Assembly: GCF_005405385.1 (NCBI RefSeq)
Contig: NZ_BJDY01000002.1
Location: 496,001 to 560,000 of the forward strand
DNA from: Lactiplantibacillus mudanjiangensis
Lineage (GTDB): Bacteria > Bacillota > Bacilli > Lactobacillales > Lactobacillaceae
Reading direction: 5' to 3'
DNA length: 64,000 nt
Numbering within the stretch: the stretch's first letter is position 1; every line of letters starts with the position of its first letter. Of this stretch, positions 1-64,000 are shown one piece after another. Below the pieces are notes generated by a model. The model had not been told where the DNA came from, did no database searches, and saw only the letters and a list, made by a program, of their open reading frames with translations. A program made the translations under genes and the position numbers.

Positions 1-409
1 TTACGCTCATTATGACAGTCTATATACCTTGGCTCAGGCTGTCATCACCGATGTTATCAGTGATCTACAAACGACCCTAAAAACCAGCCTCGTGAAACAA
101 CATGAGCCTGAATTTAATCACTATCAATACTTCCGTGACTCACTCGTTCGACTATTTAATGACAATAATGCAAAAATTATCTTATTACGCCAAATTAATT
201 TAGGTCAAAATAGCTTTGATGCGCAATGTCGCCGTTTATTTAGTGACTACTATACACAAGTCTTCCATCTATCCGCTGACAACTTCACCATTTACTTATT
301 GGTGAACCTTGCGATGAGTGATTTCGATTACATTTTGCAACATCAACGTGCACCTGAATTGGCTGAAATACGGTCCGGGTTAAAAGGCATTGAACGAATT
401 TTTAACTAA
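1..409 (+). CDS. TetR-family regulator, C-terminal part (cut by window start)
   Basis: The frame is open from base 2, before any start codon, so the gene begins outside the window. The first visible residues (YAHYDSLYTL) correspond to the end of the TetR recognition helix, 'TFYxHYxxL', and can be compared with NRATFYNHYENL in the TetR gene at 10908. The rest is an all-helical ligand-binding domain of about 130 residues with no recognisable ligand signature. The stop codon at 407-409 lies inside the target duplication of the mobile element that follows, so the gene's own terminator (719-763) is now about 300 bp downstream. The gene it controls is not visible. Confidence 0.75.
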   Translation, partial: YAHYDSLYTLAQAVITDVISDLQTTLKTSLVKQHEPEFNHYQYFRDSLVRLFNDNNAKIILLRQINLGQNSFDAQCRRLFSDYYTQVFHLSADNFTIYLLVNLAMSDFDYILQHQRAPELAEIRSGLKGIERIFN

Positions 410-413
410 CATT

Positions 414-706
414 CTAAAGGTTGAAAGCTACTTTTTAGCAATAATCGTTGACATGATAAGCATTCATCGATCAAAACTAGTCATACTTGCCACCTGCCGT
501 TCGCCCACATTGAGCCGGAACGCTGTGGACGACTTTTGAGACTAGCGGTTTTATCTAGGCTCAAAAGCGAGGTGGAAGCCCGCACTTTGGCTGGAACCGG
601 TCCCCACAGCCGGCAGAATCACTGACTGGCGTAGGTGACAAATTTAATCCAACTTAAGTCAATGTTGGTAAGGTTTCGACCAATACATTTAACTTTCAAC
701 CTTTAG
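414..706. mobile_element. 293-bp MITE-like element, internally deleted copy
   Basis: The ends are inverted repeats: CTAAAGGTTGAAAG at 414-427 and its complement at 693-706. The flanks are CTAACATT (406-413) and CTAACATC (707-714), an 8-bp target duplication with one mismatch. It contains no ORF of note. The sequence matches the reverse complement of the 542-bp element at 62628-63169 along both arms but lacks about 250 bp from the middle; the junction is near 534 (TGTGG/ACGACTTTTGAG). An internal hairpin CTTTTGAG...CTCAAAAG remains at about 533-567. It sits between the TetR stop codon and the original terminator. Confidence 0.8.
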
Positions 707-718
707 CTAACATCCTAA

Positions 719-763
719 AAAACAGTCGTTAGCACTACCATCTGAGCTAACGACTGTTTTTTT
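719..763 (+). terminator. Rho-independent terminator of the TetR gene
   Basis: A 13-bp stem AACAGTCGTTAGC (721-733) pairs with GCTAACGACTGTT (746-758) and is followed by a run of seven T. It is the natural terminator for the TetR gene, separated from it by the inserted element. Confidence 0.85.
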
Positions 764-855
764 AGGGCTCACAACAACCTCAAGCACAAGTTGACAAACT
801 AAATTTTTAGCGATTTAATGGATAAGTCCACTAATTTAAGCGAGGTATCTCATTT

Positions 856-1305
856 ATGGTCACAATTGCACCGTTTAACAAGTATATTGCTAGCATTTAC
901 CGGCAATCAAAAAACGAGTTTAATCAACAAGTTGCTGCCTTGGATATCCGGGCGACTGAAGGTGATTTATTACTTTTCATCAGCGATCATCCCAATATCT
1001 CACAACGCCAAATTGCCCAACAGATGGTCTTAGATCCTAGTTTAGTTGCGCGGGATTTACGCGATCTCGTTACTCGGCAACTGGTCACTCGAACCGCCGA
1101 TCCCCACGATGGTCGTGCCCATTTAATTGCGCTAACCGTTTTGGGTCAGCAACAAGCCAATGAAATTCGCCAAGTTATGGCTAATTGGTGGGCGGCGTTG
1201 TTTGCGGCCACACCTAAAGCCGATGCGCAAACAACCAGTGACCAATTAGCCGCCATTTATGAGACCTTGCAAAACCGTTTGAGAGGAACTGATGCATCAC
1301 GTTAA
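856..1305 (+). CDS. MarR-family transcriptional regulator
   Basis: A 149-aa winged-helix protein. The helix-turn-helix (ISQRQIAQQMVLDPSLVARDL, about residues 49-69) and the wing with the family signature D-x-R-D/G-x-R (DPHDGRAHLIALT, about 92-104) are clear. An SD-like GCGAGGT lies about 10 nt before the ATG. MarR proteins are dimers that repress nearby genes until a small molecule binds. The next gene, a membrane protein, starts close behind and is probably co-transcribed, so it may be the target. The ligand cannot be inferred. Confidence 0.85.
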   Translation: MVTIAPFNKYIASIYRQSKNEFNQQVAALDIRATEGDLLLFISDHPNISQRQIAQQMVLDPSLVARDLRDLVTRQLVTRTADPHDGRAHLIALTVLGQQQANEIRQVMANWWAALFAATPKADAQTTSDQLAAIYETLQNRLRGTDASR

Positions 1306-1331
1306 AGCTATTATCTTTTATTAAACATTAT

Positions 1332-1952
1332 TTGACCCTAACCTTGGGGCTGATCCTCATGGCCATCGCTGTCGCGTTATCAAAGTTAGCTGGTCTAGGC
1401 ACATCGCCTATTTCCAGTATTCCAAATGTCATGAGCATCTTAACACCACTCACGATTGGTCAAATGACTATCATCTTCATGTTCGTTCTCATTGCTTTGG
1501 AACTAGTCTTTTTACGCCGGGAATTTTCACCTTGGGCGTTGCTTCAATTAATTCCATCAATTATTTTTGGTGGCTTAATTGATTTATTTACTGATTGGCT
1601 CCGATGGCTACCACTAAATAACTACGGTGCCCAACTCATTGCCACCTTTATCAGTATTTTCATTTTGGCATGGGGCGTCTACTTTGAAGTCAACTCCCGC
1701 ACCATTTTAATGGCTGGTGAAGGACTAGCAACAGCTGTGGCGATTGCGACTCAAAAAGCATTCCCACGCGCAAAAGTTTGGTGTGATGCGTCAATGGTGG
1801 TTGTCGCCATCATCATTGCTTTAGTCGGGCTCCATGGCCTAGTTGGTGTTCGTGAAGGGACGATTCTTTCCGCCTTAATCACCGGGCGACTCGTTAACTG
1901 GTACACCGATATGAATCCTAAATTAACACATTGGCTACATATTAAAGCCTAA
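1332..1952 (+). CDS. YczE/YitT-like multi-spanning membrane protein (N-terminus uncertain)
   Basis: About 206 aa with five or six hydrophobic helices and the SKLAGLGTSPISSIP segment typical of the YczE/YyaS-like integral membrane proteins, whose function is unknown. The listed TTG start has no ribosome binding site. The good SD (AGAGGAAC, about 1283-1290) precedes ATGCATCAC at 1292, which reads M-H-H-V-K and then stops after ten codons. Removing one base near 1307 would join that start to the long frame and give a normal family N-terminus (…KLLSFIKHYLTLTLG). So the gene either starts at a weak internal codon or carries a one-base frameshift. Confidence 0.7.
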   Translation: MTLTLGLILMAIAVALSKLAGLGTSPISSIPNVMSILTPLTIGQMTIIFMFVLIALELVFLRREFSPWALLQLIPSIIFGGLIDLFTDWLRWLPLNNYGAQLIATFISIFILAWGVYFEVNSRTILMAGEGLATAVAIATQKAFPRAKVWCDASMVVVAIIIALVGLHGLVGVREGTILSALITGRLVNWYTDMNPKLTHWLHIKA

Positions 1953-1963
1953 CTGGTATGATT

Positions 1964-2017
1964 AAAAATGGTTGTTTTTCATTAAGCTTTTGCCTAGTGA
2001 AAAACAACCATTTTTTT
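1964..2017. terminator. Bidirectional terminator between convergent genes
   Basis: The stem AAAAATGGTTGTTTTTCA (1964-1981) pairs with its complement at 1998-2015. It has A and T runs on both sides, so it can end the membrane-protein transcript and the convergent aldo/keto reductase transcript. Confidence 0.85.
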
Positions 2018-2019
2018 AA

Positions 2020-3027
2020 TTACTTTTTATCAGCATCCAACAAAACCACACCCGCTGCCGGATTATGATCAATCGCGCCAATCACTTTGTGTGGTACGTA
2101 GGGTTCTTCCAAGTAGGCCACATCTTCAGCGGTCAAGTGAACCTCAAATGCACCCACGGCATCGTCCAAATATTTCGTCTTCGTCGCGCCAATAATCGGT
2201 GACGCAATCCCCTTCGCCCACTGCCAAGCCACCGCGATTTGGGCCATCGTGACACCGTACTTTGTCGCTAGTTCATGCACACGTTCAGTGATCTTGAGAT
2301 CATAGGCCTTCGTATGGTCGTATTTTCCCATTGCCACGCGATCAGTTTGACTGCGTTTCGTATTGGCATCCCAATTTGGCCGTGCCAATCGCCCGGCAGC
2401 TAATGAACTATATGGCATCAATGAAACATCCATTTGTTTGCATAAAGGAATTAATTCTCGTTCATCTTCCCGATAAAGGAGATTATAATGATTTTCCATC
2501 GCTGAAAACGGCGTCCAGCCGTGATCGCGGGCCGCCAGTTGCATGTTATAGAACTGATACCCGTACATTGCCGATGCACCCAGCGCCCGGACTTTACCAG
2601 CTTTAACTAAGCCATCAAGCGCCGCCATCGTTTCTTCAATCGGCGTTTCATAATCGAACCGATGAATGATATAAAGATCTAGATAATCCGTGCCTAACCG
2701 CTTTAAGGTGCCATCGATTTCACGATTGATGGCGGCTTTAGATAAACGGCCAGGATTGAAATACACTTTTGATGCGATCACCACTTTATCGCGCGCTACT
2801 TTTTGTTTAAGCGCCCGACCGAGATATTCTTCGCTAGTCCCAACCGAATACGTATTGGCCGTATCAAAAAAGTTAATCCCTAAATCCAGAGCATGATCGA
2901 TGACTTGCGCACTTTGATCCGCATCTAATGTCCAATCATGCATCGTCCCAGCTTTACCAAAGCTCATCGCCCCGATACATAGTTTAGAAACCTTAATATC
3001 CGTCTTACTAATTGTCGTGTATTCCAT
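2020..3027 (-). CDS. Aldo/keto reductase
   Basis: A 335-aa (alpha/beta)8-barrel NADPH-dependent reductase. The catalytic tetrad is visible as D55 and Y60 (FFDTANTYSVG), K87 (IASKVY) and H122 (LYIIHRFD). The C-terminal cofactor segment (SPIIGATKTKYLDDAV) is intact, and the length is normal for the YajO/Tas-like group. A good SD (GGAGGGTATGTC) precedes the ATG. It is monocistronic. Upstream, the sequence GCTTAAACTGA occurs twice, 16 bp apart (about 3050-3078), which could be a regulator site. The substrate is not predictable beyond carbonyl compounds. Confidence 0.9.
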   Translation of the reverse strand: MEYTTISKTDIKVSKLCIGAMSFGKAGTMHDWTLDADQSAQVIDHALDLGINFFDTANTYSVGTSEEYLGRALKQKVARDKVVIASKVYFNPGRLSKAAINREIDGTLKRLGTDYLDLYIIHRFDYETPIEETMAALDGLVKAGKVRALGASAMYGYQFYNMQLAARDHGWTPFSAMENHYNLLYREDERELIPLCKQMDVSLMPYSSLAAGRLARPNWDANTKRSQTDRVAMGKYDHTKAYDLKITERVHELATKYGVTMAQIAVAWQWAKGIASPIIGATKTKYLDDAVGAFEVHLTAEDVAYLEEPYVPHKVIGAIDHNPAAGVVLLDADKK

Positions 3028-3268
3028 GACATACCCTCCGCATCAGTTTAAGCTAATCTCAGTTTAAGCGCTTACTGTCAGTTTGTCTAATGCCTTCTTT
3101 AATGGGATAACTATGCTTATTGGTTATAGCTATTCATCAACACATACTTAGTTCATATTCAAAACAATGCTCAGCAATTAACGCTGGTCTATCACTGAAT
3201 TAAGCGCTGCTTTTTTTGATGAATGTACCAAGTCAACGTACACTTTAATTATAAAGGGGATGTTTAAC

Positions 3269-3475
3269 ATGCGCGCGATCAAATCAATCGCTTTTCAACA
3301 AAAATTAACAACCTATCTAAAGTTAGTCAATGATCAGGCTGAGCCATTACTCATTACAACGCCGACGCCGGACAACGATGTCATCGTATTATCGCTCGCG
3401 GAATATCAGGCACTCATAACCAGTCGCATCATGGCTAACGATTATCATCCTCAAACCAAGCAATCCCCAATTTAA
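3269..3475 (+). CDS. Orphan Phd/YefM-type antitoxin-like protein
   Basis: 68 aa starting at the ATG at 3269, nine bases after AAAGGGG; an earlier in-frame ATG at 3260 overlaps that SD and is unlikely. The N-terminal half has the YefM/Phd fold pattern (IKSIAFQQKLTTYLKLVND, then LLITTP…DVIVLSLAEYQAL). The C-terminal toxin-binding part usual in this family is short and unlike known partners. No toxin gene follows: there is a terminator and then a convergent gene. It may be a remnant or a free-standing DNA-binding repressor. Confidence 0.65.
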   Translation: MRAIKSIAFQQKLTTYLKLVNDQAEPLLITTPTPDNDVIVLSLAEYQALITSRIMANDYHPQTKQSPI

Positions 3476-3494
3476 CCGATCTCCCCCCTTAAAT

Positions 3495-3526
3495 AAAGCG
3501 TTCGGAACAACGGCCAAACGCTTTTT
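3495..3526 (+). terminator. Terminator of the antitoxin-like gene
   Basis: AAAGCGTT-CGG (3495-3505) pairs with CC-AAACGCTTT and runs into TTTTT. Confidence 0.65.
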
Positions 3527-3556
3527 ATAGCTCTAAATACCGCTGACGATTAACCT

Positions 3557-3601
3557 AAAAAAACAAAGTCTAAGTCGCTGAAATCAACGACTTAGACTTT
3601 G
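3557..3601 (-). terminator. Terminator of the tannase-like gene
   Basis: A perfect 14-bp stem, CAAAGTCTAAGTCG (3564-3577) with its complement at 3588-3601. An A-run at 3557-3563 gives a U-run on the minus-strand transcript. Confidence 0.85.
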
Positions 3602-3614
3602 CTTTAAAATACAG

Positions 3615-5495
3615 TTATTTTAGACTCCGATTGACCCATTTGATAAAGTTCGTTTCATTATTCCCCGTGCGTTCTGCTTCGGTATGACCTTGACCCCAAA
3701 CCGTCGCAAAATCAACACTTTTCACTTGCTTGTTTTGTTGCAAGGCTAATTTCAAATTGGTTTCAACGGTCAAAGCCGTATCACTTTGATTGATCCCAGT
3801 CCGAATCCGCCAGTATTTCGCAACCTTGCTGGTATTATAACCATCATAGTAGCTCGTCAAGTAGTACATTGGATTATAAAGATTCAACCGTTGCTGCATG
3901 GTACTCCCCAGGGCATCGGTCTTCTTCAAATCTTTTTGATACGCCTTCGCATAGCTTGCCTTATAATTCTTCAACTTCGCATACTTCGCACTATTTTGTT
4001 TTAATAGTTTGCTAATCGTCGAATCAAAATGGTTGGCAGAACTACCGCTAGTCGCAAATAATTGATTTTCAGTTTGTTGACGGGTTAAGCCATCAAAAGC
4101 ACCGACATCTTTAGACGCGGTCTTGCAATGCTTTACAAACGCCTTCATGCTGGTAATCGTCGCGGTATTTTTCTTGACATTATAAGTGATCCAAGTGCCA
4201 TTCTTATTCAACGACTTGATATAAGCCTTAGCTGTCTTATAAGTTTTACCACTGCTGGTTGATTGACTGCCCATGGCCGTACCGCTACTGCCAGAAGGCA
4301 TCTTCCCAGACTTAGCCGTCCCAGATGGTTTAGTGCCACTTGGCAGACTACCAGACTTCTTAGTCCCGGTTTGCGCTGCCGCCCCACTAGGTCCTTCCGT
4401 ACTGGTAGCCTTGTATGGGAACGTCGTATCTTTCAAGAAGTTATTGAGTGACTGTTCCACTTTTTTTTTCAAGTAAGTAGCATAAGTCCCCGTCGTGTAA
4501 ATCCCCGTTGAAGATTTAGTTAAGCTCAACGTTTGCCCGTTGCTATCTTTCAAGCCAAGCTTGTTGATATAGCTTGCATATTGAGTAGCCATATCATTCG
4601 ACAACGCTTTGGTCCAAGTGCCGGACTTCCGCGTACCTGTTGTCGCATATTGACCCATGTTCCATTCATAGGCTTCATTAGCGGTATCCAAACTGGTAAT
4701 CGGGCACCAAGCCATCGCCCCAGCAATCGCGTCACTGGTTGATTTACCAGCAGTCGTGGCTAATGGCGCCCCGATTTTCTTAAGATACTTTGTGTACTTC
4801 TTACTATCACCAGTCGCACCCATCAACGCACTTTGCGCGCCGCCACCACTGTGACCAAACGTAAAGACGCGATTCGTGTTACCGGCAATTCGGGAACTAT
4901 TCAACCGTAACGTCCGCACGGCTGATTTCAAATCCGTAACGCCCCATGGTGAGGAGCCATTGGATTTGTCGGTTTGACTCAAGCCACGACACCCAGCAGC
5001 GACATAGATAAATCCAGCTTTAGTATACTTAGCCGAGCTACTGTCATAACCAGTTGGTGCTGCTTGGGCTGCATATCCCGGTGTATTCACCGGGATCACA
5101 ATTGGGGCCGTTTTAGCGGTATACCCCTTCAATTTCGCCTTATTATTAAATGTTAGACGATAAGTCTTGTTACCACTAGCTTTAGCGGTGACATATTTAG
5201 CGGGAATAAAGATTCCCATCGATTCATAAGTCTTGCTCGTCGTCTTGGTCCCATACTTAATACCTACTTGGTAATAAACCTTGTGTTTGGCATTATAGCG
5301 CCATTTATGCTGATTAATTAACAGCTTTTTGGCATTGGTGACATCGGTTTTGGTGACCGTTTGTTTGGTCGCTTTCGCCACTTTGGCGGCGGTGCTGGTC
5401 TGCTTGCTGGTCGTTTTAGTTTGACTGCAAGCGGACATTAAGGCGGTGGTAGCTAGTAAACAACCCGCCAATGGTAGCACTTGTTTCAACTTCAT
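3615..5495 (-). CDS. Secreted lipoprotein, subtype-B-tannase-like alpha/beta hydrolase
   Basis: 626 aa. The ATG at 5495 is chosen because AGAGGGG lies 8 nt upstream and the protein then starts with a lipoprotein signal (MKLKQVLPLAG…LMSAC, lipidated Cys23). The hydrolase domain has the nucleophile motif G-H-S216-G-G-G, a segment DAIAGAMAWCPITSLD…AYEW typical of tannases, and a C-terminal WRIRTGINQSDT (probable acid Asp572) followed by GQGH604. Family members hydrolyse galloyl or other phenolic esters, so this is probably a surface-anchored esterase. It is longer than intracellular tannases (about 470 aa) because of a Lys/Thr-rich linker after the signal and a Ser/Gly/Lys/Pro-rich insert at about 365-418. 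The substrate is inferred only. Confidence 0.75.
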   Translation of the reverse strand: MKLKQVLPLAGCLLATTALMSACSQTKTTSKQTSTAAKVAKATKQTVTKTDVTNAKKLLINQHKWRYNAKHKVYYQVGIKYGTKTTSKTYESMGIFIPAKYVTAKASGNKTYRLTFNNKAKLKGYTAKTAPIVIPVNTPGYAAQAAPTGYDSSSAKYTKAGFIYVAAGCRGLSQTDKSNGSSPWGVTDLKSAVRTLRLNSSRIAGNTNRVFTFGHSGGGAQSALMGATGDSKKYTKYLKKIGAPLATTAGKSTSDAIAGAMAWCPITSLDTANEAYEWNMGQYATTGTRKSGTWTKALSNDMATQYASYINKLGLKDSNGQTLSLTKSSTGIYTTGTYATYLKKKVEQSLNNFLKDTTFPYKATSTEGPSGAAAQTGTKKSGSLPSGTKPSGTAKSGKMPSGSSGTAMGSQSTSSGKTYKTAKAYIKSLNKNGTWITYNVKKNTATITSMKAFVKHCKTASKDVGAFDGLTRQQTENQLFATSGSSANHFDSTISKLLKQNSAKYAKLKNYKASYAKAYQKDLKKTDALGSTMQQRLNLYNPMYYLTSYYDGYNTSKVAKYWRIRTGINQSDTALTVETNLKLALQQNKQVKSVDFATVWGQGHTEAERTGNNETNFIKWVNRSLK

Positions 5496-5745
5496 GATAA
5501 ATACCCCTCTGCAATGTCTGACTTTATTGAAGAACGTATCCAACTAAACTCCTAACCGGCGGCCAAAAAATCAGTGCAAAATAGTCCCGCCTAAGATGAT
5601 GGCTTGCTAACTTACCAGAAAGCGTGGCCATCGCCGGTAAACAAGGGTTAAGGCCCCATTACCGGCGTCACCATTGTACCGTAATAGTTCTAATCTCGCC
5701 ACTAATCTCAAATTTAACTTTGCAACAGCATCAAAAAGTCTAGGT

Positions 5746-5774
5746 TTGTCATTTTGATCATTCACAACTATGAT
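5746..5774 (+). promoter_or_regulatory. Sigma-A promoter of the D-2-hydroxyacid dehydrogenase gene
   Basis: TTGTCA (5746-5751), a 17-bp spacer and TATGAT (5769-5774), 28 bp before the start codon. Confidence 0.7.
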
Positions 5775-5802
5775 TAGGATATCAATCTACAGGAGGATCA
5801 TC

Positions 5803-6765
5803 ATGACAAAAGTTTATTTAACCGCTCAAATGCCGGCACTCGTTGAAAAAACATTAGCCGACAATCAATTAACCGTTGGTGTCTATCAGGGTGACGGCTT
5901 AATTTCTCACGCTGAACTATTAACCGAAGCCGCAACCGCTGATTTTCTGATTACCACGCTCTCAACTCAAGTTGATCAGGCCATCATTGATAGTGCCCCT
6001 AACTTGAAACTCATCGCAAACTTTGGTGCTGGTTTTAACAACATTGATGTCGACTACGCAAAGTCAAAGGGCATCCTAGTCACCAACACGCCAAAAGTTT
6101 CAACAAATGCCGTTTCTGAATTGACTTTTGGCTTAATCTTAGCCCTCAGCCATCGCATCGTTGAAGGCGATCAACAAATGCGTCAAACTGGGTTTCCTGG
6201 TTGGGCACCCCTCTATTTTCTTGGTCATGAAATCGCAGGCAAAACCCTTGGTATTTTCGGCCTAGGTAATATTGGCCGCGAAGTTGCTAAAAAGGCAACA
6301 GCGTTGGGCATGAAGGTGATCTACTTTTCACGCCATCGTTTGGATACTGAAACTGAACAAGCGTTACAAGTGACGTACCACCCATTCGAATCTTTAATTA
6401 AAGTCAGTGATTTCATCAGTATCAACGCACCCTTGACCCCACAAACGCAGCATCAATTTGATGCCGCCGTATTCAAACAAATGAAACCAACAGCGATGTT
6501 AATTAATGTTGGTCGCGGTCCCATTGTCGATGAAGCAGCGTTGTTAACTGCCCTTCAAGATCAGCAACTTGCGGGTGCTGCCTTAGACGTTTATGAAAAT
6601 GAACCAGATGTTGATGCTGGCTTTAAAGCATTGAAAAACGTTATTTTAACCCCACATATTGGTAACGCGACTGTTGAAGCTCGTGACGCCATGGCTGAAA
6701 TTGTGGCTAACAATGTTCTTTTGAGTAGCCATGATGACACACCAAAGTTTGTTGTTAATCCATAA
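5803..6765 (+). CDS. D-2-hydroxyacid dehydrogenase (glyoxylate/hydroxypyruvate reductase type)
   Basis: 320 aa starting at the ATG right after AGGAGGATCATC. The Rossmann motif is GLGNIG (153-158) and the catalytic residues are R238 (NVGRGPIVDE), E267 (YENEP) and H285 (TPHIGN). After the second strand the sequence YFSRHR lacks the acidic residue that binds NAD and has Arg instead, which in this family points to NADPH. The enzyme probably reduces 2-keto acids such as glyoxylate, hydroxypyruvate or branched-chain keto acids. It is a single-gene unit with its own promoter and terminator. Confidence 0.9.
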   Translation: MTKVYLTAQMPALVEKTLADNQLTVGVYQGDGLISHAELLTEAATADFLITTLSTQVDQAIIDSAPNLKLIANFGAGFNNIDVDYAKSKGILVTNTPKVSTNAVSELTFGLILALSHRIVEGDQQMRQTGFPGWAPLYFLGHEIAGKTLGIFGLGNIGREVAKKATALGMKVIYFSRHRLDTETEQALQVTYHPFESLIKVSDFISINAPLTPQTQHQFDAAVFKQMKPTAMLINVGRGPIVDEAALLTALQDQQLAGAALDVYENEPDVDAGFKALKNVILTPHIGNATVEARDAMAEIVANNVLLSSHDDTPKFVVNP

Positions 6766-6777
6766 ATTACGCCAGAC

Positions 6778-6819
6778 AGTAAAGCCCTCAAGATTAAACT
6801 CAATCTTGAGGGCTTTACT
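6778..6819. terminator. Bidirectional terminator hairpin
   Basis: A long stem, AGTAAAGCCCTCAAGATT (6778-6795) against its complement ending at 6819, lies between two convergent genes. Confidence 0.75.
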
Positions 6820-6825
6820 AGTTAC

Positions 6826-8220
6826 TTAATTTTTCGCAATATCTTTAAGACTGAACCCAATCGCACACACAACAACCGTGACCACGACACCTAACCACAA
6901 AGCTAAGTGTGTCCCAGCAGTCGTCTGAACAAATGAGCTACCATGGGGTTTCAGCGTACTACCAGTTGCCAACAAAGCCGCCATAATCGTAGTTCCTAGC
7001 GAACCCGCATATTGTTGTAACGTGTTAAAAATCGCATTACCATCGCCCAATTGATGCGCTGGTAACTGCTGTAACCCAAAAGTCATAATATTATTGAATA
7101 GTAGACTAAACCCAATTTGGAAAACGACAAACAGGAGCACAATTAACGGAATTGATAATTGACTAACAGCAAAGCAACCGGTCGCTACTAATAAGATGAG
7201 ACTCCCAATTCGAGCGGGCTGTTTAATCCCATTATTATCCATCAACCGGCCAGCTAATGGCGACAGCCCGGCCGATGTCAGACTGCCTGCCAACAGCATT
7301 AACCCTGACATCAACGCATTTTTACCTAGAGCTAATTGGGTAAAGTTTGGTAATAAGAACGTTAGGCCAATTTGCACAAATTGAATACAAAAGTAAATGG
7401 ATACTGCCCGACTAAACATCTGATTCTTAAAGATGTCTACGTCTATTAAGGGCTGGTCACTCCTCTGGGTCACTAGAACCCAGACACTCAATGACACAAC
7501 CGTAACTAGCAGTGGTAGCCAAAAGTTCAAGAACGAAAAGCCGGTGGTCCCAATACTATTTAACGACCAAGTTAAGGCCATTAAAGCCACAATGATCAAG
7601 ATAAACTGTAAACTGGGAAACCGTCTTTTTTCCGGTGCTGCGGGTTGTGTAATATGCATCGTGGTTATCAGCCACGCCACAATCCCCACAGGCAACGTCA
7701 ACCAAAAGATTAGCCGCCACGATGCCAATTGGGTGACTAACCCGCCATACGTTGGCCCTAAAGATGGGGCTAAGGCAATTAACATCCCTGCTGTCCCAGT
7801 GTATCGGCCCTGTACGTCGACTGGGACTTGTCGCATAATTTGCGTAAACACTAGTGGCATCACAAAGCCAGTCCCTACCGCCTGAATAATACGACCAGCT
7901 AATAACAACCACAAACTGGTAGACATGGCACAGAGCACACCGCCTAAAACAAAAGCGCCACCACCGATATTGACCAATAATCGCCACGTCAATCGGCGTT
8001 GCATAAATGCCGTCACCACCATCGTTGCTGCCACGGCCAGTAGATAAGCAGTAGTGACCCATTGAACGGCATTTAATGACGTGTGAAATTGCCGCATCAA
8101 GGTTGGAAACGTGACATTCATGGACGTTTCAACAAGCACCCCACAAAATGCGAGCCCGGCAGCACCAAAAATTGCGAAACGAGTAGACTTAGAAACCTTG
8201 GAACTAGACATCTTTGACAA
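6826..8220 (-). CDS. MFS exporter, DHA2 (EmrB/QacA) type
   Basis: 464 aa from a TTG start at 8220, which is 7 nt after AGGAGG (8228-8233); other in-frame starts are too far from this SD. There are about 14 hydrophobic helices. The first carries FCGVLVETSMNVTFPTLM, and helix 5 has the antiporter motif C region (IALAPSLGPTYGGLV) with the following SWRLIFWLTLPVG typical of DHA2 proteins. It is probably a proton-driven drug or metabolite exporter. It is transcribed alone. Confidence 0.85.
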   Translation of the reverse strand: MSKMSSSKVSKSTRFAIFGAAGLAFCGVLVETSMNVTFPTLMRQFHTSLNAVQWVTTAYLLAVAATMVVTAFMQRRLTWRLLVNIGGGAFVLGGVLCAMSTSLWLLLAGRIIQAVGTGFVMPLVFTQIMRQVPVDVQGRYTGTAGMLIALAPSLGPTYGGLVTQLASWRLIFWLTLPVGIVAWLITTMHITQPAAPEKRRFPSLQFILIIVALMALTWSLNSIGTTGFSFLNFWLPLLVTVVSLSVWVLVTQRSDQPLIDVDIFKNQMFSRAVSIYFCIQFVQIGLTFLLPNFTQLALGKNALMSGLMLLAGSLTSAGLSPLAGRLMDNNGIKQPARIGSLILLVATGCFAVSQLSIPLIVLLFVVFQIGFSLLFNNIMTFGLQQLPAHQLGDGNAIFNTLQQYAGSLGTTIMAALLATGSTLKPHGSSFVQTTAGTHLALWLGVVVTVVVCAIGFSLKDIAKN

Positions 8221-8677
8221 AGGAAAACCTCCTGAATCAAGGCCAAGTTCGCCCCTCGTTTCCATAACGGCTCCGAGATTCGTGACAACAATGTGATATA
8301 TTTATAGCTAAACCCTGAGTTATTTAGGCCTAGCTATAACGCTAAGCCATTTTTTGTATTGACGCAATTTTACCATTCATTTGATCGATTTCGCAAGGTA
8401 AGACTTGGTGGTCATTCCTCGATTGGCGTAAAAAATTAGCCAGTCTATCTCAGTAAACATACCCAAAATAGGCTGACTAACTTATTTGAACAATTTCTAC
8501 TTATTAGGAATAATTGTATTGACCAAGTTCAATGCTGTCAACGTTTGAGGGCAACTAACAAATGGTAACAACACGGTAATGACATCAATTATCGAGATCG
8601 ATTTGTCTTAAGGTTGAAACATGATTAGGAAACATAGCGTCATGGCTTTGTTAGGCAGTTTGTAGTGGCATCTTTTC
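8221..8677. other. 457-bp intergenic region without a gene
   Basis: No credible coding frame. It holds the SD of the exporter (AGGAGG, 8228-8233) and an inverted repeat ATAGCTA (8304-8310)/TAGCTAT (8331-8337) that could be an operator of its promoter. A 12-bp imperfect inverted repeat at 8436-8447/8469-8480 (TTAGCCAGTCTA/TAGGCTGACTAA) may be a terminator-like or degenerate element. The rest is unremarkable AT-rich sequence. Confidence 0.5.
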
Positions 8678-9283
8678 CTATTTCCGATTAATCCCGAGAC
8701 TATCACGTGATCCATATTGATCATCATGCGCCAACTTTACGACCAAGTCAGCAATACTTTGAACTGACACATCGTGACCACCAAAAGGTTCGTTGCGATG
8801 CGTTACTTGATAATCAGTATCGCCACCATTATCAAACCAGCCCGGACGAATAGTCGTAAAGTTTAAGTCTGAAGCTGAAATCGCATCGGCCGCATCACGA
8901 TATGTTTGCAATACCGGATTACTGGATAAATTGCCGTTAGATCCAACAGAAGCTGGGATTTCATCATAAATCCCCATTGAAGTAATAAACAAGAGACGCT
9001 TAACCCCAGCTTGATCCATCCCATCGACTAAAGCTTGCGCCATTTGTCGTAAATTGCCACTCAATGCAGCAAACACAACATCTTGACCGGCTAAAGCAGT
9101 TTGAAGTGCCGCCGTATCAGTGACACTGCCCGTAATGACTTTTTCACGGGCACCATTGATGGCGCCTAAACGTCGTGTGTTACGTGCCATCAAAGTTAAT
9201 TGATCATCTGTGTGATCTAAAAAATACTGCCGCGTGGTGCTTCCGACCGTTCCAGTAGCACCAATAATTAAAACATTTGTCAT
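8678..9283 (-). CDS. NAD(P)-binding atypical SDR (NmrA/YhfK-like)
   Basis: 201 aa from the ATG at 9283, eight bases after GGAGG. The N-terminal dinucleotide motif is GATGTVG (about 8-14). The protein has the short Rossmann form of the SDR 'atypical' class: LLFITSMGIYDE in place of the Ser of the classic triad, and no YxxxK. Such proteins act as NAD(P)H sensors or quinone/flavin reductases. It is transcribed alone from a MerR-type promoter (9325-9355) that closely resembles those of the SDR at 13773 and the flavodoxin at 13221, suggesting common stress control. Confidence 0.85.
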   Translation of the reverse strand: MTNVLIIGATGTVGSTTRQYFLDHTDDQLTLMARNTRRLGAINGAREKVITGSVTDTAALQTALAGQDVVFAALSGNLRQMAQALVDGMDQAGVKRLLFITSMGIYDEIPASVGSNGNLSSNPVLQTYRDAADAISASDLNFTTIRPGWFDNGGDTDYQVTHRNEPFGGHDVSVQSIADLVVKLAHDDQYGSRDSLGINRK

Positions 9284-9324
9284 ATGTGAATCCTCCAATT
9301 AATTTCTTTATTGTTGATGACCTT

Positions 9325-9355
9325 ATCATAGGCCCTTCAAGTAACTTCAAGGCAA
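9325..9355 (-). promoter_or_regulatory. MerR-type promoter with 19-bp spacer
   Basis: On the minus strand TTGCCT (9350-9355) and TATGAT (9325-9330) are 19 bp apart. The spacer region carries the dyad CCTTGAAGT-T-ACTTGAAGG (8 of 9 paired positions). Over-long spacers with a central dyad are the hallmark of promoters activated by MerR-family proteins. Confidence 0.75.
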
Positions 9356-9476
9356 GCCTTTTTTCAAAACTTTTTTAAGTAGTGCTAAGTTTTATCTCGC
9401 CTTAAACAACGCCACTTTATGGCCTGCAAACCGTTATTACGGCAAGATAGCTATACCATATTAATAGAAAAATCCG

Positions 9477-9520
9477 TAAAAAAAGAGACAAACAAATCGG
9501 AAACTAATTGTTTGTCTCTT
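9477..9520 (-). terminator. Terminator downstream of the CrtC-like gene
   Basis: AAGAGACAAACAA (9483-9495) pairs with TTGTTTGTCTCTT (9508-9520). The A-run before it (9477-9483) becomes a U-run on the minus transcript. The surrounding 9299-9627 interval holds this terminator and the promoter above, and no gene. Confidence 0.75.
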
Positions 9521-9627
9521 ATTTTCTCCATCAACAAGTTGACGAAGCATTATTATTTTGACGAATCGAATTTATAACTTACGACCATAGTAGCAGGACC
9601 AACTAAAGTTCATGCTGAAATAACTGG

Positions 9628-10779
9628 TTAAACATCAGCACGTGGATCAACACGTCCCATATAGTTATACTCATAAAGCATCGTTCCAGTGCTTTCAGTA
9701 ATTTTACCATCAAGCATCAGCTTAACACCACCGTTAGCAAAAAATCGCAAATAGGTCGGTTGAATACCCATCTGATCATATTGTTCTTTCGTCCCACCAA
9801 CAGCCTTTTGCATACCGCTTAACACCGCCTTTTTGGCCCACATATCAGCCTCAGCATGATCTTTAGGTGCATCGCCGTACATATCACGTATTTCAATAAT
9901 GTCTTGCCAGGTTACATTAAACTCTGCCTGATTATCACCATCTTGGAAAACGTAATGACTAGTCTTTGGAAACGGTTTACCAACAGATGTCTCTTCCAAC
10001 TTTGTCTTAACAGAGACGCTACCGTCAGTTGTAAAAATAATTTTACCAGTTTCGTTATCAGCAATCATAAAAAATGGTAGTCGCTTGAAACCAAATTTTT
10101 CAGTAGTAACAAAATCATAAATATAAATAACATACTTTTCGGTGTACATACGTCCCCATAACCAATGATGAAAAGCTACCAACGGTGAAATATTCATCCA
10201 CTGATGATCATGATACCCTTGCCCATGAACGGACACCGTCTGCCCGTCGTAAGTTAAAGTTCCAGTGACTTCACATTTAGGCACACTCAGATCAGTATAG
10301 AAAAACTCATCATTATCACCTAATGCCAAACTAGATGTTCCCTGACGGAAGGGTTCTACTAACGCACGATAATGTAAATCACAGGCAATATCCGCCATGC
10401 TGTCAACATGAACGTCGTACTCTTTAAAATCGCCAGTGCAGTAGTCAGAACCAAAACGAACGTCACACTTCTCTTTACTCATAGTACTATCTTCCAAAGA
10501 AGCAAAAGTGAAGTTTTGCGTTGTTTCACCGTTAGGCCTAGTAATTGCCAAATTTAAATTTGGTGCGAAGCCGCCCTTCTGCATACCATCAACAGTTTTT
10601 GGTCGAAAACCAACGATGACTTTACTACCATCATCAAGATCAGCGTCAAAGTACCAAACTTCATTGTTACCTATAGCATCAGTATTACGAATGCCATCTT
10701 CCCAAGGTGCAACGATATGTGGGTCAATACCGAACTTTTCAAAATCCTGTGGTTGATTCATTAAACGTGCTTTTGCCAT
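9628..10779 (-). CDS. CrtC/AttH lipocalin-like domain protein
   Basis: 383 aa. Two signatures of the CrtC/AttH fold (two lipocalin-like barrels) are present: NEVWYFDADLDDG (39-51) and GQGYHDHQWMN (186-196). Known relatives include carotenoid 1,2-hydratase CrtC, AttH and fungal decalin-forming cyclases, so a hydratase or cyclase acting on a hydrophobic substrate is possible. The window shows no carotenoid or polyketide genes. There is no signal peptide, so it is probably cytoplasmic. It is transcribed divergently from a TetR gene, with an inverted repeat over its promoter, so it is probably repressed by that protein. Its real substrate is unknown. Confidence 0.7.
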   Translation of the reverse strand: MAKARLMNQPQDFEKFGIDPHIVAPWEDGIRNTDAIGNNEVWYFDADLDDGSKVIVGFRPKTVDGMQKGGFAPNLNLAITRPNGETTQNFTFASLEDSTMSKEKCDVRFGSDYCTGDFKEYDVHVDSMADIACDLHYRALVEPFRQGTSSLALGDNDEFFYTDLSVPKCEVTGTLTYDGQTVSVHGQGYHDHQWMNISPLVAFHHWLWGRMYTEKYVIYIYDFVTTEKFGFKRLPFFMIADNETGKIIFTTDGSVSVKTKLEETSVGKPFPKTSHYVFQDGDNQAEFNVTWQDIIEIRDMYGDAPKDHAEADMWAKKAVLSGMQKAVGGTKEQYDQMGIQPTYLRFFANGGVKLMLDGKITESTGTMLYEYNYMGRVDPRADV

Positions 10780-10816
10780 AATAACACTCTCCTTAGCCTT
10801 GAAAGATAATCAACTT

Positions 10817-10859
10817 TTGTTTACTATTACAGTATAAATGCGGATAAACAAAGAGCCAA
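10817..10859 (-). promoter_or_regulatory. CrtC-like gene promoter with candidate TetR operator
   Basis: On the minus strand TTGGCT (10854-10859), a 17-bp spacer and TATACT (10831-10836). Half-sites TTGTTTA (10817-10823) and TAAACAA (10845-10851) bracket the -10 box, as expected for repression by the divergent TetR gene. Confidence 0.6.
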
Positions 10860-10907
10860 CCAACAAATACACACAAAAAGTTTAATAAAGTAGGATGAGA
10901 GTAGAAC

Positions 10908-11501
10908 ATGACTGAACGAAAAAAAGATTTACGTTTTCGCAGAACGGAAGTGGCCATTCGGCGTTCATATTGGCAGTTAGCAACTAAGTATGGTATCAAA
11001 AAAATTACCGTTAAACAGTTGTTAGAAGTAGCAAACATCAACCGAGCCACTTTTTACAATCATTATGAAAATCTTGATGCTGTCCATACTGCCATAGTTA
11101 CTGAATTAATTGCAGAGTTACGGCAGCAATTGGATCAAGTTCCAATTCAAGCATTGTTGAATTTAACCAATCACCAAACAATACACAACTATTTCACTCA
11201 TTTGAGTACGGTATTGTATGCACATCGTGAAGAATTAACCGTACTTTTAGCAGTAGACACTGACTTCTTAAATCAAATTCTGTCAATGGATCAGGATCTT
11301 TGGGAACAAAAACACCTGACCGATTTTTTTGTTTTACCTCAAGCTTATATTTCAGCAGGAATGACCGGACTGGGCTTAGGTTTAATTAACCAATGGATTA
11401 AAAGCGATTTTGAAATCAGTATCTCCGAGTTTGTATCCATCTTAGAAACAATGATGCCGCCATTATTAACTAACCGACAGATTTTTAGCATTAAAGACTA
11501 G
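10908..11501 (+). CDS. TetR-family regulator, divergent from CrtC-like gene
   Basis: 197 aa. The N-terminal HTH is clear (KKITVKQLLEVANINRATFY, about 33-52, followed by NHYENL). The C-terminal domain ends in a long helix with no cofactor signature and resembles the TetR_C_33/YcdC-like group seen in Firmicutes. The SD is AGGATGAG. The position, back to back with the CrtC-like gene and separated by 128 bp containing a shared inverted repeat, makes that gene and itself the likely targets. Confidence 0.85.
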   Translation: MTERKKDLRFRRTEVAIRRSYWQLATKYGIKKITVKQLLEVANINRATFYNHYENLDAVHTAIVTELIAELRQQLDQVPIQALLNLTNHQTIHNYFTHLSTVLYAHREELTVLLAVDTDFLNQILSMDQDLWEQKHLTDFFVLPQAYISAGMTGLGLGLINQWIKSDFEISISEFVSILETMMPPLLTNRQIFSIKD

Positions 11502-11601
11502 TCACACGTGCTAACAGCTACACAACATAAAACAGTTGGAACAAAATTATTTTTGTATTTAACAATTGTTAACCCAATAAATATGCTTCAAAATTAGTTG
11601 G

Positions 11602-12135
11602 TTAAATAATTGGCTGTTGTGGCGTTAACGTCCACCGTTGATTAGTTGCGCCATTTACCGGTTGTAAACAAAGTCGCTCATTAACGGCGTCACTGACACT
11701 CGTGATAAACAAGTTAGTATCTGCTAACTGAATCGTATAAGTTCCATCTTCACACTGATTAAATTGCCAATGCTGTTGCGGATCACCACCAATGGGGCGT
11801 TGCGCCAACAAAGACCCAGCCATTGCCACGTCATCAACTGGCGCAATTGACTTCTGTGTATATAAATCCTTCAATAAATAGTGATCATCGCCTAATCCGA
11901 TCAATTGCCATGTGGTACATTCCCAATTTCGTGGCGTATATTGAATAATCGGCACATCATCTTCAATTGCCGCATTTTGTGGGCGAATAACTAAACCGGA
12001 GGCCACATTTTTGATTAAATAAGCATCCGGTGTTGTCACCTTACGTCGGTAATTTTTGATCAAGCGTCGACCAAATACGGCAACCGCACCAACCAATACG
12101 ACAGCATCAGCCATTAAAATTGTTCCAGCTTGCAT
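11602..12135 (-). CDS. Membrane-anchored ricin-type beta-trefoil protein
   Basis: 177 aa. Residues 5-22 form one hydrophobic helix followed by a basic stretch (RRLIKNYRRK), which suggests an N-out or signal-anchor arrangement. The rest is a beta-trefoil with the repeated pattern YLIKN…, CTTWQLIG, QQHWQFN, NQRWTLTP, that is, Q/T-x-W repeats of ricin B-type lectins. These usually bind sugars. The SD is AAAGGAGG. The gene starts 15 bp after the SDR at 12151 ends and is surely co-transcribed with it. The link between a lectin-like domain and an SDR is unexplained. Confidence 0.65.
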   Translation of the reverse strand: MQAGTILMADAVVLVGAVAVFGRRLIKNYRRKVTTPDAYLIKNVASGLVIRPQNAAIEDDVPIIQYTPRNWECTTWQLIGLGDDHYLLKDLYTQKSIAPVDDVAMAGSLLAQRPIGGDPQQHWQFNQCEDGTYTIQLADTNLFITSVSDAVNERLCLQPVNGATNQRWTLTPQQPII

Positions 12136-12150
12136 AAGAGCTTCCTCCTT

Positions 12151-12975
12151 TTACTTGGCGTTCATCATCCTAGCCGTGTTGCGCGTCATCAGTCGATGCC
12201 ATAAATTCGGATGATTTCGGGCAACATAGACACTGATTCGATCGGAAATAGTGTTAAAATAGCGAAGCTTCGGCTTATTATCGGTCGCCGCACGGTAGAA
12301 AAGCACTGCTAAATCCGCCGCTGTGGCGTTGGCCTGATACCCCGCCGTCATCTTCTGAACGCCCGCCATTAGTGGCTGATACGCTGATCCAGGATTGGTA
12401 TGACGTTTAAAACTAGCAGCCATTTTTGGCAAAAAATTGGTCTTGGTCGCACCTGGCATCACAACCGTTGCCTGAATGCCAAATGGTTGCACTTCTAAAT
12501 TCAACGTATCACTCCAAATTTGTAACGCGGCCTTACTCGCTGAATAATAGCTTCCTGTTGGCATATAAACATTGCCAACTCCTGATGAAACAGTCACGAT
12601 CCGACCAGCTTCTTGTTGTCGCATTGTTGGTAAAACTGCTTGGACCATTCGTACCGCCCCAAAATAATTTGTTTGAAATTCGGTTTCAACTGCGGCAACA
12701 TCGACTTCTTCAACGGGACCATACTCACCGTAGCCAACCACATTGATTAACACATCCACACGTTTTGTTTCCTGCATAACGGCCGTCATAAAAGCGGTGA
12801 CCGAATCTTGGTCAGTAACATCTAATCGATACCCATGAATATTAGTTTGTTGGGGAATAGCGTCAACATGTCGGGCACCACCAAAAACTTGCCATCCTTT
12901 TTGGGCAAATAATTCGGCAGCAGCCTTCCCCATCCCACTTGAAGCACCAGTGATAATTGCGACTGATTGTGTCAT
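12151..12975 (-). CDS. Classical short-chain dehydrogenase/reductase
   Basis: 274 aa. The cofactor motif is TGASSGMG (9-16), the catalytic Ser lies in TVSSGVG and the YxxxK motif in SYYSASK. The usual NNAG is altered to NVVGYG. It is an NADP(H)-dependent oxidoreductase of unknown substrate. It is the first gene of a two-gene operon with the lectin-like protein. Two near-identical 18-bp palindromic sites flank its promoter, so it is under a specific repressor, probably TetR-type, whose gene is not adjacent. Confidence 0.88.
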   Translation of the reverse strand: MTQSVAIITGASSGMGKAAAELFAQKGWQVFGGARHVDAIPQQTNIHGYRLDVTDQDSVTAFMTAVMQETKRVDVLINVVGYGEYGPVEEVDVAAVETEFQTNYFGAVRMVQAVLPTMRQQEAGRIVTVSSGVGNVYMPTGSYYSASKAALQIWSDTLNLEVQPFGIQATVVMPGATKTNFLPKMAASFKRHTNPGSAYQPLMAGVQKMTAGYQANATAADLAVLFYRAATDNKPKLRYFNTISDRISVYVARNHPNLWHRLMTRNTARMMNAK

Positions 12976-12996
12976 ATAAATCTCCGCTTTCTTTAA

Positions 12997-13139
12997 TAAC
13001 TGATTATTTAGTTACTAATATGTTTAAATGTAATACTCATCTCTAAATATATTGGCTTAAGATTGTTTATTACCTTGCATTAAGCATATTATATTAATAT
13101 CTTTTTAACATGAATCAATAATAACTAAACAATCAGTTA
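12997..13139 (-). promoter_or_regulatory. SDR operon promoter with two 18-bp operators
   Basis: Site 1 is TAACTGATTATTTAGTTA (12997-13014) and site 2 is TAACTAAACAATCAGTTA (13122-13139). Site 2 is the reverse complement of site 1 with one mismatch, and each has TAACT/AGTTA ends. Between them is a minus-strand promoter, TTGATT (13113-13118) and TATAAT (13088-13093). Site 2 abuts the -35 box and site 1 lies in the leader just before the SD. Confidence 0.7.
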
Positions 13140-13175
13140 AAATCAACTTTTAGTTTTCAACTCAATTATTGCGCT

Positions 13176-13205
13176 AAAAAACACCGCGAGCCATTCGCGG
13201 TGTTT
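13176..13205 (-). terminator. Terminator of the flavodoxin gene
   Basis: AAACACCGCGA (13179-13189) pairs with TCGCGGTGTTT (13195-13205), with an A-run to the left (U-run on the minus transcript). Confidence 0.8.
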
Positions 13206-13220
13206 CTTCGTCACTATCAG

Positions 13221-13694
13221 TTACTGACATACAGCTTTCAGCCAAGGTTTCATGGTATTTGATGTTGGTTGTGTCAAACTAACCCCGGGCCTAACCGTCA
13301 TCACTGTTGGTAACAACTGTTTGAAGTCGGCTTCATATTGTCCCGGTGTGCCGGCATCCGTGTAAAATGGGGCAACGATGCCCTTAAAATCACTTAACTG
13401 TGTTAAGAACGATCGCACTGGTGTCGAGACCGTCCCACCCCAAACTGGACCACCCACTAAAATCAGGTCATATTGGTTTAAATCCGGTAATTCAGTCGTT
13501 AATGCCGGTAATTGATTTGCATTTAATTGTTGTTGCGCAATAGCCGAAGTTGCATACATATCCGTTGAAAATGTCGTTGGCGCAACCGTCAACTTAATTA
13601 AATCAACATCAAGTTGTTGGCCAATCGCCTGTGCTGCCCGTTCGGTGGTTCCCGACCACGAATAATAAATAACTGCTACTTTCTGATTTGCCAT
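13221..13694 (-). CDS. Flavodoxin-like protein
   Basis: 157 aa. The N-terminal FMN phosphate loop YYSWSGTTERAA (10-21) and the isoalloxazine loop VGGPVWGGTVSTP are typical of flavodoxin_4-type proteins found near stress reductases in lactobacilli. It probably carries electrons or acts as a quinone/azo reductase subunit. It has its own MerR-type promoter (13726-13756) and terminator. A second, different flavodoxin is encoded at 17081. Confidence 0.88.
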   Translation of the reverse strand: MANQKVAVIYYSWSGTTERAAQAIGQQLDVDLIKLTVAPTTFSTDMYATSAIAQQQLNANQLPALTTELPDLNQYDLILVGGPVWGGTVSTPVRSFLTQLSDFKGIVAPFYTDAGTPGQYEADFKQLLPTVMTVRPGVSLTQPTSNTMKPWLKAVCQ

Positions 13695-13725
13695 GTTACT
13701 TGCCTTCTTTATTTAAGTTAAATTC

Positions 13726-13756
13726 AGTTTAAGCCCTTCGAGTAATGCTAAAGCAA
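13726..13756 (-). promoter_or_regulatory. MerR-type promoter with 19-bp spacer
   Basis: On the minus strand TTGCTT (13751-13756) and TAAACT (13726-13731) are separated by exactly 19 bp. The spacer contains CTTTAGCAT-T-ACTCGAAGG, a weaker relative of the dyads at 9331-9350 and 14662-14681. Confidence 0.65.
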
Positions 13757-13772
13757 CCCGTTTTGTAAAATT

Positions 13773-14609
13773 TTATTCGCCAGCTGGAAAATCCGTTGAT
13801 GCTGCTAATTCAGTTTCACCTTTATACTCAGCTATGCGTTCTTCTAAGCGTTGAATCGTGTTTTTCAATGCTTCAGAACCTAAAACCATATGCAACGGTG
13901 CTGGCGTTTGGGTTGCACTCTCAATAATCCGCGCAGCCATCCGTTCTGGATCACCAGGTGCTAAGCCGTTAGCGGGATCGAGCATCTTCATAAACGCATG
14001 GGCTGGGCCATCGTAGGCTGGTATCAAGTCGGCCACTCGCGCACTACCATACCGAAATTCCGTTCGAGCACCACCCGGTTCAACAATCGTGACGCCAATA
14101 TTAAATGCCGCAACTTCTTGCGCAACGGATTCACAAAAACCTTCAATCCCAAATTTCGCGGCATGATACATCGAATTTCCTGGATAAGCGACCTGACCAC
14201 CGTAAGATGAGATTTGAATCATTCGACCATGTTGTTGGTCACGCATGTAAGGTAGTACTGAGCGAATCATTTGGATGGAACCCGTCAAATCAGTGGCGAT
14301 AATCTTATCAACTTCCTTATCACTCAATTCTTCCGCCGCCCCGAACAATCCATAACCAGCGTTATTCACCAAAACATCGATTGTGTGTTCATTGGCAATT
14401 CTATCAACTAGTGCATGAATGGCTGGGACATCCATCACATCTAATGTTTCACAAATGAAAGTATTAGGAAATTTTGCAATCAAATCTTGTACCTTCGCTG
14501 TATTCCGAACTGTGCCAATCACCGTTTGACCTTGTGCTAATAATTGCGTCGTTATCGAACGACCAAAACCACTGCTAACACCCGTTATTAACCATGTTTG
14601 TTTTGTCAT
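13773..14609 (-). CDS. Short-chain dehydrogenase/reductase
   Basis: 278 aa. TGVSSGFG (9-16) binds the cofactor, NNAGYG is intact, and Ser in QISSYG together with YHAAK forms the catalytic set. The extended C-terminus ends in a charged helix, common in the YurA/Ptr-like SDR group. It is probably NADP-dependent, with unknown substrate. It is preceded by a MerR-type promoter (14656-14686). The flavodoxin at 13221 is downstream but has its own promoter. Confidence 0.9.
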   Translation of the reverse strand: MTKQTWLITGVSSGFGRSITTQLLAQGQTVIGTVRNTAKVQDLIAKFPNTFICETLDVMDVPAIHALVDRIANEHTIDVLVNNAGYGLFGAAEELSDKEVDKIIATDLTGSIQMIRSVLPYMRDQQHGRMIQISSYGGQVAYPGNSMYHAAKFGIEGFCESVAQEVAAFNIGVTIVEPGGARTEFRYGSARVADLIPAYDGPAHAFMKMLDPANGLAPGDPERMAARIIESATQTPAPLHMVLGSEALKNTIQRLEERIAEYKGETELAASTDFPAGE

Positions 14610-14655
14610 CTTCTGTTGCTCCTATCTCTGATTTCATATCTCGATCACAAAACAC

Positions 14656-14686
14656 AGTCTAGACCCTTGCACTAACTTCAAGGCAA
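14656..14686 (-). promoter_or_regulatory. MerR-type promoter with 19-bp spacer
   Basis: On the minus strand TTGCCT (14681-14686) and TAGACT (14656-14661) are 19 bp apart, with the dyad CCTTGAAGT-T-AGTGCAAGG in the spacer. The left arm is identical to that at 9341-9351. Confidence 0.75.
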
Positions 14687-14857
14687 GCGTTATTTCAAAA
14701 TAAATAAGCGAGTTGTCAACTAATTATTGACAGAACGTGGTGATTTTCGTATATTTCACATAGATAACGATCTATAAAAAGCTGATAGGCTTGACGTTTT
14801 CACTCAGATCAGCCCTTTAATCACAATGTCATTAAATTTTGAAGGAGTTTCATTAAG

Positions 14858-16255
14858 ATGAAAAATCTACTAATTATTGGTGGCAGCGACGCCGGCATTT
14901 CTTGTGGTTTACGCATCAAAGAACTCAACCCGGCGATCAATGTCACGATCTTACTAAAAGATGAGTACCCAAATTTGTCGATTTGTGGTATTCCGTACGC
15001 GATTGGCGGCGAAGTAATCCCTTGGCAAAAGTTAGCCCATCGCACTTTAATCGACTTACAAGCAACTGGGCTTAAATTTCATATGAATACCACGGTTACA
15101 GCTATTCAACCCGACCAACACACGGTCACCGCCATCGAAACAACAACACAAACCGGTAAAACTTACACGTACGATCAATTATTAGTCGCAACTGGCGCTT
15201 TGCCAAAATTGCCACCGATTACGGGGTTAACCACTTCGAATGATCACATACAGATCCTGCATACGATGGCTGACTATTTTGCCATCGAGTCAAGATTGAC
15301 TTCAGTGAAAAAAGTTGCGATTATCGGCTCTGGTTATATCGGTTTGGAAATGGCCGAAGCATTAGTTAATCGCGGATTAGCGGTCACCATCTTTCAACGT
15401 GGCTCAGAGGTTTTAAGCACGTTCGATCCAGAACTTGGTGCTAAAATCCATCAAAGCTTAACCGATCATGGCGTTAACGTCATAACAACTGCTCGGTTAG
15501 CTCAGGTTCAACCGGTTGACGATCAGGTTCAAATTCAGTATGCCGATCAGCAAATCGATCAATTTGATTTAGTATTAGTTGTTACTGGGGTTAAACCTAA
15601 TTCAAATTTATTGAGTGAAGCCGGTGCTAAGGTTGATGACCATGGTGCAGTCGTCGTCAATGATCAATTTCAAACCTCACTACCCGATATTTGGGCCGCT
15701 GGTGATTTAGTCGCCACTAAACATCGTTTACTCGGCAGCACTTATCTTCCATTAGGGACAACGTCACATAAGCAGGGGCGCGTGGCGGGAACTAATTTGG
15801 CTGGTCAAGCCGCGTATTTTCAAGGTGTCGTTGGCACTCAAGTTGTGAAATTATTTAATCTTGTCGCTGCTCGGACCGGTTTAACCACTGTCGAAGCACA
15901 AGTGGCAGGTTTCAAGCCTTTTACTTGGACGTCAACCGTTGACGATCACAAGGCTTATATTCCGGGTGCCAGACCGATGACGATTCAAATCATTGGCGAT
16001 CGCCAAACAGGACAACTTCTTGGTGCCCAATTGATTGGCGCTTACGGTAGTGAAGTTGCCAAACGTAACGACGTGTATGCCACCGCCATCTTCAATCAGG
16101 CAACGGTCGCGGAAGTTAGTGACCTCGATTTGTCCTATTCACCGCCACTGGGGGCACCTTGGGATGCCATCCAGGCGGCAACTCAAGCTTGGGAGTTAGC
16201 GTTAATACGTGATGGTCAAACAACAAACCAGCTCCTGTCTGAGCAACAATATTAA
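14858..16255 (+). CDS. CoA-disulfide reductase / NADH oxidase-type flavoprotein
   Basis: 465 aa. The FAD motif is GGSDAG (8-13), the single redox Cys43 lies in SICGIPYAIGG (the equivalent of the CoADR/Npx/Nox active site), a second dinucleotide motif is GSGYIG, and the FAD-binding WAAGDL is intact. The C-terminal dimer domain ends in DLSYSPPLGAPWD, characteristic of this family. It may be a water-forming NADH oxidase, CoA-disulfide reductase or polysulfide reductase; the motifs do not separate these. The SD is GAAGGAG. An inverted repeat TGTCAA-N7-TTGACA (14714-14732) upstream could be an operator. Confidence 0.85.
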   Translation: MKNLLIIGGSDAGISCGLRIKELNPAINVTILLKDEYPNLSICGIPYAIGGEVIPWQKLAHRTLIDLQATGLKFHMNTTVTAIQPDQHTVTAIETTTQTGKTYTYDQLLVATGALPKLPPITGLTTSNDHIQILHTMADYFAIESRLTSVKKVAIIGSGYIGLEMAEALVNRGLAVTIFQRGSEVLSTFDPELGAKIHQSLTDHGVNVITTARLAQVQPVDDQVQIQYADQQIDQFDLVLVVTGVKPNSNLLSEAGAKVDDHGAVVVNDQFQTSLPDIWAAGDLVATKHRLLGSTYLPLGTTSHKQGRVAGTNLAGQAAYFQGVVGTQVVKLFNLVAARTGLTTVEAQVAGFKPFTWTSTVDDHKAYIPGARPMTIQIIGDRQTGQLLGAQLIGAYGSEVAKRNDVYATAIFNQATVAEVSDLDLSYSPPLGAPWDAIQAATQAWELALIRDGQTTNQLLSEQQY

Positions 16256-16365
16256 TCGATTTCTAACCTAACTAATTGTATTAGCCAATCTATTTAGCAG
16301 CTATTCAAGTCAGTGGTTGTATTACGCAATATTTTATTAAATAAGCAATTTTAACTCAATGACAC

Positions 16366-16424
16366 AAAAAGAGGCGCTTTTCTAATTGCTAGCTGCTACC
16401 TAGCTTAGAAGAACGCCTCTTTTT
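16366..16424. terminator. Bidirectional terminator between convergent genes
   Basis: AAAAAGAGGCG…TCTAA (16366-16385) pairs with TTAGAAGAACGCCTCTTTTT (16405-16424), with an inner GCTAGC stem. It serves the flavoprotein (plus) and the TetR gene (minus). Confidence 0.85.
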
Positions 16425-16435
16425 AATGCCCGATA

Positions 16436-17029
16436 CTAATCGACCTGATACGGCTGCAAGATAGCGGCCAACTGTAAGTCACAAAAACTGTTAACAGATA
16501 CAATGGGATCGACTGTGGCTGGTGAGATACACCAACTAAATACAATACCGTAAATTTGAGTGACCAATAATGTTGATAAATTTTTAACTGGTGTGTTCAC
16601 GGTTAGCTTACCCATTGTGACTAACTGTTGGATCAATTCAGCCAACGCGTCCAAGTCAAATTCCCACTTTTGATGGTTCTTAGGATCAACAACAAACCGA
16701 ATCCATTGACGCGCCATCTGCTCGCCTGAGTCCACAACAACTTGCAAATAGTGCACTAAATAAGTTTGAATACTCGTTTGTGGGTCAGCCACTGCCAAAT
16801 CAGGAATCGACGTCATCAAGGGCTTTAAGTGTTTCTTGCTTAATGCAAGTAACAGATCCTCTTTTGTTTCAAAATAATTGTAAAAGGTCCCTTTAGCGAT
16901 TCCGCTAGCCTTTGTAATATCGACTATCGACATCGCTTGATACCCTTTTTCGGCTAAAAGCCGATCAGCATTTGTTAGTATTTTTTGCCGGGTCGCTGCG
17001 ACCGCTTCAGCACGTTTTACCATTTTCAT
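16436..17029 (-). CDS. TetR-family regulator of the exporter-flavodoxin operon
   Basis: About 197 aa; the exact start among the clustered ATG/GTG codons at 17021-17035 is uncertain because the SD is weak. The HTH is clear (MSIVDITKASGIAKGTFYNYF, about residues 33-53). The C-terminal ligand domain has no known signature. It is the last gene of a likely operon, exporter (17691), flavodoxin (17081), tetR. An ATGAC-N5-GTCAC site just upstream and two ATGAC-N5-GTCAT sites before the exporter suggest that it represses the operon and itself. Confidence 0.85.
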   Translation of the reverse strand: MKMVKRAEAVAATRQKILTNADRLLAEKGYQAMSIVDITKASGIAKGTFYNYFETKEDLLLALSKKHLKPLMTSIPDLAVADPQTSIQTYLVHYLQVVVDSGEQMARQWIRFVVDPKNHQKWEFDLDALAELIQQLVTMGKLTVNTPVKNLSTLLVTQIYGIVFSWCISPATVDPIVSVNSFCDLQLAAILQPYQVD

Positions 17030-17069
17030 CACCACTTCATTAGCATATCATCATCATGATACGTAAACA

Positions 17070-17084
17070 ATGACCAAAAGTCAC
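17070..17084. promoter_or_regulatory. Candidate TetR operator (third copy)
   Basis: ATGAC-CAAAA-GTCAC matches the two operators at 19034 and 19156 except for the last base. It overlaps the stop codon of the flavodoxin and lies about 40 bp before the tetR start, so it may give local autoregulation. Confidence 0.6.
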
Positions 17085-17671
17085 TTTACTATTACCATTT
17101 TTTGTAACCACTGTTTAAACGCTTGAGTTGTCTTCGCTAGCTCAATATCGTGAACGGTGTAATTGGGTAGCATTCGAGTTGATGCTGGCGTTAACTTATT
17201 TAGAACAATTTGGGTATCGCCAGCACCATACCCAGCATTTGTTGAAAATGAGGCCACCCGTTTATTAGCCAGCTGTTGACCCATTTGTGCTAAAAATTGA
17301 TACATTGGATTGGCCGGCGTCATGGCCCAAATCGGATGACCTAGTAAAATCAATTGATACTGATCTAACGATGGAAAATCACTCAAATCAAGAATTGGCC
17401 ACTGTTGGGACTCACGTTCTTCAGTTGCTCGTGCGACACTCGCGGCATAATTGGCCGGGTACGGTTGTTGCACCACCAATTCATATCGATCGGCTCGCAA
17501 TACGTCACTGGCTAGCTGCGCTTGAGCTTCCGTGTTTCCACTTCTAGAAAAGTAAATAATTAATGTCGACGCCTGGCTAGTTAGTTGTCGTACTGGTGCT
17601 TGAGCTAAATTCGTATCCGCACCGTCTGATTGAGCACCACGCCCTTTTGGTAGTTGCGCAAAGTTTATCAT
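17081..17671 (-). CDS. Flavodoxin with N-terminal extension
   Basis: 196 aa. A 35-residue hydrophilic extension precedes the flavodoxin core. The FMN phosphate loop is IIYFSRSGNTEAQA and the second loop is LLGHPIWAMTPANPM. The middle of an operon: the exporter stops 19 bp upstream and tetR follows 50 bp downstream. The pairing with a DHA2 exporter under one repressor suggests a response to a redox-active or quinone-like compound. Confidence 0.88.
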   Translation of the reverse strand: MINFAQLPKGRGAQSDGADTNLAQAPVRQLTSQASTLIIYFSRSGNTEAQAQLASDVLRADRYELVVQQPYPANYAASVARATEERESQQWPILDLSDFPSLDQYQLILLGHPIWAMTPANPMYQFLAQMGQQLANKRVASFSTNAGYGAGDTQIVLNKLTPASTRMLPNYTVHDIELAKTTQAFKQWLQKMVIVK

Positions 17672-17690
17672 CTAAATCACCCTTCTTAAT

Positions 17691-19016
17691 TTAGTTTTCG
17701 GCTTTTAAAATACCAACTGAAAAGCCAACGGCAATTACTGCAAAAATCGTCATAAAAATGAGCGACCGGTTGTATGACATAACTGGATTGGTATACTGGC
17801 TAGTTAAAGCCACAACAATTGATAACCCAACGGACCCACCAATTTGATGAATCGTATTAACCACGCCAGATGCCGCGCCACTCAATGCGGATGTTGTATT
17901 CGCAACACCCGCATTCGTTAGTGCACCTAACGCCATGCCTTGGCCAATCCCAATCACAACGCCTGGTAACGCGATTGCGATCCAAAAACCTTGCTGCACA
18001 CCAATTAAGGTTGCACCTAAAACACCGGCGAACATCAATATGGTTCCGATGAAAATAATCTGCCCCACCTTCAACCGATCTGTTAACCGCGTCACCCATG
18101 CTGCGGCCAAAAATTGCGGGATCGTTTCTGGTAAAAAGCCAAGTGCAGCCAATAGCGGGGTAAATCCATAGAATCGCTGAGTCGCTAACGGCGTTAAGAA
18201 GAAGTAAGCCAAACTGACGCTCATGAAAAACCACCGCGTTAAATACGCATAACGCCGTTCCGGATCACTAAATAATGCTAATGGCATAATTGGTGATTTA
18301 GTACGATATTCGTGCATGACAAACCAAGCCAAAGTCACGATGGCGATAATTAGTGCAATTGTTCGATAGTTAGTGCCATCAATACTATAAACCAGGGTCG
18401 AAACACCAATGATTGATAGTATCGTCCCTAAAAAATCTAATTTTTCTTGCGATGTTTGTGAGACTTGCAAGGTTTTCCAAGCTAGACCAAATAGTCCTAA
18501 TCCAATTGGTACATTAATGAAAAAGCCCACTCGCCAAGATGCATACGTCGTTATTAAACCACCAATGACTAAACCAAAACTCGCCCCTAATCCACCGGCT
18601 GCGCCATAATAGGCAATCGCTTTAATTCGCATTTGACCTTCATAATTATCCATTAATAGTGCCAGTGTGCTTGGTGCTAAAATTGCTGAACCAATACCTT
18701 GCATAGCTCGCATCACAATAATCATCATTGCATTAGTCGCCATACCAACGAATAATGAACTTAAGCTAAAAACAATTAGACCAATCATAAAGAATTGTTT
18801 TCGCCCAACTAGGTCACCCGCTTTACCAGCAAATAATAGAAAGCCACCAAAAGTTAGTGCATAGGCATTGGTAATCCAAGCTAATGACTGTGTGCTTAAC
18901 GATAAGTCGGTCGCTATCTTGGCAGTACTTGTAAAAATAATTGAATTATCCAAGATAATCATGAAATAACTCAATAAAACGATTGGCAATACGATACCAA
19001 ATTTTTCTTTTTTCAT
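17691..19016 (-). CDS. MFS exporter, DHA2 (EmrB/QacA) type
   Basis: 441 aa, with about 12-14 membrane helices. Helix 1 carries the conserved acidic residue in MIILDNSIIFTSTAKIA, the loop 2-3 motif A is GKAGDLVGRKQFF, and helix 5 holds the antiporter motif GAAGGLGASFGLVIGG. It probably exports drugs or toxic metabolites in exchange for protons. It is the first gene of the exporter-flavodoxin-tetR operon, with two TetR-type operators around its promoter. Confidence 0.9.
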   Translation of the reverse strand: MKKEKFGIVLPIVLLSYFMIILDNSIIFTSTAKIATDLSLSTQSLAWITNAYALTFGGFLLFAGKAGDLVGRKQFFMIGLIVFSLSSLFVGMATNAMMIIVMRAMQGIGSAILAPSTLALLMDNYEGQMRIKAIAYYGAAGGLGASFGLVIGGLITTYASWRVGFFINVPIGLGLFGLAWKTLQVSQTSQEKLDFLGTILSIIGVSTLVYSIDGTNYRTIALIIAIVTLAWFVMHEYRTKSPIMPLALFSDPERRYAYLTRWFFMSVSLAYFFLTPLATQRFYGFTPLLAALGFLPETIPQFLAAAWVTRLTDRLKVGQIIFIGTILMFAGVLGATLIGVQQGFWIAIALPGVVIGIGQGMALGALTNAGVANTTSALSGAASGVVNTIHQIGGSVGLSIVVALTSQYTNPVMSYNRSLIFMTIFAVIAVGFSVGILKAEN

Positions 19017-19033
19017 TCTTCATCCGCCTTTTT

Positions 19034-19170
19034 ATGACTCAGGGTCATTTTTTATTTAACTTTAACGCGTCCACAAAATACTGAACGCGTTAAGGATTTA
19101 ATTAAACTTTTCATTGCTGCAAATAAAACTATAACACCAATGATTCGCAAAAACAATGACCACGAGTCAT
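19034..19170 (-). promoter_or_regulatory. Exporter operon promoter with two ATGAC-N5-GTCAT operators
   Basis: Operators ATGAC-TCAGG-GTCAT (19034-19048) and ATGAC-CACGA-GTCAT (19156-19170). The minus-strand promoter is TTGTTT (19151-19156), a 17-bp spacer and TATAGT (19128-19133). One operator abuts the -35 box; the other lies in the leader just before the SD. A 9-bp stem TTAACGCGT/ACGCGTTAA (19062-19070/19085-19093) lies in the leader between them. Confidence 0.75.
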
Positions 19171-19264
19171 ATTTGTCAAAACACACTTCAAACGCTAAAA
19201 TAGGTAAAATCTATGTCGAAAAGCTCGTTACAGTGTTGAAATTGTTATCACCAATAACCACTTT

Positions 19265-20185
19265 CTAGGCCTTTTCACTTAATTTCATCCAGTTGTCGTG
19301 AAAAATCAATGCCAATTGTTCAGTTGTCAAACCAGCATCATATAATGCTTGTGTAATCACTTTAGCCGCCCCAAATGGTGGCACGCCCAACGGTGCATCG
19401 GTCCCGTATAAAACATGGTCGGCACCAAAGAAATCAACCGTTAAGGCTAATGCTTGCGGATTTCCCAGAATCGCCGTATCTACATAGAAGCGTTTATAAT
19501 CAGCGTAGGCGTCCACCCCCTCAATGTAGCGAATCCGTTCCGCAAAGAATGGGACCATCGCACCAGCATGATGCACAATAATCTTCAAATTTGGATAGCG
19601 TTTAAAGATCCCTGCCTGAACAAGTAAATCCATCGCTTTGGTCTGTTCATACTCCCAACTAAACGTCAAACTATTCTCAGTTAAACGTTCATCAAACACG
19701 GGATGTAGCCATATTGGCAACTGCAACTTAGCCATTTTTTCAAAAATTGGTTCAAAGCTTGGATCACTAATTGGTTTGCCCATGGCCCGCGTGAATAATT
19801 GAATACCCGCTAAGCCATCTGCTGGAGCCACCTGCTCATCAATTAATCGTAGTACCGCCGCAATATCATTCATCGGTACCATGCCGACCGCGCCAACAAA
19901 GACTTGCGGATAGTCTTGTACCATTGATTGCAGTTCAATATTGGCTGCACGACATAAACTGACAATTCTCGGATCATTTGCTGGCAACAAGTCCTCAGGA
20001 TTAAGATTCACCGCTGAGATTACTTGTCGCTCATTGGGCGCTAAACTAACGATATGTTTGCCAATATCTGATAATAGTGGATGTTTCATCCACCCAGCTT
20101 GATCCAAGGCAGTTGGTACAATTTCTAAAATCTGTTGTAAAAATTTTGGTGGTAAGACATGCGCAAAAACATCAACATGAGTCAT
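19265..20185 (-). CDS. Amidohydrolase-2 (ACMSD-like) family protein
   Basis: 306 aa TIM-barrel protein of the family that includes ACMSD and related decarboxylases and hydratases. The metal site is recognisable as H9, H161 (LPIWLHP), H205/206 (IVHHAGAMVPFF) and D263 (LYGTDAP). The first histidine of the usual D-x-H-x-H motif is replaced by Phe7 (VDVFAHVLPPKF), so metal binding must differ or be weaker. It probably acts as a decarboxylase or hydrolase on an aromatic or unsaturated acid. It is monocistronic; the 20186-20414 spacer upstream shows only a loose TATTGGCT/AGCCAATA repeat. Confidence 0.8.
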   Translation of the reverse strand: MTHVDVFAHVLPPKFLQQILEIVPTALDQAGWMKHPLLSDIGKHIVSLAPNERQVISAVNLNPEDLLPANDPRIVSLCRAANIELQSMVQDYPQVFVGAVGMVPMNDIAAVLRLIDEQVAPADGLAGIQLFTRAMGKPISDPSFEPIFEKMAKLQLPIWLHPVFDERLTENSLTFSWEYEQTKAMDLLVQAGIFKRYPNLKIIVHHAGAMVPFFAERIRYIEGVDAYADYKRFYVDTAILGNPQALALTVDFFGADHVLYGTDAPLGVPPFGAAKVITQALYDAGLTTEQLALIFHDNWMKLSEKA

Positions 20186-20414
20186 TACTAATCATTATCC
20201 TTTCAAAAGCTTGCTATTAACAAATATTTGTCGTACAAAGATAAGCTCTACTTGAATCAATAATTATCTTCTATCTACAGTTTTGTGTAACACACTATAT
20301 TCATACTATTGGCTTTTTTAGAAATCGTTAGTATTACGAAATTAATCTCTATTTGGTATAGCCAATAAGCTGTTAATCAAGCATCCATGTTTTGTCGGTC
20401 ATTTTAAATACCGA

Positions 20415-20936
20415 TCAATTAATGCCGTATGATACGGCAGAATCGCGATAAAAATCTTTAACAAAATTATTCCATTGATAAGTCTGCTCCGTTGTTGGTT
20501 CAATAACAGTTGGATCAGCTAAGGCGGCGATTAAATCTGCAACGGTGGCCGTGGTATCATGATCGCGTTCAACGGCTCGCATTTTAACACCCATCGCTTT
20601 ACGAAAGACAAACTTTTCAACGCCAAAATAAGACGCAAAGAAAGTTCGCGCGGCTTGATTCAATTTAAAACCACTGGCTAACAGCTTTGTTTCGACAGTA
20701 ATCTGATCAGCGGTCAACGACGCTTTGGCTGTGCGGTGTACTGGTCGAATCGGTTTAATTTGAGTAGCCGCTTGACCATCTAACAATTGACCTAGATACT
20801 GTGTGAGTTCAGCTTTAGTTCCCGTTGTTGGCAGTTGATACTGTCGACAGAGTTGTTGCAACTCCGTTTTATACCAATAGAAACGTTGAAAGGTCGTCCG
20901 TGTCATTTTTAGATCAAACGGTGGTCTTGTTGCCAC
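20415..20936 (-). CDS. SAP-domain protein with DUF6434-like region
   Basis: 173 aa from a GTG start at 20936, with AAGGAG 9 nt upstream. The N-terminal part (about 12-52) is DUF6434-like and SAP-like (YWYKTELQQLCRQYQLPTTGTKAELTQYL, helix-turn-helix with the GTKAEL core). The C-terminal half (KLLASGFKLNQAARTFFASYFG…) is a second conserved helical module seen with SAP domains in Firmicutes. SAP domains bind nucleic acids, but the role of this protein is unknown. Confidence 0.7.
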   Translation of the reverse strand: MATRPPFDLKMTRTTFQRFYWYKTELQQLCRQYQLPTTGTKAELTQYLGQLLDGQAATQIKPIRPVHRTAKASLTADQITVETKLLASGFKLNQAARTFFASYFGVEKFVFRKAMGVKMRAVERDHDTTATVADLIAALADPTVIEPTTEQTYQWNNFVKDFYRDSAVSYGIN

Positions 20937-20999
20937 TTTGATGATCTCCTTCCTTTTGATTACTTAGTTTGCTTATGACGTTTTCAAACTAATGGTCAC

Positions 21000-21434
21000 T
21001 TACCTAACCGGCACCAACAATTCACACCAACCTTGAGCAACAAACTGTGGTTGATACCGCTCAATCACTGGCTTATCTGCCATGATCAATTGGTATTGTG
21101 CTAAATAGACTGGCAACTGTTGATAAAACGTTTGGATGGCAACCGCCGTATGCGCAACTTTAAAACAGGCATAGCGTCCACCAACTAATTGTCGCCGAGT
21201 GACTGGTTCTTTTGACTGAATGGTTGTTGCAACGCATACATCATACCGACATTGCGTAGCAGGTGTTACTTGTGGATCATCTAACGCTATTCCTAAGATT
21301 GTCGCCGCTGCAGTTAATTGCATGCGTTTCACCCACTGCTTAGCGACCTGCATGACTGCCTGGTTCTCAGGACCATATTGACCGACACGTCTAAAATAAA
21401 CGACTTGACTAGTTGGAAATTGAACTATTTTCAT
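21000..21434 (-). CDS. GyrI-like small-molecule-binding protein
   Basis: 144 aa. The pattern VVYFRRVGQYGPENQAVMQVAKQWV, a central ALDDPQVTP…CRYDVCV and a C-terminal strand with acidic or aromatic residues match the GyrI-like/SOUL-type effector-binding domain. Here it stands alone without a DNA-binding domain. Such free-standing proteins are thought to bind hydrophobic drugs or to hydrolyse some of them. It starts near a repeat (21447-21520) shared with the region at 24507. Confidence 0.75.
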   Translation of the reverse strand: MKIVQFPTSQVVYFRRVGQYGPENQAVMQVAKQWVKRMQLTAAATILGIALDDPQVTPATQCRYDVCVATTIQSKEPVTRRQLVGGRYACFKVAHTAVAIQTFYQQLPVYLAQYQLIMADKPVIERYQPQFVAQGWCELLVPVR

Positions 21435-21446
21435 GTTTTCGACTCC

Positions 21447-21520
21447 ATTATTGGACTCGGGTACCCGGTATCACTAGCATAACCCGAGTTAAAATAATTT
21501 GCTGACTTTTTTTAAAATTA
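21447..21520. repeat. Dispersed intergenic repeat, copy A
   Basis: The core CCCGGTATCACTAG-CATAAC and the following TAAAAT-AATTTG…GACTTTT match copy B at 24507-24582 with mostly transition differences. In this copy ACTCGGGT (21455-21462) and ACCCGAGT (21482-21489) also form a hairpin. No ORF. Confidence 0.6.
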
Positions 21521-21531
21521 GACCATAAATA

Positions 21532-21582
21532 AAATCGGGCGGCTATTTGACAAGATGATGTTGTCAAATAGCCGCCCGATTT
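21532..21582. terminator. Terminator of the WxL gene (long perfect hairpin)
   Basis: A perfect 22-bp stem (21532-21553 with 21561-21582, GC-rich centre CGGGCGGC) around a 7-nt loop, 12 bp beyond the WxL stop codon. Confidence 0.85.
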
Positions 21583-21593
21583 GTTTAGTCTGA

Positions 21594-23174
21594 TTAAGGC
21601 GCATCTTGCAGTGTCCAGTCTACTTCACCACTGTAATCCCCCGCATAAGTGCTTGGTGCAACTTTCAATAAAATTCCTTTACTACTCGTCCAATCAGTCG
21701 TGACCTTGGTCGTCGTCGAACCCGATTGTCGCTGCCCATTAGCAACTTCAACCGATTTGTCGGTCAAAACTTGATCTGCACTCCCATCACCCGCACGATA
21801 AACTAAATCACCAGCTAAAGTGTGTGCTGTGCCACTCGTTGTGGTTAACGGTGTCGCTGTGGCCATTAATTTCCAACTTGCACCAACTGTTCGGGTATCA
21901 TCTACCGTCACACCCCAGTCACCACTGGGCGCAAAAGTCGTCGTCTTGGTTGGGATCTCTAACTTACTGCCAAAGTCCAGGTTCCCAGTAACGCCACTCA
22001 AGCTTAACGAACCAGCATTTTTAGTCACCGTTAACGTTAGCGTTGTCGATTTAATGCCACTAGCATTAACCGCGTAGAGATCAATCGTTGTACTATCGCC
22101 GTTGGCTAATCCAGTCAGCTTGCTGGCAAGATCGGTTGTGGCCGATTTAATGTCAATGCCATCAGTACTTCCAGTGTCACCATCTTTACCCACAACATTG
22201 GCCTTTTTAATCAACCAAGCAAGAACATCACTATCACTCATGTCTTTTAACTCGCTAACATCATCCGGTAACACACTTAATTTATCCGTATCGGATGTAA
22301 TAGCCGGATCCTTTTTAACTGTCGTGGTATAAGTTCCATAATCACCAAACTGATTACTTTCTCTTAGTTTGACGGTACTACCACCGATTAATTTGGTGTC
22401 GCCAAGATCAAAAACAGTCGTGGCATAGCTACTCGTGGTTCCAAAAGTACTCGTGAAGGTCTTCGCACCATCATTAACTGTCAAGACTGCTTTGCTCCCA
22501 TTAGCACTATACGATCCATCATTTTGATCACCCGCCAAGATGTGAGTCGTCTGGTTGGTCAAACTATCCCCTGTACTAGCATCTGCCAGTTGTGGATTCA
22601 TAGCGGTCGTATTGCTTAAAATAGCCACACAGTAATAATTAGTTTCGGTCCCTGTGGTAAATTTATAGGCAATATATAATGGCATGTCATCCTCAATACT
22701 ACTTAAATCCACACTAGCAGTATATGTCGTCCCTGACGTTGGAAATGTGAAGGACGCCCCACTGGCTGAAGTCTCCGTCGCGGCTTTAGTCAACACCGAC
22801 TTTTTAGCCGCACTCTTATCCCCACCAACCGTTGCTAAAACATCAATACCTACTGACTTTAATGAAGCCTTACTATCACTTAATTTTATCGACCCTTTTA
22901 ACATAAAACTAATACTGGTGGTTGAGCTGGTCACTCGATTACCACCACCGTTGGAAACCGTACCATCGGCCTTAATATTAGAAACAGTTGGATTCGTCGT
23001 AACAGAACTTCCTAAATCAGTTCCTGGCACTCGACTAGGTATGGGTGTTGAATAATAAGTTCCACCTAAGGTAGCCATCGCTGCCTGAGCTGATTGTGAC
23101 CACAGCATCAAGCCACCGATGAACATCACCATGCTTAATAGCCAAACAATTAATCGTTTATCTTTCAAACACAC
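21594..23174 (-). CDS. WxL-domain cell-surface protein
   Basis: 526 aa from the GTG at 23174, which has GGGGGA 6 nt upstream; the longer reading lacks an SD. A signal peptide (KRLIVWLLSMVMFIGGLMLW…SAQA-A) is followed by Ser/Thr-rich repeats of beta character. The C-terminal 170 residues (LDFGSKLEIPTKTTTF, GDWGVTVDDTR, final VDWTLQDAP) fit the WxL module that binds peptidoglycan non-covalently in lactobacilli and enterococci. It is probably a secreted adhesion or complex component, although the usual DUF916/WxL partner genes are absent here and it is transcribed alone. Confidence 0.85.
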   Translation of the reverse strand: MCLKDKRLIVWLLSMVMFIGGLMLWSQSAQAAMATLGGTYYSTPIPSRVPGTDLGSSVTTNPTVSNIKADGTVSNGGGNRVTSSTTSISFMLKGSIKLSDSKASLKSVGIDVLATVGGDKSAAKKSVLTKAATETSASGASFTFPTSGTTYTASVDLSSIEDDMPLYIAYKFTTGTETNYYCVAILSNTTAMNPQLADASTGDSLTNQTTHILAGDQNDGSYSANGSKAVLTVNDGAKTFTSTFGTTSSYATTVFDLGDTKLIGGSTVKLRESNQFGDYGTYTTTVKKDPAITSDTDKLSVLPDDVSELKDMSDSDVLAWLIKKANVVGKDGDTGSTDGIDIKSATTDLASKLTGLANGDSTTIDLYAVNASGIKSTTLTLTVTKNAGSLSLSGVTGNLDFGSKLEIPTKTTTFAPSGDWGVTVDDTRTVGASWKLMATATPLTTTSGTAHTLAGDLVYRAGDGSADQVLTDKSVEVANGQRQSGSTTTKVTTDWTSSKGILLKVAPSTYAGDYSGEVDWTLQDAP

Positions 23175-23635
23175 GCTATCTCCCCCTAAGGTCGCTGTCA
23201 ATTCTAGCGTTAGAATCAACGATTATATCTAGTGAGGCTGTTTATTTCAATACATCTGCCAGTTGTCACAAACATCCTCCAAAGACAAAAAAGCCACTTT
23301 CAAAAACTAAAAGTCAGCTAATTAACTTCTTTCCGATTAACGCCCTTTATTCATAATTAGTTTACCACGTTCACAATTAATAGTAAATTTTTTATAGTCT
23401 GTTTATTAAGCATTTATATAGCATATTCGCACCATTAAATTATGAGTAACCATCAAAACATGCTGTATCACCTAATTTTTTAGTCATTAAAATTTATTTG
23501 TTGAAGCATCACAACACCCAGCTGTTACCAGAGTTAGTTAGCTAACCATTTTAACATTATTATTTTATATGTTACCTTTAATTATCGTTATCCCTGAGAT
23601 TTTAACTGAATTAGTTAATGAACAAGTTTCAAGTC
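23175..23635. other. Intergenic region without a gene
   Basis: AT-rich spacer between divergent units. It contains the SD of the WxL gene (complement of TCCCCCT, 23181-23187) and, presumably, its promoter. No coding frame or clear hairpin was found. Confidence 0.5.
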
Positions 23636-23703
23636 TTGACAGCATTTATATATCACACTATGATATATCCATAAAAGTTATATCGCATCGTGATATAGGA
23701 GGG
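23636..23703 (+). promoter_or_regulatory. PadR promoter with two tandem operators
   Basis: A near-consensus promoter: TTGACA (23636-23641), 17 bp, TATGAT (23659-23664). Two palindromes of the same type, ATATCACACTATGATAT (23650-23666) and ATATCGCATCGTGATAT (23680-23696), overlap the -10 box and directly precede the SD AGGAGGG. The arrangement predicts tight autorepression. Confidence 0.8.
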
Positions 23704-23708
23704 TTGAA

Positions 23709-24005
23709 ATGACTGAAACCGCATTTTACATTTTGTTATCGCTCTTAGAGCCGCGCCATGGCTATGGCATTATTCAACACGTTCAATCCATTACCAATGG
23801 TCGCATCACACTAGGTGCCGGAACTGTCTATGGTACTTTAAAGAAGTTACAAAAGGCCGAATTAATCAAGCTCATTGCCGATACAACCGACAAGAAAGTC
23901 TATCAAGTGACCACTGCCGGTTACCAACAATTAAAAGCTGAACAACAACGATTGCAAGAATTACTACACAACGCGGAGGTGCTTAATGATGTTGAAAACG
24001 CATAA
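23709..24005 (+). CDS. PadR-family transcriptional regulator
   Basis: 98 aa: the winged-helix PadR core only (FYILLSLLEPRHGYGI, then ITLGAGTVYGTLKKLQKAELI and the wing KKVYQVTTAGYQQL). Short PadR proteins of this type act with DUF2812 membrane proteins, whose gene overlaps the end of this one by 20 bp. It is probably autoregulated by the two operators at 23650 and 23680. Confidence 0.9.
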   Translation: MTETAFYILLSLLEPRHGYGIIQHVQSITNGRITLGAGTVYGTLKKLQKAELIKLIADTTDKKVYQVTTAGYQQLKAEQQRLQELLHNAEVLNDVENA

Positions 24006-24504
24006 ATTATTTTTAATCTGGCAGAGTGACAAAGAAGCTCAGTATCTGACCGACATGCTTCATCAAGGCTACAAACTTCGTAAGGCACGATTCATTACCC
24101 AAACCTTTGAAAAAACGCAATCAACTGATGGCACCATTCAACTGGATTACCAAACAGATTCAGACTTAACCGACTATTTAGCGATTGCGAAAGCAGCCGG
24201 CTGGGAACTCTTAACCACCTATCCCGCCTTACAAGGAAAATGGCTGTACCTATACCATCCCGATGTACAAGCTCAACTTTACACCGATCAGCAGTCAAGA
24301 ATCGATTTATTCACTCGAATTCGTAACCACTGGACGGCATTTGGTGTATTAATGATCTTGCTTTTAATAGGACCATCTTTTATGAACCAGATGACGCTTT
24401 CGAGAAGCATCGCGCCGATGATCTTGATCATTGCATACCTATACAACTTTGTTAACCTGACCTACCGAATTCATATATTAAAAAACACAACTAAAGATCT
24501 TTGA
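23986..24504 (+). CDS. DUF2812 membrane protein
   Basis: 172 aa. The soluble N-terminal domain (about 1-100, with LTDYLAIAKAAGWELL and GKWLYLY) is the DUF2812 signature and is followed by two membrane helices (about 114-130 and 137-155). It is translationally coupled to padR, with the SD GGAGGTG inside the padR 3' end. DUF2812 proteins are often paired with PadR, and the function is unknown; a cell-envelope stress sensor is a guess. A paralogue lies at 24653. Confidence 0.85.
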   Translation: MMLKTHKLFLIWQSDKEAQYLTDMLHQGYKLRKARFITQTFEKTQSTDGTIQLDYQTDSDLTDYLAIAKAAGWELLTTYPALQGKWLYLYHPDVQAQLYTDQQSRIDLFTRIRNHWTAFGVLMILLLIGPSFMNQMTLSRSIAPMILIIAYLYNFVNLTYRIHILKNTTKDL

Positions 24505-24506
24505 AT

Positions 24507-24582
24507 TAATTATTGAATGGGCGTCAATGCCCGGTGTCACTAGTATAGCTTGAGCTAAAATTAATTGATTAACTTTTATGAC
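24507..24582. repeat. Dispersed intergenic repeat, copy B
   Basis: Matches copy A at 21447-21520 from TTATTG through CCCGGTGTCACTAGTATAGC to TAAAATTAATTGATTAACTTTT. It lies between the first DUF2812 gene and the remnant of a second padR gene. Confidence 0.6.
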
Positions 24583-24587
24583 ATAAA

Positions 24588-24656
24588 CCTATCAAAGTCA
24601 CGGTGAGTGGTATTCACCAACTAAAAGCTAAACAACACGGAGGTGTTCGATCATGA
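24588..24656 (+). pseudogene. Remnant of a second padR gene (C-terminal end only)
   Basis: The frame reads …KVTVSGIHQLKAKQH before diverging and ending at TGA 24654-24656. This aligns with VYQVTTAGYQQLKAEQQ at the end of the intact PadR, and the DNA is similar too (CTATCAA…CAAC-TAAAAGCT-AACAAC). It immediately precedes the second DUF2812 gene exactly as padR precedes the first, so it is the end of a duplicated padR whose remainder was lost. Confidence 0.65.
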
Positions 24657-25159
24657 AACGTAAATTCAACCTATTTCCGGTTTGGCAATTTGAACGCGAG
24701 GCTCAGTATCTGACTAGTATGTTGCAACAAGGTCTTAAAATTATTGACACGACAACTTTTGTAATCAATTTCGAAAACGTTGCCCCACAATCAGGAATCA
24801 TCCGTCTTGACTATCAATTAAATACCGATATGGATGACTACTTACACCTTACACAAGCTAACGGCTGGCAACTACTAACAACACTACCAGCTTTAAATGG
24901 TCGTTGGCTCTATTTATATAACGCTGATTCTCAAGCCCAACTATATTCAGACAATTATTCCAAAATTGATTTGCTAATCCGCCTACGTCGCCGATGGACG
25001 CTAATTGCGCTAGCAGCCATCCTATTTTCAAGCTACATGGCCATTCTTGGCGATTCAGTGTCATTTGCTAGCTGGCCGATTGGTCTCATTTTCATGCTTT
25101 ATCTCATCAACTTTCTAGCTTTTTCTCGCCAAATTTACGTTTTAAAACTCGCCTTATAA
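24653..25159 (+). CDS. DUF2812 membrane protein, second copy
   Basis: 168 aa, clearly paralogous to the 23986 gene: LFPVWQFEREAQYLTSMLQQGLKI and MDDYLHLTQANGWQLL…NGRWLYLYNADSQAQLYSD correspond segment by segment. Two C-terminal membrane helices. A strong SD (CGGAGGTG) lies in the remnant padR end. It is probably transcribed from the same padR promoter; no new promoter is obvious in the 148-bp gap. Confidence 0.82.
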   Translation: MKRKFNLFPVWQFEREAQYLTSMLQQGLKIIDTTTFVINFENVAPQSGIIRLDYQLNTDMDDYLHLTQANGWQLLTTLPALNGRWLYLYNADSQAQLYSDNYSKIDLLIRLRRRWTLIALAAILFSSYMAILGDSVSFASWPIGLIFMLYLINFLAFSRQIYVLKLAL

Positions 25160-25161
25160 TC

Positions 25162-25217
25162 AAAAATGGATCATTCAATTCACCTTTGTATCAGGATAAA
25201 TTGAATGGTCCATTTTT
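25162..25217. terminator. Bidirectional terminator between convergent genes
   Basis: AAAAATGGATCATTCAATT (25162-25180) pairs with AATTGAATGGTCCATTTTTTT (to 25217). It ends both the DUF2812 and the antiporter transcripts. Confidence 0.85.
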
Positions 25218-26822
25218 TTATTTCGTCACGCCGTAATCCAAAACCACCATTTCAGCCATCGTGATTTCACGGTAGAGTCGATTGAACAGATCTTCACTGA
25301 GTCGATGTTCAACTTCGTATTGTTGTGACAAATAGGTCCGTTCCGCTTGGAAAATTTGTCGATAAATCGTCATTAGTTCGCGAATCTGGTCAGGCGTATA
25401 CTCTGGATGACGGACCATCCGCTGCCATTCTGACACAAATTGTCGCACCGTTGTATGCCCATCTTGCGACTTCAAGTCAAATGTCACCGCGTCTCTAAAC
25501 TCCTGAGAAATCGGCAACTGATTCAGTTCACGAATACCAACATCAATCATTTGCGCGCGCATTTTAGCCATGCAAGCCGCCGCATCTGCATCCTCCTTAA
25601 CTTTTGGCAAGAGCCACCGGAATACTATAGTTGGCACCAACATACTCAAAATAATCAATAGACTTTCGGACATTAACACTAAATTAAAGTCCGCCGTTTT
25701 GACTTGGGTTTCTGCGACGGTAAACGCTAAGGCAAAAGTCACGGCACCATGAATACCACCCAGCGCAAAAATCCAAGCTTCTTTATTAGGCACCCGATGA
25801 ACAAGTCGCACGTAGACATAACGTGCCAACAAATTGGCCACATATAAACTCATGCCAACGATAATCCAGATTCCCGAACCATTATAAGAAACAGTTTGAT
25901 CTAAAGCCGTCCGTAAAATCATAATGCCCAACACGATAAAAACGATACTGTTAAGTAGATCACTTAACAACCCGATGAGTTGATAAATATCACTGGCTAA
26001 TTGTGGGTTGGTAAACGCACTGCGTTCACCTTCCGCATTATGCACTAATCCAGCAAAAACAACCGCAATAATCCCAGAAACACCAAGCGCTTCCGCCCCG
26101 AAATACAGGATAAATGGCGTCATCAAGTAGATCACTTTTAATGGTGTCCCATTATTATACGTATTATTGATGAAATTCAATTTAGACCGTAACATGAGTT
26201 GCCGCAAATAAACGATTACGACACTAACAATTCCACCAAAAACAATCCCACCACCAGCTGAATAAACAAAGCTTTCCAGCGTCTGCGGATAGTTTACATA
26301 ACCATTGATGTACCACAATACCGCCATATTGAGTAAAATGATTCCAGAAGCATCATTGAATAGCGACTCTAACTTTAAACTCGTTTCTTCACGTCGAGGT
26401 AAAACTAAGCCCATCGTCACCGATTCCGTCGCGGTTGCATCAGTCGGTGTACTAATCGCCGCTAAAATAAACGCTAACGGCAGTCCTAATCCGGTTAGCC
26501 AGTGCGTACCAAGGCCCGCGACCACCGCACAAAGAACGACCATACCAACTGTTAAACTAATGATTTCTTTAACATGACGACCCACTAGATTTAATCGTGT
26601 ATTTTGCCCTTCAAAATACAATAATGGCGCGACAATTAGGCCAATGAAGATTTCTGAATTAAATTCTTCTACTAACCCATTTAGGAATGGGATTACCGCA
26701 ATAATGGCCCCAATCAGCATACTTACATAGTTAACCGACAGCCGCGGCAACCAACGCCGATTGATGATAATACTCACCATCGCTGCCACGACTAACGCCC
26801 CTGTCGAAATGACTAACCCCAT
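25218..26822 (-). CDS. CPA1-family Na+/H+ antiporter
   Basis: 534 aa, with about 12 membrane helices followed by a cytoplasmic tail of about 130 residues. The core has the transport motif STPTDATATESV and the conserved LKLESLFNDASGIILLN with the N-D pair of CPA1 antiporters. The tail (KMRAQMIDVGIRELNQL…LYREITMAE) is helical and probably regulatory. It exports Na+ (or K+) in exchange for protons for pH and salt homeostasis. It is transcribed alone. Confidence 0.88.
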   Translation of the reverse strand: MGLVISTGALVVAAMVSIIINRRWLPRLSVNYVSMLIGAIIAVIPFLNGLVEEFNSEIFIGLIVAPLLYFEGQNTRLNLVGRHVKEIISLTVGMVVLCAVVAGLGTHWLTGLGLPLAFILAAISTPTDATATESVTMGLVLPRREETSLKLESLFNDASGIILLNMAVLWYINGYVNYPQTLESFVYSAGGGIVFGGIVSVVIVYLRQLMLRSKLNFINNTYNNGTPLKVIYLMTPFILYFGAEALGVSGIIAVVFAGLVHNAEGERSAFTNPQLASDIYQLIGLLSDLLNSIVFIVLGIMILRTALDQTVSYNGSGIWIIVGMSLYVANLLARYVYVRLVHRVPNKEAWIFALGGIHGAVTFALAFTVAETQVKTADFNLVLMSESLLIILSMLVPTIVFRWLLPKVKEDADAAACMAKMRAQMIDVGIRELNQLPISQEFRDAVTFDLKSQDGHTTVRQFVSEWQRMVRHPEYTPDQIRELMTIYRQIFQAERTYLSQQYEVEHRLSEDLFNRLYREITMAEMVVLDYGVTK

Positions 26823-26948
26823 TGAATCTCCACCTTCTTTAATTAAACTATCTAATATTAATTATTATAAGTTTGGTAATACTTGTAAAGTAGATACACC
26901 TCAGTTTGACTTATTTCGTGATCAAATTACATTTAAAAACATCAAAAA

Positions 26949-26982
26949 GTCCAGCATGGTAATGACACTTTCCATGTTAGAC
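26949..26982 (-). terminator. Terminator-like hairpin after the solitary CRISPR repeat
   Basis: GTCCAGCATGG (26949-26959) pairs with CCATGTTAGAC (26972-26982), with two G-U-type mismatches, and AAAAA to the left gives U on the minus strand. It would end transcripts of the GrpB gene or of the solitary repeat. Confidence 0.5.
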
Positions 26983-26991
26983 TATTTGATT

Positions 26992-27045
26992 TAATTAGCC
27001 CTACATGCGTGGGGAATACACTAAAAACAAACGCCGCCATAACGG
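26992..27045 (-). CRISPR. Solitary degenerate CRISPR repeat with leader-like flank
   Basis: Positions 26992-27019 match the repeat of the array at 27744-27894 over CCCTAC-TGCGTGGGGAATAC but are degenerate at the other end. The adjoining 27020-27045 (ACTAAAAACAAACGCCGCCA-TAAC) nearly matches the flank of the array's last repeat (27895-27920), so it looks like a second leader-repeat junction. No second repeat or spacer is present here. Confidence 0.65.
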
Positions 27046-27086
27046 CATTGTATTTTCTTAAAACCAATGAGTTTCTATTTCTAAAA

Positions 27087-27644
27087 CTAACCAAGATACC
27101 GCTGTGCACGCGCATTAATTTCAGTTACTATTGGTCCTTTTGCATCAGCATAGTCCTGCATCGTTGACCAGTTCTGCTGGGCTAATCGAATTTTAGTTTG
27201 CTGATATTTTAAACGATCCGTTTCATTAATTCGTAACCAATCCCGAAAATTTAACATTCGCTGTGCCTCTAGACACCCTTGACTAAAAACATGCAAATGT
27301 AAATTATGTTCGGGACCATAAAACATTCGATGTTGATACCAATCTGGCTCACGAATTCGCAGTACATAACCAGCCACAACTAACTTGGTCACATAAGCCG
27401 CCTCATCTGCCGAATCTGGTACTATCAGTAAAATATCAATGATGGGCTTTGCAGTGAGTCCTGGTACCGAAGTAGAACCTACATGCTCAATCTTCAAAGC
27501 AGTTGCCCCTAGTGTATCCTTAATTTTTGTCTGTTCTTGTTGAAAATCAATTTTCCACTGCGAGCAGTAGCCCACCAATTTAACTTGTGGGTTCGTTTCA
27601 ATTGGCCCAATTGTCACTTTTTTTAAATCATCTAATGAAGCCAT
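27087..27644 (-). CDS. GrpB-family (UPF0157) nucleotidyltransferase-fold protein
   Basis: 185 aa. The conserved block LKIEHVGSTSVPGLTAKPIIDI (about 50-71) is diagnostic of the GrpB/UPF0157 family, which has a nucleotidyltransferase fold related to the kanamycin and CoaE-fused families; H120/H122 (NLHLHVF) are also conserved. The substrate is unknown. The gene lies between two CRISPR leader-repeat remnants, so it may have entered the locus by recombination. Confidence 0.85.
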   Translation of the reverse strand: MASLDDLKKVTIGPIETNPQVKLVGYCSQWKIDFQQEQTKIKDTLGATALKIEHVGSTSVPGLTAKPIIDILLIVPDSADEAAYVTKLVVAGYVLRIREPDWYQHRMFYGPEHNLHLHVFSQGCLEAQRMLNFRDWLRINETDRLKYQQTKIRLAQQNWSTMQDYADAKGPIVTEINARAQRYLG

Positions 27645-27743
27645 CTTACGACCTCCTATATTAAATTAATGCTGTAGTCCGGCTAGATAATATCTATCAC
27701 AATTTCCAATTTCAATGATTCTTTTAACTTTAATTTATTACAA

Positions 27744-27894
27744 AAAACATCCCTACGTGCGTGGGGAATACTCAATGTCAGGACTTTTGACGGTTTTATA
27801 GTCGGGATCATCCCTACAATGCGTAGGGAATACTTTCGATAAACTGGCGGAGTCACTGGCTCAGTAGGATCATCCCTACGTGCGTGGGGAATAC
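27744..27894 (-). CRISPR. Degenerate type I-E-like CRISPR mini-array (3 repeats, 2 spacers)
   Basis: Repeats at 27744-27771 (28 nt, degenerate left end), 27805-27833 (29 nt) and 27867-27894 (28 nt). They share GGATCATCCCTAC and GCGT-GGGAATAC halves that form the usual dyad. Both spacers are exactly 33 nt (27772-27804 and 27834-27866), as in type I-E arrays. In the standard orientation (GTATTCCCC… first) the array reads on the minus strand, the leader is to the right of 27894 and the worn repeat is the leader-distal one. No cas gene is in the window. Confidence 0.8.
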
Positions 27895-28040
27895 ACTAAA
27901 CAAACGCCGCCACAACAGCGTTTCATTTTTCCAAAATCCCGGTTTTACATCACTTTGCACTTAAGCACCAAATCCATAATCTCAGTATAAAGCTCCCACG
28001 TTAAATTCTCCACACTCACCCCTCAATTAATTTAAATCAC

Positions 28041-28076
28041 AAAAAAGCCGACCAATTCCAGAGAATCAGTCGGCAC
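28041..28076 (-). terminator. Terminator of the lacX-like gene
   Basis: GCCGAC (28047-28052) pairs with GTCGGC (28069-28074), with AAAAAA to the left giving U on the minus transcript. Confidence 0.7.
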
Positions 28077-28097
28077 TTTGATCAAAATAATCAATTT

Positions 28098-28976
28098 TTA
28101 GAAGAACTTCACTGCATATTTTGCATCAAACGTTTGGTTAGGCGCTAATTTGTTAATACCCATCTTATGGCTCAATTGACCATCATGATTGACGTTGTCC
28201 GCAATCCCCCACCATGGTTCCAAACAAACAAATGGCGCATCTTTAGGATATGGTGACCACATGCCCACGTATGGCGCATCTTCAATGGTCATGGCAACCC
28301 CATGATCATTTAAATCAGAGCTCAACAATAACGTGGTTTCTTCATGGTCTAAATTCAAGATAACCGCGTCATCTTTGAACAAGTCGCGGGTCAATGGCAA
28401 TGGTTTGGTCAAATCTAAGTCCGTGCTATTATCAATATCATTATATGGCGCTTGTAATGGAATATGTTGATAGACCTTCTTAGGCGCAACCGTGACTTGA
28501 TAGTTGGCCAAATCACCTTCTGGCGCATCCAATGGCACGTTAAACGCTGGATGACCACCGATTGAGAATAACAAGTCTTGGTTAGCAGGATTATGCACAT
28601 CATAACCAATCGTTAATTCATGATCAGTCAACGTGTAGATCAACCGTAACCGGAAGGCAAATGGATAAACTTTCCGCGTTTCTGCACTATCCGTCAATTC
28701 AAGCGTTGCTGAAGTTGCGGTTTGTTTAACCACGCGGAAGTCATGGTCCCGCGCAAAACCGTGTTGCCCCATTGGATAGCTTTGACCAGCTACCGTAAAT
28801 TGATCATCTTTAAGACGACCAACAAATGGGAATAATACGGGCGCATGGCGACCCCAATATTTAGGATTGGCTTGCCACATGTATTCCAAGCCTTCGTTAC
28901 TCTTGACACTACTTAATTCAGCACCGGCTTCATTAATCTGCACGGTGAGGTAATCATTTTTCAATTCAACTGTCAT
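28098..28976 (-). CDS. Aldose 1-epimerase family protein, LacX-like
   Basis: 292 aa. The beta-sandwich epimerase family is recognised from KYWGRHAPVLFPFVGRL (about 39-55), SIGGHPAFNVPL with the catalytic-type His, and FVCLEPWWGIADN with the Glu region. The best overall match is lactococcal LacX. It probably interconverts anomers of a hexose or hexose derivative. It follows hslU by 22 bp and may be co-transcribed with the hslV-hslU operon, in the place where codY is found in bacilli. Confidence 0.85.
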   Translation of the reverse strand: MTVELKNDYLTVQINEAGAELSSVKSNEGLEYMWQANPKYWGRHAPVLFPFVGRLKDDQFTVAGQSYPMGQHGFARDHDFRVVKQTATSATLELTDSAETRKVYPFAFRLRLIYTLTDHELTIGYDVHNPANQDLLFSIGGHPAFNVPLDAPEGDLANYQVTVAPKKVYQHIPLQAPYNDIDNSTDLDLTKPLPLTRDLFKDDAVILNLDHEETTLLLSSDLNDHGVAMTIEDAPYVGMWSPYPKDAPFVCLEPWWGIADNVNHDGQLSHKMGINKLAPNQTFDAKYAVKFF

Positions 28977-28998
28977 TGACCCGAACTCCCTTGTTAGT

Positions 28999-30423
28999 TT
29001 AGAGGATATAACGACTTAAATCTTTATCTTTAGCGATATTACCGATCCGTTCGTTGACGTAGTTTTCAGTAATTGTCACTTCACCCATTTCCATATCTGG
29101 ACCTTCATAGAGTAATTCTTCAAGTAATTTCTCTAAAACGGTGTGCAAACGCCGGGCCCCGATATTTTGGGTTTCATGATTAACTTTATACGCAATTTCG
29201 GCAATGGCTTCGATTGCTTCAATCGTAAACGTCACTTTGATATTATCCGTCCCGATTAATGCGATGTATTGCTTGATCAAGGCATTCTTAGGTTCGGTTA
29301 GAATCTTGACAAAGTCTTCTTTAGATAAGTCATCTAATTCCACCCGAATTGGGAAACGACCTTGCAATTCAGCAATCAAATCACTTGGTTTGCTTTCCGC
29401 AAAAGCACCGGAAGCGACAAATAGGATATGATCCGTATTGATTGGCCCATATTTGGTTGAAATTTGTGAACCTTCAACGATTGGTAAAATATCACGTTGA
29501 ACCCCTTCGCGAGAAACTTCACCGGAACTTTGTTGACCACCAGCGGTAATCTTATCGATTTCATCGATAAAGATAATCCCGGTATTTTCAGCCCGCACAA
29601 TCGCGTCATGATAAATATCGGCACTATTGACTAGTTTTTCAGACTCTTCTTTAACTAGAATTTCCCGAGCTTCACTCACTGGCATCGACCGTTTGATCCG
29701 CTTCTTAGGCATGATTTGACCCAACGTATCGCCTAAATCAATCCCCATTTGACCGAGCATGTTATTGTTGCCAGCCGCATTTTGTTGCGGATCATCCATT
29801 TCGATCGTGACTTCGGTATTTTCTAATTGACCGGTTTTCAACTGATCCGCCACGGATAACCGTTGATTACGCACTTCATCGGTCACTTCTTCTTGACTAT
29901 CATCAGTTCCATTAGGCATTTGGCCATTTTGCATCTGACTCAACATGTTCATCATGTTTTGGAAGTCATTACCGTTATTATTACGTTTATTTTGTTGTTT
30001 TTGAATTGGGACAAGTAACTTAACCAACCGTTTGTCCGCAGCTCGAACCGCCTTGGCACGCACGCCAGAATAAGCTTGTTCTTTTTCCATTTGAATCGCA
30101 ACATCAACTAAGTCCCGGACCATCGATTCAACATCGCGGCCAACGTAACCAACTTCGGTAAACTTCGTTGCTTCTACTTTGACAAATGGTGCTTGAACAA
30201 TTTTAGCCAACCGCCGGGCAATTTCGGTTTTCCCGACCCCGGTTGGTCCAATCATTAACATGTTTTTAGGGGTAATTTCCGCTTGCATATCTTCGGACAA
30301 TTCCATCCGCCGATAGCGATTACGTAAGGCAATGGCAACCGCTTTTTTTGCGGCGCCTTGCCCAATGACATAATTATCAAGTTCAGCAACAATTTGCTTA
30401 GGGGTTTTATCAATGGTTTCCAT
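28999..30423 (-). CDS. hslU: HslU (ClpY) ATPase subunit of the HslUV protease
   Basis: 474 aa from the ATG at 30423 after AAGGAG; the longer frame lacks an SD. The Walker A motif is GPTGVGKT (59-66), Walker B is [10 protein letters not shown], and the I-domain between them is rich in Gln/Asn/Met ([15 protein letters not shown]). The C-terminal peptide …LSRYIL fits the HslV-activating tail. As a hexamer it unfolds substrates and feeds them to HslV. It is 16 bp downstream of hslV in the same operon. Confidence 0.97.
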
Positions 30424-30439
30424 ACTCAACGACTCCTTT

Positions 30440-30982
30440 TTATAAGGCTTCTGAAATAACGTTATGGTTGGTGAAGATATCGATGTCACCGGCAATATTA
30501 ATCGCCGCTTCCGCAATTTCTTGCGCGCTCATATTGTCCGTGTGATCTTGCATCGCCCGAGCAGCGGCTAAGGCAAAGTTACCACCAGAACCAATCGCTA
30601 ACACATCATTGTCTGGGGCAATGACTTCACCACTCCCAGAAACCAATAACATTTCATCTTTATTCATGACGATTAGTAACGCTTCAAGCTTTTGTAAGGC
30701 TTGATCACTACGCCATTCTTGGGCGAGCTCAACTGCAGCCCGTTGTAAATTACCGGAATATTCGTTGAGTTTCTTTTCAAATCGATCTTCGAGGTTGAAC
30801 GCATCTGCCACACTACCGGCAAACCCAACGACAACCTCATTATTATAAATTCGACGAACTTTATGAGCAGTGCCTTTCATGACCACTTTTTCGCCCATCG
30901 TTACTTGACCGTCGCCGGCCATCGCATTATGGCCATTTTGACGAACGGCACAAATTGTTGTTGCTTCAAATTTTACTGGCAT
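30440..30982 (-). CDS. hslV: HslV (ClpQ) protease subunit
   Basis: 180 aa. The ATTICAV segment aligns with the N-terminal TTI of processed HslV, so Thr8 is the likely nucleophile after removal of a seven-residue propeptide (MPVKFEA). The rest has the beta-subunit signature [14 protein letters not shown] and [14 protein letters not shown]. It forms the proteolytic chamber of HslUV. It follows xerC by 19 bp and precedes hslU in the classic trmFO-xerC-hslV-hslU order. Confidence 0.95.
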
Positions 30983-31001
30983 TAACTTGCACTCCTTTGA
31001 A

Positions 31002-31913
31002 TTAATCCCGCGTCGCGCGGGGGAAAAAGTTACGATAATCTTGTTGCAAATGCTCTTTAGTCACGTGCGCATAGATTTGCGTCGTTGACAGACTCGTGTG
31101 GCCTAATAACTCTTGGACCGTCCGTAAATCGGCTCCATTATTCAGCATCTGAGTGGCAAACGTGTGTCGTAACATATGGGGATGAACCTTGGCAGTCAAG
31201 CTGCTTTTCTTCACCATTTGATTTAAGACGTACTCGATCCCACCGCCGGTAATCGCACCACCATGTCGATTAATAAACACGTTTTGATGCGTCTGATGGT
31301 AAGTTGCCATTACCGGGGTTCGGCAAGCATCAAAATAGGTCTTCAACGCTTGCGCCGCGTAACGTCCGAACGGCACGTAGCGTTCCTTGTCACCCTTCCC
31401 ACGAATCAGCATCATTTTCAGCTCAAAATCAATATCCTGGATTTGGAGATCGACACATTCACTGAGTCGAATTCCAGTGCCATACAAGACTTCAAGTAAC
31501 GCAGCATTCCGCGGTCCCATAATCGTTTCGTCAGCGTAGACTTGCTTGAACAAAACATCAAGTTCTTTTTGATAAAAGAACCGTGGTAATCGTGCCGCGT
31601 GCTTCTTCAGTTGGACATACACAAATGGATTCAATTTTGCAAGGTCATTTTTAACCAAAAAGTTATAAAACGACCTTAGACTAGAAACTTTTCGTGCAAT
31701 TGAATTTCGAGTTAAATGGCGGTCATACAGCGAACTTAAGTAAACGTTCACATCCAAATGGTCAACGGCTGCATAGGCTTTCGACCCACCGTTTTCCGTT
31801 AAAAAATCGGTAAAAGCTTGAATATCTTCACGATAAGCCGCTGCCGTTTCTTCGGAATACTGCCGTTCCACCCGAATATACTTTAAAAATAAGTCTAAAT
31901 AAGCTGCCTCCAT
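31002..31913 (-). CDS. xerC: Tyrosine recombinase XerC
   Basis: 303 aa. The N-terminal SAM-like core-binding domain is followed by the catalytic domain with R149 (GTGIRLSE), K173, H246-x-x-R249 (HMLRHTF), H272 (LGHTS) and nucleophile Y281. It resolves chromosome dimers at dif together with XerD. Its place in the trmFO-xerC-hslVU cluster supports XerC rather than a phage integrase. Confidence 0.95.
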
Positions 31914-31978
31914 TAAAAAACCTCCATCCGATGCTTACTTTAGCAAAGTCTGGAGGAAAATACAATCAAGAGATCGGT

Positions 31979-33313
31979 TTATTGGTCAACTTTAGTCAAA
32001 GTTAACGTTTCAGCCTTAAAATCAGCTAATTCAGCTAATGCGCGTTCAGATAAAGCAGTATTGCGTTCACGTTTATCACGAATGCGTTGCTTTAATTTCG
32101 GCACGATCCCAAAGTTAGCATTCATTGGTTGGAAGTTGTTGGCATTCGTGTGCGTAATATAATGCGCCATTGCACCAACCATGGTGTGTTTAGGGAAGAC
32201 AACCGGGTCTAAGCCTAATGCTAACCGGGCCGCATTGGTCCCTGCAACAATCCCACTGGCGGCACTTTCAATATAACCTTCCACCCCAGTCATTTGACCG
32301 GCAAAGAATAAGTCATCGCGTTGTTGGGTTTGATAAGTGGGTTGTAATAATTTTGGTGACTTCATGAACGTATTGCGGTGCATGACCCCATAACGAACAA
32401 ATTCAACGTTTTCTAATCCAGGGATTAAGCTAAAGACCCGCTTTTGTTCACCCCATTTTAAATGGGTTTGGAACCCAACGATGTTGAATAGCTCACCAGA
32501 AGCGTCATCTTGGCGTAATTGAACCACCGCGAACGGTTGGCGACCTGTCTTTGGATCTTCCAACCCGACCGGCTTGAGTGGCCCAAATAACATCGTTTGA
32601 CGACCACGTTGGGCCATCACTTCAATGGGCATACAGCCTTCAAAAACTTCGGAGTTTTCAAAATCATGGGCTTCGGCCATTTCGGCATGAATCAAAGCAT
32701 CGTAGAACCGATCAAATTCTTCTTCGGTCATCGGACAATTCAAGTAAGCCGCTTCGCCACGATCATAACGTGACTTCAAGTAAACTTTGTCCATGTCGAT
32801 CGAATCTTTGGTCAAAATTGGCGCAGCCGCGTCAAAGAAGTGTAAGTCATCTTCGTCATTAAATGCTTGAATCGACTTTGCAAGAGACGCCGCTGTTAAA
32901 GGACCGGTCGCCACGACGGTGATCCCTTCAGGTAATGTTGTGATTTCTTGGTTAATCACTTCGACATTTGGTAATGAAGTGATTTTATCAGTAATTTCTT
33001 GTGAAAACGTATCCCGGTCGACGGCTAAAGCGCCACCGGCTGGCACAGCATGATTTTCAGCGGCTGTCATCACGACTGAATCTAATTGACGCATTTCAGC
33101 CTTTAATAAGCCAGCAGCGTTGCTCAATTGATTGGCGCGCAAAGAGTTCGTACAAACAAGTTCCGCAAATTTTTCAGTATGGTGTGCTGGCGTCATCTTG
33201 GTTGGTCGCATTTCATAAATGCGCACGTTGACGCCCATATTTGCAATTTGCCATGCAGCTTCAGAACCGGCTAAGCCAGCCCCGATCACATTGACGGTTG
33301 GTATTGATGCCAT
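31979..33313 (-). CDS. trmFO: Methylenetetrahydrofolate-tRNA (uracil-54) methyltransferase TrmFO
   Basis: 444 aa from the ATG at 33313 (AGAGG about 10 nt upstream); an upstream in-frame ATG has no SD. The FAD motif [14 protein letters not shown] is at the N-terminus, then [22 protein letters not shown] and [16 protein letters not shown], all characteristic of TrmFO (formerly Gid). It makes ribothymidine 54 in tRNA from folate-derived carbon. It is the first gene of the xerC-hslVU cluster; topA lies just upstream. Confidence 0.96.
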
Positions 33314-33414
33314 ATCCACATTGCCTCTTTTCATTTAATGGTACCGTTGATAGTACTAGCCTTATGATACCGGAAATCTGTCCTTGCGACAATTAAAGTT
33401 GCGTTTAAATTGGC

Positions 33415-33453
33415 AAAAAATCCGCCACCAGGTTACTACCCGAGACGGATTTA
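33415..33453 (-). terminator. Terminator of topA
   Basis: AAATCCG (33418-33424) pairs with CGGATTT (33446-33452), with AAAAAA to the left. Confidence 0.6.
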
Positions 33454-33462
33454 TCGACATGC

Positions 33463-35628
33463 TTATTTTTGAACGTTTTCTTTGTAATCACCGTTAGGAC
33501 AAAGGACTTGTTTACCGCCCTTGACCTTCTTTTCAACCAAGTAATGACCATCTTTAGGACAGTCACGACCGATTGGTTGATCCCAAGAAACAAAGTCACA
33601 TTCTGGGAATCGTGAACAACCGTAAAAGACACGGTTCTTCTTTGATTTCCGTTCGATAACTTGACCCTTTTTACATTGTGGACAAACCACACCAATTTCT
33701 TTAACAATTGGCTTGGTGTTCCGACAATCTGGGAACCGTGAACAAGCATAGAACTTCCCGTAGCGACCCATTTTAATGACCATCGGGGCACCACAAATAT
33801 CACAGTTGAAGCCGGCCAATTCATCTTTAATCTGAATCTTTTCCATTCCAGCTTCAGCGGTTTCCACTTCTTTAGAGAACGGCTTGTAGAAGCTGTCGAC
33901 GACTTTGACCCAGTCTTCTTGACCTTCTTCGGTCGCATCTAATTGTTCTTCCAACTTCGCAGTAAACCCAACGTTCACGACATCCGGGAAATATTCCTGG
34001 ATGATGTCGTTGACGATTTCACCAAGTTCAGTTGGCACAAACCGCCGGGCTTCGATCTTCACGTAATACCGCCGTTGAATCGTATCCAACGTTGGCGCAT
34101 ACGTTGATGGTCGTCCAACACCATTTTCTTCCAAGGCCTTGATTAAGTTGGCTTCAGAATAGCGTGCTGGTGGCTGTGTGAAATGTTGTTGTGGATCGTT
34201 TTTGCTTAATTTAACGACATCGCCTTCACTAAGATCAGGTAAGACATTATTCTTTTCAGTCTTATCATAAATCTTCGTAAACCCAGCGAACTTCGTCTTA
34301 GATCCATTTGCCCGGAATTGAACATCATTTTGATCAATCGTGACTGCCATGGTATCCAAGACTTCTGGGGTCATTTGACTAGCCACAAACCGTGACCAAA
34401 TTAATTGGTACAAGCGGAATTGGTCTTTGGTCAAATAATCCTTGATACTAGCGGGGGTCCGGAAAACGGACGATGGTCGGATCGCTTCATGGGCATCTTG
34501 AGCCCCTTCTGGCAATTTACCCTTAACCGGCTTAGTGGCCGCATATTCTGCACCATATTCTTTATGCAAGAATTGTGACGCTTCATGTTTGGCAATTGAA
34601 GAAATCCGGGTTGAGTCAGTCCGCATATAGGTAATTAACCCCACGTTACCGTCTTTACCCACATTGATCCCTTCATACAATTGTTGCGCGGCCATCATCG
34701 TTTTACGCGTCCGGTAGTTTAACTTCCGGTTCGCATCTTGTTGCATGGTTGAGGTGGTAAATGGCGGCGCTGGGAACCGTTTCCGTTCCTTTTTAACAAC
34801 TTTGGTGATGTTAAAGTCGCCATTCTTGTCTAGTTGACCCAGAATCTTTTGAACGGCTTCATTGTTATCCAAAGCTTGTTTCTTACCTTTGGTCCCATAG
34901 AAGCTAGCCATAAATTTCGAACGGCCCTTTTTGAATTCACTTTCGATCGTCCAATATTCTTGTGGCACAAAGGCTTTGATTTCATTTTCACGCTTGATAA
35001 TGAGATCCAACGCAATCGACTGTACCCGACCAGCGGATAAGCCCTTTTTAACCTTTTTCCAGAGTAATGGACTGATTGAATACCCAACTAACCGGTCCAA
35101 GATCCGGCGTGCTTGTTGCGCATCAACTAAGTCCATATCAATGGAACGGGGTTCTTTAAACGCGTTCTTAACGGTATCTTTCGTGATTTCGTTAAAGACC
35201 ACGCGATTTTTATCTTTAGGATCTAGGCCGAGCAAATAGGATAAATGCCAAGCGATGGCTTCACCTTCACGGTCCGGATCAGATGCGAGATAAACGGCTT
35301 TTGCCTTCTTGGCTTCTTTACGTAAGCCTTTGATGACATCGCCTTTACCACGAATAGAGATATAGTGAGGTTCGTAGTCATTATCGACATCGACCCCCAT
35401 CTTACTTTTTGGTAAATCTCGAATATGACCGAGACTGGCCACAACCTTATAAGAACGGCCTAAATATTTTTCAATGGTTTTTGCTTTAGAAGGTGATTCC
35501 ACGATCACTAACTTTTTACCGGCAACGCTACTACGACGCTTCGTTGTCGTTTTCTTAGTCGCTCGCTTTTTGGTGGTACCGGTAGACTTCTTGGTCGCCG
35601 CTTTGGCGGGTGTTGATTTAGCAGCCAC
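33463..35628 (-). CDS. topA: DNA topoisomerase I
   Basis: 721 aa from a GTG start with AAGGAG 8 nt upstream. The Toprim domain shows E44 ([11 protein letters not shown]) and D117-P-D119-R ([14 protein letters not shown]); the catalytic tyrosine is Y334 in [12 protein letters not shown]. Three C-terminal zinc-ribbon-like modules follow (C-D-I-C…CSRFPDC; C-P-Q-C…CSRFPEC; a last one reduced to two Cys). It relaxes negative supercoils. The first 38 residues form a Lys/Ala/Thr-rich tail like histone H1 that is not part of the usual core. Confidence 0.97.
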
Positions 35629-35716
35629 TTGATCAGCTCCTTATACGTTTAATGTTGAATATACTGGTACTTGCTTTTGCAAATCCCTGTAATCATATTT
35701 CAAAAGTAAACGCTTG

Positions 35717-36583
35717 TCAAATAATCGGTAAAAACTCTTCTATTATATGTTCGAAATTTAGGACCGGTTTGGCCCCCGCAACGATCAATTGATTGCACCC
35801 AACCGATAGCGGGGCATCAATTGGTCCAGGTACCGCGACCACATTTCGGTTGTTTTGTAACGCTAAGTTAGCCGTAATCAAGCTACCGGAGTGCTCACGC
35901 GCCTCAATCACGATCAACGTTTGGCACAGTCCCGCAATGATTCGATTTCTCTCTGGAAAATGGTGTCGCGCCGGGCGTGAGCCTAAGGGATACTCACTAA
36001 TTAATAAACCAAACTGCCTAACTTGCTGCTGCAACCCTTGATTTTCGCGTGGATAGCTCACATCCAAACCCGTGCCAATCACCCCAATTGGCGCTAAGCC
36101 TAATTGCAGTGCTAACTGATGCGCATAGCCGTCGGTTCCAGCCGCTAAACCACTGGTAATCGTTAAATTGCGTTCAGCCAATGGCGGTAACAGTTTGTTA
36201 AGCGCCCGTCGCCCATACGGAGTCATCTGACGGGCACCCACAACGGCCAATTGTGGGGTCTGCAACAATTGCCGCTCACCTTGTAAAAACAAGACCAGCG
36301 GCGGATGATAACTTTCCATTAAATTTAGCGGGTAATCCGCATCTAGGATCGTTAAAATATCGAGTTTTTGATGTTGTTGCACGGCTTGTTGAAACCGTGG
36401 ACTGTCCCAGTCAGCCGCAAATTTAGCCGCGGCCGGACTTGGTAATTGTGCTAGCGCCAACAGTTCGGTCACGGTGGTCACAACCGTATGGCGTTTTAAA
36501 CAGGCGCGTAAAACCTTGGTCATGCCCGCGTAACCAATCCCTTGCGCCAATGCGAGTCGAATTAATAAGCTTCTTAATTGCAT
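35717..36583 (-). CDS. dprA: DNA-processing protein DprA
   Basis: 288 aa. The Rossmann-like core is intact: AVVGARQMTPYGRRAL, SGLAAGTDGYAHQLAL, GTGLDVSYPREN, FPERNRIIAGL and EAREHSGSLITANLAL. It loads RecA on incoming single-stranded DNA during transformation. The C-terminal winged helix found in some DprA proteins is missing, as in many lactobacilli. It lies between topA and rnhB as in other Firmicutes. Confidence 0.95.
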   Translation of the reverse strand: MQLRSLLIRLALAQGIGYAGMTKVLRACLKRHTVVTTVTELLALAQLPSPAAAKFAADWDSPRFQQAVQQHQKLDILTILDADYPLNLMESYHPPLVLFLQGERQLLQTPQLAVVGARQMTPYGRRALNKLLPPLAERNLTITSGLAAGTDGYAHQLALQLGLAPIGVIGTGLDVSYPRENQGLQQQVRQFGLLISEYPLGSRPARHHFPERNRIIAGLCQTLIVIEAREHSGSLITANLALQNNRNVVAVPGPIDAPLSVGCNQLIVAGAKPVLNFEHIIEEFLPII

Positions 36584-36622
36584 CGTTAGTCACCTCTTCA
36601 ATGACTAACTCCGTAAAAAATC

Positions 36623-37384
36623 TTATTCGGCATCGCGTACTGGTGAAAAAGAATGTCGATGGATCGGTGTCACGCCAAGTTCTTTGAGCCCAGCCAAATG
36701 TTTAGCGGTGCCGTAGCCCATATTGTCCGCAAAGTCATAACCCGGATAAACTTGATCATACATTTCCATCAAGTGATCCCGAACAACTTTTGCGACAATA
36801 CTTGCCGCAGAGATGCTGGCGCTTTTGGCATCACCTTTAATCAAACGGGTCTGCTCAATGGGCACTGGAATCTGCATCGCATCAACTAATAACAAAGTTG
36901 GATTAACGGATAGCCCCTCAACAGCTTGTTTCATCGCTACTCGCGTTGCTTCATAGATGTTCAACTGATCAATCGTTTGTGCATCGGCGACACCAATGCT
37001 AACTGCGACCGCCTCTTCTAAAATTTTCGGCATTAAAGCTAAGCGTTTTTTCGCCGTCACTTGCTTCGAATCGTTCACTTCTAACAAATCAAAGGAATTA
37101 TCTAAGACGACTGCGGCCGTCACGACCGGGCCTGCTAATGGGCCACGACCAACTTCATCGACACCGGCTACATATTGACCGCCACGACTCCAAAAAGCGC
37201 GTTCTAGGTGCATGTGCTGGTTAAACCGAGCCACTAGTGCGGCTTGTTTTTCCGCGCGTTTTAGATATTGTTTGTAAGCTTGTTGAACCCCTTTTCGTGG
37301 ATCGGCTTGGGCCGCCGCCAAATCGTCAGTCGTCGGTTTCGCTGCTAGTAATGCTTTAAAATCAGCAATTGTTCGTTCAGGCAT
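36623..37384 (-). CDS. rnhB: Ribonuclease HII
   Basis: 253 aa. The RNase HII catalytic block [17 protein letters not shown] (about 71-87) carries the D-E pair, and D in LLVDAM and [14 protein letters not shown] complete the set. The N-terminal 65 residues form the helical extension usual in Firmicutes. It removes RNA from RNA-DNA hybrids. It overlaps the rbgA gene by 8 bp. Confidence 0.96.
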
Positions 37385-38231
37385 CCGTAACCGCTCCCGT
37401 CCAATCGAGCGTAAAGCGACCTAAGCGTCCTTTACGAATATCGAGTAAAAATGCGACACAGAAACGTTCCCAGTCCTCGCGCATGCCCATATTTTTAGTC
37501 ATTACTAGTAACAATTCTGGACCCGCCAACGTCAATTGATCTTCAGTTAAATGATAACGATCCATCAACCGTTGCCCATAATGTTGTTTGAAAAAGTCCA
37601 AGGCAAATAAAGCCACATCATCGTTAGGATAGATATTTTCTTTGATCGCACCGGTGACGGCCAATTTAGTCCCAACCACTTGATCTTCAAACTTCGGCCA
37701 CAAGATCCCTGGTGTATCTAATAATTCCAATTTATTGGATGCTTTAAGCCACTGCTGACCTTTGGTGACCCCAGGACGATCGCCGACCTTGGCAATCTTT
37801 TTATTCACAATATGGTTTAACAACGTTGACTTACCAACATTTGGAATGCCGACACAAACGGCCCGGATTGGTCGATTGGTGATCCCACGAGCTTCAATTT
37901 TAGCCAATTTATCCGCCAGCATCGTTGTGGCGGCTTGGGTAATTTGTTTGCCAGTCATGCGGTTACGCGAATCAATCGCAATCGCTGTTTGACCTTGAGC
38001 TTCGTAGTGTGCCACCCAGTTAGCGGTCAACTGTGGATCAGCGAGATCCTTTTTCGTCATGATTAGTAAATGTGGTTTTTGTTGAATTACTTTTTCAATA
38101 TCCGGGTTCCGGGACGCTTCTGGAATCCGCGCGTCGACAAGTTCGAACACGATGTCGACTAAATGTAATTTATCTTCAATTTGATGAATGGCCTTGGCCA
38201 TATGCCCAGGATACCATTGAATGTTTGCCAT
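37377..38231 (-). CDS. rbgA: Ribosome biogenesis GTPase RbgA (YlqF)
   Basis: 284 aa circularly permuted GTPase: G4 TKKD comes first (about 57-60), then G1 [12 protein letters not shown], then G3 DTPGILWP. The N-terminal [14 protein letters not shown] is diagnostic of YlqF/RbgA. It is needed for late 50S subunit assembly. It is first in the rbgA-rnhB-dprA operon. Confidence 0.96.
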
Positions 38232-38342
38232 AATTAATTGCTCCTTTAACGTTCAGAACAAGTCTGACCGATTTCTTCGCTATCCTTCATCATACCGATA
38301 AAAGTTGTAAAACGCCAGTCATACCGGTTGAAATCGGCAGTT

Positions 38343-38456
38343 TCACCACGTCATTTCGCGTTCATTCACCAAATCAATCACTTGCTCAAAGCTAATTGGC
38401 CGGTAGTTAATCAAATCTGCACCGACATTGACCACATTAACACCTAACGTCCCATT
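38343..38456 (-). pseudogene. Gene fragment of unrecognised family
   Basis: A protein-like minus frame between two stops reads GTLGVNVVNVGADLINYR then PISFEQVIDLVNEREMTW. It has no start codon or SD and looks like the C-terminal end of a lost gene. The family was not recognised. It lies in the 420-bp gap between rbgA and the TrlF-type gene, at the edge of the island. Confidence 0.4.
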
Positions 38457-38462
38457 CTAAAA

Positions 38463-38512
38463 TTGGATAATCATAACTATAAATAAAACACTTTATGATT
38501 ATCATTATCCAA
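38463..38512. repeat. Imperfect AT-rich inverted repeat
   Basis: TTGGATAAT (38463-38471) pairs with ATTATCCAA (38504-38512), extended inward by TCATAA/TTATGA. No T-run follows directly, so it may be a small repeat element rather than a terminator. Confidence 0.5.
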
Positions 38513-38554
38513 CCTATTTTTCTCGACCATCATTAAAGATCTATAACAAATCAT

Positions 38555-38596
38555 ATAAAAAACGGCTTTCAGGATAGTTAAATTCTGAAAGTCGTT
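38555..38596 (-). terminator. Terminator of the TrlF-type gene
   Basis: AACGGCTTTCAG (38561-38572) pairs with CTGAAAGTCGTT (38585-38596), with AAAAAA at 38555-38560 giving U on the minus transcript. Confidence 0.8.
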
Positions 38597-38652
38597 AGTT
38601 TACCATATTAACTTATCAAATTAATTATCAGCAACAAACGTTTTCAAATTAC

Positions 38653-41571
38653 TTAGCTAAACAAAGAATATTTTCTGTCACGCAACTCAAAGGCAGGTTT
38701 TGTACCTTCAAGCACATCAATAACTTTCTGATTGATTTCTTTATTCTCAAGAGCACCTGATACAAAATTAAAGGTATTACTCGACTTATCCATATTTGCA
38801 ACAATAACTTGCTCAGCATCAGCAGCAATCGCAATATTCGGATTATGAGTGACAACGATAATTTGGCGTTTGTTTTTTGCATACCGTAAATATGGTACAA
38901 GGTGCTTAAATATTGATTGATTATCTAAGTTATCTTCCGGTTGATCAATAACAAGTGGTGAATTTTTTTGTGAAAGTCCTAAATAAAATATTAAAAGAAC
39001 CAATCCCTTTTCACCTGCAGATAATTCTTGCAATGAACGGTTGTTATACGTAAGTCTTAATCTAACATCTAAGAATTCAAGGCCATATAAATAATCATAA
39101 ATTCTTTGCTTATCAAAGAACACACCATCTAGTGCTTCAAAATTGGGCTTTTCATCAATTATAGACTGACCAGATGTTTGATAAACCACATCCTCTATAA
39201 ATAAAATAACTGATGCAGGATCATCTAGAATAGTACTATCCATCTTTCCTGTCAAAAATGTATGCGCTCCGACGCTCCCTCTCAGTTTTCCAGCTTTTCT
39301 GCTATCCACTTGTGCTACTATCTGTTGATAATAATCCGTAGTTGCCTCAATACCACTAATAAATTCAACACCCGCTTCATTAGCATCGTCCTGTTGTTGG
39401 TCTACATTATTTAATGTAGCAATATCATTTTTAGCATCCTGATACAATTCATCCAACTTTGTTCCCTTTATTTTAAGCAAAGCTATAATTTTTTCAGTTA
39501 TTACATTCCGATCTTTGTACTTTTGACTTAAAGCTTTGGGAAAATCGTTATTAAATTCACTTATTGCAGCAGTCAATGTTTGCTTTGATACTTCACTATC
39601 CTCCCCATTACCATCTTCAAGTGTTTTCAGTTTTTTCTCCCATTCAGCTAAATCTTCGATATATTTAGCTTGCTCTTTATCTTGTTTAGTCATTTTACTT
39701 TTTAGAGAAGTCATTCTTTTTTTCTTTTTCTCAATTGTATCTTTTACAGATTCTATCTCAGCTTTTAACTCCACAAATTTTTCATCAGTATTTTTTGTTT
39801 GAGCCAAAATAACTGGATCCTTACTATTTAAATGATCCTCTGGTATGATAAATATCTTGCCTAAGGATTCTACATCTAGAGCATCAGGTAACGAAGATCT
39901 ATAGGTTTCCGTAAATTCATCTACGCTTGTATTAAAACTATGAATAATCTTTTCAGTTTTTTTCCGTTCTTCTTTCAGCTCATTTAGTTCCAATAGAAAC
40001 TTTTCAAGATAAGCTTGATCACTTTCTAACTGCGTAATTTTCTTTCTTTCTTCACCTACTAGTTTATTTAAATCTTTCCATTCATTTTGTTCCTTAGTAT
40101 TATCAGCTACCACATTCACCTCTTTAGGAGGATTATTTCTAAGACTCTTAATCTGAGATTCTATATCGGTTAATTTTGCCATCTTTTGTTCTATATAATC
40201 CGGTTTAAATTTGTTTTCAAGTTCTAAAATTTCCTTATTTAAATTAGTCAATGATGTTCTCAAATCGCTTATCTGACTATCAGAAGTACTGTCTAACTTG
40301 TCTACAAGAGATTGCCAAGATTTCTGTTGCATTCGCTTATTCACAGGCAAAGCTCCGAATATTATTTTGTCAATTTCGTTATTCAGCTCTGAATCGTCAA
40401 CAGCAGAAGCAATTTTTTCAATAAAGCTTTGTGGAAGATAATCGACACGAGCATTATTAGGATTAGAAGAAGCATCAAGTTTAATCCAATTGCCTTCATC
40501 GCCATCAGCCCAAATCAGCCTTGAACTAAATTTGGACCCATATTTTGCAGAATTATTAAAACGTTTTTTGGATAAAAATGATGCATCATCCATATTTCTC
40601 GAACTACCATCAAGACCAATGACATCTGAAAGAGCACTTTTTCCAGCACCCTTATTACCTATAATTGTAACAAGACCTGGGTTCAATTTGATTTTTAATG
40701 ATTTTCCATACCATTCTGCTTGTTCTGCATCACTTTGTATTTCAATTTGAGAAATAGTTTGATGTTTTCGTAAACTCTGGCTGCTAAGCGATGGTGGCTG
40801 TACTCCAAACGAAATGCGGCCTCGCGGTTGTGAGAATGCTTCCTTAAGGCCATCAAATGTTAACTCTGCCTTTATCCATGTTACGGATTGTGCATCATCG
40901 TACATCATCGGGCTATGAACATCACTATTAACTGTTACAGGCAACCCCTTAAGATCACCAACACAAGTATGTTCAATTAAATTCTCAGCTGAGCTTTCAG
41001 TATTTGTATCTAAAAAATCAACAGACTTTCGAAAATCATGGCGAAGCACTCTCTTTAATTCTTTATTAGGATCGTTTTTAGAACCATTGAGGCCATGCGC
41101 TTGACCAAGTCCGTTACTTTTCCGACCATCATGTACTGATATTAAACCATGATGTTGATCGCAAACGAATTTCTGAATATCATTTAAACTTGCATAATTA
41201 CTATCAGCGTCTGGTGTAATGTCATGTAACCTTGCAAAAGTTCGAAAATCTTCCGCTAAGTTAGTTAAATCAGTTTTTTCTGAAAAAATTCCAATTACAT
41301 GCACATTTGGACTAGCAGTATCTGTCTTAAATTCAACACCTGGAAATACTGTAATTTCATATCCTTTTGAATAAATAATTTCACGAATATTATTAATACA
41401 AACTGGATCTATACATTCATGATCCGTAATAGCTACTACGCTAATATCATTATCATGCCATGCTTCAACAAACTTTTCATTCGAATCTTCTGCTTTATAC
41501 TGTGAATCATAAGACATGCTAGTATGCACATGTAAATCCCATTTATGCCAAGTTGAGCCAATTTCAAACAT
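38653..41571 (-). CDS. TrlF-type protein: PHP domain fused to SMC/ABC-like ATPase
   Basis: 972 aa. The N-terminal PHP phosphoesterase has H14-x-H16 (DLHVHTSMS), D50-H51 (AITDHE), E80 and D217-x-H219 (SDVHSP). The ATPase has Walker A GNKGAGKS (305-312), a long coiled coil of about 300 residues (about 400-690), signature LQELSAGEKG, Walker B VIDQPEDNLD and switch His in VVTHNPNIA. This is the architecture of the TrlF family, whose relatives occur in defence islands and are thought to cut nucleic acids when triggered. It is more AT-rich than its neighbours and is flanked by gene fragments, which suggests horizontal transfer. It is a single-gene unit with its own terminator. Confidence 0.85.
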   Translation of the reverse strand: MFEIGSTWHKWDLHVHTSMSYDSQYKAEDSNEKFVEAWHDNDISVVAITDHECIDPVCINNIREIIYSKGYEITVFPGVEFKTDTASPNVHVIGIFSEKTDLTNLAEDFRTFARLHDITPDADSNYASLNDIQKFVCDQHHGLISVHDGRKSNGLGQAHGLNGSKNDPNKELKRVLRHDFRKSVDFLDTNTESSAENLIEHTCVGDLKGLPVTVNSDVHSPMMYDDAQSVTWIKAELTFDGLKEAFSQPRGRISFGVQPPSLSSQSLRKHQTISQIEIQSDAEQAEWYGKSLKIKLNPGLVTIIGNKGAGKSALSDVIGLDGSSRNMDDASFLSKKRFNNSAKYGSKFSSRLIWADGDEGNWIKLDASSNPNNARVDYLPQSFIEKIASAVDDSELNNEIDKIIFGALPVNKRMQQKSWQSLVDKLDSTSDSQISDLRTSLTNLNKEILELENKFKPDYIEQKMAKLTDIESQIKSLRNNPPKEVNVVADNTKEQNEWKDLNKLVGEERKKITQLESDQAYLEKFLLELNELKEERKKTEKIIHSFNTSVDEFTETYRSSLPDALDVESLGKIFIIPEDHLNSKDPVILAQTKNTDEKFVELKAEIESVKDTIEKKKKRMTSLKSKMTKQDKEQAKYIEDLAEWEKKLKTLEDGNGEDSEVSKQTLTAAISEFNNDFPKALSQKYKDRNVITEKIIALLKIKGTKLDELYQDAKNDIATLNNVDQQQDDANEAGVEFISGIEATTDYYQQIVAQVDSRKAGKLRGSVGAHTFLTGKMDSTILDDPASVILFIEDVVYQTSGQSIIDEKPNFEALDGVFFDKQRIYDYLYGLEFLDVRLRLTYNNRSLQELSAGEKGLVLLIFYLGLSQKNSPLVIDQPEDNLDNQSIFKHLVPYLRYAKNKRQIIVVTHNPNIAIAADAEQVIVANMDKSSNTFNFVSGALENKEINQKVIDVLEGTKPAFELRDRKYSLFS

Positions 41572-41757
41572 TTGACTTGCACTCCCTTTGTTATCATTTT
41601 TACTACATTCTTACCTTATACTTTAATAATACATCAACGTAAAAAAAGCGCTACCAAAAAAGATAACTTTACTTCAATTTTTCCATTATTCTATTACTGT
41701 AAAAAAATGTAATAGAACGCTGTTCTTTGAACTTAATCCACCAACAATAGATAGTGA
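41572..41757. other. Upstream region of the TrlF-type gene
   Basis: Contains the weak SD AAGGGAG and a possible minus-strand promoter (TTTACG, 17 bp, TATAAG, about 41613-41642). A 9-bp inverted repeat TTCTATTAC/GTAATAGAA (41689-41697/41709-41717) could be an operator or part of a hairpin. Confidence 0.4.
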
Positions 41758-41771
41758 CTAAAGGTTGAAAG
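41758..41771. repeat. Solitary terminal repeat of the MITE-like element
   Basis: CTAAAGGTTGAAAG is identical to the ends of the elements at 414-706 and 62628-63169. The sequence beyond it is unlike either element, and no opposite end is present nearby. Confidence 0.55.
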
Positions 41772-41842
41772 TACCAAAATAGACCGCAATCCTTGGTATC
41801 ACTAAGTTGTGATGCTTTAAACTAAAATTTTCTATTTTATTG

Positions 41843-41882
41843 AGCATTACCAAGTAGCCTTGGCAGGCTACTTGGTAATGCT
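41843..41882. terminator. Strong hairpin, probable terminator
   Basis: A perfect 17-bp stem, AGCATTACCAAGTAGCC (41843-41859) with its complement (41866-41882), with a short T-run on the plus side. It lies 40 bp beyond the stop codon of the 48-aa gene at 41923. Confidence 0.65.
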
Positions 41883-41922
41883 TTTATAAATTCATCAAAA
41901 ATAGTATCGAGAACTCTTGTAG

Positions 41923-42069
41923 CTATTCGAAAAGTAATTCTGTCCGAATACCACGAGATTCAAGAATATTAGCACGCCGTAGTGCCGCGGAAAGATGGAC
42001 CAATTTAGAAAAACGATGAAAAGATTGGTGAATATTAGTGTGATTGTATTGTATAGTAGACATGGACAT
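41923..42069 (-). CDS. 48-aa basic small protein of unknown function
   Basis: Starts at the ATG at 42069, five bases after a strong SD (AGAGGAG, 42075-42081). The protein begins MSMSTIQYNHTNIHQSFHRF and ends LRRANILESRGIRTELLFE. It is rich in His and Arg and has no membrane helix or known domain. It has its own promoter (42156-42183) and a downstream hairpin, so it is very likely expressed. Longer upstream frames lack an SD. No family was recognised. Confidence 0.65.
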   Translation of the reverse strand: MSMSTIQYNHTNIHQSFHRFSKLVHLSAALRRANILESRGIRTELLFE

Positions 42070-42155
42070 GAATTCTCCTCTGCATGTTTGGTTTAGACGC
42101 TTTAAGTATACAGATATGGAGTGATTCATGTCTATTTTTGTACAGTAAAGCATAT

Positions 42156-42183
42156 ATTATATCATTGGGCTGTTTCTGCGCAA
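42156..42183 (-). promoter_or_regulatory. Promoter of the 48-aa gene
   Basis: On the minus strand TTGCGC (42178-42183), a 16-bp spacer and a perfect TATAAT (42156-42161). Confidence 0.6.
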
Positions 42184-42211
42184 TCAATTCGTCGAATTTT
42201 ACTTTAATCGC

Positions 42212-42349
42212 TTAGGCATCATGCGTCAAAAACATCACTGAAAACACACCAACCTTTTCTTCACGATTGGCGGCCACTTCATCTCTCAAAATTACTTTGA
42301 GTTTCCCGTTATCACCCAAAACCATAGCAATATGATCTTGATCCACCAT
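42212..42349 (-). CDS. 45-aa ORF, possibly a gene fragment
   Basis: Reads MVDQDHIAMVLGDNGKLKVI then LRDEVAANREEKVGVFSVMF. The composition is protein-like but the SD (AAGAG) is poor. It may be the end of a lost gene in the island or a small real gene. The family was not recognised. Confidence 0.35.
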   Translation of the reverse strand: MVDQDHIAMVLGDNGKLKVILRDEVAANREEKVGVFSVMFLTHDA

Positions 42350-42456
42350 CAAATCAACTCTTTTTTATCCTATGATTGACAATATATTAAAAATAATTAG
42401 AACACCAAGAAATTTTCAAGGATAATATTATTTAAATTAACAACACCAAACAAAAA

Positions 42457-42484
42457 AGCATCCAGTCGCTAAACTGAATGCTTC
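42457..42484 (-). terminator. Terminator of the S41 protease gene
   Basis: AAGCATCCAGT pairs with ACTGAATGCTT across a short loop, with AAAAAA to the left. Confidence 0.75.
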
Positions 42485-42500
42485 TTCAAACCCAAGCTAT

Positions 42501-44006
42501 CTATTTCTCAGCAAGTTTCAACGCCGTATTATACGCATTGTCATTATCACTGATCTTTTGTGCCAATTGAACTTCAATCTTCGCTAAGGTCTTCTTATCC
42601 ATCTGACCATTAGCCGTTAACTTCGCATGTTTTTGATAGGCTTTAATTGCACTAGTCGTTGAACTGCCAAAGTAACCGTTAGCGGACCCTTTGAAGTACC
42701 CTAAGGCTTTCAAGTATTGTTGCAAGGTCTTGACGTTGTCATTAACCTTACCCGCTTTAAGATCGCTCGTCTTGCTTAAAGCGGTCAAACTAGCATAGCT
42801 AGGTTCACTCGCTTTAATCGTTGGCGTTAAGCCCTTCTTGTTGATCCACGTGCCATTTGGTGTTAACCATTTAGCCACGGTGATCTTCATTTCGGTCTTA
42901 TCACTAAAGGTTGAAACGGTTTGAACCGTCCCTTTCCCATATGATTGCGACCCGATTAACTTAACCCCCGCTGATTGATGCAAGGCAGCGGAGAAGATTT
43001 CAGCAGCGGAAGCACTCCCACCATCAATTAAGACGGTCGTTGGCGTCGTCACTTTATAGCCACCATCATACTTCTTACCCGCAACATATTTTTCAGCTTG
43101 TGAACCACGCGTTTGCACTTGCATGATCGTTTTACCGTCTTTCAAGAACATTGACGCCATCTTCAACGCAGCGGTCATCAAACCACCAGGATTACCACGC
43201 ATATCGATGATCAACTTCTTAGCACCTTTTTTATCAAGAGCCTTCAAAGCTGTCTTGAATTCTTTGGCAGTGTTGGTTGAGAAAGTGGTTACCGTTACAT
43301 AACCAATCTTCTTCTTACCGCCGACCATCTTGTAATTGACAGTCGTTACCGGAATCTTAGCCCGTTTCAAGGTTACGGTAAAGGTCTTACCGGCCCGTTC
43401 AACTTCAAGTTTCACAGTCGTACCAACTTTACCACGCATCAAGTTGACTGCTTGCGTCAACGTCTTACCAGCAATCGACTTGCCGTTAACTTTCTTGATC
43501 ACATCTTTAGGTTTTAAGCCCGCCTTTTTAGCAGGCGTACCGGCGATTGGTGAAATAATTTGAATGTAGTTCCCAGATTTTTGCACTTGAGCACCGATAC
43601 CGGAGAATGAACTATCAATCGTATCATTCAAACTTTCCGTTTCACTCTTGTCCATGTATTCGGAGAACTTATCACCTAACGAGTTGACCATCCCATTAAT
43701 CGCACCATTCGCCAACTTATTGGCATTAACTGGCTTGTAATAGTTATCGCTAATGGTACTGTAGACCGACTGAATCTTCTTCATCGCCGCACTGGTTTGT
43801 TGCATACTACTGATCTGCTGCGTCACCGCACGACCAAGCACGAAGTAAGTCCCGCCAATCCCCACACCTAACGCAATAATAATGGAAATCAAGTACGTCC
43901 ATAACCCAACCCGACGCTTTTGGCGCGGCTTTTTCCCTTTCAAATGGGGATTGCCCGTCTCAACGGGTTCGCTTGGTGCTTGGGTATCCTTTGGTTCTTC
44001 TGGCAT
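42501..44006 (-). CDS. S41 family C-terminal processing protease (CtpA-like)
   Basis: 501 aa. A proline/charge-rich cytoplasmic start, one membrane anchor (about 33-55, LWTYLISIIIALGVGIGGTYFV), a PDZ domain (GIGAQVQKSGNYIQIISPIAGTPAKKAGLKPKDVI), the S41 catalytic domain with Ser in DGGSASAAEIFSAAL and Lys in GSQSYGKGTVQ, and a C-terminal peptidoglycan-binding domain (VKTLQQYLKALGYF…FGSSTTSAIKAYQ). It cuts extracytoplasmic proteins near the cell wall. It is first in the run of ypm-type genes read on this strand. Confidence 0.93.
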   Translation of the reverse strand: MPEEPKDTQAPSEPVETGNPHLKGKKPRQKRRVGLWTYLISIIIALGVGIGGTYFVLGRAVTQQISSMQQTSAAMKKIQSVYSTISDNYYKPVNANKLANGAINGMVNSLGDKFSEYMDKSETESLNDTIDSSFSGIGAQVQKSGNYIQIISPIAGTPAKKAGLKPKDVIKKVNGKSIAGKTLTQAVNLMRGKVGTTVKLEVERAGKTFTVTLKRAKIPVTTVNYKMVGGKKKIGYVTVTTFSTNTAKEFKTALKALDKKGAKKLIIDMRGNPGGLMTAALKMASMFLKDGKTIMQVQTRGSQAEKYVAGKKYDGGYKVTTPTTVLIDGGSASAAEIFSAALHQSAGVKLIGSQSYGKGTVQTVSTFSDKTEMKITVAKWLTPNGTWINKKGLTPTIKASEPSYASLTALSKTSDLKAGKVNDNVKTLQQYLKALGYFKGSANGYFGSSTTSAIKAYQKHAKLTANGQMDKKTLAKIEVQLAQKISDNDNAYNTALKLAEK

Positions 44007-44038
44007 TCGTAAAAATCCTCTTTTCTCGCTAAATGAGC

Positions 44039-44260
44039 CTAAGCTTCACTAGCTAAGTATAATTGCCAAGCATCGTCAAAAATGGTCATTGATGGCAAAT
44101 AACCGGCATTTAACTCTAAATATTGTGACACTTCATGGAAATCCTGACTCTGTTTTGGAAAGGCATGGTCCAAAAACGCATTGTTGGCGAATTCAGCCAC
44201 TGATTCGGTACTATCAGGATTTCGTTGCGTCATTAAATACTCATAAAATGTTTTATGCAT
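44039..44260 (-). CDS. yozE: YozE/UPF0346 family protein
   Basis: 73 aa from the ATG at 44260 (AGAGAGG upstream). The sequence [20 protein letters not shown] and the final W-x-x-Y-L match YozE, a small SAM-like helical protein of unknown function conserved in Firmicutes. It lies between the S41 protease and the YpmS-type gene, its usual neighbours. Confidence 0.88.
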
Positions 44261-44282
44261 AAGCACCTCTCTTTACAACACC

Positions 44283-44927
44283 CTAATTCATACTACTCTT
44301 CGGAATGTGCATTTCAAACTTAAATTGATTATTCGCCAAGTCAATCTTGTCAACGCTGTAGCGTACTTCATGCTTGCTGACAATCTTGTTTAAGTACAAA
44401 TCAATCGTCTTGGTCTTGGCATTAAGTTTGACCCAGTTAGGAATTTTATAATTATTATTGATGTAGTTAATCACGAAACTAATCGGAATTGACATCGTTC
44501 CCACCGACAACTTCGTAGCCTTCAACGAGATGTTCCCGTTATCAATCACACTTGGTTGCATCGTAATCACAAATGACACACTTTGGCCTAAGACTTTAGT
44601 GGTTCCAAGTAAGTACGCTGCGTCCGATCGAACCACAAAGCGATACTTCAAGGCCTGGCCTTTTTGAAAATCATTCAAATAGTATGAGGCCAAGGCATTC
44701 AATTGTTGTCGATTCATCGTAATTGGCACGCTAGCCGCGCTATTACTTGAGCTACTGGTAACGGTTTGGACTTCCTTAGGAGAACGCAACACTTGGGTCC
44801 CCATGTAACCACCTAAACCAACGATTAACGCAATTAAAACAATCGCGACCCATTTCCAAACATTCAACGGCCCTCGTGGGGTCTTGGATGCCGGCTTGGT
44901 CGTTTTCTGCCGTTGTTCTTCACGCAT
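44283..44927 (-). CDS. ypmS: YpmS family membrane-anchored protein
   Basis: 214 aa. One N-terminal membrane helix (about 24-46) after a basic tail, then an extracytoplasmic beta-rich DUF2140 domain (LSVGTMSIPISFVINYINNNY, WVKLNAKTKTIDLYLN). The function is unknown. It is co-transcribed with the GDSL hydrolase at 44941, 13 bp away, as ypmS and ypmR are in Bacillus. Confidence 0.9.
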   Translation of the reverse strand: MREEQRQKTTKPASKTPRGPLNVWKWVAIVLIALIVGLGGYMGTQVLRSPKEVQTVTSSSSNSAASVPITMNRQQLNALASYYLNDFQKGQALKYRFVVRSDAAYLLGTTKVLGQSVSFVITMQPSVIDNGNISLKATKLSVGTMSIPISFVINYINNNYKIPNWVKLNAKTKTIDLYLNKIVSKHEVRYSVDKIDLANNQFKFEMHIPKSSMN

Positions 44928-44940
44928 TTAAAAAGCCCCC

Positions 44941-45882
44941 TTATTTTTTCAGTAACCAACTGTCATGCGCCATCATGGTGTGGTAAAGCTTAGTACTAAA
45001 GATATGATAACCTTTCTTATTCGGATGGAAGTTATCACTGTTAGAAATCAGATTATTATCCTTGGATTCTGCGCCTACTGCCGCTGTAATTTGACTTGCA
45101 CTGCTCAAATTCGTTAATGACGTACTGTTTGACGCCTTTTTTAATTTGGCAATTTGGGTAGCTGTCCGGTATTGCCCGTGTGACATGACAGTATTGATAT
45201 CCATGAAATAAGCCTTTTTATAATTACCCAACGTTGTTTGGGTCTGATCATTCCATTGACTCACATATTTTGAAATCGCAGTCACATTCGGGAAATTGAC
45301 GTAGATCGGATTATAGATACTAAAAACAAACATCGACGCATTCGGATTCAACTGACGTAACTTGTTGAACAGCTTAGTCAACTTAGCTGCATAAGTCGTC
45401 TGGGCTTTAGCCACTGTCGTATTGTTCTTAGCCGTGTTATTCGACGTTAAGGCGCCTTCTAAGGTTTGGAGCAAGTCGTTACCACCAACCGTCACCGTTA
45501 AGACATCTGCCGCGGCAATCTTTTTCTGCAACGTTTTTGATTTGTTAATTCGTGCTAAAATCTGATCACTACGATCGCCAGATTTTCCGGCATTCGTCGT
45601 CGATACTTTTAGATTTTGTTTTTTAGTCAAAATATCTTTAATTTGACCAACATAGCCACCTTCAGTTTCATCACCAACACCTTCTGTCAATGAATCACCA
45701 ACCGCCACTAAGCTGATCTTTTGTTTATGTGACGTTTTGGTCGTCTGACTGGCTGTTTTACTTGAGGACGTGGACTCCGAACTTGAGCTCGGATGTAACA
45801 CGTGATTCAGCCCCCAGAAGACCCCACCCGCAATGATGGCCACAATGACCACTATTTTAAGGGTTTCCCATAATTTATGCAT
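44941..45882 (-). CDS. ypmR: SGNH/GDSL hydrolase (YpmR-like)
   Basis: 313 aa. A membrane anchor (about 5-26) and a Ser/Thr-rich linker precede a GDSL esterase domain: block I VAVGDSLTEGVGDE, block II TNAGKSGDRSDQI, block III VTVGGNDLL and block V NFHPNKKGYH. It is an extracytoplasmic esterase, possibly acting on lipids or acylated wall polymers. It is the first gene of the pair with ypmS. Confidence 0.92.
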   Translation of the reverse strand: MHKLWETLKIVVIVAIIAGGVFWGLNHVLHPSSSSESTSSSKTASQTTKTSHKQKISLVAVGDSLTEGVGDETEGGYVGQIKDILTKKQNLKVSTTNAGKSGDRSDQILARINKSKTLQKKIAAADVLTVTVGGNDLLQTLEGALTSNNTAKNNTTVAKAQTTYAAKLTKLFNKLRQLNPNASMFVFSIYNPIYVNFPNVTAISKYVSQWNDQTQTTLGNYKKAYFMDINTVMSHGQYRTATQIAKLKKASNSTSLTNLSSASQITAAVGAESKDNNLISNSDNFHPNKKGYHIFSTKLYHTMMAHDSWLLKK

Positions 45883-45922
45883 GCAATTCTAGCAACCTTT
45901 CTATAATTTTAACCTTAATACG

Positions 45923-45960
45923 AAAAAGGGACGGTCGCCACCGCGCCCGAACCCCCTTTT
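45923..45960 (-). terminator. Terminator of degV
   Basis: AAAAGGG (45924-45930) pairs with CCCTTTT (45954-45960) around a GC-rich inner part, just beyond the degV stop. Confidence 0.6.
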
Positions 45961-45965
45961 CCTAA

Positions 45966-46811
45966 TTATGCTTCTGTATGATATTCCACGGCAAAGGCAC
46001 CGGGACCACCATGGGTCGCAATAATCGGTACCGTTGGTTGAACACTGACAGGTAAATCTGGTAACGCGGCTTGAAGCCGTTGCCGATATTCTTCGACCCG
46101 TTCCGTGGCGCCAACATGTGAAATAGCCACTTCAACGACATTAGGCGTGTTGATAATATCTTCGATGACTTTATCAAAGAATTTATTAATCGCTTTAACA
46201 CCGCGACCTTTCATCTTAACGTCTAACGTGCCATCATCAACTTCAAGCGCAATCTTAACATTCAATAACGTACTGATCGCACCGGTCAACCGACTAATCC
46301 GGCCACCAGCAACCAAGTTATTTAAGGTCATCACACCCATAAATAATTTAGTATGCGCTTGAGTCGCGTGAATTGCGGCCACAATGGTGTCTTTATCGGC
46401 ACCCGCTTGGGCTAATTTTGCTGCCGTCACAACTTGGAAGGCCAACGCCCGATCAGTCGTTCGTGCATCTAGTACCGTGACATCGGTCTTCGTAATTGAA
46501 GCAGCTTGTTCTGCGGTATGAACCGTCCCAGAAATAGCTTCCAACATGTTAATGCAAACGACACTTGAGCCATCAGCGCCCAACTTGTCGAAGGTTTCAA
46601 TGAAAGTCCCTAACGCTGGTTGACTGGTTTTAGGTAACGTCTTAGCCGTTGCCATCTTTTCGATAAACTCATCACGCGTAATCGTTTCATCTTCAATATA
46701 AATTGTGCCATCGATCATGACGGACAACGGAATCACGGTAATATCGTATTTTTGAACCTCGGCATCGGTTAAATTAGCCGAAGAGTCGGTCACAATCTTG
46801 ATTTTCGTCAT
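45966..46811 (-). CDS. DegV family fatty-acid-binding protein
   Basis: 281 aa. The N-terminal motif KIVTDSSANLT, the TSQPALGTFIETF and INMLEAISGTVHTAEQAA segments and the C-terminal ISHVGATERVEEY with HGGPGAFAVEYH place it in the DegV/FakB family. These bind a fatty acid for phosphorylation by FakA. It is conserved next to ypmR and folA. Which fatty acid it prefers is not predictable. Confidence 0.93.
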   Translation of the reverse strand: MTKIKIVTDSSANLTDAEVQKYDITVIPLSVMIDGTIYIEDETITRDEFIEKMATAKTLPKTSQPALGTFIETFDKLGADGSSVVCINMLEAISGTVHTAEQAASITKTDVTVLDARTTDRALAFQVVTAAKLAQAGADKDTIVAAIHATQAHTKLFMGVMTLNNLVAGGRISRLTGAISTLLNVKIALEVDDGTLDVKMKGRGVKAINKFFDKVIEDIINTPNVVEVAISHVGATERVEEYRQRLQAALPDLPVSVQPTVPIIATHGGPGAFAVEYHTEA

Positions 46812-46898
46812 ACTTTGCCACGCTTTCTTATCTTGTAAAGTTTACTTAACCCTTACAATAAATTAATGCTTTCAGTATAGCAGAAAAAAGCCTCGTTT

Positions 46899-47408
46899 TC
46901 ACGATTTCTTGTCGATTTTTCGCCGAGTGAAATCATCAAAACTAAACGTTACGACGGGATCAGTCTCACTTTGTCCCGGCGTTTGGTCGCTTAACTGCCA
47001 ATCATTATAATCAATTTCGGGCATCCAGGTATCGCCATCATAACTGGCGTTAATCCGGGTTCGATACAACTGATCCGCTAACGGTAATACCGCTTCAAAC
47101 ACTGCCGCACCACCAATGACAAAGATCGTTTCATCAGGATGGGCAGTTTGATACGCCGTCAATGCCGTTAAATCGGTCCACTGAACCACACTGGCTGGCA
47201 ATGCCAAGTCAGCTTGACGTGATAAGACAATATTTTGTCGATGTGGTAATGGTCGCTTAAAGCTAGCAAAAGTTTTGCGACCCATCACTACTGGATGATT
47301 TAAGGTCAAGCGTTTAAATCGCTTTAGATCAGCGGATAAGTGCCAAGGCAGCTGCCCATTAGCACCAATCAGTCCATTTTGATCTTCAGCCCAAATTAAA
47401 GCAATCAT
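46899..47408 (-). CDS. folA: Dihydrofolate reductase
   Basis: 169 aa. IGANGQLPWHLSADLKRFK carries the active-site W and Asp27-equivalent; VVMGRKTFASF and the NADPH region VIGGAAVFEAVLP are intact. It regenerates tetrahydrofolate after the thymidylate synthase reaction. thyA is 12 bp upstream in the same operon. Confidence 0.97.
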   Translation of the reverse strand: MIALIWAEDQNGLIGANGQLPWHLSADLKRFKRLTLNHPVVMGRKTFASFKRPLPHRQNIVLSRQADLALPASVVQWTDLTALTAYQTAHPDETIFVIGGAAVFEAVLPLADQLYRTRINASYDGDTWMPEIDYNDWQLSDQTPGQSETDPVVTFSFDDFTRRKIDKKS

Positions 47409-47419
47409 CGGCGACCTCC

Positions 47420-48370
47420 TTAAATAGCAACCGGCGCTTTGATGGCCGGCGCTGGATCATAACCTTCCAACTTAATATCACTCATTTGCGTCTCAAAGAT
47501 ACTGTTCGGTTGACCACTCAACACCAATTGGGGCGCTGGTTTAGGTTGCCGTGACAACTGTTCTTTGATTTGATCAATATGATTGGTATAAATATGCGCA
47601 TCACCTAATGTATGCACGAATTCACCGACTTGTAAGCCGGTCGCTTGGGCCACTAAATGCGTCAATAGCGCATAGCTGGCAATATTAAATGGCACACCCA
47701 AGAAAACATCGCCAGAACGTTGATACAATTGGCAGCTTAACTTGCCATCGGCCACATAAAATTGGAACAAGGTGTGACAAGGCGGCAATGCCATACTAGG
47801 CACATCTTCTGGATTCCAAGCGGACACAATCAACCGCCGTGAATCTGGCGTCTTTTTAATCATGTCAATCACATTAGCAATCTGATCAATCGTGTCGCCA
47901 TTGCGGGTTTGCCAGTGTCGCCACTGCGCCCCATAAACATCACCTAAGTTGCCAAATTTAGCCGCAAAAGCATCATCGTTTAAGACTTGATCATCAAAAC
48001 GTTTCATTTGTGTTTGATAGATTGGCTTGAAATCTGGATCAGTCAACCGCCGATGTTCAAAATCTGTCATGTCCGGGCCGGCATAATCGGCACTGTTCAC
48101 CCAATTTTTAAACGCCCATTCATCCCAAATGTGATTGTGGTGTTGCAACAAATATTGAATATTGGTATCGCCATGCAAGAACCATAATAATTCACTCTTA
48201 ATCAAACCAAATGGGACTTTTTTCGTGGTTAATAGTGGAAAGCCTTCCGCTAAATTAAAGCGCATCTGATATCCGAATAAACTATAAGTCCCGGTACCAG
48301 TACGATCGTCCTTATACGTCCCGTGATCTAAAATATCACGTGCTAATTGTAAATAACTATCTTCTAACAT
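47420..48370 (-). CDS. thyA: Thymidylate synthase
   Basis: 316 aa from the ATG at 48370, the second ATG after the SD GAGAGG; it gives [14 protein letters not shown], the family start. The catalytic Cys198 lies in [12 protein letters not shown], the RR pair in [12 protein letters not shown] and the dUMP loop in [17 protein letters not shown]. It includes the roughly 50-residue insertion (about 88-137) of the L. casei type enzyme, whose length and Cys number it matches exactly. It makes dTMP from dUMP. Confidence 0.97.
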
Positions 48371-48390
48371 GGTGGTCATCCTCTCTTCGG

Positions 48391-50289
48391 TTAGACTTGG
48401 GCGTATTGACTCAAATAATCCCAACGGTTCATTTTTTCATCAATTTCAGTTTCAGTCGCCGTTAAATCCTTTTGTAAATCAGCTAACTTGCCATAATCAC
48501 TGGCATTGTCAGCCATCGCTTGTTCCAACTCGCTCTTATGATTATCCAGTTTTTCAATGACGCCTTCAATTTTGTCATATTCTAGCTGTTCCGCATAGGT
48601 TAACTTCACTTTTTCTTTTGGCTTAGCAGCGACTGGTTCCTCAGTTTCGGTTTTAGCTTTGGTCTTCGTCGTCGTTGCTTTAGCCGCAGATTCTTTTTGA
48701 TCTTCTAAGTAACTTGAGAAACGCCCCGCATAGCCTTCAATTTCACCATTGCCATTAAAGATCAACAGCTTGGTGCCGACTTTATCCAAGAAGTACCGAT
48801 CATGGGAAACAGTAATGACTGTCCCAACGAAGTTATCCAAGTAATTTTCCAAAACCGTCAATGTCCCAATATCCAAGTCATTAGTAGGTTCATCGAGTAG
48901 CAACACATTTGGTTGTTGCATCAAAAGCTTCAACAAGTACAACCGTCGTTTTTCGCCACCAGATAACTTTCGAATCAGTGTCCCGTGCATTGACCGTGGA
49001 AAGAGGAATTCTTCCAATAATTCGGTCACCGAAACGTGCTCGCCTTGCTTGTTTAACACCGTTTCACCAACATCTTGTAAATAGTTGATGATCCGCTTGT
49101 CCCCAGGAATTGGTTCCGTTTGCTGGGTATAGTAGGCCATTTTGACCGTTTCACCAATCGTAACGGTCCCGCTGTCTAGCGGTAATTTCCCCGCAATGAC
49201 ATTTAACAAACTCGACTTTCCGGCACCGTTTAATCCGGTAATCCCAATCCGGTCGTTGGCTTGAATCAACATTGAAAAATCGTTCAAAATGGGTTGTTGA
49301 TCAAAGGTTAAACTCGCATTTTTTAGTTCAATGACTTTTTTACCCAATCGTTGTTGCCCTAACGAAATATCGACATCGTGATCCACTTGTAAGGTATTTA
49401 GATTGCCTTTTAAATCATTAAACCGATTGATTCGGCCCTGCTGCTTAGTACTACGGGCTGGGGCCCCAGCGCGCATCCAGGCCAGTTCCTTTTTATATAG
49501 CTGTTGTTGCTTATGTTCAGCCGTAATATCACGTGCGACCCGTTCAGCTTTAGCTTGCACGTAATCTTGATAGTTCCCGGTGTATTTATAGAGTTCCCCA
49601 AATGACAATTCAAACATTTGGTTGGCAACTTGATCTAAGAAATACCGGTCATGGGTCACCACAATTAAGGCGCCTTTGTAAGCTGATAAGTAGGTTTCTA
49701 GCCATTCAATCGAATCAAAGTCCAAATGGTTAGTTGGTTCATCTAACAATAATAAATCTGGCGACTGAATCAACACTTGTGCCAGGCCAACTCGTTTACG
49801 TTGACCCCCAGAAAGCGTCTTAACAGGTTGCTTGAGGTCGGTGATGTGAAGTTGCGTCAAAATAGTCTTAACATCACTTTCCGCATTCCATGCATCTTCT
49901 TGATTCATTTTAGTTTCCGCATCGCTGTAAGCCCGTTGGGTTGCTGGATCTTCTGGATTATCCGCAAAGTCCGCCAGCGTCTGTTCATAATGCCGGATCG
50001 TTCGAAAAACCTGTTGACTTCCTGCTAAGACAGCATCGATAACCGTTAACTCTTCGTTTAATGCCGGCTGCTGCGTTAAATAGCCAATTTCATAATTTTT
50101 CGGTTTAATCAATTCGCCCGCTTCAGGCGCCGTTACCCCTGCTAGGACGTCTAATAGATTGGTTTTACCAGACCCATTGACGCCAATCACGCCAATGCGA
50201 TCATGTTCATTAACGATAAACGAAATATCGTTGAATAAGGTTTTCTCACCGTAAGTACGGGTCAGATTTTCTGCTCTTAATGTTTGCAT
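48391..50289 (-). CDS. ABC-F ATPase, Uup-like
   Basis: 632 aa with two ABC domains and no membrane segments: [16 protein letters not shown] and [13 protein letters not shown] in the first, [16 protein letters not shown] and [12 protein letters not shown] in the second, each with an LLLDEPTN Walker B. The linker between them is basic. The C-terminal 100 residues (Lys/Ala/Glu-rich, then a coiled coil with [14 protein letters not shown]) are of the Uup type that binds nucleic acid. ABC-F proteins act on the ribosome or on DNA repair intermediates. Confidence 0.92.
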
Positions 50290-50381
50290 AACTTGCTATC
50301 CACCCTTTGACTTGTTTACATTCACATTATATCTTAACACACCCACACGTGGCGACCAGCTTCAACGCATGATCTTAAGAC

Positions 50382-50412
50382 AAAAAAAGAATGCCGACTA
50401 GATAGTCGACAT
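50382..50412 (-). terminator. Terminator of the 150-aa conserved gene
   Basis: ATGCCGACTA pairs with TAGTCGACAT around GA, with AAAAAAA to the left. Confidence 0.75.
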
Positions 50413-50430
50413 CCACACCTAAACTCAGGC

Positions 50431-50883
50431 TTATTTTTGATCACCATAAACATCCAAAACAGTCTTTTCAGTATCGACAACTAAGTGTAATAAGCCGTCA
50501 CTTGAAAGTGAACTACTTTGATAAACATTATCTAAGCCATCCACGTCTTTAGCCTTGAATGGTAAGTAGATTTGTTCGCTACCACGATCATCACCGAATA
50601 AAATATCAATCTTTTCAATATCTTGGTAATGGGTCACACGTTCGAAGATCCCACTCGTTACTGTTGATAAATGGGTCGTATCTGGATCAACCGCATCGGC
50701 ATCTGGTTCAAATTCTGCCTTGAATGACTTGCAAGGATGAATAACCGTCATTTTGCTTCCTTTGATCCGGCCGTAACTGGTAGTTACCCGGCCAATCCAA
50801 AGGTCAGAAATGTCCTTATGGTTAACTTCCCATGTGTCACCGTTCCGAAAATAAAACTTTAATGCTTCTAATGCTCTATCCAT
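50431..50883 (-). CDS. Conserved protein of unknown function
   Basis: 150 aa, acidic and soluble. It begins MDRALEALKFYFRNGDTWEV and has an all-beta pattern (WEVNHKDISDLWIGRV, GSKMTVIHPCKSFKAEF, KIDILFGDDRGSEQIYLPF). No known domain was recognised. It is transcribed alone between cca and the ABC-F gene. It has the look of a gene specific to lactobacilli. Confidence 0.75.
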   Translation of the reverse strand: MDRALEALKFYFRNGDTWEVNHKDISDLWIGRVTTSYGRIKGSKMTVIHPCKSFKAEFEPDADAVDPDTTHLSTVTSGIFERVTHYQDIEKIDILFGDDRGSEQIYLPFKAKDVDGLDNVYQSSSLSSDGLLHLVVDTEKTVLDVYGDQK

Positions 50884-50940
50884 TTTCGATCACCTCATTG
50901 AATTAGTTTCAATCTAATCGTAACAGATTTATAGAAAATA

Positions 50941-52164
50941 TCAATCGTTTTTTGTATCCGCTATCATCCGTGCTAACTCGGTCAAAGCTGGCACCTCATT
51001 TTTCACTTGACCAGTCACGACTGCAGTGAGTAATTGTTGCAAGATTTGTCCCATTTGTGGTCCGGGGGTGACAATCTGTTGTTTAATCAAATCGCCACCA
51101 TTCACAGCTAAGGCATGCTTATCTTGAATTGGCAGCGCGGCATAGGCAGCATCCATGTCGGCTTGTGCTTGACCAAAGCCAAAGAGATTAGCCACCGTAT
51201 TAGCCGTTGTTAGCGCCGGTAAGCCCGTATCGAACAATTCGCTAGCCGTAAGCTGGCCGCGTTGTTTCAATGCGCTCAGCGCCTTCCAGGCAGCCGTCAC
51301 GTGATCGATCAACTCATTGCTAGTCTTCCAATCCTTTAACAGGCTGCGAATATCGGTCGAATCTTGTAAGTCCATTGCCCAAACTAAAAATGTCCACGTA
51401 CTGTTAATCGTCGGTAATTGCCAAGCTGGTAAAGCCATGATCGTTTGCAGCATTGCTTTTTGATCGGCCATATGTGGCATGTAACGATACAATTCGGTCG
51501 CCACTAAGCTTTGTAGCCCCCGAACTGGATCATGCCCCATTAACAATTTTTCCCACTCAACCCGCGTTCGCTCAACCGCAATTTTGGTCAATAAGGCAGC
51601 GTTGTCCGTAATCGCTTGCGCCGTTTCAGATTCAATCGTAAACCCTAATTGGCTAGCAAAGCGTACCGCGCGCATCATCCGTAACGCATCTTCGTGAAAA
51701 CGATCTTCAGCCACACCAACCGCCCGTAAGACGCCAGCATCCATATCTTGCAAACCATCAAACAAGTCGATCACTTCACCGTTAGCTCGCATCGCTAGCG
51801 CATTAATCGTGAAATCACGACGTTTTAAGTCTTCTTTTAGTGACCGAACAAACGTCACTTGATCAGGTCGCCGAAAATCTTGATAACCAGATTCCGTTCG
51901 AAAGGTGGTTGTTTCATAACCTTGACCATGATCCAGAATCATCACAGTCCCGTGTTCAATGCCGGTATCAACCGTCCGTTTGAAAAGGCCTTTAACTTCG
52001 GCTGGAAACGCACTGGTGGCAATATCCACGTCATGAATTGGTTTGCCTAAAATCGTATCACGTACACTGCCGCCGACAAAATACGCTTCGTAGCCGGCCG
52101 CTTCAATCGTGTCAATGATCGGCTTAGCTTGTTGAAATTCCGTCGGTAAGCTATTTAAAATCAT
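50941..52164 (-). CDS. cca: CCA-adding enzyme (tRNA nucleotidyltransferase)
   Basis: 407 aa. The class II nucleotidyltransferase head has [13 protein letters not shown] and the catalytic DVDIATSA, then the FTINALAMR motif and the template-like [11 protein letters not shown] helix. It adds CCA to tRNA 3' ends. Its start overlaps the dapB stop by 4 bp (ATGA), so the two are translationally coupled. Confidence 0.96.
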
Positions 52165-52952
52165 AGTAAGTTTTCCAACCCAACCATTAATTCGTGATAT
52201 TGATTAATCTTTTCAACCGCAACCTTCACACCGGTCATAAATGAAATCCGGTCGTAAGAGTCTTGACGAATCGTTAAACCTTCACCAGGACCGCCAAACA
52301 TCACTTCTTCATGAGCCACTAATCCAGGTAACCGGACTGCATGAATGCGCATGCCTTCATATTCGGCCCCACGCGCACCTGGTAACGTTTCGGTGGCATC
52401 AGGATTGCCTTGAGCTTTAGGCTTGCGAACTTCAGCGATCTTTTTCGCCGTACTAATAGCCGTCCCACTTGGCGAATCAATCTTATCATCATGATGCATT
52501 TCAATGATTTCAACATCTGGGAAATACTTAGCCGCTTGTTGCGCAAATTGCATCAACAAGACTGCACTAATCCCAAAGTTAGGCGCAATTAAACCACCAA
52601 CTTGTTGGTCCTTAGCAAGCGTTTGTAACTCAGCAACTTGTTCATCAGTCATCCCGGTTGTCCCAATAACGGGTGAAATGCCATGATTAATCGCAAACTT
52701 GGCGTTTTCAAAAACCGCTGTTGGAATCGTAAAGTCGATCCAAACGGTTGCATCGGTATCAATTTGTGCTAGATCATGAAAAGCTGGCACGTCTTGATCC
52801 TTAAATGCGGCCGTTTCTTTTAAGTTGGTATCTGTCCCACGGGCATCGTAAACCCCAACTAAATCAAAATTAGGGGTATCGATAACCATTTGTGCCGCCG
52901 TACTGCCCATGCGGCCATGATAGCCGGCCACCATTACTTTTACATTTGCCAA
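52161..52952 (-). CDS. dapB: 4-hydroxy-tetrahydrodipicolinate reductase
   Basis: 263 aa from the TTG at 52952, nine bases after AGGAGG; the longer frame would start inside the SD. The cofactor motif is VAGYHGRMG, then [10 protein letters not shown] and the active-site [15 protein letters not shown] with its His-His and Lys. It makes tetrahydrodipicolinate for lysine and diaminopimelate. Other dap genes are not in the window. Confidence 0.95.
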
Positions 52953-53074
52953 AATATAATTCCTCCTCAAAATTAAAAACGCTAAATTTTGTTATCACAT
53001 CCATTTTAGCAGACTCCGCCACTCACGGGCAGGGTCTGAGCCTTAAATTTCTGAAAAGCCTGCGACCATCAATC

Positions 53075-53109
53075 AAAAAATGAGTCTAGAACGATTGTCC
53101 CAGACTCAT
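53075..53109 (-). terminator. Terminator of the HAD gene
   Basis: TGAGTCT (53081-53087) pairs with AGACTCA (53102-53108), with AAAAAA to the left. Confidence 0.75.
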
Positions 53110-53117
53110 CACGATAT

Positions 53118-53918
53118 TTAATTAATCAGTTGATCGATCGTGTGTAAAACACCATCGTGATTATTATCAAGCTGTGTTTGATACGCGGCCGCCGCTTTAA
53201 CTGGGGCAATCGCATTCTTCATCGCATAACTATAATCCGCTTCACGTAGCATCTCTAGATCATTACCATTATCACCAAACACCGCCGTTTTACTAGACGG
53301 AATCTGCCAACGCTGTTGTAAATAGGCCAATCCGGCCGCTTTATTAACCGTTGGATTAATGACATCTAAACCGTTACCCCCACTAACCGTGGCCCGTAAG
53401 CGACCGGCAAAGTGTGTATTAATAATGGCCGCTTGCGCATTAATGTCACGATCATCCCAACTAAACGTCGCTTTATAAATATGATCGTCAACATCGTTCA
53501 AATCAGATACCACTCGAATATCGCTCAAAAAGTATCGCATGACTGCATTATCATCGACTGGGCGAATATACGCCCCATTCTTGCCTGATAACGACATCCC
53601 AGCACCACGTAAAGCCGGTTCCGTCTGAACCAATTGTAGCAATTCCGTTAATAATGGTGGGGTAACGACACTTTCATGTAACACGTGACCATGATTATCA
53701 ATGACTAAACCGCCATTTTCGGCCACATAAGTCAACTCGCCATCAATACCCTCAAAGACATCGATACAATGTTGAAGCTGATTACCGCTTGCGACGACAA
53801 AATGTTGGCCTTGCGTGTTAAGCTGATCTAATTGCGCCTGAAACCGTGACCGGTCAAACTGATGATCATCGCGTAAAAACGTGCCATCTAAATCTGAAGC
53901 AATGAGTGCAACTTTCAA
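53118..53918 (-). CDS. Cof-type HAD-superfamily phosphatase
   Basis: 266 aa from the TTG at 53918, seven bases after GGAGGG. Motif I is ASDLDGTFL, motif II is VASGNQLQ, and motifs III/IV are KAAGLAYLQQRW and AVFGDNGNDLEML. The C2B cap is of the Cof type. It dephosphorylates a sugar phosphate or similar metabolite; the substrate is not predictable. Confidence 0.93.
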   Translation of the reverse strand: MKVALIASDLDGTFLRDDHQFDRSRFQAQLDQLNTQGQHFVVASGNQLQHCIDVFEGIDGELTYVAENGGLVIDNHGHVLHESVVTPPLLTELLQLVQTEPALRGAGMSLSGKNGAYIRPVDDNAVMRYFLSDIRVVSDLNDVDDHIYKATFSWDDRDINAQAAIINTHFAGRLRATVSGGNGLDVINPTVNKAAGLAYLQQRWQIPSSKTAVFGDNGNDLEMLREADYSYAMKNAIAPVKAAAAYQTQLDNNHDGVLHTIDQLIN

Positions 53919-53982
53919 ACTAGTTCCCTCCAAGTAAGCTTAATAACCTTATTTTACCAAACTTGAAAGCATTTTCAATCGT

Positions 53983-55251
53983 CTAGTAGCCTTGATCCTC
54001 AAAGTCTTCCATCATGGCAACCATTGCCGCATCATCCGGCTCAATCGCCAGATAATTACGTAGCGCCGCAACCGTTTCATCAGCCATTCCAGCTTCACGG
54101 AAGAAGTAAATCGCTGGTTTCAAGAAATCTTCGTTATGTTCAAAGAACGGATAAGCAGCCAGATAGTTATCGCGAGCCGCTTCGAAATGATCGAGACGAT
54201 CGTTTGACACGGCCAGATTCCAATAAAACTGTGGATCAAATTCGTTGCTTTGTAAATATTGATCCAACAAATCAATGTTATCCTGATAACGTTCCTGTTG
54301 AACCAACAAGTTAGATAATTCCAAAACAATCGTCAAATTATCAGGATCAATACTCAAACCTTCCCGCAAGTATTTCTCGGCTAAGTCCTGATCATCTAAT
54401 TTAAGCGCAATCCGAGCCGTTTGCAAGTACAACTGTTCATTGTACTGATCAACTGCTAAACCTTCCTGTAACGTCAATAACGCATGATCTAGTTCATTCA
54501 ATTTCACTTGTGCTTCGGCCAAGTATGGATAGACAGTTGCATATTGTGAATCTTGTTCGCGAAGCTTATTGAAAACATCAATTGCTTTACGCGGTTCATC
54601 CAATTGCAAATAGGTGAAGCCCAGTTCGAATTGGCTATCCGGGGTTAATTGCCCCGGTTTGATTTGCTCTAAATACCCCACGGCCTGTTCAAATCGACCC
54701 GCTTCGGCATAAGAAACCCCGAGTCGTTCAACGAGATTAACTTTAGAAATTTCCAATTGTCCTTTTTTAATCAGATCCAAATAAAACCGAATCGCCTTGT
54801 TATAATTCCGAATCAAAAAGTAAAATTCAGCTAAGGCAAATTCAACTACTGGTTCATCTGGCGCAACTTGATACGCGGTAATTAATTTTTGTTCACTTAC
54901 TTCAAACAATTCTTGCGTTTGATATAGATCAGCTTCTACTAGCAATGCTTGCACATACGCTGGTGAATCTGATTGAATCGGTTGCAAATAAGACAAAGCT
55001 GAATCCGTATCGTCTTCATCAATGGCAATATCTGCTAAAGCCGTGCGCAAGTTATCTTCATCTGGATATTTAGCTAATAATTTCTTGTAAATACGGGCAG
55101 ACTGATTTAAAAATCCCAGGCCGTATAATTCTTCAGCTAAGCTATAAAGCGTGTCATCATCATCTTTGCGTAACGCCCAAGCATAATGCTTCTTCGCTGT
55201 TTCAAGCTGACCTGCTGATAAGGCCGCTAACATTTTTTCTGAATAAGTCAT
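53983..55251 (-). CDS. TPR-repeat protein
   Basis: 422 aa from the ATG at 55251 (AAAGGATG upstream). About ten tetratricopeptide repeats run through the protein (for example YSLAEELYGLGFLNQSARIYKKLL, PVVEFALAEFYFLIRNYNKAIRFY, ERLGVSYAEAGRFEQAVGYLEQ). It is acidic and cytoplasmic. It resembles the YpiA-type TPR protein found beside hup and der in Bacillus. It probably scaffolds a protein complex; the partner is unknown. Confidence 0.9.
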   Translation of the reverse strand: MTYSEKMLAALSAGQLETAKKHYAWALRKDDDDTLYSLAEELYGLGFLNQSARIYKKLLAKYPDEDNLRTALADIAIDEDDTDSALSYLQPIQSDSPAYVQALLVEADLYQTQELFEVSEQKLITAYQVAPDEPVVEFALAEFYFLIRNYNKAIRFYLDLIKKGQLEISKVNLVERLGVSYAEAGRFEQAVGYLEQIKPGQLTPDSQFELGFTYLQLDEPRKAIDVFNKLREQDSQYATVYPYLAEAQVKLNELDHALLTLQEGLAVDQYNEQLYLQTARIALKLDDQDLAEKYLREGLSIDPDNLTIVLELSNLLVQQERYQDNIDLLDQYLQSNEFDPQFYWNLAVSNDRLDHFEAARDNYLAAYPFFEHNEDFLKPAIYFFREAGMADETVAALRNYLAIEPDDAAMVAMMEDFEDQGY

Positions 55252-55314
55252 AACACCCATCCTTTAACGATATAATCGTGTCACTCGACTTACTATCATA
55301 ACCCAAATGACAGC

Positions 55315-55349
55315 AAAAAAGCCAGTATAACGGTTGCTATACTGGCTTA
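55315..55349 (-). terminator. Terminator of the HU gene
   Basis: AAGCCAGTATA pairs with TATACTGGCTT around CGGTTGC, with AAAAAA to the left. Confidence 0.85.
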
Positions 55350-55369
55350 AAGCTTACACTTTAAGGTAA

Positions 55370-55645
55370 TTATTTAACTGCGTCCTTTAAAGCTTTCCCT
55401 GGCTTAAATGCAGGTACTTTGCTTGCAGGAATTTGGATTTCTTGACCAGTTTGTGGGTTGCGGCCCTTACGAGCGGCACGTTCACGTACTTCGAAGTTAC
55501 CAAATCCGATCAGTTGAACTTTTTCACCCTTTGCAAGAGTTTCTTGGATTGATGCAAAGACTGCGTCAACTGCAGCGGTTGCGTCTTTCTTAGTTAAGTT
55601 AGTTGCGGCTGCAACGTTGTTAACCAATTCAGCTTTGTTTGCCAT
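55370..55645 (-). CDS. hup: DNA-binding protein HU
   Basis: 91 aa. The sequence [20 protein letters not shown], then [21 protein letters not shown], is a textbook HU with the DNA-contacting arm and the NPQTG turn. It bends and packs chromosomal DNA. The SD is GGGGAGGTG. The 5' leader holds two hairpins and a clear promoter, described separately. Confidence 0.97.
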
Positions 55646-55675
55646 GTTTGATTCACCTCCCCTTTACAGAGTGAA

Positions 55676-55794
55676 GATGTATGTATTTAAGTACGTACAT
55701 CCAGATGATCATTTTTGAGTGGTCCAAAAATGAGAGAAACGATAACAAGCATCATTTCTTCATCAAAGATATCACAGGAATGCTGTAATGGCAA
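55676..55794 (-). promoter_or_regulatory. HU promoter and structured leader
   Basis: The promoter is TTGCCA (55789-55794), 17 bp and TATCTT (55766-55771) on the minus strand. The leader contains CATTTTTG/CAAAAATG (55710-55717/55725-55732) and GATGTATGTA/TACGTACATC (55676-55685/55692-55701). The second hairpin lies about 18 nt before the SD and could tune translation. The rest of 55646-55891 shows no gene. Confidence 0.6.
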
Positions 55795-55891
55795 GCTTTT
55801 TTAGGGTTTTTGCATAAAAAATCAAAATTAAGCAATAATCGTTTACAACCTTTGCCGCTTATGCTAAAATGCCGATTTTACGCTGTTTTGA

Positions 55892-57202
55892 CTACTTCCG
55901 ACGTCGTTCAATCAAATGCAACGGTGTTCCAGTGAAATCAAACGCGTTTCGAATTTGATTTTCTAAGAAACGTTCGTATGAAAAATGCATCATATCGGGA
56001 TCATTAACAAAGACCACAAAGGTTGGTGGTTGAATGGCCACCTGAGTTGCGTAGTAAACCCGCAATCGTTTCCCATTATCACTTGGCGTTGGATTCATCG
56101 CAATCGCGTCCATGATAACATCATTCAAGACAGATGATTGAATCCGCCGTGAATGGTTCGTGCTGACCTTTTGGATCAACGCCGGTAAGTTAGCCAACCG
56201 TTGACTCGTCTTCGCAGAAACGAAGATAATTGGGGCATAGCTCAAATAAACGAACTGATCACGGATGTAAGCTTCGAATTCTTGCATCGTATGATTGTCC
56301 TTTTTCACTAAATCCCACTTATTAACCACGATGATAATGGCCTTGCCGGCTTCATGTGCATAGCCAGCAACCCGCTTATCTTGTTCACGAATGCCTTCTT
56401 CACCATTAATGACGAATAAGGCCACGTCACTGTTATCAATCGCCTTTAAGGCCCGCATGACACTGTAACGTTCCGTATTTTCGTAGACTTTCCCTTTTTT
56501 ACGAATCCCAGCCGTATCGACCATCACAAATCGATTACCCTCGGCATCCGTAAATTTGGTATCAATCGCATCACGCGTCGTCCCAGCAACATCTGAGACA
56601 ATCACCCGATCTTCACCTAATAAGGCATTCACAATTGATGATTTCCCGACATTTGGCCGTCCGATTAAACTAAAACGAATGGTCCCAGGTTCATCTTCGC
56701 CAGTACTGTCTGGAAAGTGTTTAACAACCGCATCCAATAAATCCCCAAGTCCCAAACCATGGGCCCCTGAAATTGGATATGGATCGCCGAAACCAAGTGA
56801 ATAGAAATCATAAACTTCTGAACGGAGTTCTGGATTATCGACTTTGTTAACCGCTAAGACAACTGGTTTATCTGAACGATAAAGGATTTGGGCCACGTGT
56901 TCATCCGCGTCCGTCACCCCTTCTTTTGCACTGACGATATAAATAATCACGTCAGCTTCATCAATCGCGATTTCAGCTTGTTCGGTAATTTGTTTGATAA
57001 ACGGGGCGTCATCAATATCGATCCCCCCAGTATCAATCATGCTAAACTCTTGTCCGAGCCATTCACTATTCGCATAAATCCGATCTCGAGTAACCCCTGG
57101 GGTATCTTCCACGATCGAAATTCGATCACCGGCGATCCGGTTAAAAATCGTTGATTTACCGACGTTTGGTCGACCAACAATTGCGACAACTGGTTTTGCC
57201 AT
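55892..57202 (-). CDS. der: Ribosome biogenesis GTPase Der (EngA)
   Basis: 436 aa with two tandem GTPase domains: [17 protein letters not shown] and NKVD in the first; [22 protein letters not shown] and NKWD in the second, and a C-terminal KH-like domain ([11 protein letters not shown]…PTFVVFVND). It is needed for 50S assembly. It lies next to rpsA and hup as in other Firmicutes. The SD is AAAGGAGG. Confidence 0.97.
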
Positions 57203-57235
57203 CTAAATTCCTCCTTTACCTTTAAAATCATAAAA

Positions 57236-57269
57236 AAATATCCTTCAAGGCAAGCTTGAAGGGTATTTT
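57236..57269 (-). terminator. Terminator of rpsA
   Basis: AAAATATCCTTCAAG pairs with CTTGAAGGGTATTTT around GCAAG, with A and T runs at both sides. Confidence 0.85.
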
Positions 57270-57283
57270 TTACTTAACGGCGA

Positions 57284-58585
57284 TTAGTTTTCGTCATCAT
57301 TAGTACCGGCATTCTTTAATTCGTTACCGATTAAATCACCTAAAGTGAAGCCAGTTGATTCTTCTGGTGCATTAGCCGTTGAACGTTCGCTTGCGGAACG
57401 GTTTGAACGGTTGTTGTTACGACGATTGTTACCGCCACGATTGTTGTTGCTGCTGTGACTTTCACTTTCGTTTTCGCCTTCAGCTGATTGTGGCTTTTCT
57501 TCTAAGGCTTTGATTGATAAAGCTAAACGCTTTTCGTCTGGACGAACATCCAAAACCTTAACTTTAATTTCTTGGCCAACTTTTAAGACATCGTTAGGTG
57601 TCGCAATGTGTTGGTGTGAAATTTGTGAAATATGAACTAAACCTTCAACGCCAGGGAAGACTTCAACGAAGGCCCCAAAGCTAGTCAAACGTTTTACTTT
57701 CCCATCAAGAACAGCGCCTTGAGGGGCTTTTTCTTCGATACCATCCCATGGTTCTGGTAACGTTGCCTTGATTGACAATGAAACCCGTTCGCGGTCAGCA
57801 TCAACAGATAAAATCTTAACGTTAACTTCTTCGCCAACTTTTAAGACATCGGCTGGTTTTTCAACACGGTCGAATGAGATTTCAGAAACGTGAACCAAAC
57901 CATCGATACCGCCAAGGTCAACAAAGGCCCCAAAGTTGGTCAAACGAGCAACTTTACCAGAGACAACTTCGCCAGCTTGTAAGGTTTGTAAAGCTTCGGC
58001 ACGTTGTGCTTCGCGAGTTTTTTCAACAACGGCACGGTGTGATAAGATCAACCGGTTTTCGCTAGGTTCGATTTCAATAATCTTAAGTTCAAGTTCTTGA
58101 CCCTTGTAAGCGTTCAAGTCTTCAACATAATGATCATCAATCATAGAGGCCGGGATGAAACCACGAACACCTGCATCAACGACTAAGCCGCCTTTAACAA
58201 CTTGCGTAACGGGTGCTTTGATCGTATGCCCTGCTTCGTATTCTTTTTCAACGTCGTCCCAAACTTTGCGAGCTTCTAACCGACGATGTGATAGTAAGTA
58301 ACTACCGTTTTCTTTGTCGTTGCCAATCCGAGAAATGACAACCAAGTCTAATACGTCGCCAACTTTAGCGGCTTCATTGACATCTTCAACCCGTTGCGTT
58401 GAGAGTTCCTTCAAAGGAACAACCCCTTCAACACCGGTACCTTGGATCCCAACAATAACTTGTTTATCATCATCAATAGCTAAGACTTCACCCTTAACTA
58501 CGTCACCGATCTTAACTTCTTCAACGCTATTTAAAGCGTCTAAAAGTTCGTTGTTCCCATTTTGACTGTTTTCGTTTTCACTCAT
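57284..58585 (-). CDS. rpsA: Ribosomal protein S1 homologue
   Basis: 433 aa with four S1 RNA-binding domains (about 24-95, 112-176, 196-265, 281-351; for example GDVVKGEVLAIDDDKQVIVG and GAVLDGKVKRLTSFGAFVEV). A disordered Ser/Asn/Arg/Gly-rich tail follows (NNNRGGNNRRNNNRSNRSAS). The four-domain form is the Gram-positive type. cmk is directly upstream, the usual order. The SD is ACAGGAGGA. Confidence 0.95.
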   Translation of the reverse strand: MSENENSQNGNNELLDALNSVEEVKIGDVVKGEVLAIDDDKQVIVGIQGTGVEGVVPLKELSTQRVEDVNEAAKVGDVLDLVVISRIGNDKENGSYLLSHRRLEARKVWDDVEKEYEAGHTIKAPVTQVVKGGLVVDAGVRGFIPASMIDDHYVEDLNAYKGQELELKIIEIEPSENRLILSHRAVVEKTREAQRAEALQTLQAGEVVSGKVARLTNFGAFVDLGGIDGLVHVSEISFDRVEKPADVLKVGEEVNVKILSVDADRERVSLSIKATLPEPWDGIEEKAPQGAVLDGKVKRLTSFGAFVEVFPGVEGLVHISQISHQHIATPNDVLKVGQEIKVKVLDVRPDEKRLALSIKALEEKPQSAEGENESESHSSNNNRGGNNRRNNNRSNRSASERSTANAPEESTGFTLGDLIGNELKNAGTNDDEN

Positions 58586-58673
58586 GCAAATTTCCTCCTG
58601 TCAACAATAACTCTAACCTATATCATAGCTGAAAACGCAATGAAAAGCTAGCTAAAAGCATTAAGTAATGCAA

Positions 58674-59357
58674 TTAGATTGTTGAACTTTGTTTTTTTAT
58701 AATTTCGGCAATGGTATCCACTACTTGATCAATCGACATTGGCGTCGTATCAACCAAGACCGCATCGGCTGCCTGAGTCAGCGGTGACACTTTACGTGTT
58801 GAATCTTTGTGATCACGTAATTCAATTTCGGCTTGGAGCTGTGCCAAGGGCGTGTCGATACCCTTTTTAATATTTTCAGCATACCGCCGTTTTGCACGTT
58901 CGGCAGCCGATGCTACTAAGAAGACTTTAACTTCGGCCTGTGGTAAGACGGTCGTCCCAATGTCACGACCATCCATCACAGTCCCACCAGCTGCGGCAAT
59001 TTGCCGTTGTTGGTCAGTCAAAATCTCACGTACCTTGGGCAAAGCAGCAATCGTTGAAACGTTATTCGTCACATCCGGTTGCCGAATTGCCATGGTAATT
59101 TCTTGATCGTTAGCAAACACTAACTGATCAGGTTCACCGGGCTTAAAGCTGATTGTCAATGTTTGCATCAACTCAGCGACCGCGGCTTCATCAGTTAAAT
59201 CAACTGAATGTTGCATTGCCCAATACGTTACGGCCCGATACATGGCACCAGTGTCCACGTAAATATAACCGAAGCGTTTGGCGACTAATTTTGCGACGGT
59301 GCTTTTCCCAGCCGAAGCTGGGCCATCAATCGCAACTTGTAACCCTTGCTTAGCCAT
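58674..59357 (-). CDS. cmk: Cytidylate kinase
   Basis: 227 aa. The P-loop is IDGPASAGKSTVAK (11-24), then VDTGAMYRAVTY, MDGRDIGTTVLP and RRYAENIKKG. It phosphorylates CMP and dCMP. It lies upstream of rpsA, as is nearly universal. Confidence 0.97.
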   Translation of the reverse strand: MAKQGLQVAIDGPASAGKSTVAKLVAKRFGYIYVDTGAMYRAVTYWAMQHSVDLTDEAAVAELMQTLTISFKPGEPDQLVFANDQEITMAIRQPDVTNNVSTIAALPKVREILTDQQRQIAAAGGTVMDGRDIGTTVLPQAEVKVFLVASAAERAKRRYAENIKKGIDTPLAQLQAEIELRDHKDSTRKVSPLTQAADAVLVDTTPMSIDQVVDTIAEIIKKQSSTI

Positions 59358-59392
59358 TTAACCATTACCCTCACAATCCAAAAATCGTGTTT

Positions 59393-60037
59393 TTAACGGA
59401 CACGTAACCGTTGACCAGCCGAAATGGTCGAACTCGATGATAAGCCATTTAGTTGCAATAACTTATCAACCGAAATTCCCGCGTTGGTTGCAACCCGGTA
59501 GACCCCTTGGCCTGCTTCAACCGTTACATACTTTGTCCCAGAAGCTGATGAAGATGAGCTACTGCTACTACTGCTGCTACTTGACGTACTCGCCGAGCTA
59601 CTACTTTCATCAGTGCTGGTACTACTAGTTGAATTAGCCTTGGATTTAGAACTAGCGGCGGCTAAACTGCTACTTTTAGCTTTCGCTTTCGCTTTTTTGG
59701 CGGCTGCCACCGACTGGCTTTTTTTGGCAGCCGCTTTTGAAGAGGCTTTGGCGGCGACTGATGAACTCGACGCTTTGCGTTTAGAACTAGAGCTAGCAAC
59801 TTGTTCAGTCTGCGGGTTATTATTAAGCGAATTTTTACGCACCAAGAAATAGCCGATTGGTGCTAACGCGAGCAACAAAATTAAAACCACAAGAACCGTG
59901 GTTAACGTGGAGTTACTGCTATCTTGTTTACGTTTTTGAGTTCGCGATAAATTGCCCGAATCATCCCGATCGTCTTCAAAAGTTTTGTCCCAGGGTTTAT
60001 CATTTTGAGACTTTTCATTATCATTTTTTTGACTCAT
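59393..60037 (-). CDS. LysM-domain membrane protein with Ser/Ala/Lys-rich linker
   Basis: 214 aa. A hydrophilic cytoplasmic part (1-45) is followed by one membrane helix (about 46-66, LTTVLVVLILLLALAPIGYFL) and an outer linker of about 100 residues made almost only of Ser, Ala and Lys with a run of twelve or more Ser. The end is one LysM domain (VTVEAGQGVYRVATNAGISV). The protein is similar to YpbE-like proteins beside recQ and cmk in Firmicutes. It probably anchors a complex to peptidoglycan. Confidence 0.88.
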   Translation of the reverse strand: MSQKNDNEKSQNDKPWDKTFEDDRDDSGNLSRTQKRKQDSSNSTLTTVLVVLILLLALAPIGYFLVRKNSLNNNPQTEQVASSSSKRKASSSSVAAKASSKAAAKKSQSVAAAKKAKAKAKSSSLAAASSKSKANSTSSTSTDESSSSASTSSSSSSSSSSSSSASGTKYVTVEAGQGVYRVATNAGISVDKLLQLNGLSSSSTISAGQRLRVR

Positions 60038-60098
60038 AGGGTGTTCCTCCTCAAAAAACTTTCATCAAACATTGTAACATAACGCCTAATCAATTTCT

Positions 60099-61538
60099 TT
60101 AAATTTTTTGTAAAAACAACTGATCTAGTAGGCTTTTCCAGCTGGTTGTAGTCGGCGTAGTCGTTACGGATCCAGCCGTTAGCCCTAATTCGGCTAATGG
60201 AATGGCTCCCCCCGCCAATTGACAACAGGCTTCACGATGAGGCACGGTTGCCTCACCAAAGTGGGACATTAAGATTGCTCGCCGACAGTCAGCCGTCTGA
60301 ATATAAGCTAATAATTGCTGTAATTCCCGTTGTTTCTGTCGTTGCCGAGCATCAAAAATATCGACAACTTGGGACACCGAATAATGATGCTCCCAATAAA
60401 ATTGCAATACCGCTGCCAACTCATCTGGCACCGGTTGTTGTTGTTGAAATCGTTGGTAATCGGCTTGAATTTGGTTGGCGCTCGCCATCGTTAGCTCGTT
60501 TAAGTTCCGAACCAATTGCTCGTCGCCGGGTGCATACAGTAAAACTGCCAACGATTGTTGCCCATCGCGCCCCGCGCGGCCAATTTCTTGAACATAATCA
60601 GCCAGTGTCGTTGGCAAATGATAATGAATCACCAGCCGCACGTCAGCTTTGTTAAGCCCCATCCCAAACGCTGACGTGGCACAAATCACATCTAGCTGTC
60701 CGGTCATGTATTGTTGTTGAATTTTAAAGCGATCTTCAGCGGACAAGCCAGCATGGTAGGCTGCGACACGTAAATTAGTAGTGCTGCGTAACCATTCGGC
60801 AATTAGTTCGGTTTGTTTCTTAGAACTAAAATAAACGATTGCCGGTGTGGCTGCAGTCGTTAATAATTGTCGTAAACGTTCCCGTTTATCCGCTTCATTG
60901 CTCAAATTAGCTACGGCCAAATAAATATTGGGCCGATTCATCGAATAGATCACTTGTTGAGCTTGCGGCACTTGCAACTGTTGGACAATATCTTGTCGTA
61001 CTTGAGCAGTCGCTGTCGCGGTTAGCATTAAGGTTAACGGTGATCCCAATTGTTGCTTCAATTGACCTAACCCTAAATAATCGGGTCGAAAATCCGGTCC
61101 CCACGTTGAGATACAATGAGCCTCATCTACGACCAGCAACGCCAACTTAACCCTTTGAATGGCCGTTAAAACAGCTGGCTGCTTTAGCATTTCCGGCGAC
61201 ACGAACAGAAATTTCAGTTGTGGTAACTGTCTTAAAGTTAATTGCCGTGTTTGGAAATCAACTTGTGACGTTAACGCCGCCACTTGTTTTTCGCCTTGAT
61301 AATTCAAATGAGCCACTTGATCTTGCATCAGCGAGATCAGTGGTGAAATAACGACCACCAGTCCTGGCAAAAGAGTCCCTGCGAATTGATAAATCAATGA
61401 CTTTCCGGTCCCGGTTGGTAACACGGCCAAGACATCTTGCCCGGCTAACAAGTCACTGATCACTTGATATTGTCCCGGTCGAAACTCATCAAACCCGTAT
61501 TTTTGTTTTAATAACTGATAGATTTCATCACGCTGCAC
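60099..61538 (-). CDS. recQ: RecQ-family ATP-dependent DNA helicase (short form)
   Basis: 479 aa. Walker A is LPTGTGKSLIYQ, the DEAH box is VVDEAHCIS, and motif VI is QEIGRAGRDGQ. After the helicase core there is only a short zinc-binding-like and helical end; RQC and HRDC domains are absent, as in Bacillus RecS. It acts in recombination repair. Its start overlaps the end of the YpbB-like gene by 11 bp, so the two are one operon. Confidence 0.94.
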   Translation of the reverse strand: MQRDEIYQLLKQKYGFDEFRPGQYQVISDLLAGQDVLAVLPTGTGKSLIYQFAGTLLPGLVVVISPLISLMQDQVAHLNYQGEKQVAALTSQVDFQTRQLTLRQLPQLKFLFVSPEMLKQPAVLTAIQRVKLALLVVDEAHCISTWGPDFRPDYLGLGQLKQQLGSPLTLMLTATATAQVRQDIVQQLQVPQAQQVIYSMNRPNIYLAVANLSNEADKRERLRQLLTTAATPAIVYFSSKKQTELIAEWLRSTTNLRVAAYHAGLSAEDRFKIQQQYMTGQLDVICATSAFGMGLNKADVRLVIHYHLPTTLADYVQEIGRAGRDGQQSLAVLLYAPGDEQLVRNLNELTMASANQIQADYQRFQQQQPVPDELAAVLQFYWEHHYSVSQVVDIFDARQRQKQRELQQLLAYIQTADCRRAILMSHFGEATVPHREACCQLAGGAIPLAELGLTAGSVTTTPTTTSWKSLLDQLFLQKI

Positions 61539-62565
61539 GTTGACACCTCATTATTTGATAAAGTCGAAACCAGAAAAAGTCTAGTATTGGCGCAGCCGCT
61601 TGAACTTGATCAAACCGCCACGTACTAACGGCCGTTTCGCTACCAAACAGCTGGTCTAAGGGAGCAACAATTGTCGGTGTCAGCAGTCTGTCGAATGGAA
61701 AGTCAGTGATTAGAATAGCTGTCTCTAACAGGTGTTCACGGACCGTGCTTAATTTCAAATGACGGCGTCCAGCAATTTGATCAAGATCGGGTGTCTGCAG
61801 AAAGGTCTGATACGTTTGCCACGCACTCGTACTGACTGAATTGATCTTCACTAATGGTCGCAATAAGTCTGCTAACGGGCCGTCAGGATGTGCTTGCAAC
61901 CAAGCCACCCATTGGCAACTTAAATCCTTACGTATAACTAAAATTTCCACCACTGACCGATTAAACTGTTCAGCTAATTGTTGATCCGTCTGTCCCGGTT
62001 GCTCATAACCCGTCAAACTCTGCACAAAAATCGTGGCAAGTTCCGTTGATAACGTGGTTAAAAACTCACGTAATTCGGTAACAATCATCGCCACTAAATC
62101 GGCAGAACGCCATCGACGAAACCACCCTTTGACGACCGCTTGAATCCCTGGATCAGTCGTGACCGGATAGTATCGTTTTGCCTGATGACTATATTCCGAC
62201 ACTACCTGTAAGGCCAATTGACTTAACGCGGTGAATCGACGCACATCTACTTGTTGAAATTGTTGCCATGCAACGGGTTGATATAAGGTTTTCTTCAACT
62301 TGACTTGCTGAGCTTCACCGGCGGGGGTTAATTGCCAATAGCCTGCTTGCGGCGCGGTTAACCAACCAGCTTCAACTAAGGTTTGCGCTGCGGCTTCAAA
62401 TTTTTCTAGTGGGACCCCATGCCAGCTATCCAACCATGCTAACTCCTGATAAGTTAACCCGGCAAACAACGTTGACACCGTTCGGCGACCACGACAAACA
62501 TTATAAACAGCCTTAGCCCGTCGCGGTTCCGTCGCAAACAACCCTAATAAATAATCAGCAAACAA
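61528..62565 (-). CDS. YpbB-like helicase-partner protein with C-terminal HTH
   Basis: 345 aa from a TTG start about 8 nt after AAGGA. The middle is helical and poorly conserved. The C-terminal helicase-associated HTH_40 domain is seen as IAGRRHLKLSTVREHLLETA (about 272-291). The family is known only from its constant pairing with recQ in Firmicutes (ypbB in Bacillus), and it is presumed to guide or regulate that helicase. Confidence 0.85.
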   Translation of the reverse strand: MFADYLLGLFATEPRRAKAVYNVCRGRRTVSTLFAGLTYQELAWLDSWHGVPLEKFEAAAQTLVEAGWLTAPQAGYWQLTPAGEAQQVKLKKTLYQPVAWQQFQQVDVRRFTALSQLALQVVSEYSHQAKRYYPVTTDPGIQAVVKGWFRRWRSADLVAMIVTELREFLTTLSTELATIFVQSLTGYEQPGQTDQQLAEQFNRSVVEILVIRKDLSCQWVAWLQAHPDGPLADLLRPLVKINSVSTSAWQTYQTFLQTPDLDQIAGRRHLKLSTVREHLLETAILITDFPFDRLLTPTIVAPLDQLFGSETAVSTWRFDQVQAAAPILDFFWFRLYQIMRCQRAA

Positions 62566-62619
62566 ACCGCCACGTCCTTTCGAAAATGAATACTATTAGC
62601 ATAGCATGTTCACTGATAA

Positions 62620-63177
62620 GACGCGACCTAAAGGTTGAAAGTTAAGTATGACGGTAAAAGTCTTACTAGAATTGACTTAAGTCACGCTAAATTAGTCACC
62701 TACGCCAGCCAGTGATTCAGCCGGCTGTGGGGACCGGCTCCAGCCAAAGTGCGGGCTGCCACCTCGCTTTTGCGCCTAGCAAAAACCGCTAGTCTCAAAA
62801 GTCGTCCATATCGTAAAGCCCGGGAAAATCACCCGAACTAACGATACTTTCACGGCCGGCGCCATCACTGGCTGACTTCGGTTAATTTGTTATGTCAATT
62901 TAGCGATCGCTATTATAACCGAAAGTGCCTCCACATTGAGCCCAGCCGTGGGAGTCTCTTAACGATTTATTGCTTAGAGACTGGCGCTTTTGAAACACGA
63001 TTTTGGTGGTTCAAAACGACGGTTCAGACCGCTTTTTAGCTGAAGCGGTCCGCCCACAGTGTTCCGGCTCAAGGTGGGCGAACGTTAGGTGGCAAGTATG
63101 ACTTGTTTTGATCGATGAATGTTCATCAGATCAACGATTATTGCTAAAAAGGTAGCTTTCAACCTTTAGGACGCGAC
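62620..63177. mobile_element. 542-bp MITE-like element with 8-bp target duplications
   Basis: The element proper is 62628-63169: CTAAAGGTTGAAAG at the left end and the exact complement at the right. It is flanked by perfect 8-bp repeats GACGCGAC (62620-62627 and 63170-63177). It has no ORF over 60 codons of note and several subterminal inverted segments (for example TAGTCTCAAAAG and GAGACTGGCGCTTTT), so its RNA would be strongly folded. Its reverse complement matches the 293-bp element at 414-706 over both arms. The transposase family is unknown; 8-bp duplications occur with IS6, IS256 and ISL3 families. Confidence 0.85.
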
Positions 63178-63178
63178 T

Positions 63179-63219
63179 AAAAAACGGTACTAATCACTGT
63201 CTCAGCAATTAGTACCGTT
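63179..63219 (-). terminator. Terminator of ribU
   Basis: AACGGTACTAAT (63183-63194) pairs with ATTAGTACCGTT (63208-63219), with A-run on the left. The mobile element lies immediately beyond it. Confidence 0.8.
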
Positions 63220-63230
63220 GAATATTTTCG

Positions 63231-63821
63231 TTAATGTGAAACGCGGCTTAATAATTGATTTTGCTTACTCAACCATTTGGCCAATCGATTATAGACCAGC
63301 CAGAACACATTGCCGACCAATAATCCTTTGATTAGATTGAATGGCACGACGGCAACTAGCACTAAATAGTTTAGTGAGAAGCCAAGCTTCATGCCCATGA
63401 CTTGCATATAAAATGGCAAAACAAAAGTTAAATTGGCTAACGACTCAATAATGACTAATCCAATTGTCGCTAACGTAATGGCCAACGGCATCCGAAATTT
63501 AGGATCACCGTGGTAATAACGTAAGACTAACGCAAACGCAATAATCAAAATTGCCGAGCCCATGAAACTTGCCAATGAACCGATCAAGTCTGGTAACGCA
63601 AAGCCCATCGTTGCTGAATGAAGGACTAATTTAACGATGGTAATCGCAAAAGCACCACCCATCCCATACAAAAATAGCCCAATCAAAATCGGAATATCCG
63701 AAAAATCAATCTTCATCCATGACGCAATTGGGATGATCGGAAATTCGAGTAACATCAAAATATAAGCACACGCGCCGAGTAAGGCAATGCCCACTAGTCG
63801 GCGTAACGTTGTTTGTTGCAT
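63231..63821 (-). CDS. ribU: Riboflavin transporter RibU (ECF S-component)
   Basis: 196 aa with about six membrane helices. The sequence LLEFPIIPIASWMKIDFSDIP (about 25-45) and LVLHSATMGFALPDLIGSLASF match RibU of Gram-positive bacteria; it works with the shared EcfAA'T module to import riboflavin. The FMN riboswitch and terminator upstream confirm the substrate. Confidence 0.95.
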   Translation of the reverse strand: MQQTTLRRLVGIALLGACAYILMLLEFPIIPIASWMKIDFSDIPILIGLFLYGMGGAFAITIVKLVLHSATMGFALPDLIGSLASFMGSAILIIAFALVLRYYHGDPKFRMPLAITLATIGLVIIESLANLTFVLPFYMQVMGMKLGFSLNYLVLVAVVPFNLIKGLLVGNVFWLVYNRLAKWLSKQNQLLSRVSH

Positions 63822-63873
63822 AACGCACCCTCCTATGGGTCATCTTCAACTGAACCGCATTGCCATAAAAATT

Positions 63874-63922
63874 AAAATAGCTCGCCTTGAAAACGTTTTC
63901 ACGTCATCAGGGCGGGCTATTT
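63874..63922 (-). terminator. Riboswitch-controlled terminator before ribU
   Basis: AAATAGCCCGCCCTG pairs with CAAGGCGAGCTATTT and is followed by a T-rich stretch on the minus strand. It sits between the FMN aptamer and ribU and is the likely off-state hairpin. Confidence 0.8.
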
Positions 63923-63944
63923 GCATTTTCATGTCAAATAAGCT

Positions 63945-64000
63945 CGATCTTCTTCATACCAGACTTTAACTGTCGGCTTTGGAATTACACCAAATCACTA
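63945..64000 (-). promoter_or_regulatory. FMN riboswitch (RFN element), 3' part
   Basis: On the minus strand GGTGTAATTCC (63981-63991) is followed by GCCGACAGTTAAAGTCTGG and ATGAAGAAGATCG, the conserved 3' half of the RFN aptamer. The 5' half lies beyond the window end. Confidence 0.85.

Follow-up and report, generated by a model that had tools for sequence, protein, structure and literature searches.

A lone trlF gene at the rbgA-S41 hotspot of Lactiplantibacillus mudanjiangensis and its probable role in defence

Ppl is a single-stranded DNA 3'-5' exonuclease that is held back by NTPs, according to the available part of PMC12904381. RloC is itself rarely linked to restriction-modification (R-M) in the portions of PMC2610378 and PMC3874168 that could be consulted. 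In Photorhabdus, a TRL operon with TrlF is tied to growth temperature and not to phage, as far as the available part of PMC7554251 goes; this was the only paper found to mention a TrlF by name. TrlF-type proteins are widespread, yet a literature search gave no phage-related TrlF paper: it found no phage test of the family and, among the matches listed, no paper joining TrlF, ATPase and phage. The NCBIfam name TrlF presumably comes from the Photorhabdus operon.

The trlF gene and its protein

The window, the whole 64,000-nucleotide stretch of L. mudanjiangensis DNA that was analysed, carries an intact 972-aa ORF, trlF, flanked by rbgA and an S41-type protease gene. The two border genes are named from readings of the sequence, without individual family scans. 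The features of the locus are:

37377-38231, minus strand: rbgA, conserved left border of the hotspot (name by reading)
38346-38456, minus strand: metallophosphoesterase relic, the C-terminal ~37 codons; the intact gene adjoins rbgA in the sibling genome G017
38463-38512, no strand: AT-rich inverted repeat with 21-nt arms, 86%
38560-38605, minus strand: probable intrinsic terminator of trlF, a stem-loop then a T run, by folding
38653-41571, minus strand: trlF, 972 aa, encoding PHP, ATPase head N-lobe, coiled coil and head C-lobe
41757-42151, no strand: insertion sequence with an internal deletion; it retains both ends and has lost most of the DDE transposase
41843-41882, no strand: perfect 18-nt palindrome in the left end of the insertion sequence, within the transposase C-terminus remnant (position by reading)
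42212-42352, minus strand: small-gene relic, the N-terminal half (~46 aa) of a conserved gene of about 100 aa
42501-44006, minus strand: S41-type protease gene, right border of the hotspot (name by reading)

An earlier note on this DNA had described a TrlF-type protein, a 972-aa PHP and SMC-type ATPase. The ORF, the PHP match (residues 12-144) and the SMC/AAA matches (around 842-921) are all located. The whole protein scores 542.5 bits against NCBIfam TrlF (NF045780; curated cut-off 350), with residues 5-968 matched, and a PHP domain is followed by a split SMC/AAA head with coiled coil; it is a further member of a known family. The parts of the protein are:

Residues about 1-265: PHP nuclease-type domain
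Residues about 270-415: N-lobe of the SMC/Rad50-type ATPase head, with Walker A GNKGAGKS at 305-312
Residues about 419-725: long coiled coil
Residues about 735-955: C-lobe of the ATPase head, with LSAGE at 850-854, VIDQPED at 874-880 and H909

The residue numbers given earlier for H14, H16 and K311 are correct. We take the PHP metal site to be the nine positions H14, H16, D50, H51, E80, H91, H147, D217 and H219. All nine are kept in 20/40 aligned proteins, including window TrlF; G305, G310, K311, S851, G853, D876 and H909 are invariant in 40/40. The PHP set is incomplete in half of the aligned relatives and L145 lacks the HxH motif, so nuclease activity may be dispensable in some TrlFs. In 58 fetched loci (genomes and viral contigs), the frame aligns from residue 15 or earlier to at least residue 955 of window TrlF. 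The relatives are under purifying selection, judging by substitution patterns; dN/dS is about 0.29 for L075 versus L084 and 0.11 for L079 versus L080.

The structure model of TrlF has a pLDDT of 83.5, and its PDB matches are SMC/Rad50/JetC heads. The best structural match of the PHP domain is RNase AM (7ug9, E 3.6e-6, TM 0.64 by target length); by sequence, it matches only 7ug9 and 9etk among solved structures. Foldseek also finds JetABC chains (E 1.5e-8 and weaker) and LmuACB (5.2e-6). These matches would suit a protein like Wadjet/JetABCD or DdmABC, in which an SMC-type ATPase reads DNA shape or size and a nuclease removes plasmids or conjugative DNA, not phage. Some TrlFs are found on plasmids or, by reading, on conjugative-type elements, where they may be used in competition, and eight plasmid records cover at least 80% of window TrlF; only 7/50,697 phage records have a match, none spanning 80% of TrlF. 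However, the fold matches are to SMC/Rad50 heads in general, TrlF is a single chain with no kleisin or Kite-type partner gene recognised beside it in the window, and plasmids themselves carry TrlF relatives. We consider a Wadjet-like role improbable.

The hotspot and its cargo

The gene rbgA is present in 21/21 genus genomes. Where both borders could be read (16/21), the rbgA-S41 interval ranges from 165 to 14,115 bp and its content varies; together with the relics and the decayed insertion sequence, this bears out the proposal of a chromosomal hotspot with gene turnover, in which relatives carry different cargo between conserved borders. Judged from 49 ORF starts, the cargo in relatives is largely MFS, LysR and MetE-like, by reading; Pfam run on nine of the 49 gives GNAT, HTH, YoeB/YefM, SecB-like and DUF6119 proteins. 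In G004, an integrase-bearing element lies between a metallophosphoesterase gene end and rbgA. An attachment-site origin of the hotspot was considered and dropped; no direct repeat of 9 bp or longer was found in common between the two G004 end stretches compared.

The insert is AT-rich, as had been noted: all eight 500-base windows from 38500 to 42499 have a GC of 0.31-0.39, below the ~0.43-0.49 of most flanking windows. Among the listed window ORFs of at least 200 aa, trlF has the lowest GC (0.337; the runner-up is at 0.401). Comparison of the rbgA-S41 interval across relatives, which the earlier note had proposed, was run; trlF occurs in 1/21 genus genomes and is not near-universal. In the family, 16/397 genomes (window included) have a trlF over the cut-off, and the nearest tree neighbours of window TrlF belong to other genera. 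Its rarity in the genus, lowest GC and other-genus tree neighbours indicate that trlF was probably acquired horizontally.

Gene fragments had been reported on both sides, and each is a remnant of a gene intact elsewhere. The left fragment, 38346-38456(-), is 78% identical over 37 aa to the end of the 181-aa metallophosphoesterase of G017. The parent gene of the right fragment, 42212-42352(-), is found in six further genomes at E<=0.001 among 397 searched, with open frames of 89-112 aa. The AT-rich inverted repeat is present at 38463-38512 as described; it is single-copy in the genome at E<=0.01, and for this reason it was rejected as a mobile element end. Three Rfam matches, all below the gathering score, were taken as chance.

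What had been called an element end is an insertion sequence; it is not a mere end, as both ends are retained and the middle is gone. Its short inverted repeats, 41771-41784(+) and 42130-42143(-), are exact, and none is expected by chance. The intact relative in L091 has only one such repeat, with one mismatch, and 18/200 shuffles equal it. The supposed unrelated small gene is part of this element: by reading, ORF 41923-42153(-) holds the transposase N-terminus rather than forming a gene of its own.

The site had also been described as a putative defence island. When the 54 non-overlapping window ORFs that reach 140 aa were run against PADLOC, the names listed besides TrlF-type matches (25/28 families shown) were, by our reading, core RecQ, DprA and ATPase look-alikes. 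Thus, trlF is the sole defence-type gene recognised in the window. Since much of the relatives' cargo also looks metabolic, the label is not supported; a mini defence island is likewise rejected on the PADLOC scan. By gene content, the site is a general-purpose hotspot carrying one defence-type gene.

Genomic company and proposed function

Several relatives lie within type I R-M operons. The gene order in L138 is hsdM-hsdS-trlF-hsdR; L145 has hsdM-hsdS-trlF, one ORF and then hsdR. In L149 and L135, hsdM is upstream, separated from trlF by one and two unidentified ORFs, respectively, and hsdR follows trlF immediately. Across 39 loci, phmmer finds R-M homologues in 9/106 ORFs within 1.5 kb of trlF versus 1/119 at 7-11 kb; some query genes, including those of L077 and L078, which had no individual scans, carry names given by reading, and the queries matched something in only 10/39 loci. 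This count is a better control than the PADLOC comparison (E<=1e-20; 117 families in the 78 nearest neighbours versus 28 in the 78 outermost ORFs), which counts families, not genes, and is supportive only. PADLOC tallies for the 78 nearest neighbours (type I specificity 4, restriction 3, methylase 3) agree with the phmmer count. Ten neighbours are rich in defence-type domains; as a hand-picked subset, they do not give a rate.

Clusters of MmeI-type, helicase, GIY-YIG-type and trlF genes are found in two genera of Lactobacillaceae as well as in Roseovarius. In Lactobacillaceae, the slot behind the MmeI-type R-M cluster holds TrlF in two genomes (relatives 51-54% identical). In 6/11 other genomes this slot holds Gabija, SIR2-HerA, PDC-M39B, KwaB-like, TIR-like plus caspase or AbiV, two of which are weak (KwaB-like is under its cut-off; TIR-like is at 5.9e-6). 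The remaining 5/11 have no known defence gene there (three scanned, two not).

Such R-M and defence neighbours, and a patchy distribution, are unlike those of a housekeeping repair gene. A role for TrlF in DNA repair or stress, such as temperature response, instead of defence is the least probable of the alternatives weighed here. The ATPase part does resemble Rad50/RecN/SMC heads, and a protein named TrlF is encoded in the Photorhabdus temperature restriction locus; however, in the available part of PMC7554251 the temperature-tolerance mutations are mostly in trlG and none is in trlF, which may have no role.

Window trlF has no adjoining R-M partner; in its genome there is no HSDR_N match and the GIY-type gene has no match at E<=1e-40. 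It might be a functionless orphan, once accessory to an R-M cluster and since deprived of its partner genes. In the close relatives L075 and L084, trlF is last in a five-gene cluster, and the window copy stands by itself, with a decayed insertion sequence and two gene fragments as neighbours. In L073, nearest to window TrlF by tree path, a short ORF (3557-3907) some 4 kb away from trlF looks by eye like the first gene of the cluster; however, a TIR gene rather than an R-M gene adjoins trlF. Moreover, the window reading frame is unbroken across 972 codons with every motif kept, is preceded by a plausible ribosome-binding site (read from the sequence) and is followed by the probable terminator, which is absent from a consensus terminator scan with a loop limit of 8. 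We consider such an orphan state unlikely.

The reading that we favour, with reasonable though not high confidence, is that trlF came in by horizontal transfer as a defence-type module of one gene, at the rbgA-S41 hotspot, and that in its protein an ATPase sensor licenses a PHP nuclease. The two Rad50/SMC-like head lobes are joined by the coiled coil, with the PHP phosphoesterase domain fused before the first lobe. The head would dimerise with ATP and respond to a signal of infection, most probably DNA ends or DNA that is damaged or restricted. The PHP domain would then be licensed to break down nucleic acid, possibly single-stranded DNA or RNA, which would halt phage or plasmid replication. 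In many cases TrlF would serve as a second line of defence after R-M.

A defence role is probable because relatives lie in type I R-M operons and in the defence swap slot; judged by this company, TrlF probably protects against viruses. The earlier suspicion of an anti-phage nuclease therefore stands by association as regards defence, while nuclease activity, trigger, substrate and the anti-phage outcome are what we infer. The slot shared with Gabija and SIR2-HerA, plus trlF inside type I R-M operons, turns a vague suspicion into specific experiments.

More tentatively, TrlF may serve a widespread class of R-M-linked defence as its interchangeable effector or guard, with a Rad50-like sensor and a PHP nuclease backing type I and MmeI-type restriction as a PHP counterpart of PrrC/RloC. 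It would share the Gabija/SIR2-HerA slot and also work alone, as in the window; the PHP domain of certain lineages embedded in R-M operons would have lost metal ligands and become a sensor. A literature search found no experimental study of such a class.

Comparison with known systems

Photorhabdus trlF shares its operon with trlG and trlR in the available part of PMC7554251; in contrast, window trlF is a lone gene. RNase AM and other PHP phosphoesterases provide the best solved PHP match (7ug9), but they have no ATPase part. TrlF has PHP or ATPase stretches related to the Spaf_1101 family and to PDC-M49A candidates; membership of the former (NF045781) is rejected at 150.8 bits versus a cut-off of 475, and the PDC-M49A match is weak (3.6e-10).

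Like TrlF, Ppl, an anti-phage PHP plus NTPase protein in the accessible part of the review PMC12904381, combines a PHP domain and an ATPase in one chain. The Ppl model matches the C-terminal ATPase of TrlF (PADLOC 1.5e-31, best stretch 848-964), but TrlF is not a Ppl (NF042955, 127.8 bits versus an NCBIfam cut-off of 1000). The trigger and single-stranded DNA exonuclease activity are there reported for Ppl itself, not for TrlF.

RloC, as described in the available parts of PMC2610378 and PMC3874168, resembles TrlF in having a Rad50-like ATPase with coiled coil fused to a nuclease; PrrC, in the same sources, resembles some TrlFs in its genetic linkage to a type I R-M enzyme. RloC and PrrC have an anticodon-nuclease domain, whereas TrlF has an N-terminal PHP nuclease-type domain instead. 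Pfam and PADLOC at E<=1 give no anticodon-nuclease domain in window TrlF, the presence of an RloC model in PADLOC being unconfirmed. The mechanism of TrlF would most likely resemble that of RloC or Ppl.

Turnover between rbgA and the S41 protease gene

The space between rbgA and the S41-type protease gene, which the earlier note had read as a putative defence island, contains one intact long gene (ORFs were called mechanically) and remnants of others:

38346-38456, minus strand: 37-aa relic of a metallophosphoesterase gene, C-terminal end (sequence match)
38463-38512: AT-rich inverted repeat, single copy
about 38560-38605: stem-loop and T run behind trlF (fold)
38653-41571, minus strand: trlF, 972 aa, sole intact long gene of 38232-42500 (ORF calling)
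41757-42151: insertion sequence (IS), middle deleted (sequence matches in relatives)
42212-42352, minus strand: relic of a gene of about 100 aa, first half (sequence match)

The description of trlF as an intact PHP plus SMC-type ATPase gene holds. The NCBIfam TrlF profile scores 542.5 bits (cut-off 350) over residues 5-968; Spaf_1101 is below its cut-off (150.8 bits; cut-off 475). Pfam places a PHP domain (26.9 bits; cut-off 26.4) at residues 12-144 and, at about 842-921, AAA/SMC matches (AAA_21, 28.8 bits; cut-off 27); SMC_N, at 36.3 bits, is under its cut-off of 40.

Gene fragments on both sides of trlF are borne out by matches to relatives, and the AT-rich inverted repeat named in the note is present. 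The metallophosphoesterase relic shares 78% identity with the last part of a 181-aa gene (Pfam Metallophos); sibling genome G017 has this gene whole, directly preceding rbgA. In genus genome G004, a 70% match lies about 13 kb from rbgA, beyond an integrase-bearing element. The gene behind the second relic occurs in six genomes besides its own among 397 Lactobacillaceae genomes searched, none within the genus. This relic has no match in Pfam, PADLOC or NCBIfam at E<=1, nor in plasmid records.

The supposed element end is mobile-element sequence but not a mere end, as both IS halves are kept and the middle is deleted. Both halves find matches in four genus genomes (G004, G012, G013 and G017), separated there by about 1.1-1.2 kb, and the G004 copy encodes a 451-aa DDE transposase. 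The 64-kb window has just two copies of the 14-base inverted repeat of the IS, facing each other, where none is expected; in locus L091 one copy only was found, with one mismatch. The left IS end contains a perfect 18-nt palindrome (41843-41882), and stretches like it match several other sites in genus genomes.

rbgA is present in all 21 genus genomes. In 16 of these, window included, both borders are readable in the fetched stretch; between alignment ends the interval measures 165, 166, 275, 531, 670, 1281, 2087, 3709, 4272 (window), 4640, 5399, 5763, 6083, 6641, 8095 and 14,115 bp. For the other five, the fetched stretch showed no S41: the contig starts about 0.2 kb (G005), 1.2 kb (G014), 4.4 kb (G017) or 6.2 kb (G003) from rbgA, and in G004 S41 is not within the 15.9 kb fetched. 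Cargo varies across relatives, with MFS/LysR/MetE-like sets (by reading) and, from a Pfam search covering 9 of 49 ORFs, one GNAT gene, one DUF6119 gene and a YoeB/YefM pair accompanied by a SecB-like gene. The DUF6119 gene lies at the site in sibling species G007 (L055:1428-3242), where interval GC is about 0.3. In G004, an element of about 13 kb with a tyrosine-recombinase-type integrase gene lies directly before rbgA (L053:2836-15882); no att repeat was seen. Since this element adjoins rbgA, the hotspot can also accept integrating elements.

The comparison proposed in the earlier note shows rbgA-S41 to be a genuine turnover site that is not reserved for defence. The island reading is not supported: relatives' cargo is not defence-dedicated, and a PADLOC scan of 54 window ORFs (140 aa or longer; tallied by family, with 25 of 28 families shown) otherwise gave names such as DpdF, ShosA, PsyrT and LeoA, which we take to be RecQ, DprA and ATPases like them, all of the core. 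PADLOC defence names are annotations, not proof.

Distribution and probable horizontal origin of trlF

Presence in nearly all relatives with core-like composition had been named in the note as evidence against its reading. trlF is found in 1 of 21 genus genomes (E<=1e-30), and no listed window ORF of 200 aa or more has a lower GC than its 0.337 (the next value is 0.401, the window mean 0.424). Partial matches to the family profile occur in genus genomes G011 and G007, at 110-116 bits and so under the cut-off of 350. Sampling one genome per species, 16 of 397 Lactobacillaceae genomes, window included, carry a TrlF over cut-off. Two of these 16 copies are stop-interrupted (L078:8288-10903 in G113; L085:8397-11126 in G105).

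In a 41-row tree, the window TrlF groups with those of L073, L075 and L110 (100/100), in a clade of 20 which also includes other Bacillota, Melainabacteria, Acidobacteria, Bacteroidota and proteobacteria-type lineages. The seven other Lactobacillaceae TrlFs of the tree form a distant clade, so that acquisition of the family probably happened more than once. TrlFs are also plasmid-borne (8 records in which the query is covered to at least 80%) and occur in viral-collection contigs; the 7 matches in annotated phage records are all partial.

Restriction-modification linkage and the swap slot

Counted by distance from trlF, restriction-modification (R-M) homologues number 9 among 106 ORFs no more than 1.5 kb away, 3 among 108 between 1.5 and 4 kb, 3 among 155 between 4 and 7 kb, and 1 among 119 between 7 and 11 kb. 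Of the 39 loci compared, 10 have any (single-sequence phmmer; 39 of 80 genome-contig loci, those with enough flank on both sides). Locus L138 has a packed hsdM-hsdS-trlF-hsdR order, with 4 bp separating the end of trlF from the hsdR start; L145 has the same order plus one ORF before hsdR. In L149 and L135, hsdM precedes trlF, with one and two ORFs between, and hsdR follows directly. At single loci, trlF neighbours a type III restriction gene (L074), a C5 methylase (L083) or a PDC-S56 candidate (L088); in L073 a TIR gene adjoins it, with a bSEFIR-type gene further off. The order MmeI-type enzyme, helicase, GIY-type gene, trlF is found in Roseovarius (L178), and the same set in two Lactobacillaceae loci; their TrlFs fall in different parts of the tree.

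MmeI-type R-M, helicase and GIY-YIG-type cluster
L075:1453-8290
L084:10935-17829
L178:3426-9987

The GIY-type gene occurs in 19 of 397 Lactobacillaceae genomes, with TrlF behind it in two (G370, G150). The stretch behind it was fetched in 11 of the other 17 (L257-L267), and known or candidate defence genes, including weak KwaB-like and TIR-like matches, occupy this slot in 6 of the 11.

Occupants of the slot behind the MmeI-type cluster, by genome
G068: GajA and GajB, 477 and 251 bits
G012: SIR2 and HerA, 171 and 188 bits
G199: PDC-M39B, second gene, 122 bits
G394: KwaB-like, second gene, 24.2 bits, below cut-off 26.3
G355: TIR-like (weak, 5.9e-6) and caspase (1.9e-17), two and three places on
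G246: HEPN_AbiV, two places on

G228 has a DUF6731 gene there, without a PADLOC match; one slot protein each from G049 (PADLOC) and G033 (Pfam) gave no match; the scans covered all of the 11 but G249 and G327. Interchangeable occupancy of this slot is the strongest evidence here for TrlF as a defence module; it concerns relatives 51-54% identical to the window TrlF, not the window copy itself.

Predicted structure and comparison with known systems

The AlphaFold2 model of the window TrlF (pLDDT 83.5) runs PHP, head lobe, coiled coil, head lobe; relative domain placing is poorly determined, as pTM is 0.69. Foldseek against PDB finds Rad50, SMC, JetABC and MukB heads and, for the PHP part, RNase AM (rmsd 3.8; TM, normalised by target length, 0.64). 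The hits from sequence search alone are weak and fall in similar groups. As modelled, TrlF is a Rad50-like chain preceded by a PHP enzyme.

At the nine positions which we take to be the PHP metal site, 20 of 40 aligned proteins, window TrlF included, read HHDHEHHDH; 19 of the remaining 20 keep H14, H16, D50 (or N), E80, D217 and H219, with changes at 51, 91 or 147. All 40 carry Walker A K311, signature S851 and G853, Walker B D876, and H909 unchanged. The TrlF within the type I R-M operon of L145 (9254-12295) lacks the HxH metal motif, hinting that its PHP domain is perhaps not catalytic.

Among the open-access papers listed, none combines TrlF, ATPase and phage, and one experimental trlF-locus paper was found (PMC7554251). 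It attributes temperature tolerance to trlG mutations, with none in trlF, and allows that trlF may have no role; its TrlF is presumed to belong to the NCBIfam family.

A PHP nuclease fold, a Rad50-type head and repeated R-M linkage, beside three precedents, suggest that TrlF is probably a DNA-state sensor, in which restriction failure would unleash PHP cutting. Ppl also joins PHP and ATPase in one protein, although the window TrlF is below the Ppl NCBIfam cut-off (127.8 bits; cut-off 1000); a review (PMC12904381) describes it as an exonuclease acting 3'-5' on ssDNA, which NTPs restrain and which nucleotide depletion together with 3' ends triggers. RloC, in which a Rad50-like ATPase is joined to a tRNase, is activated by DNA breaks (PMC2610378, PMC3874168); in TrlF the nuclease joined to the Rad50-type head has a PHP fold. 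PrrC is held by its linked type I R-M enzyme (PMC2610378, PMC3874168), a linkage resembled by that of TrlFs to R-M genes.
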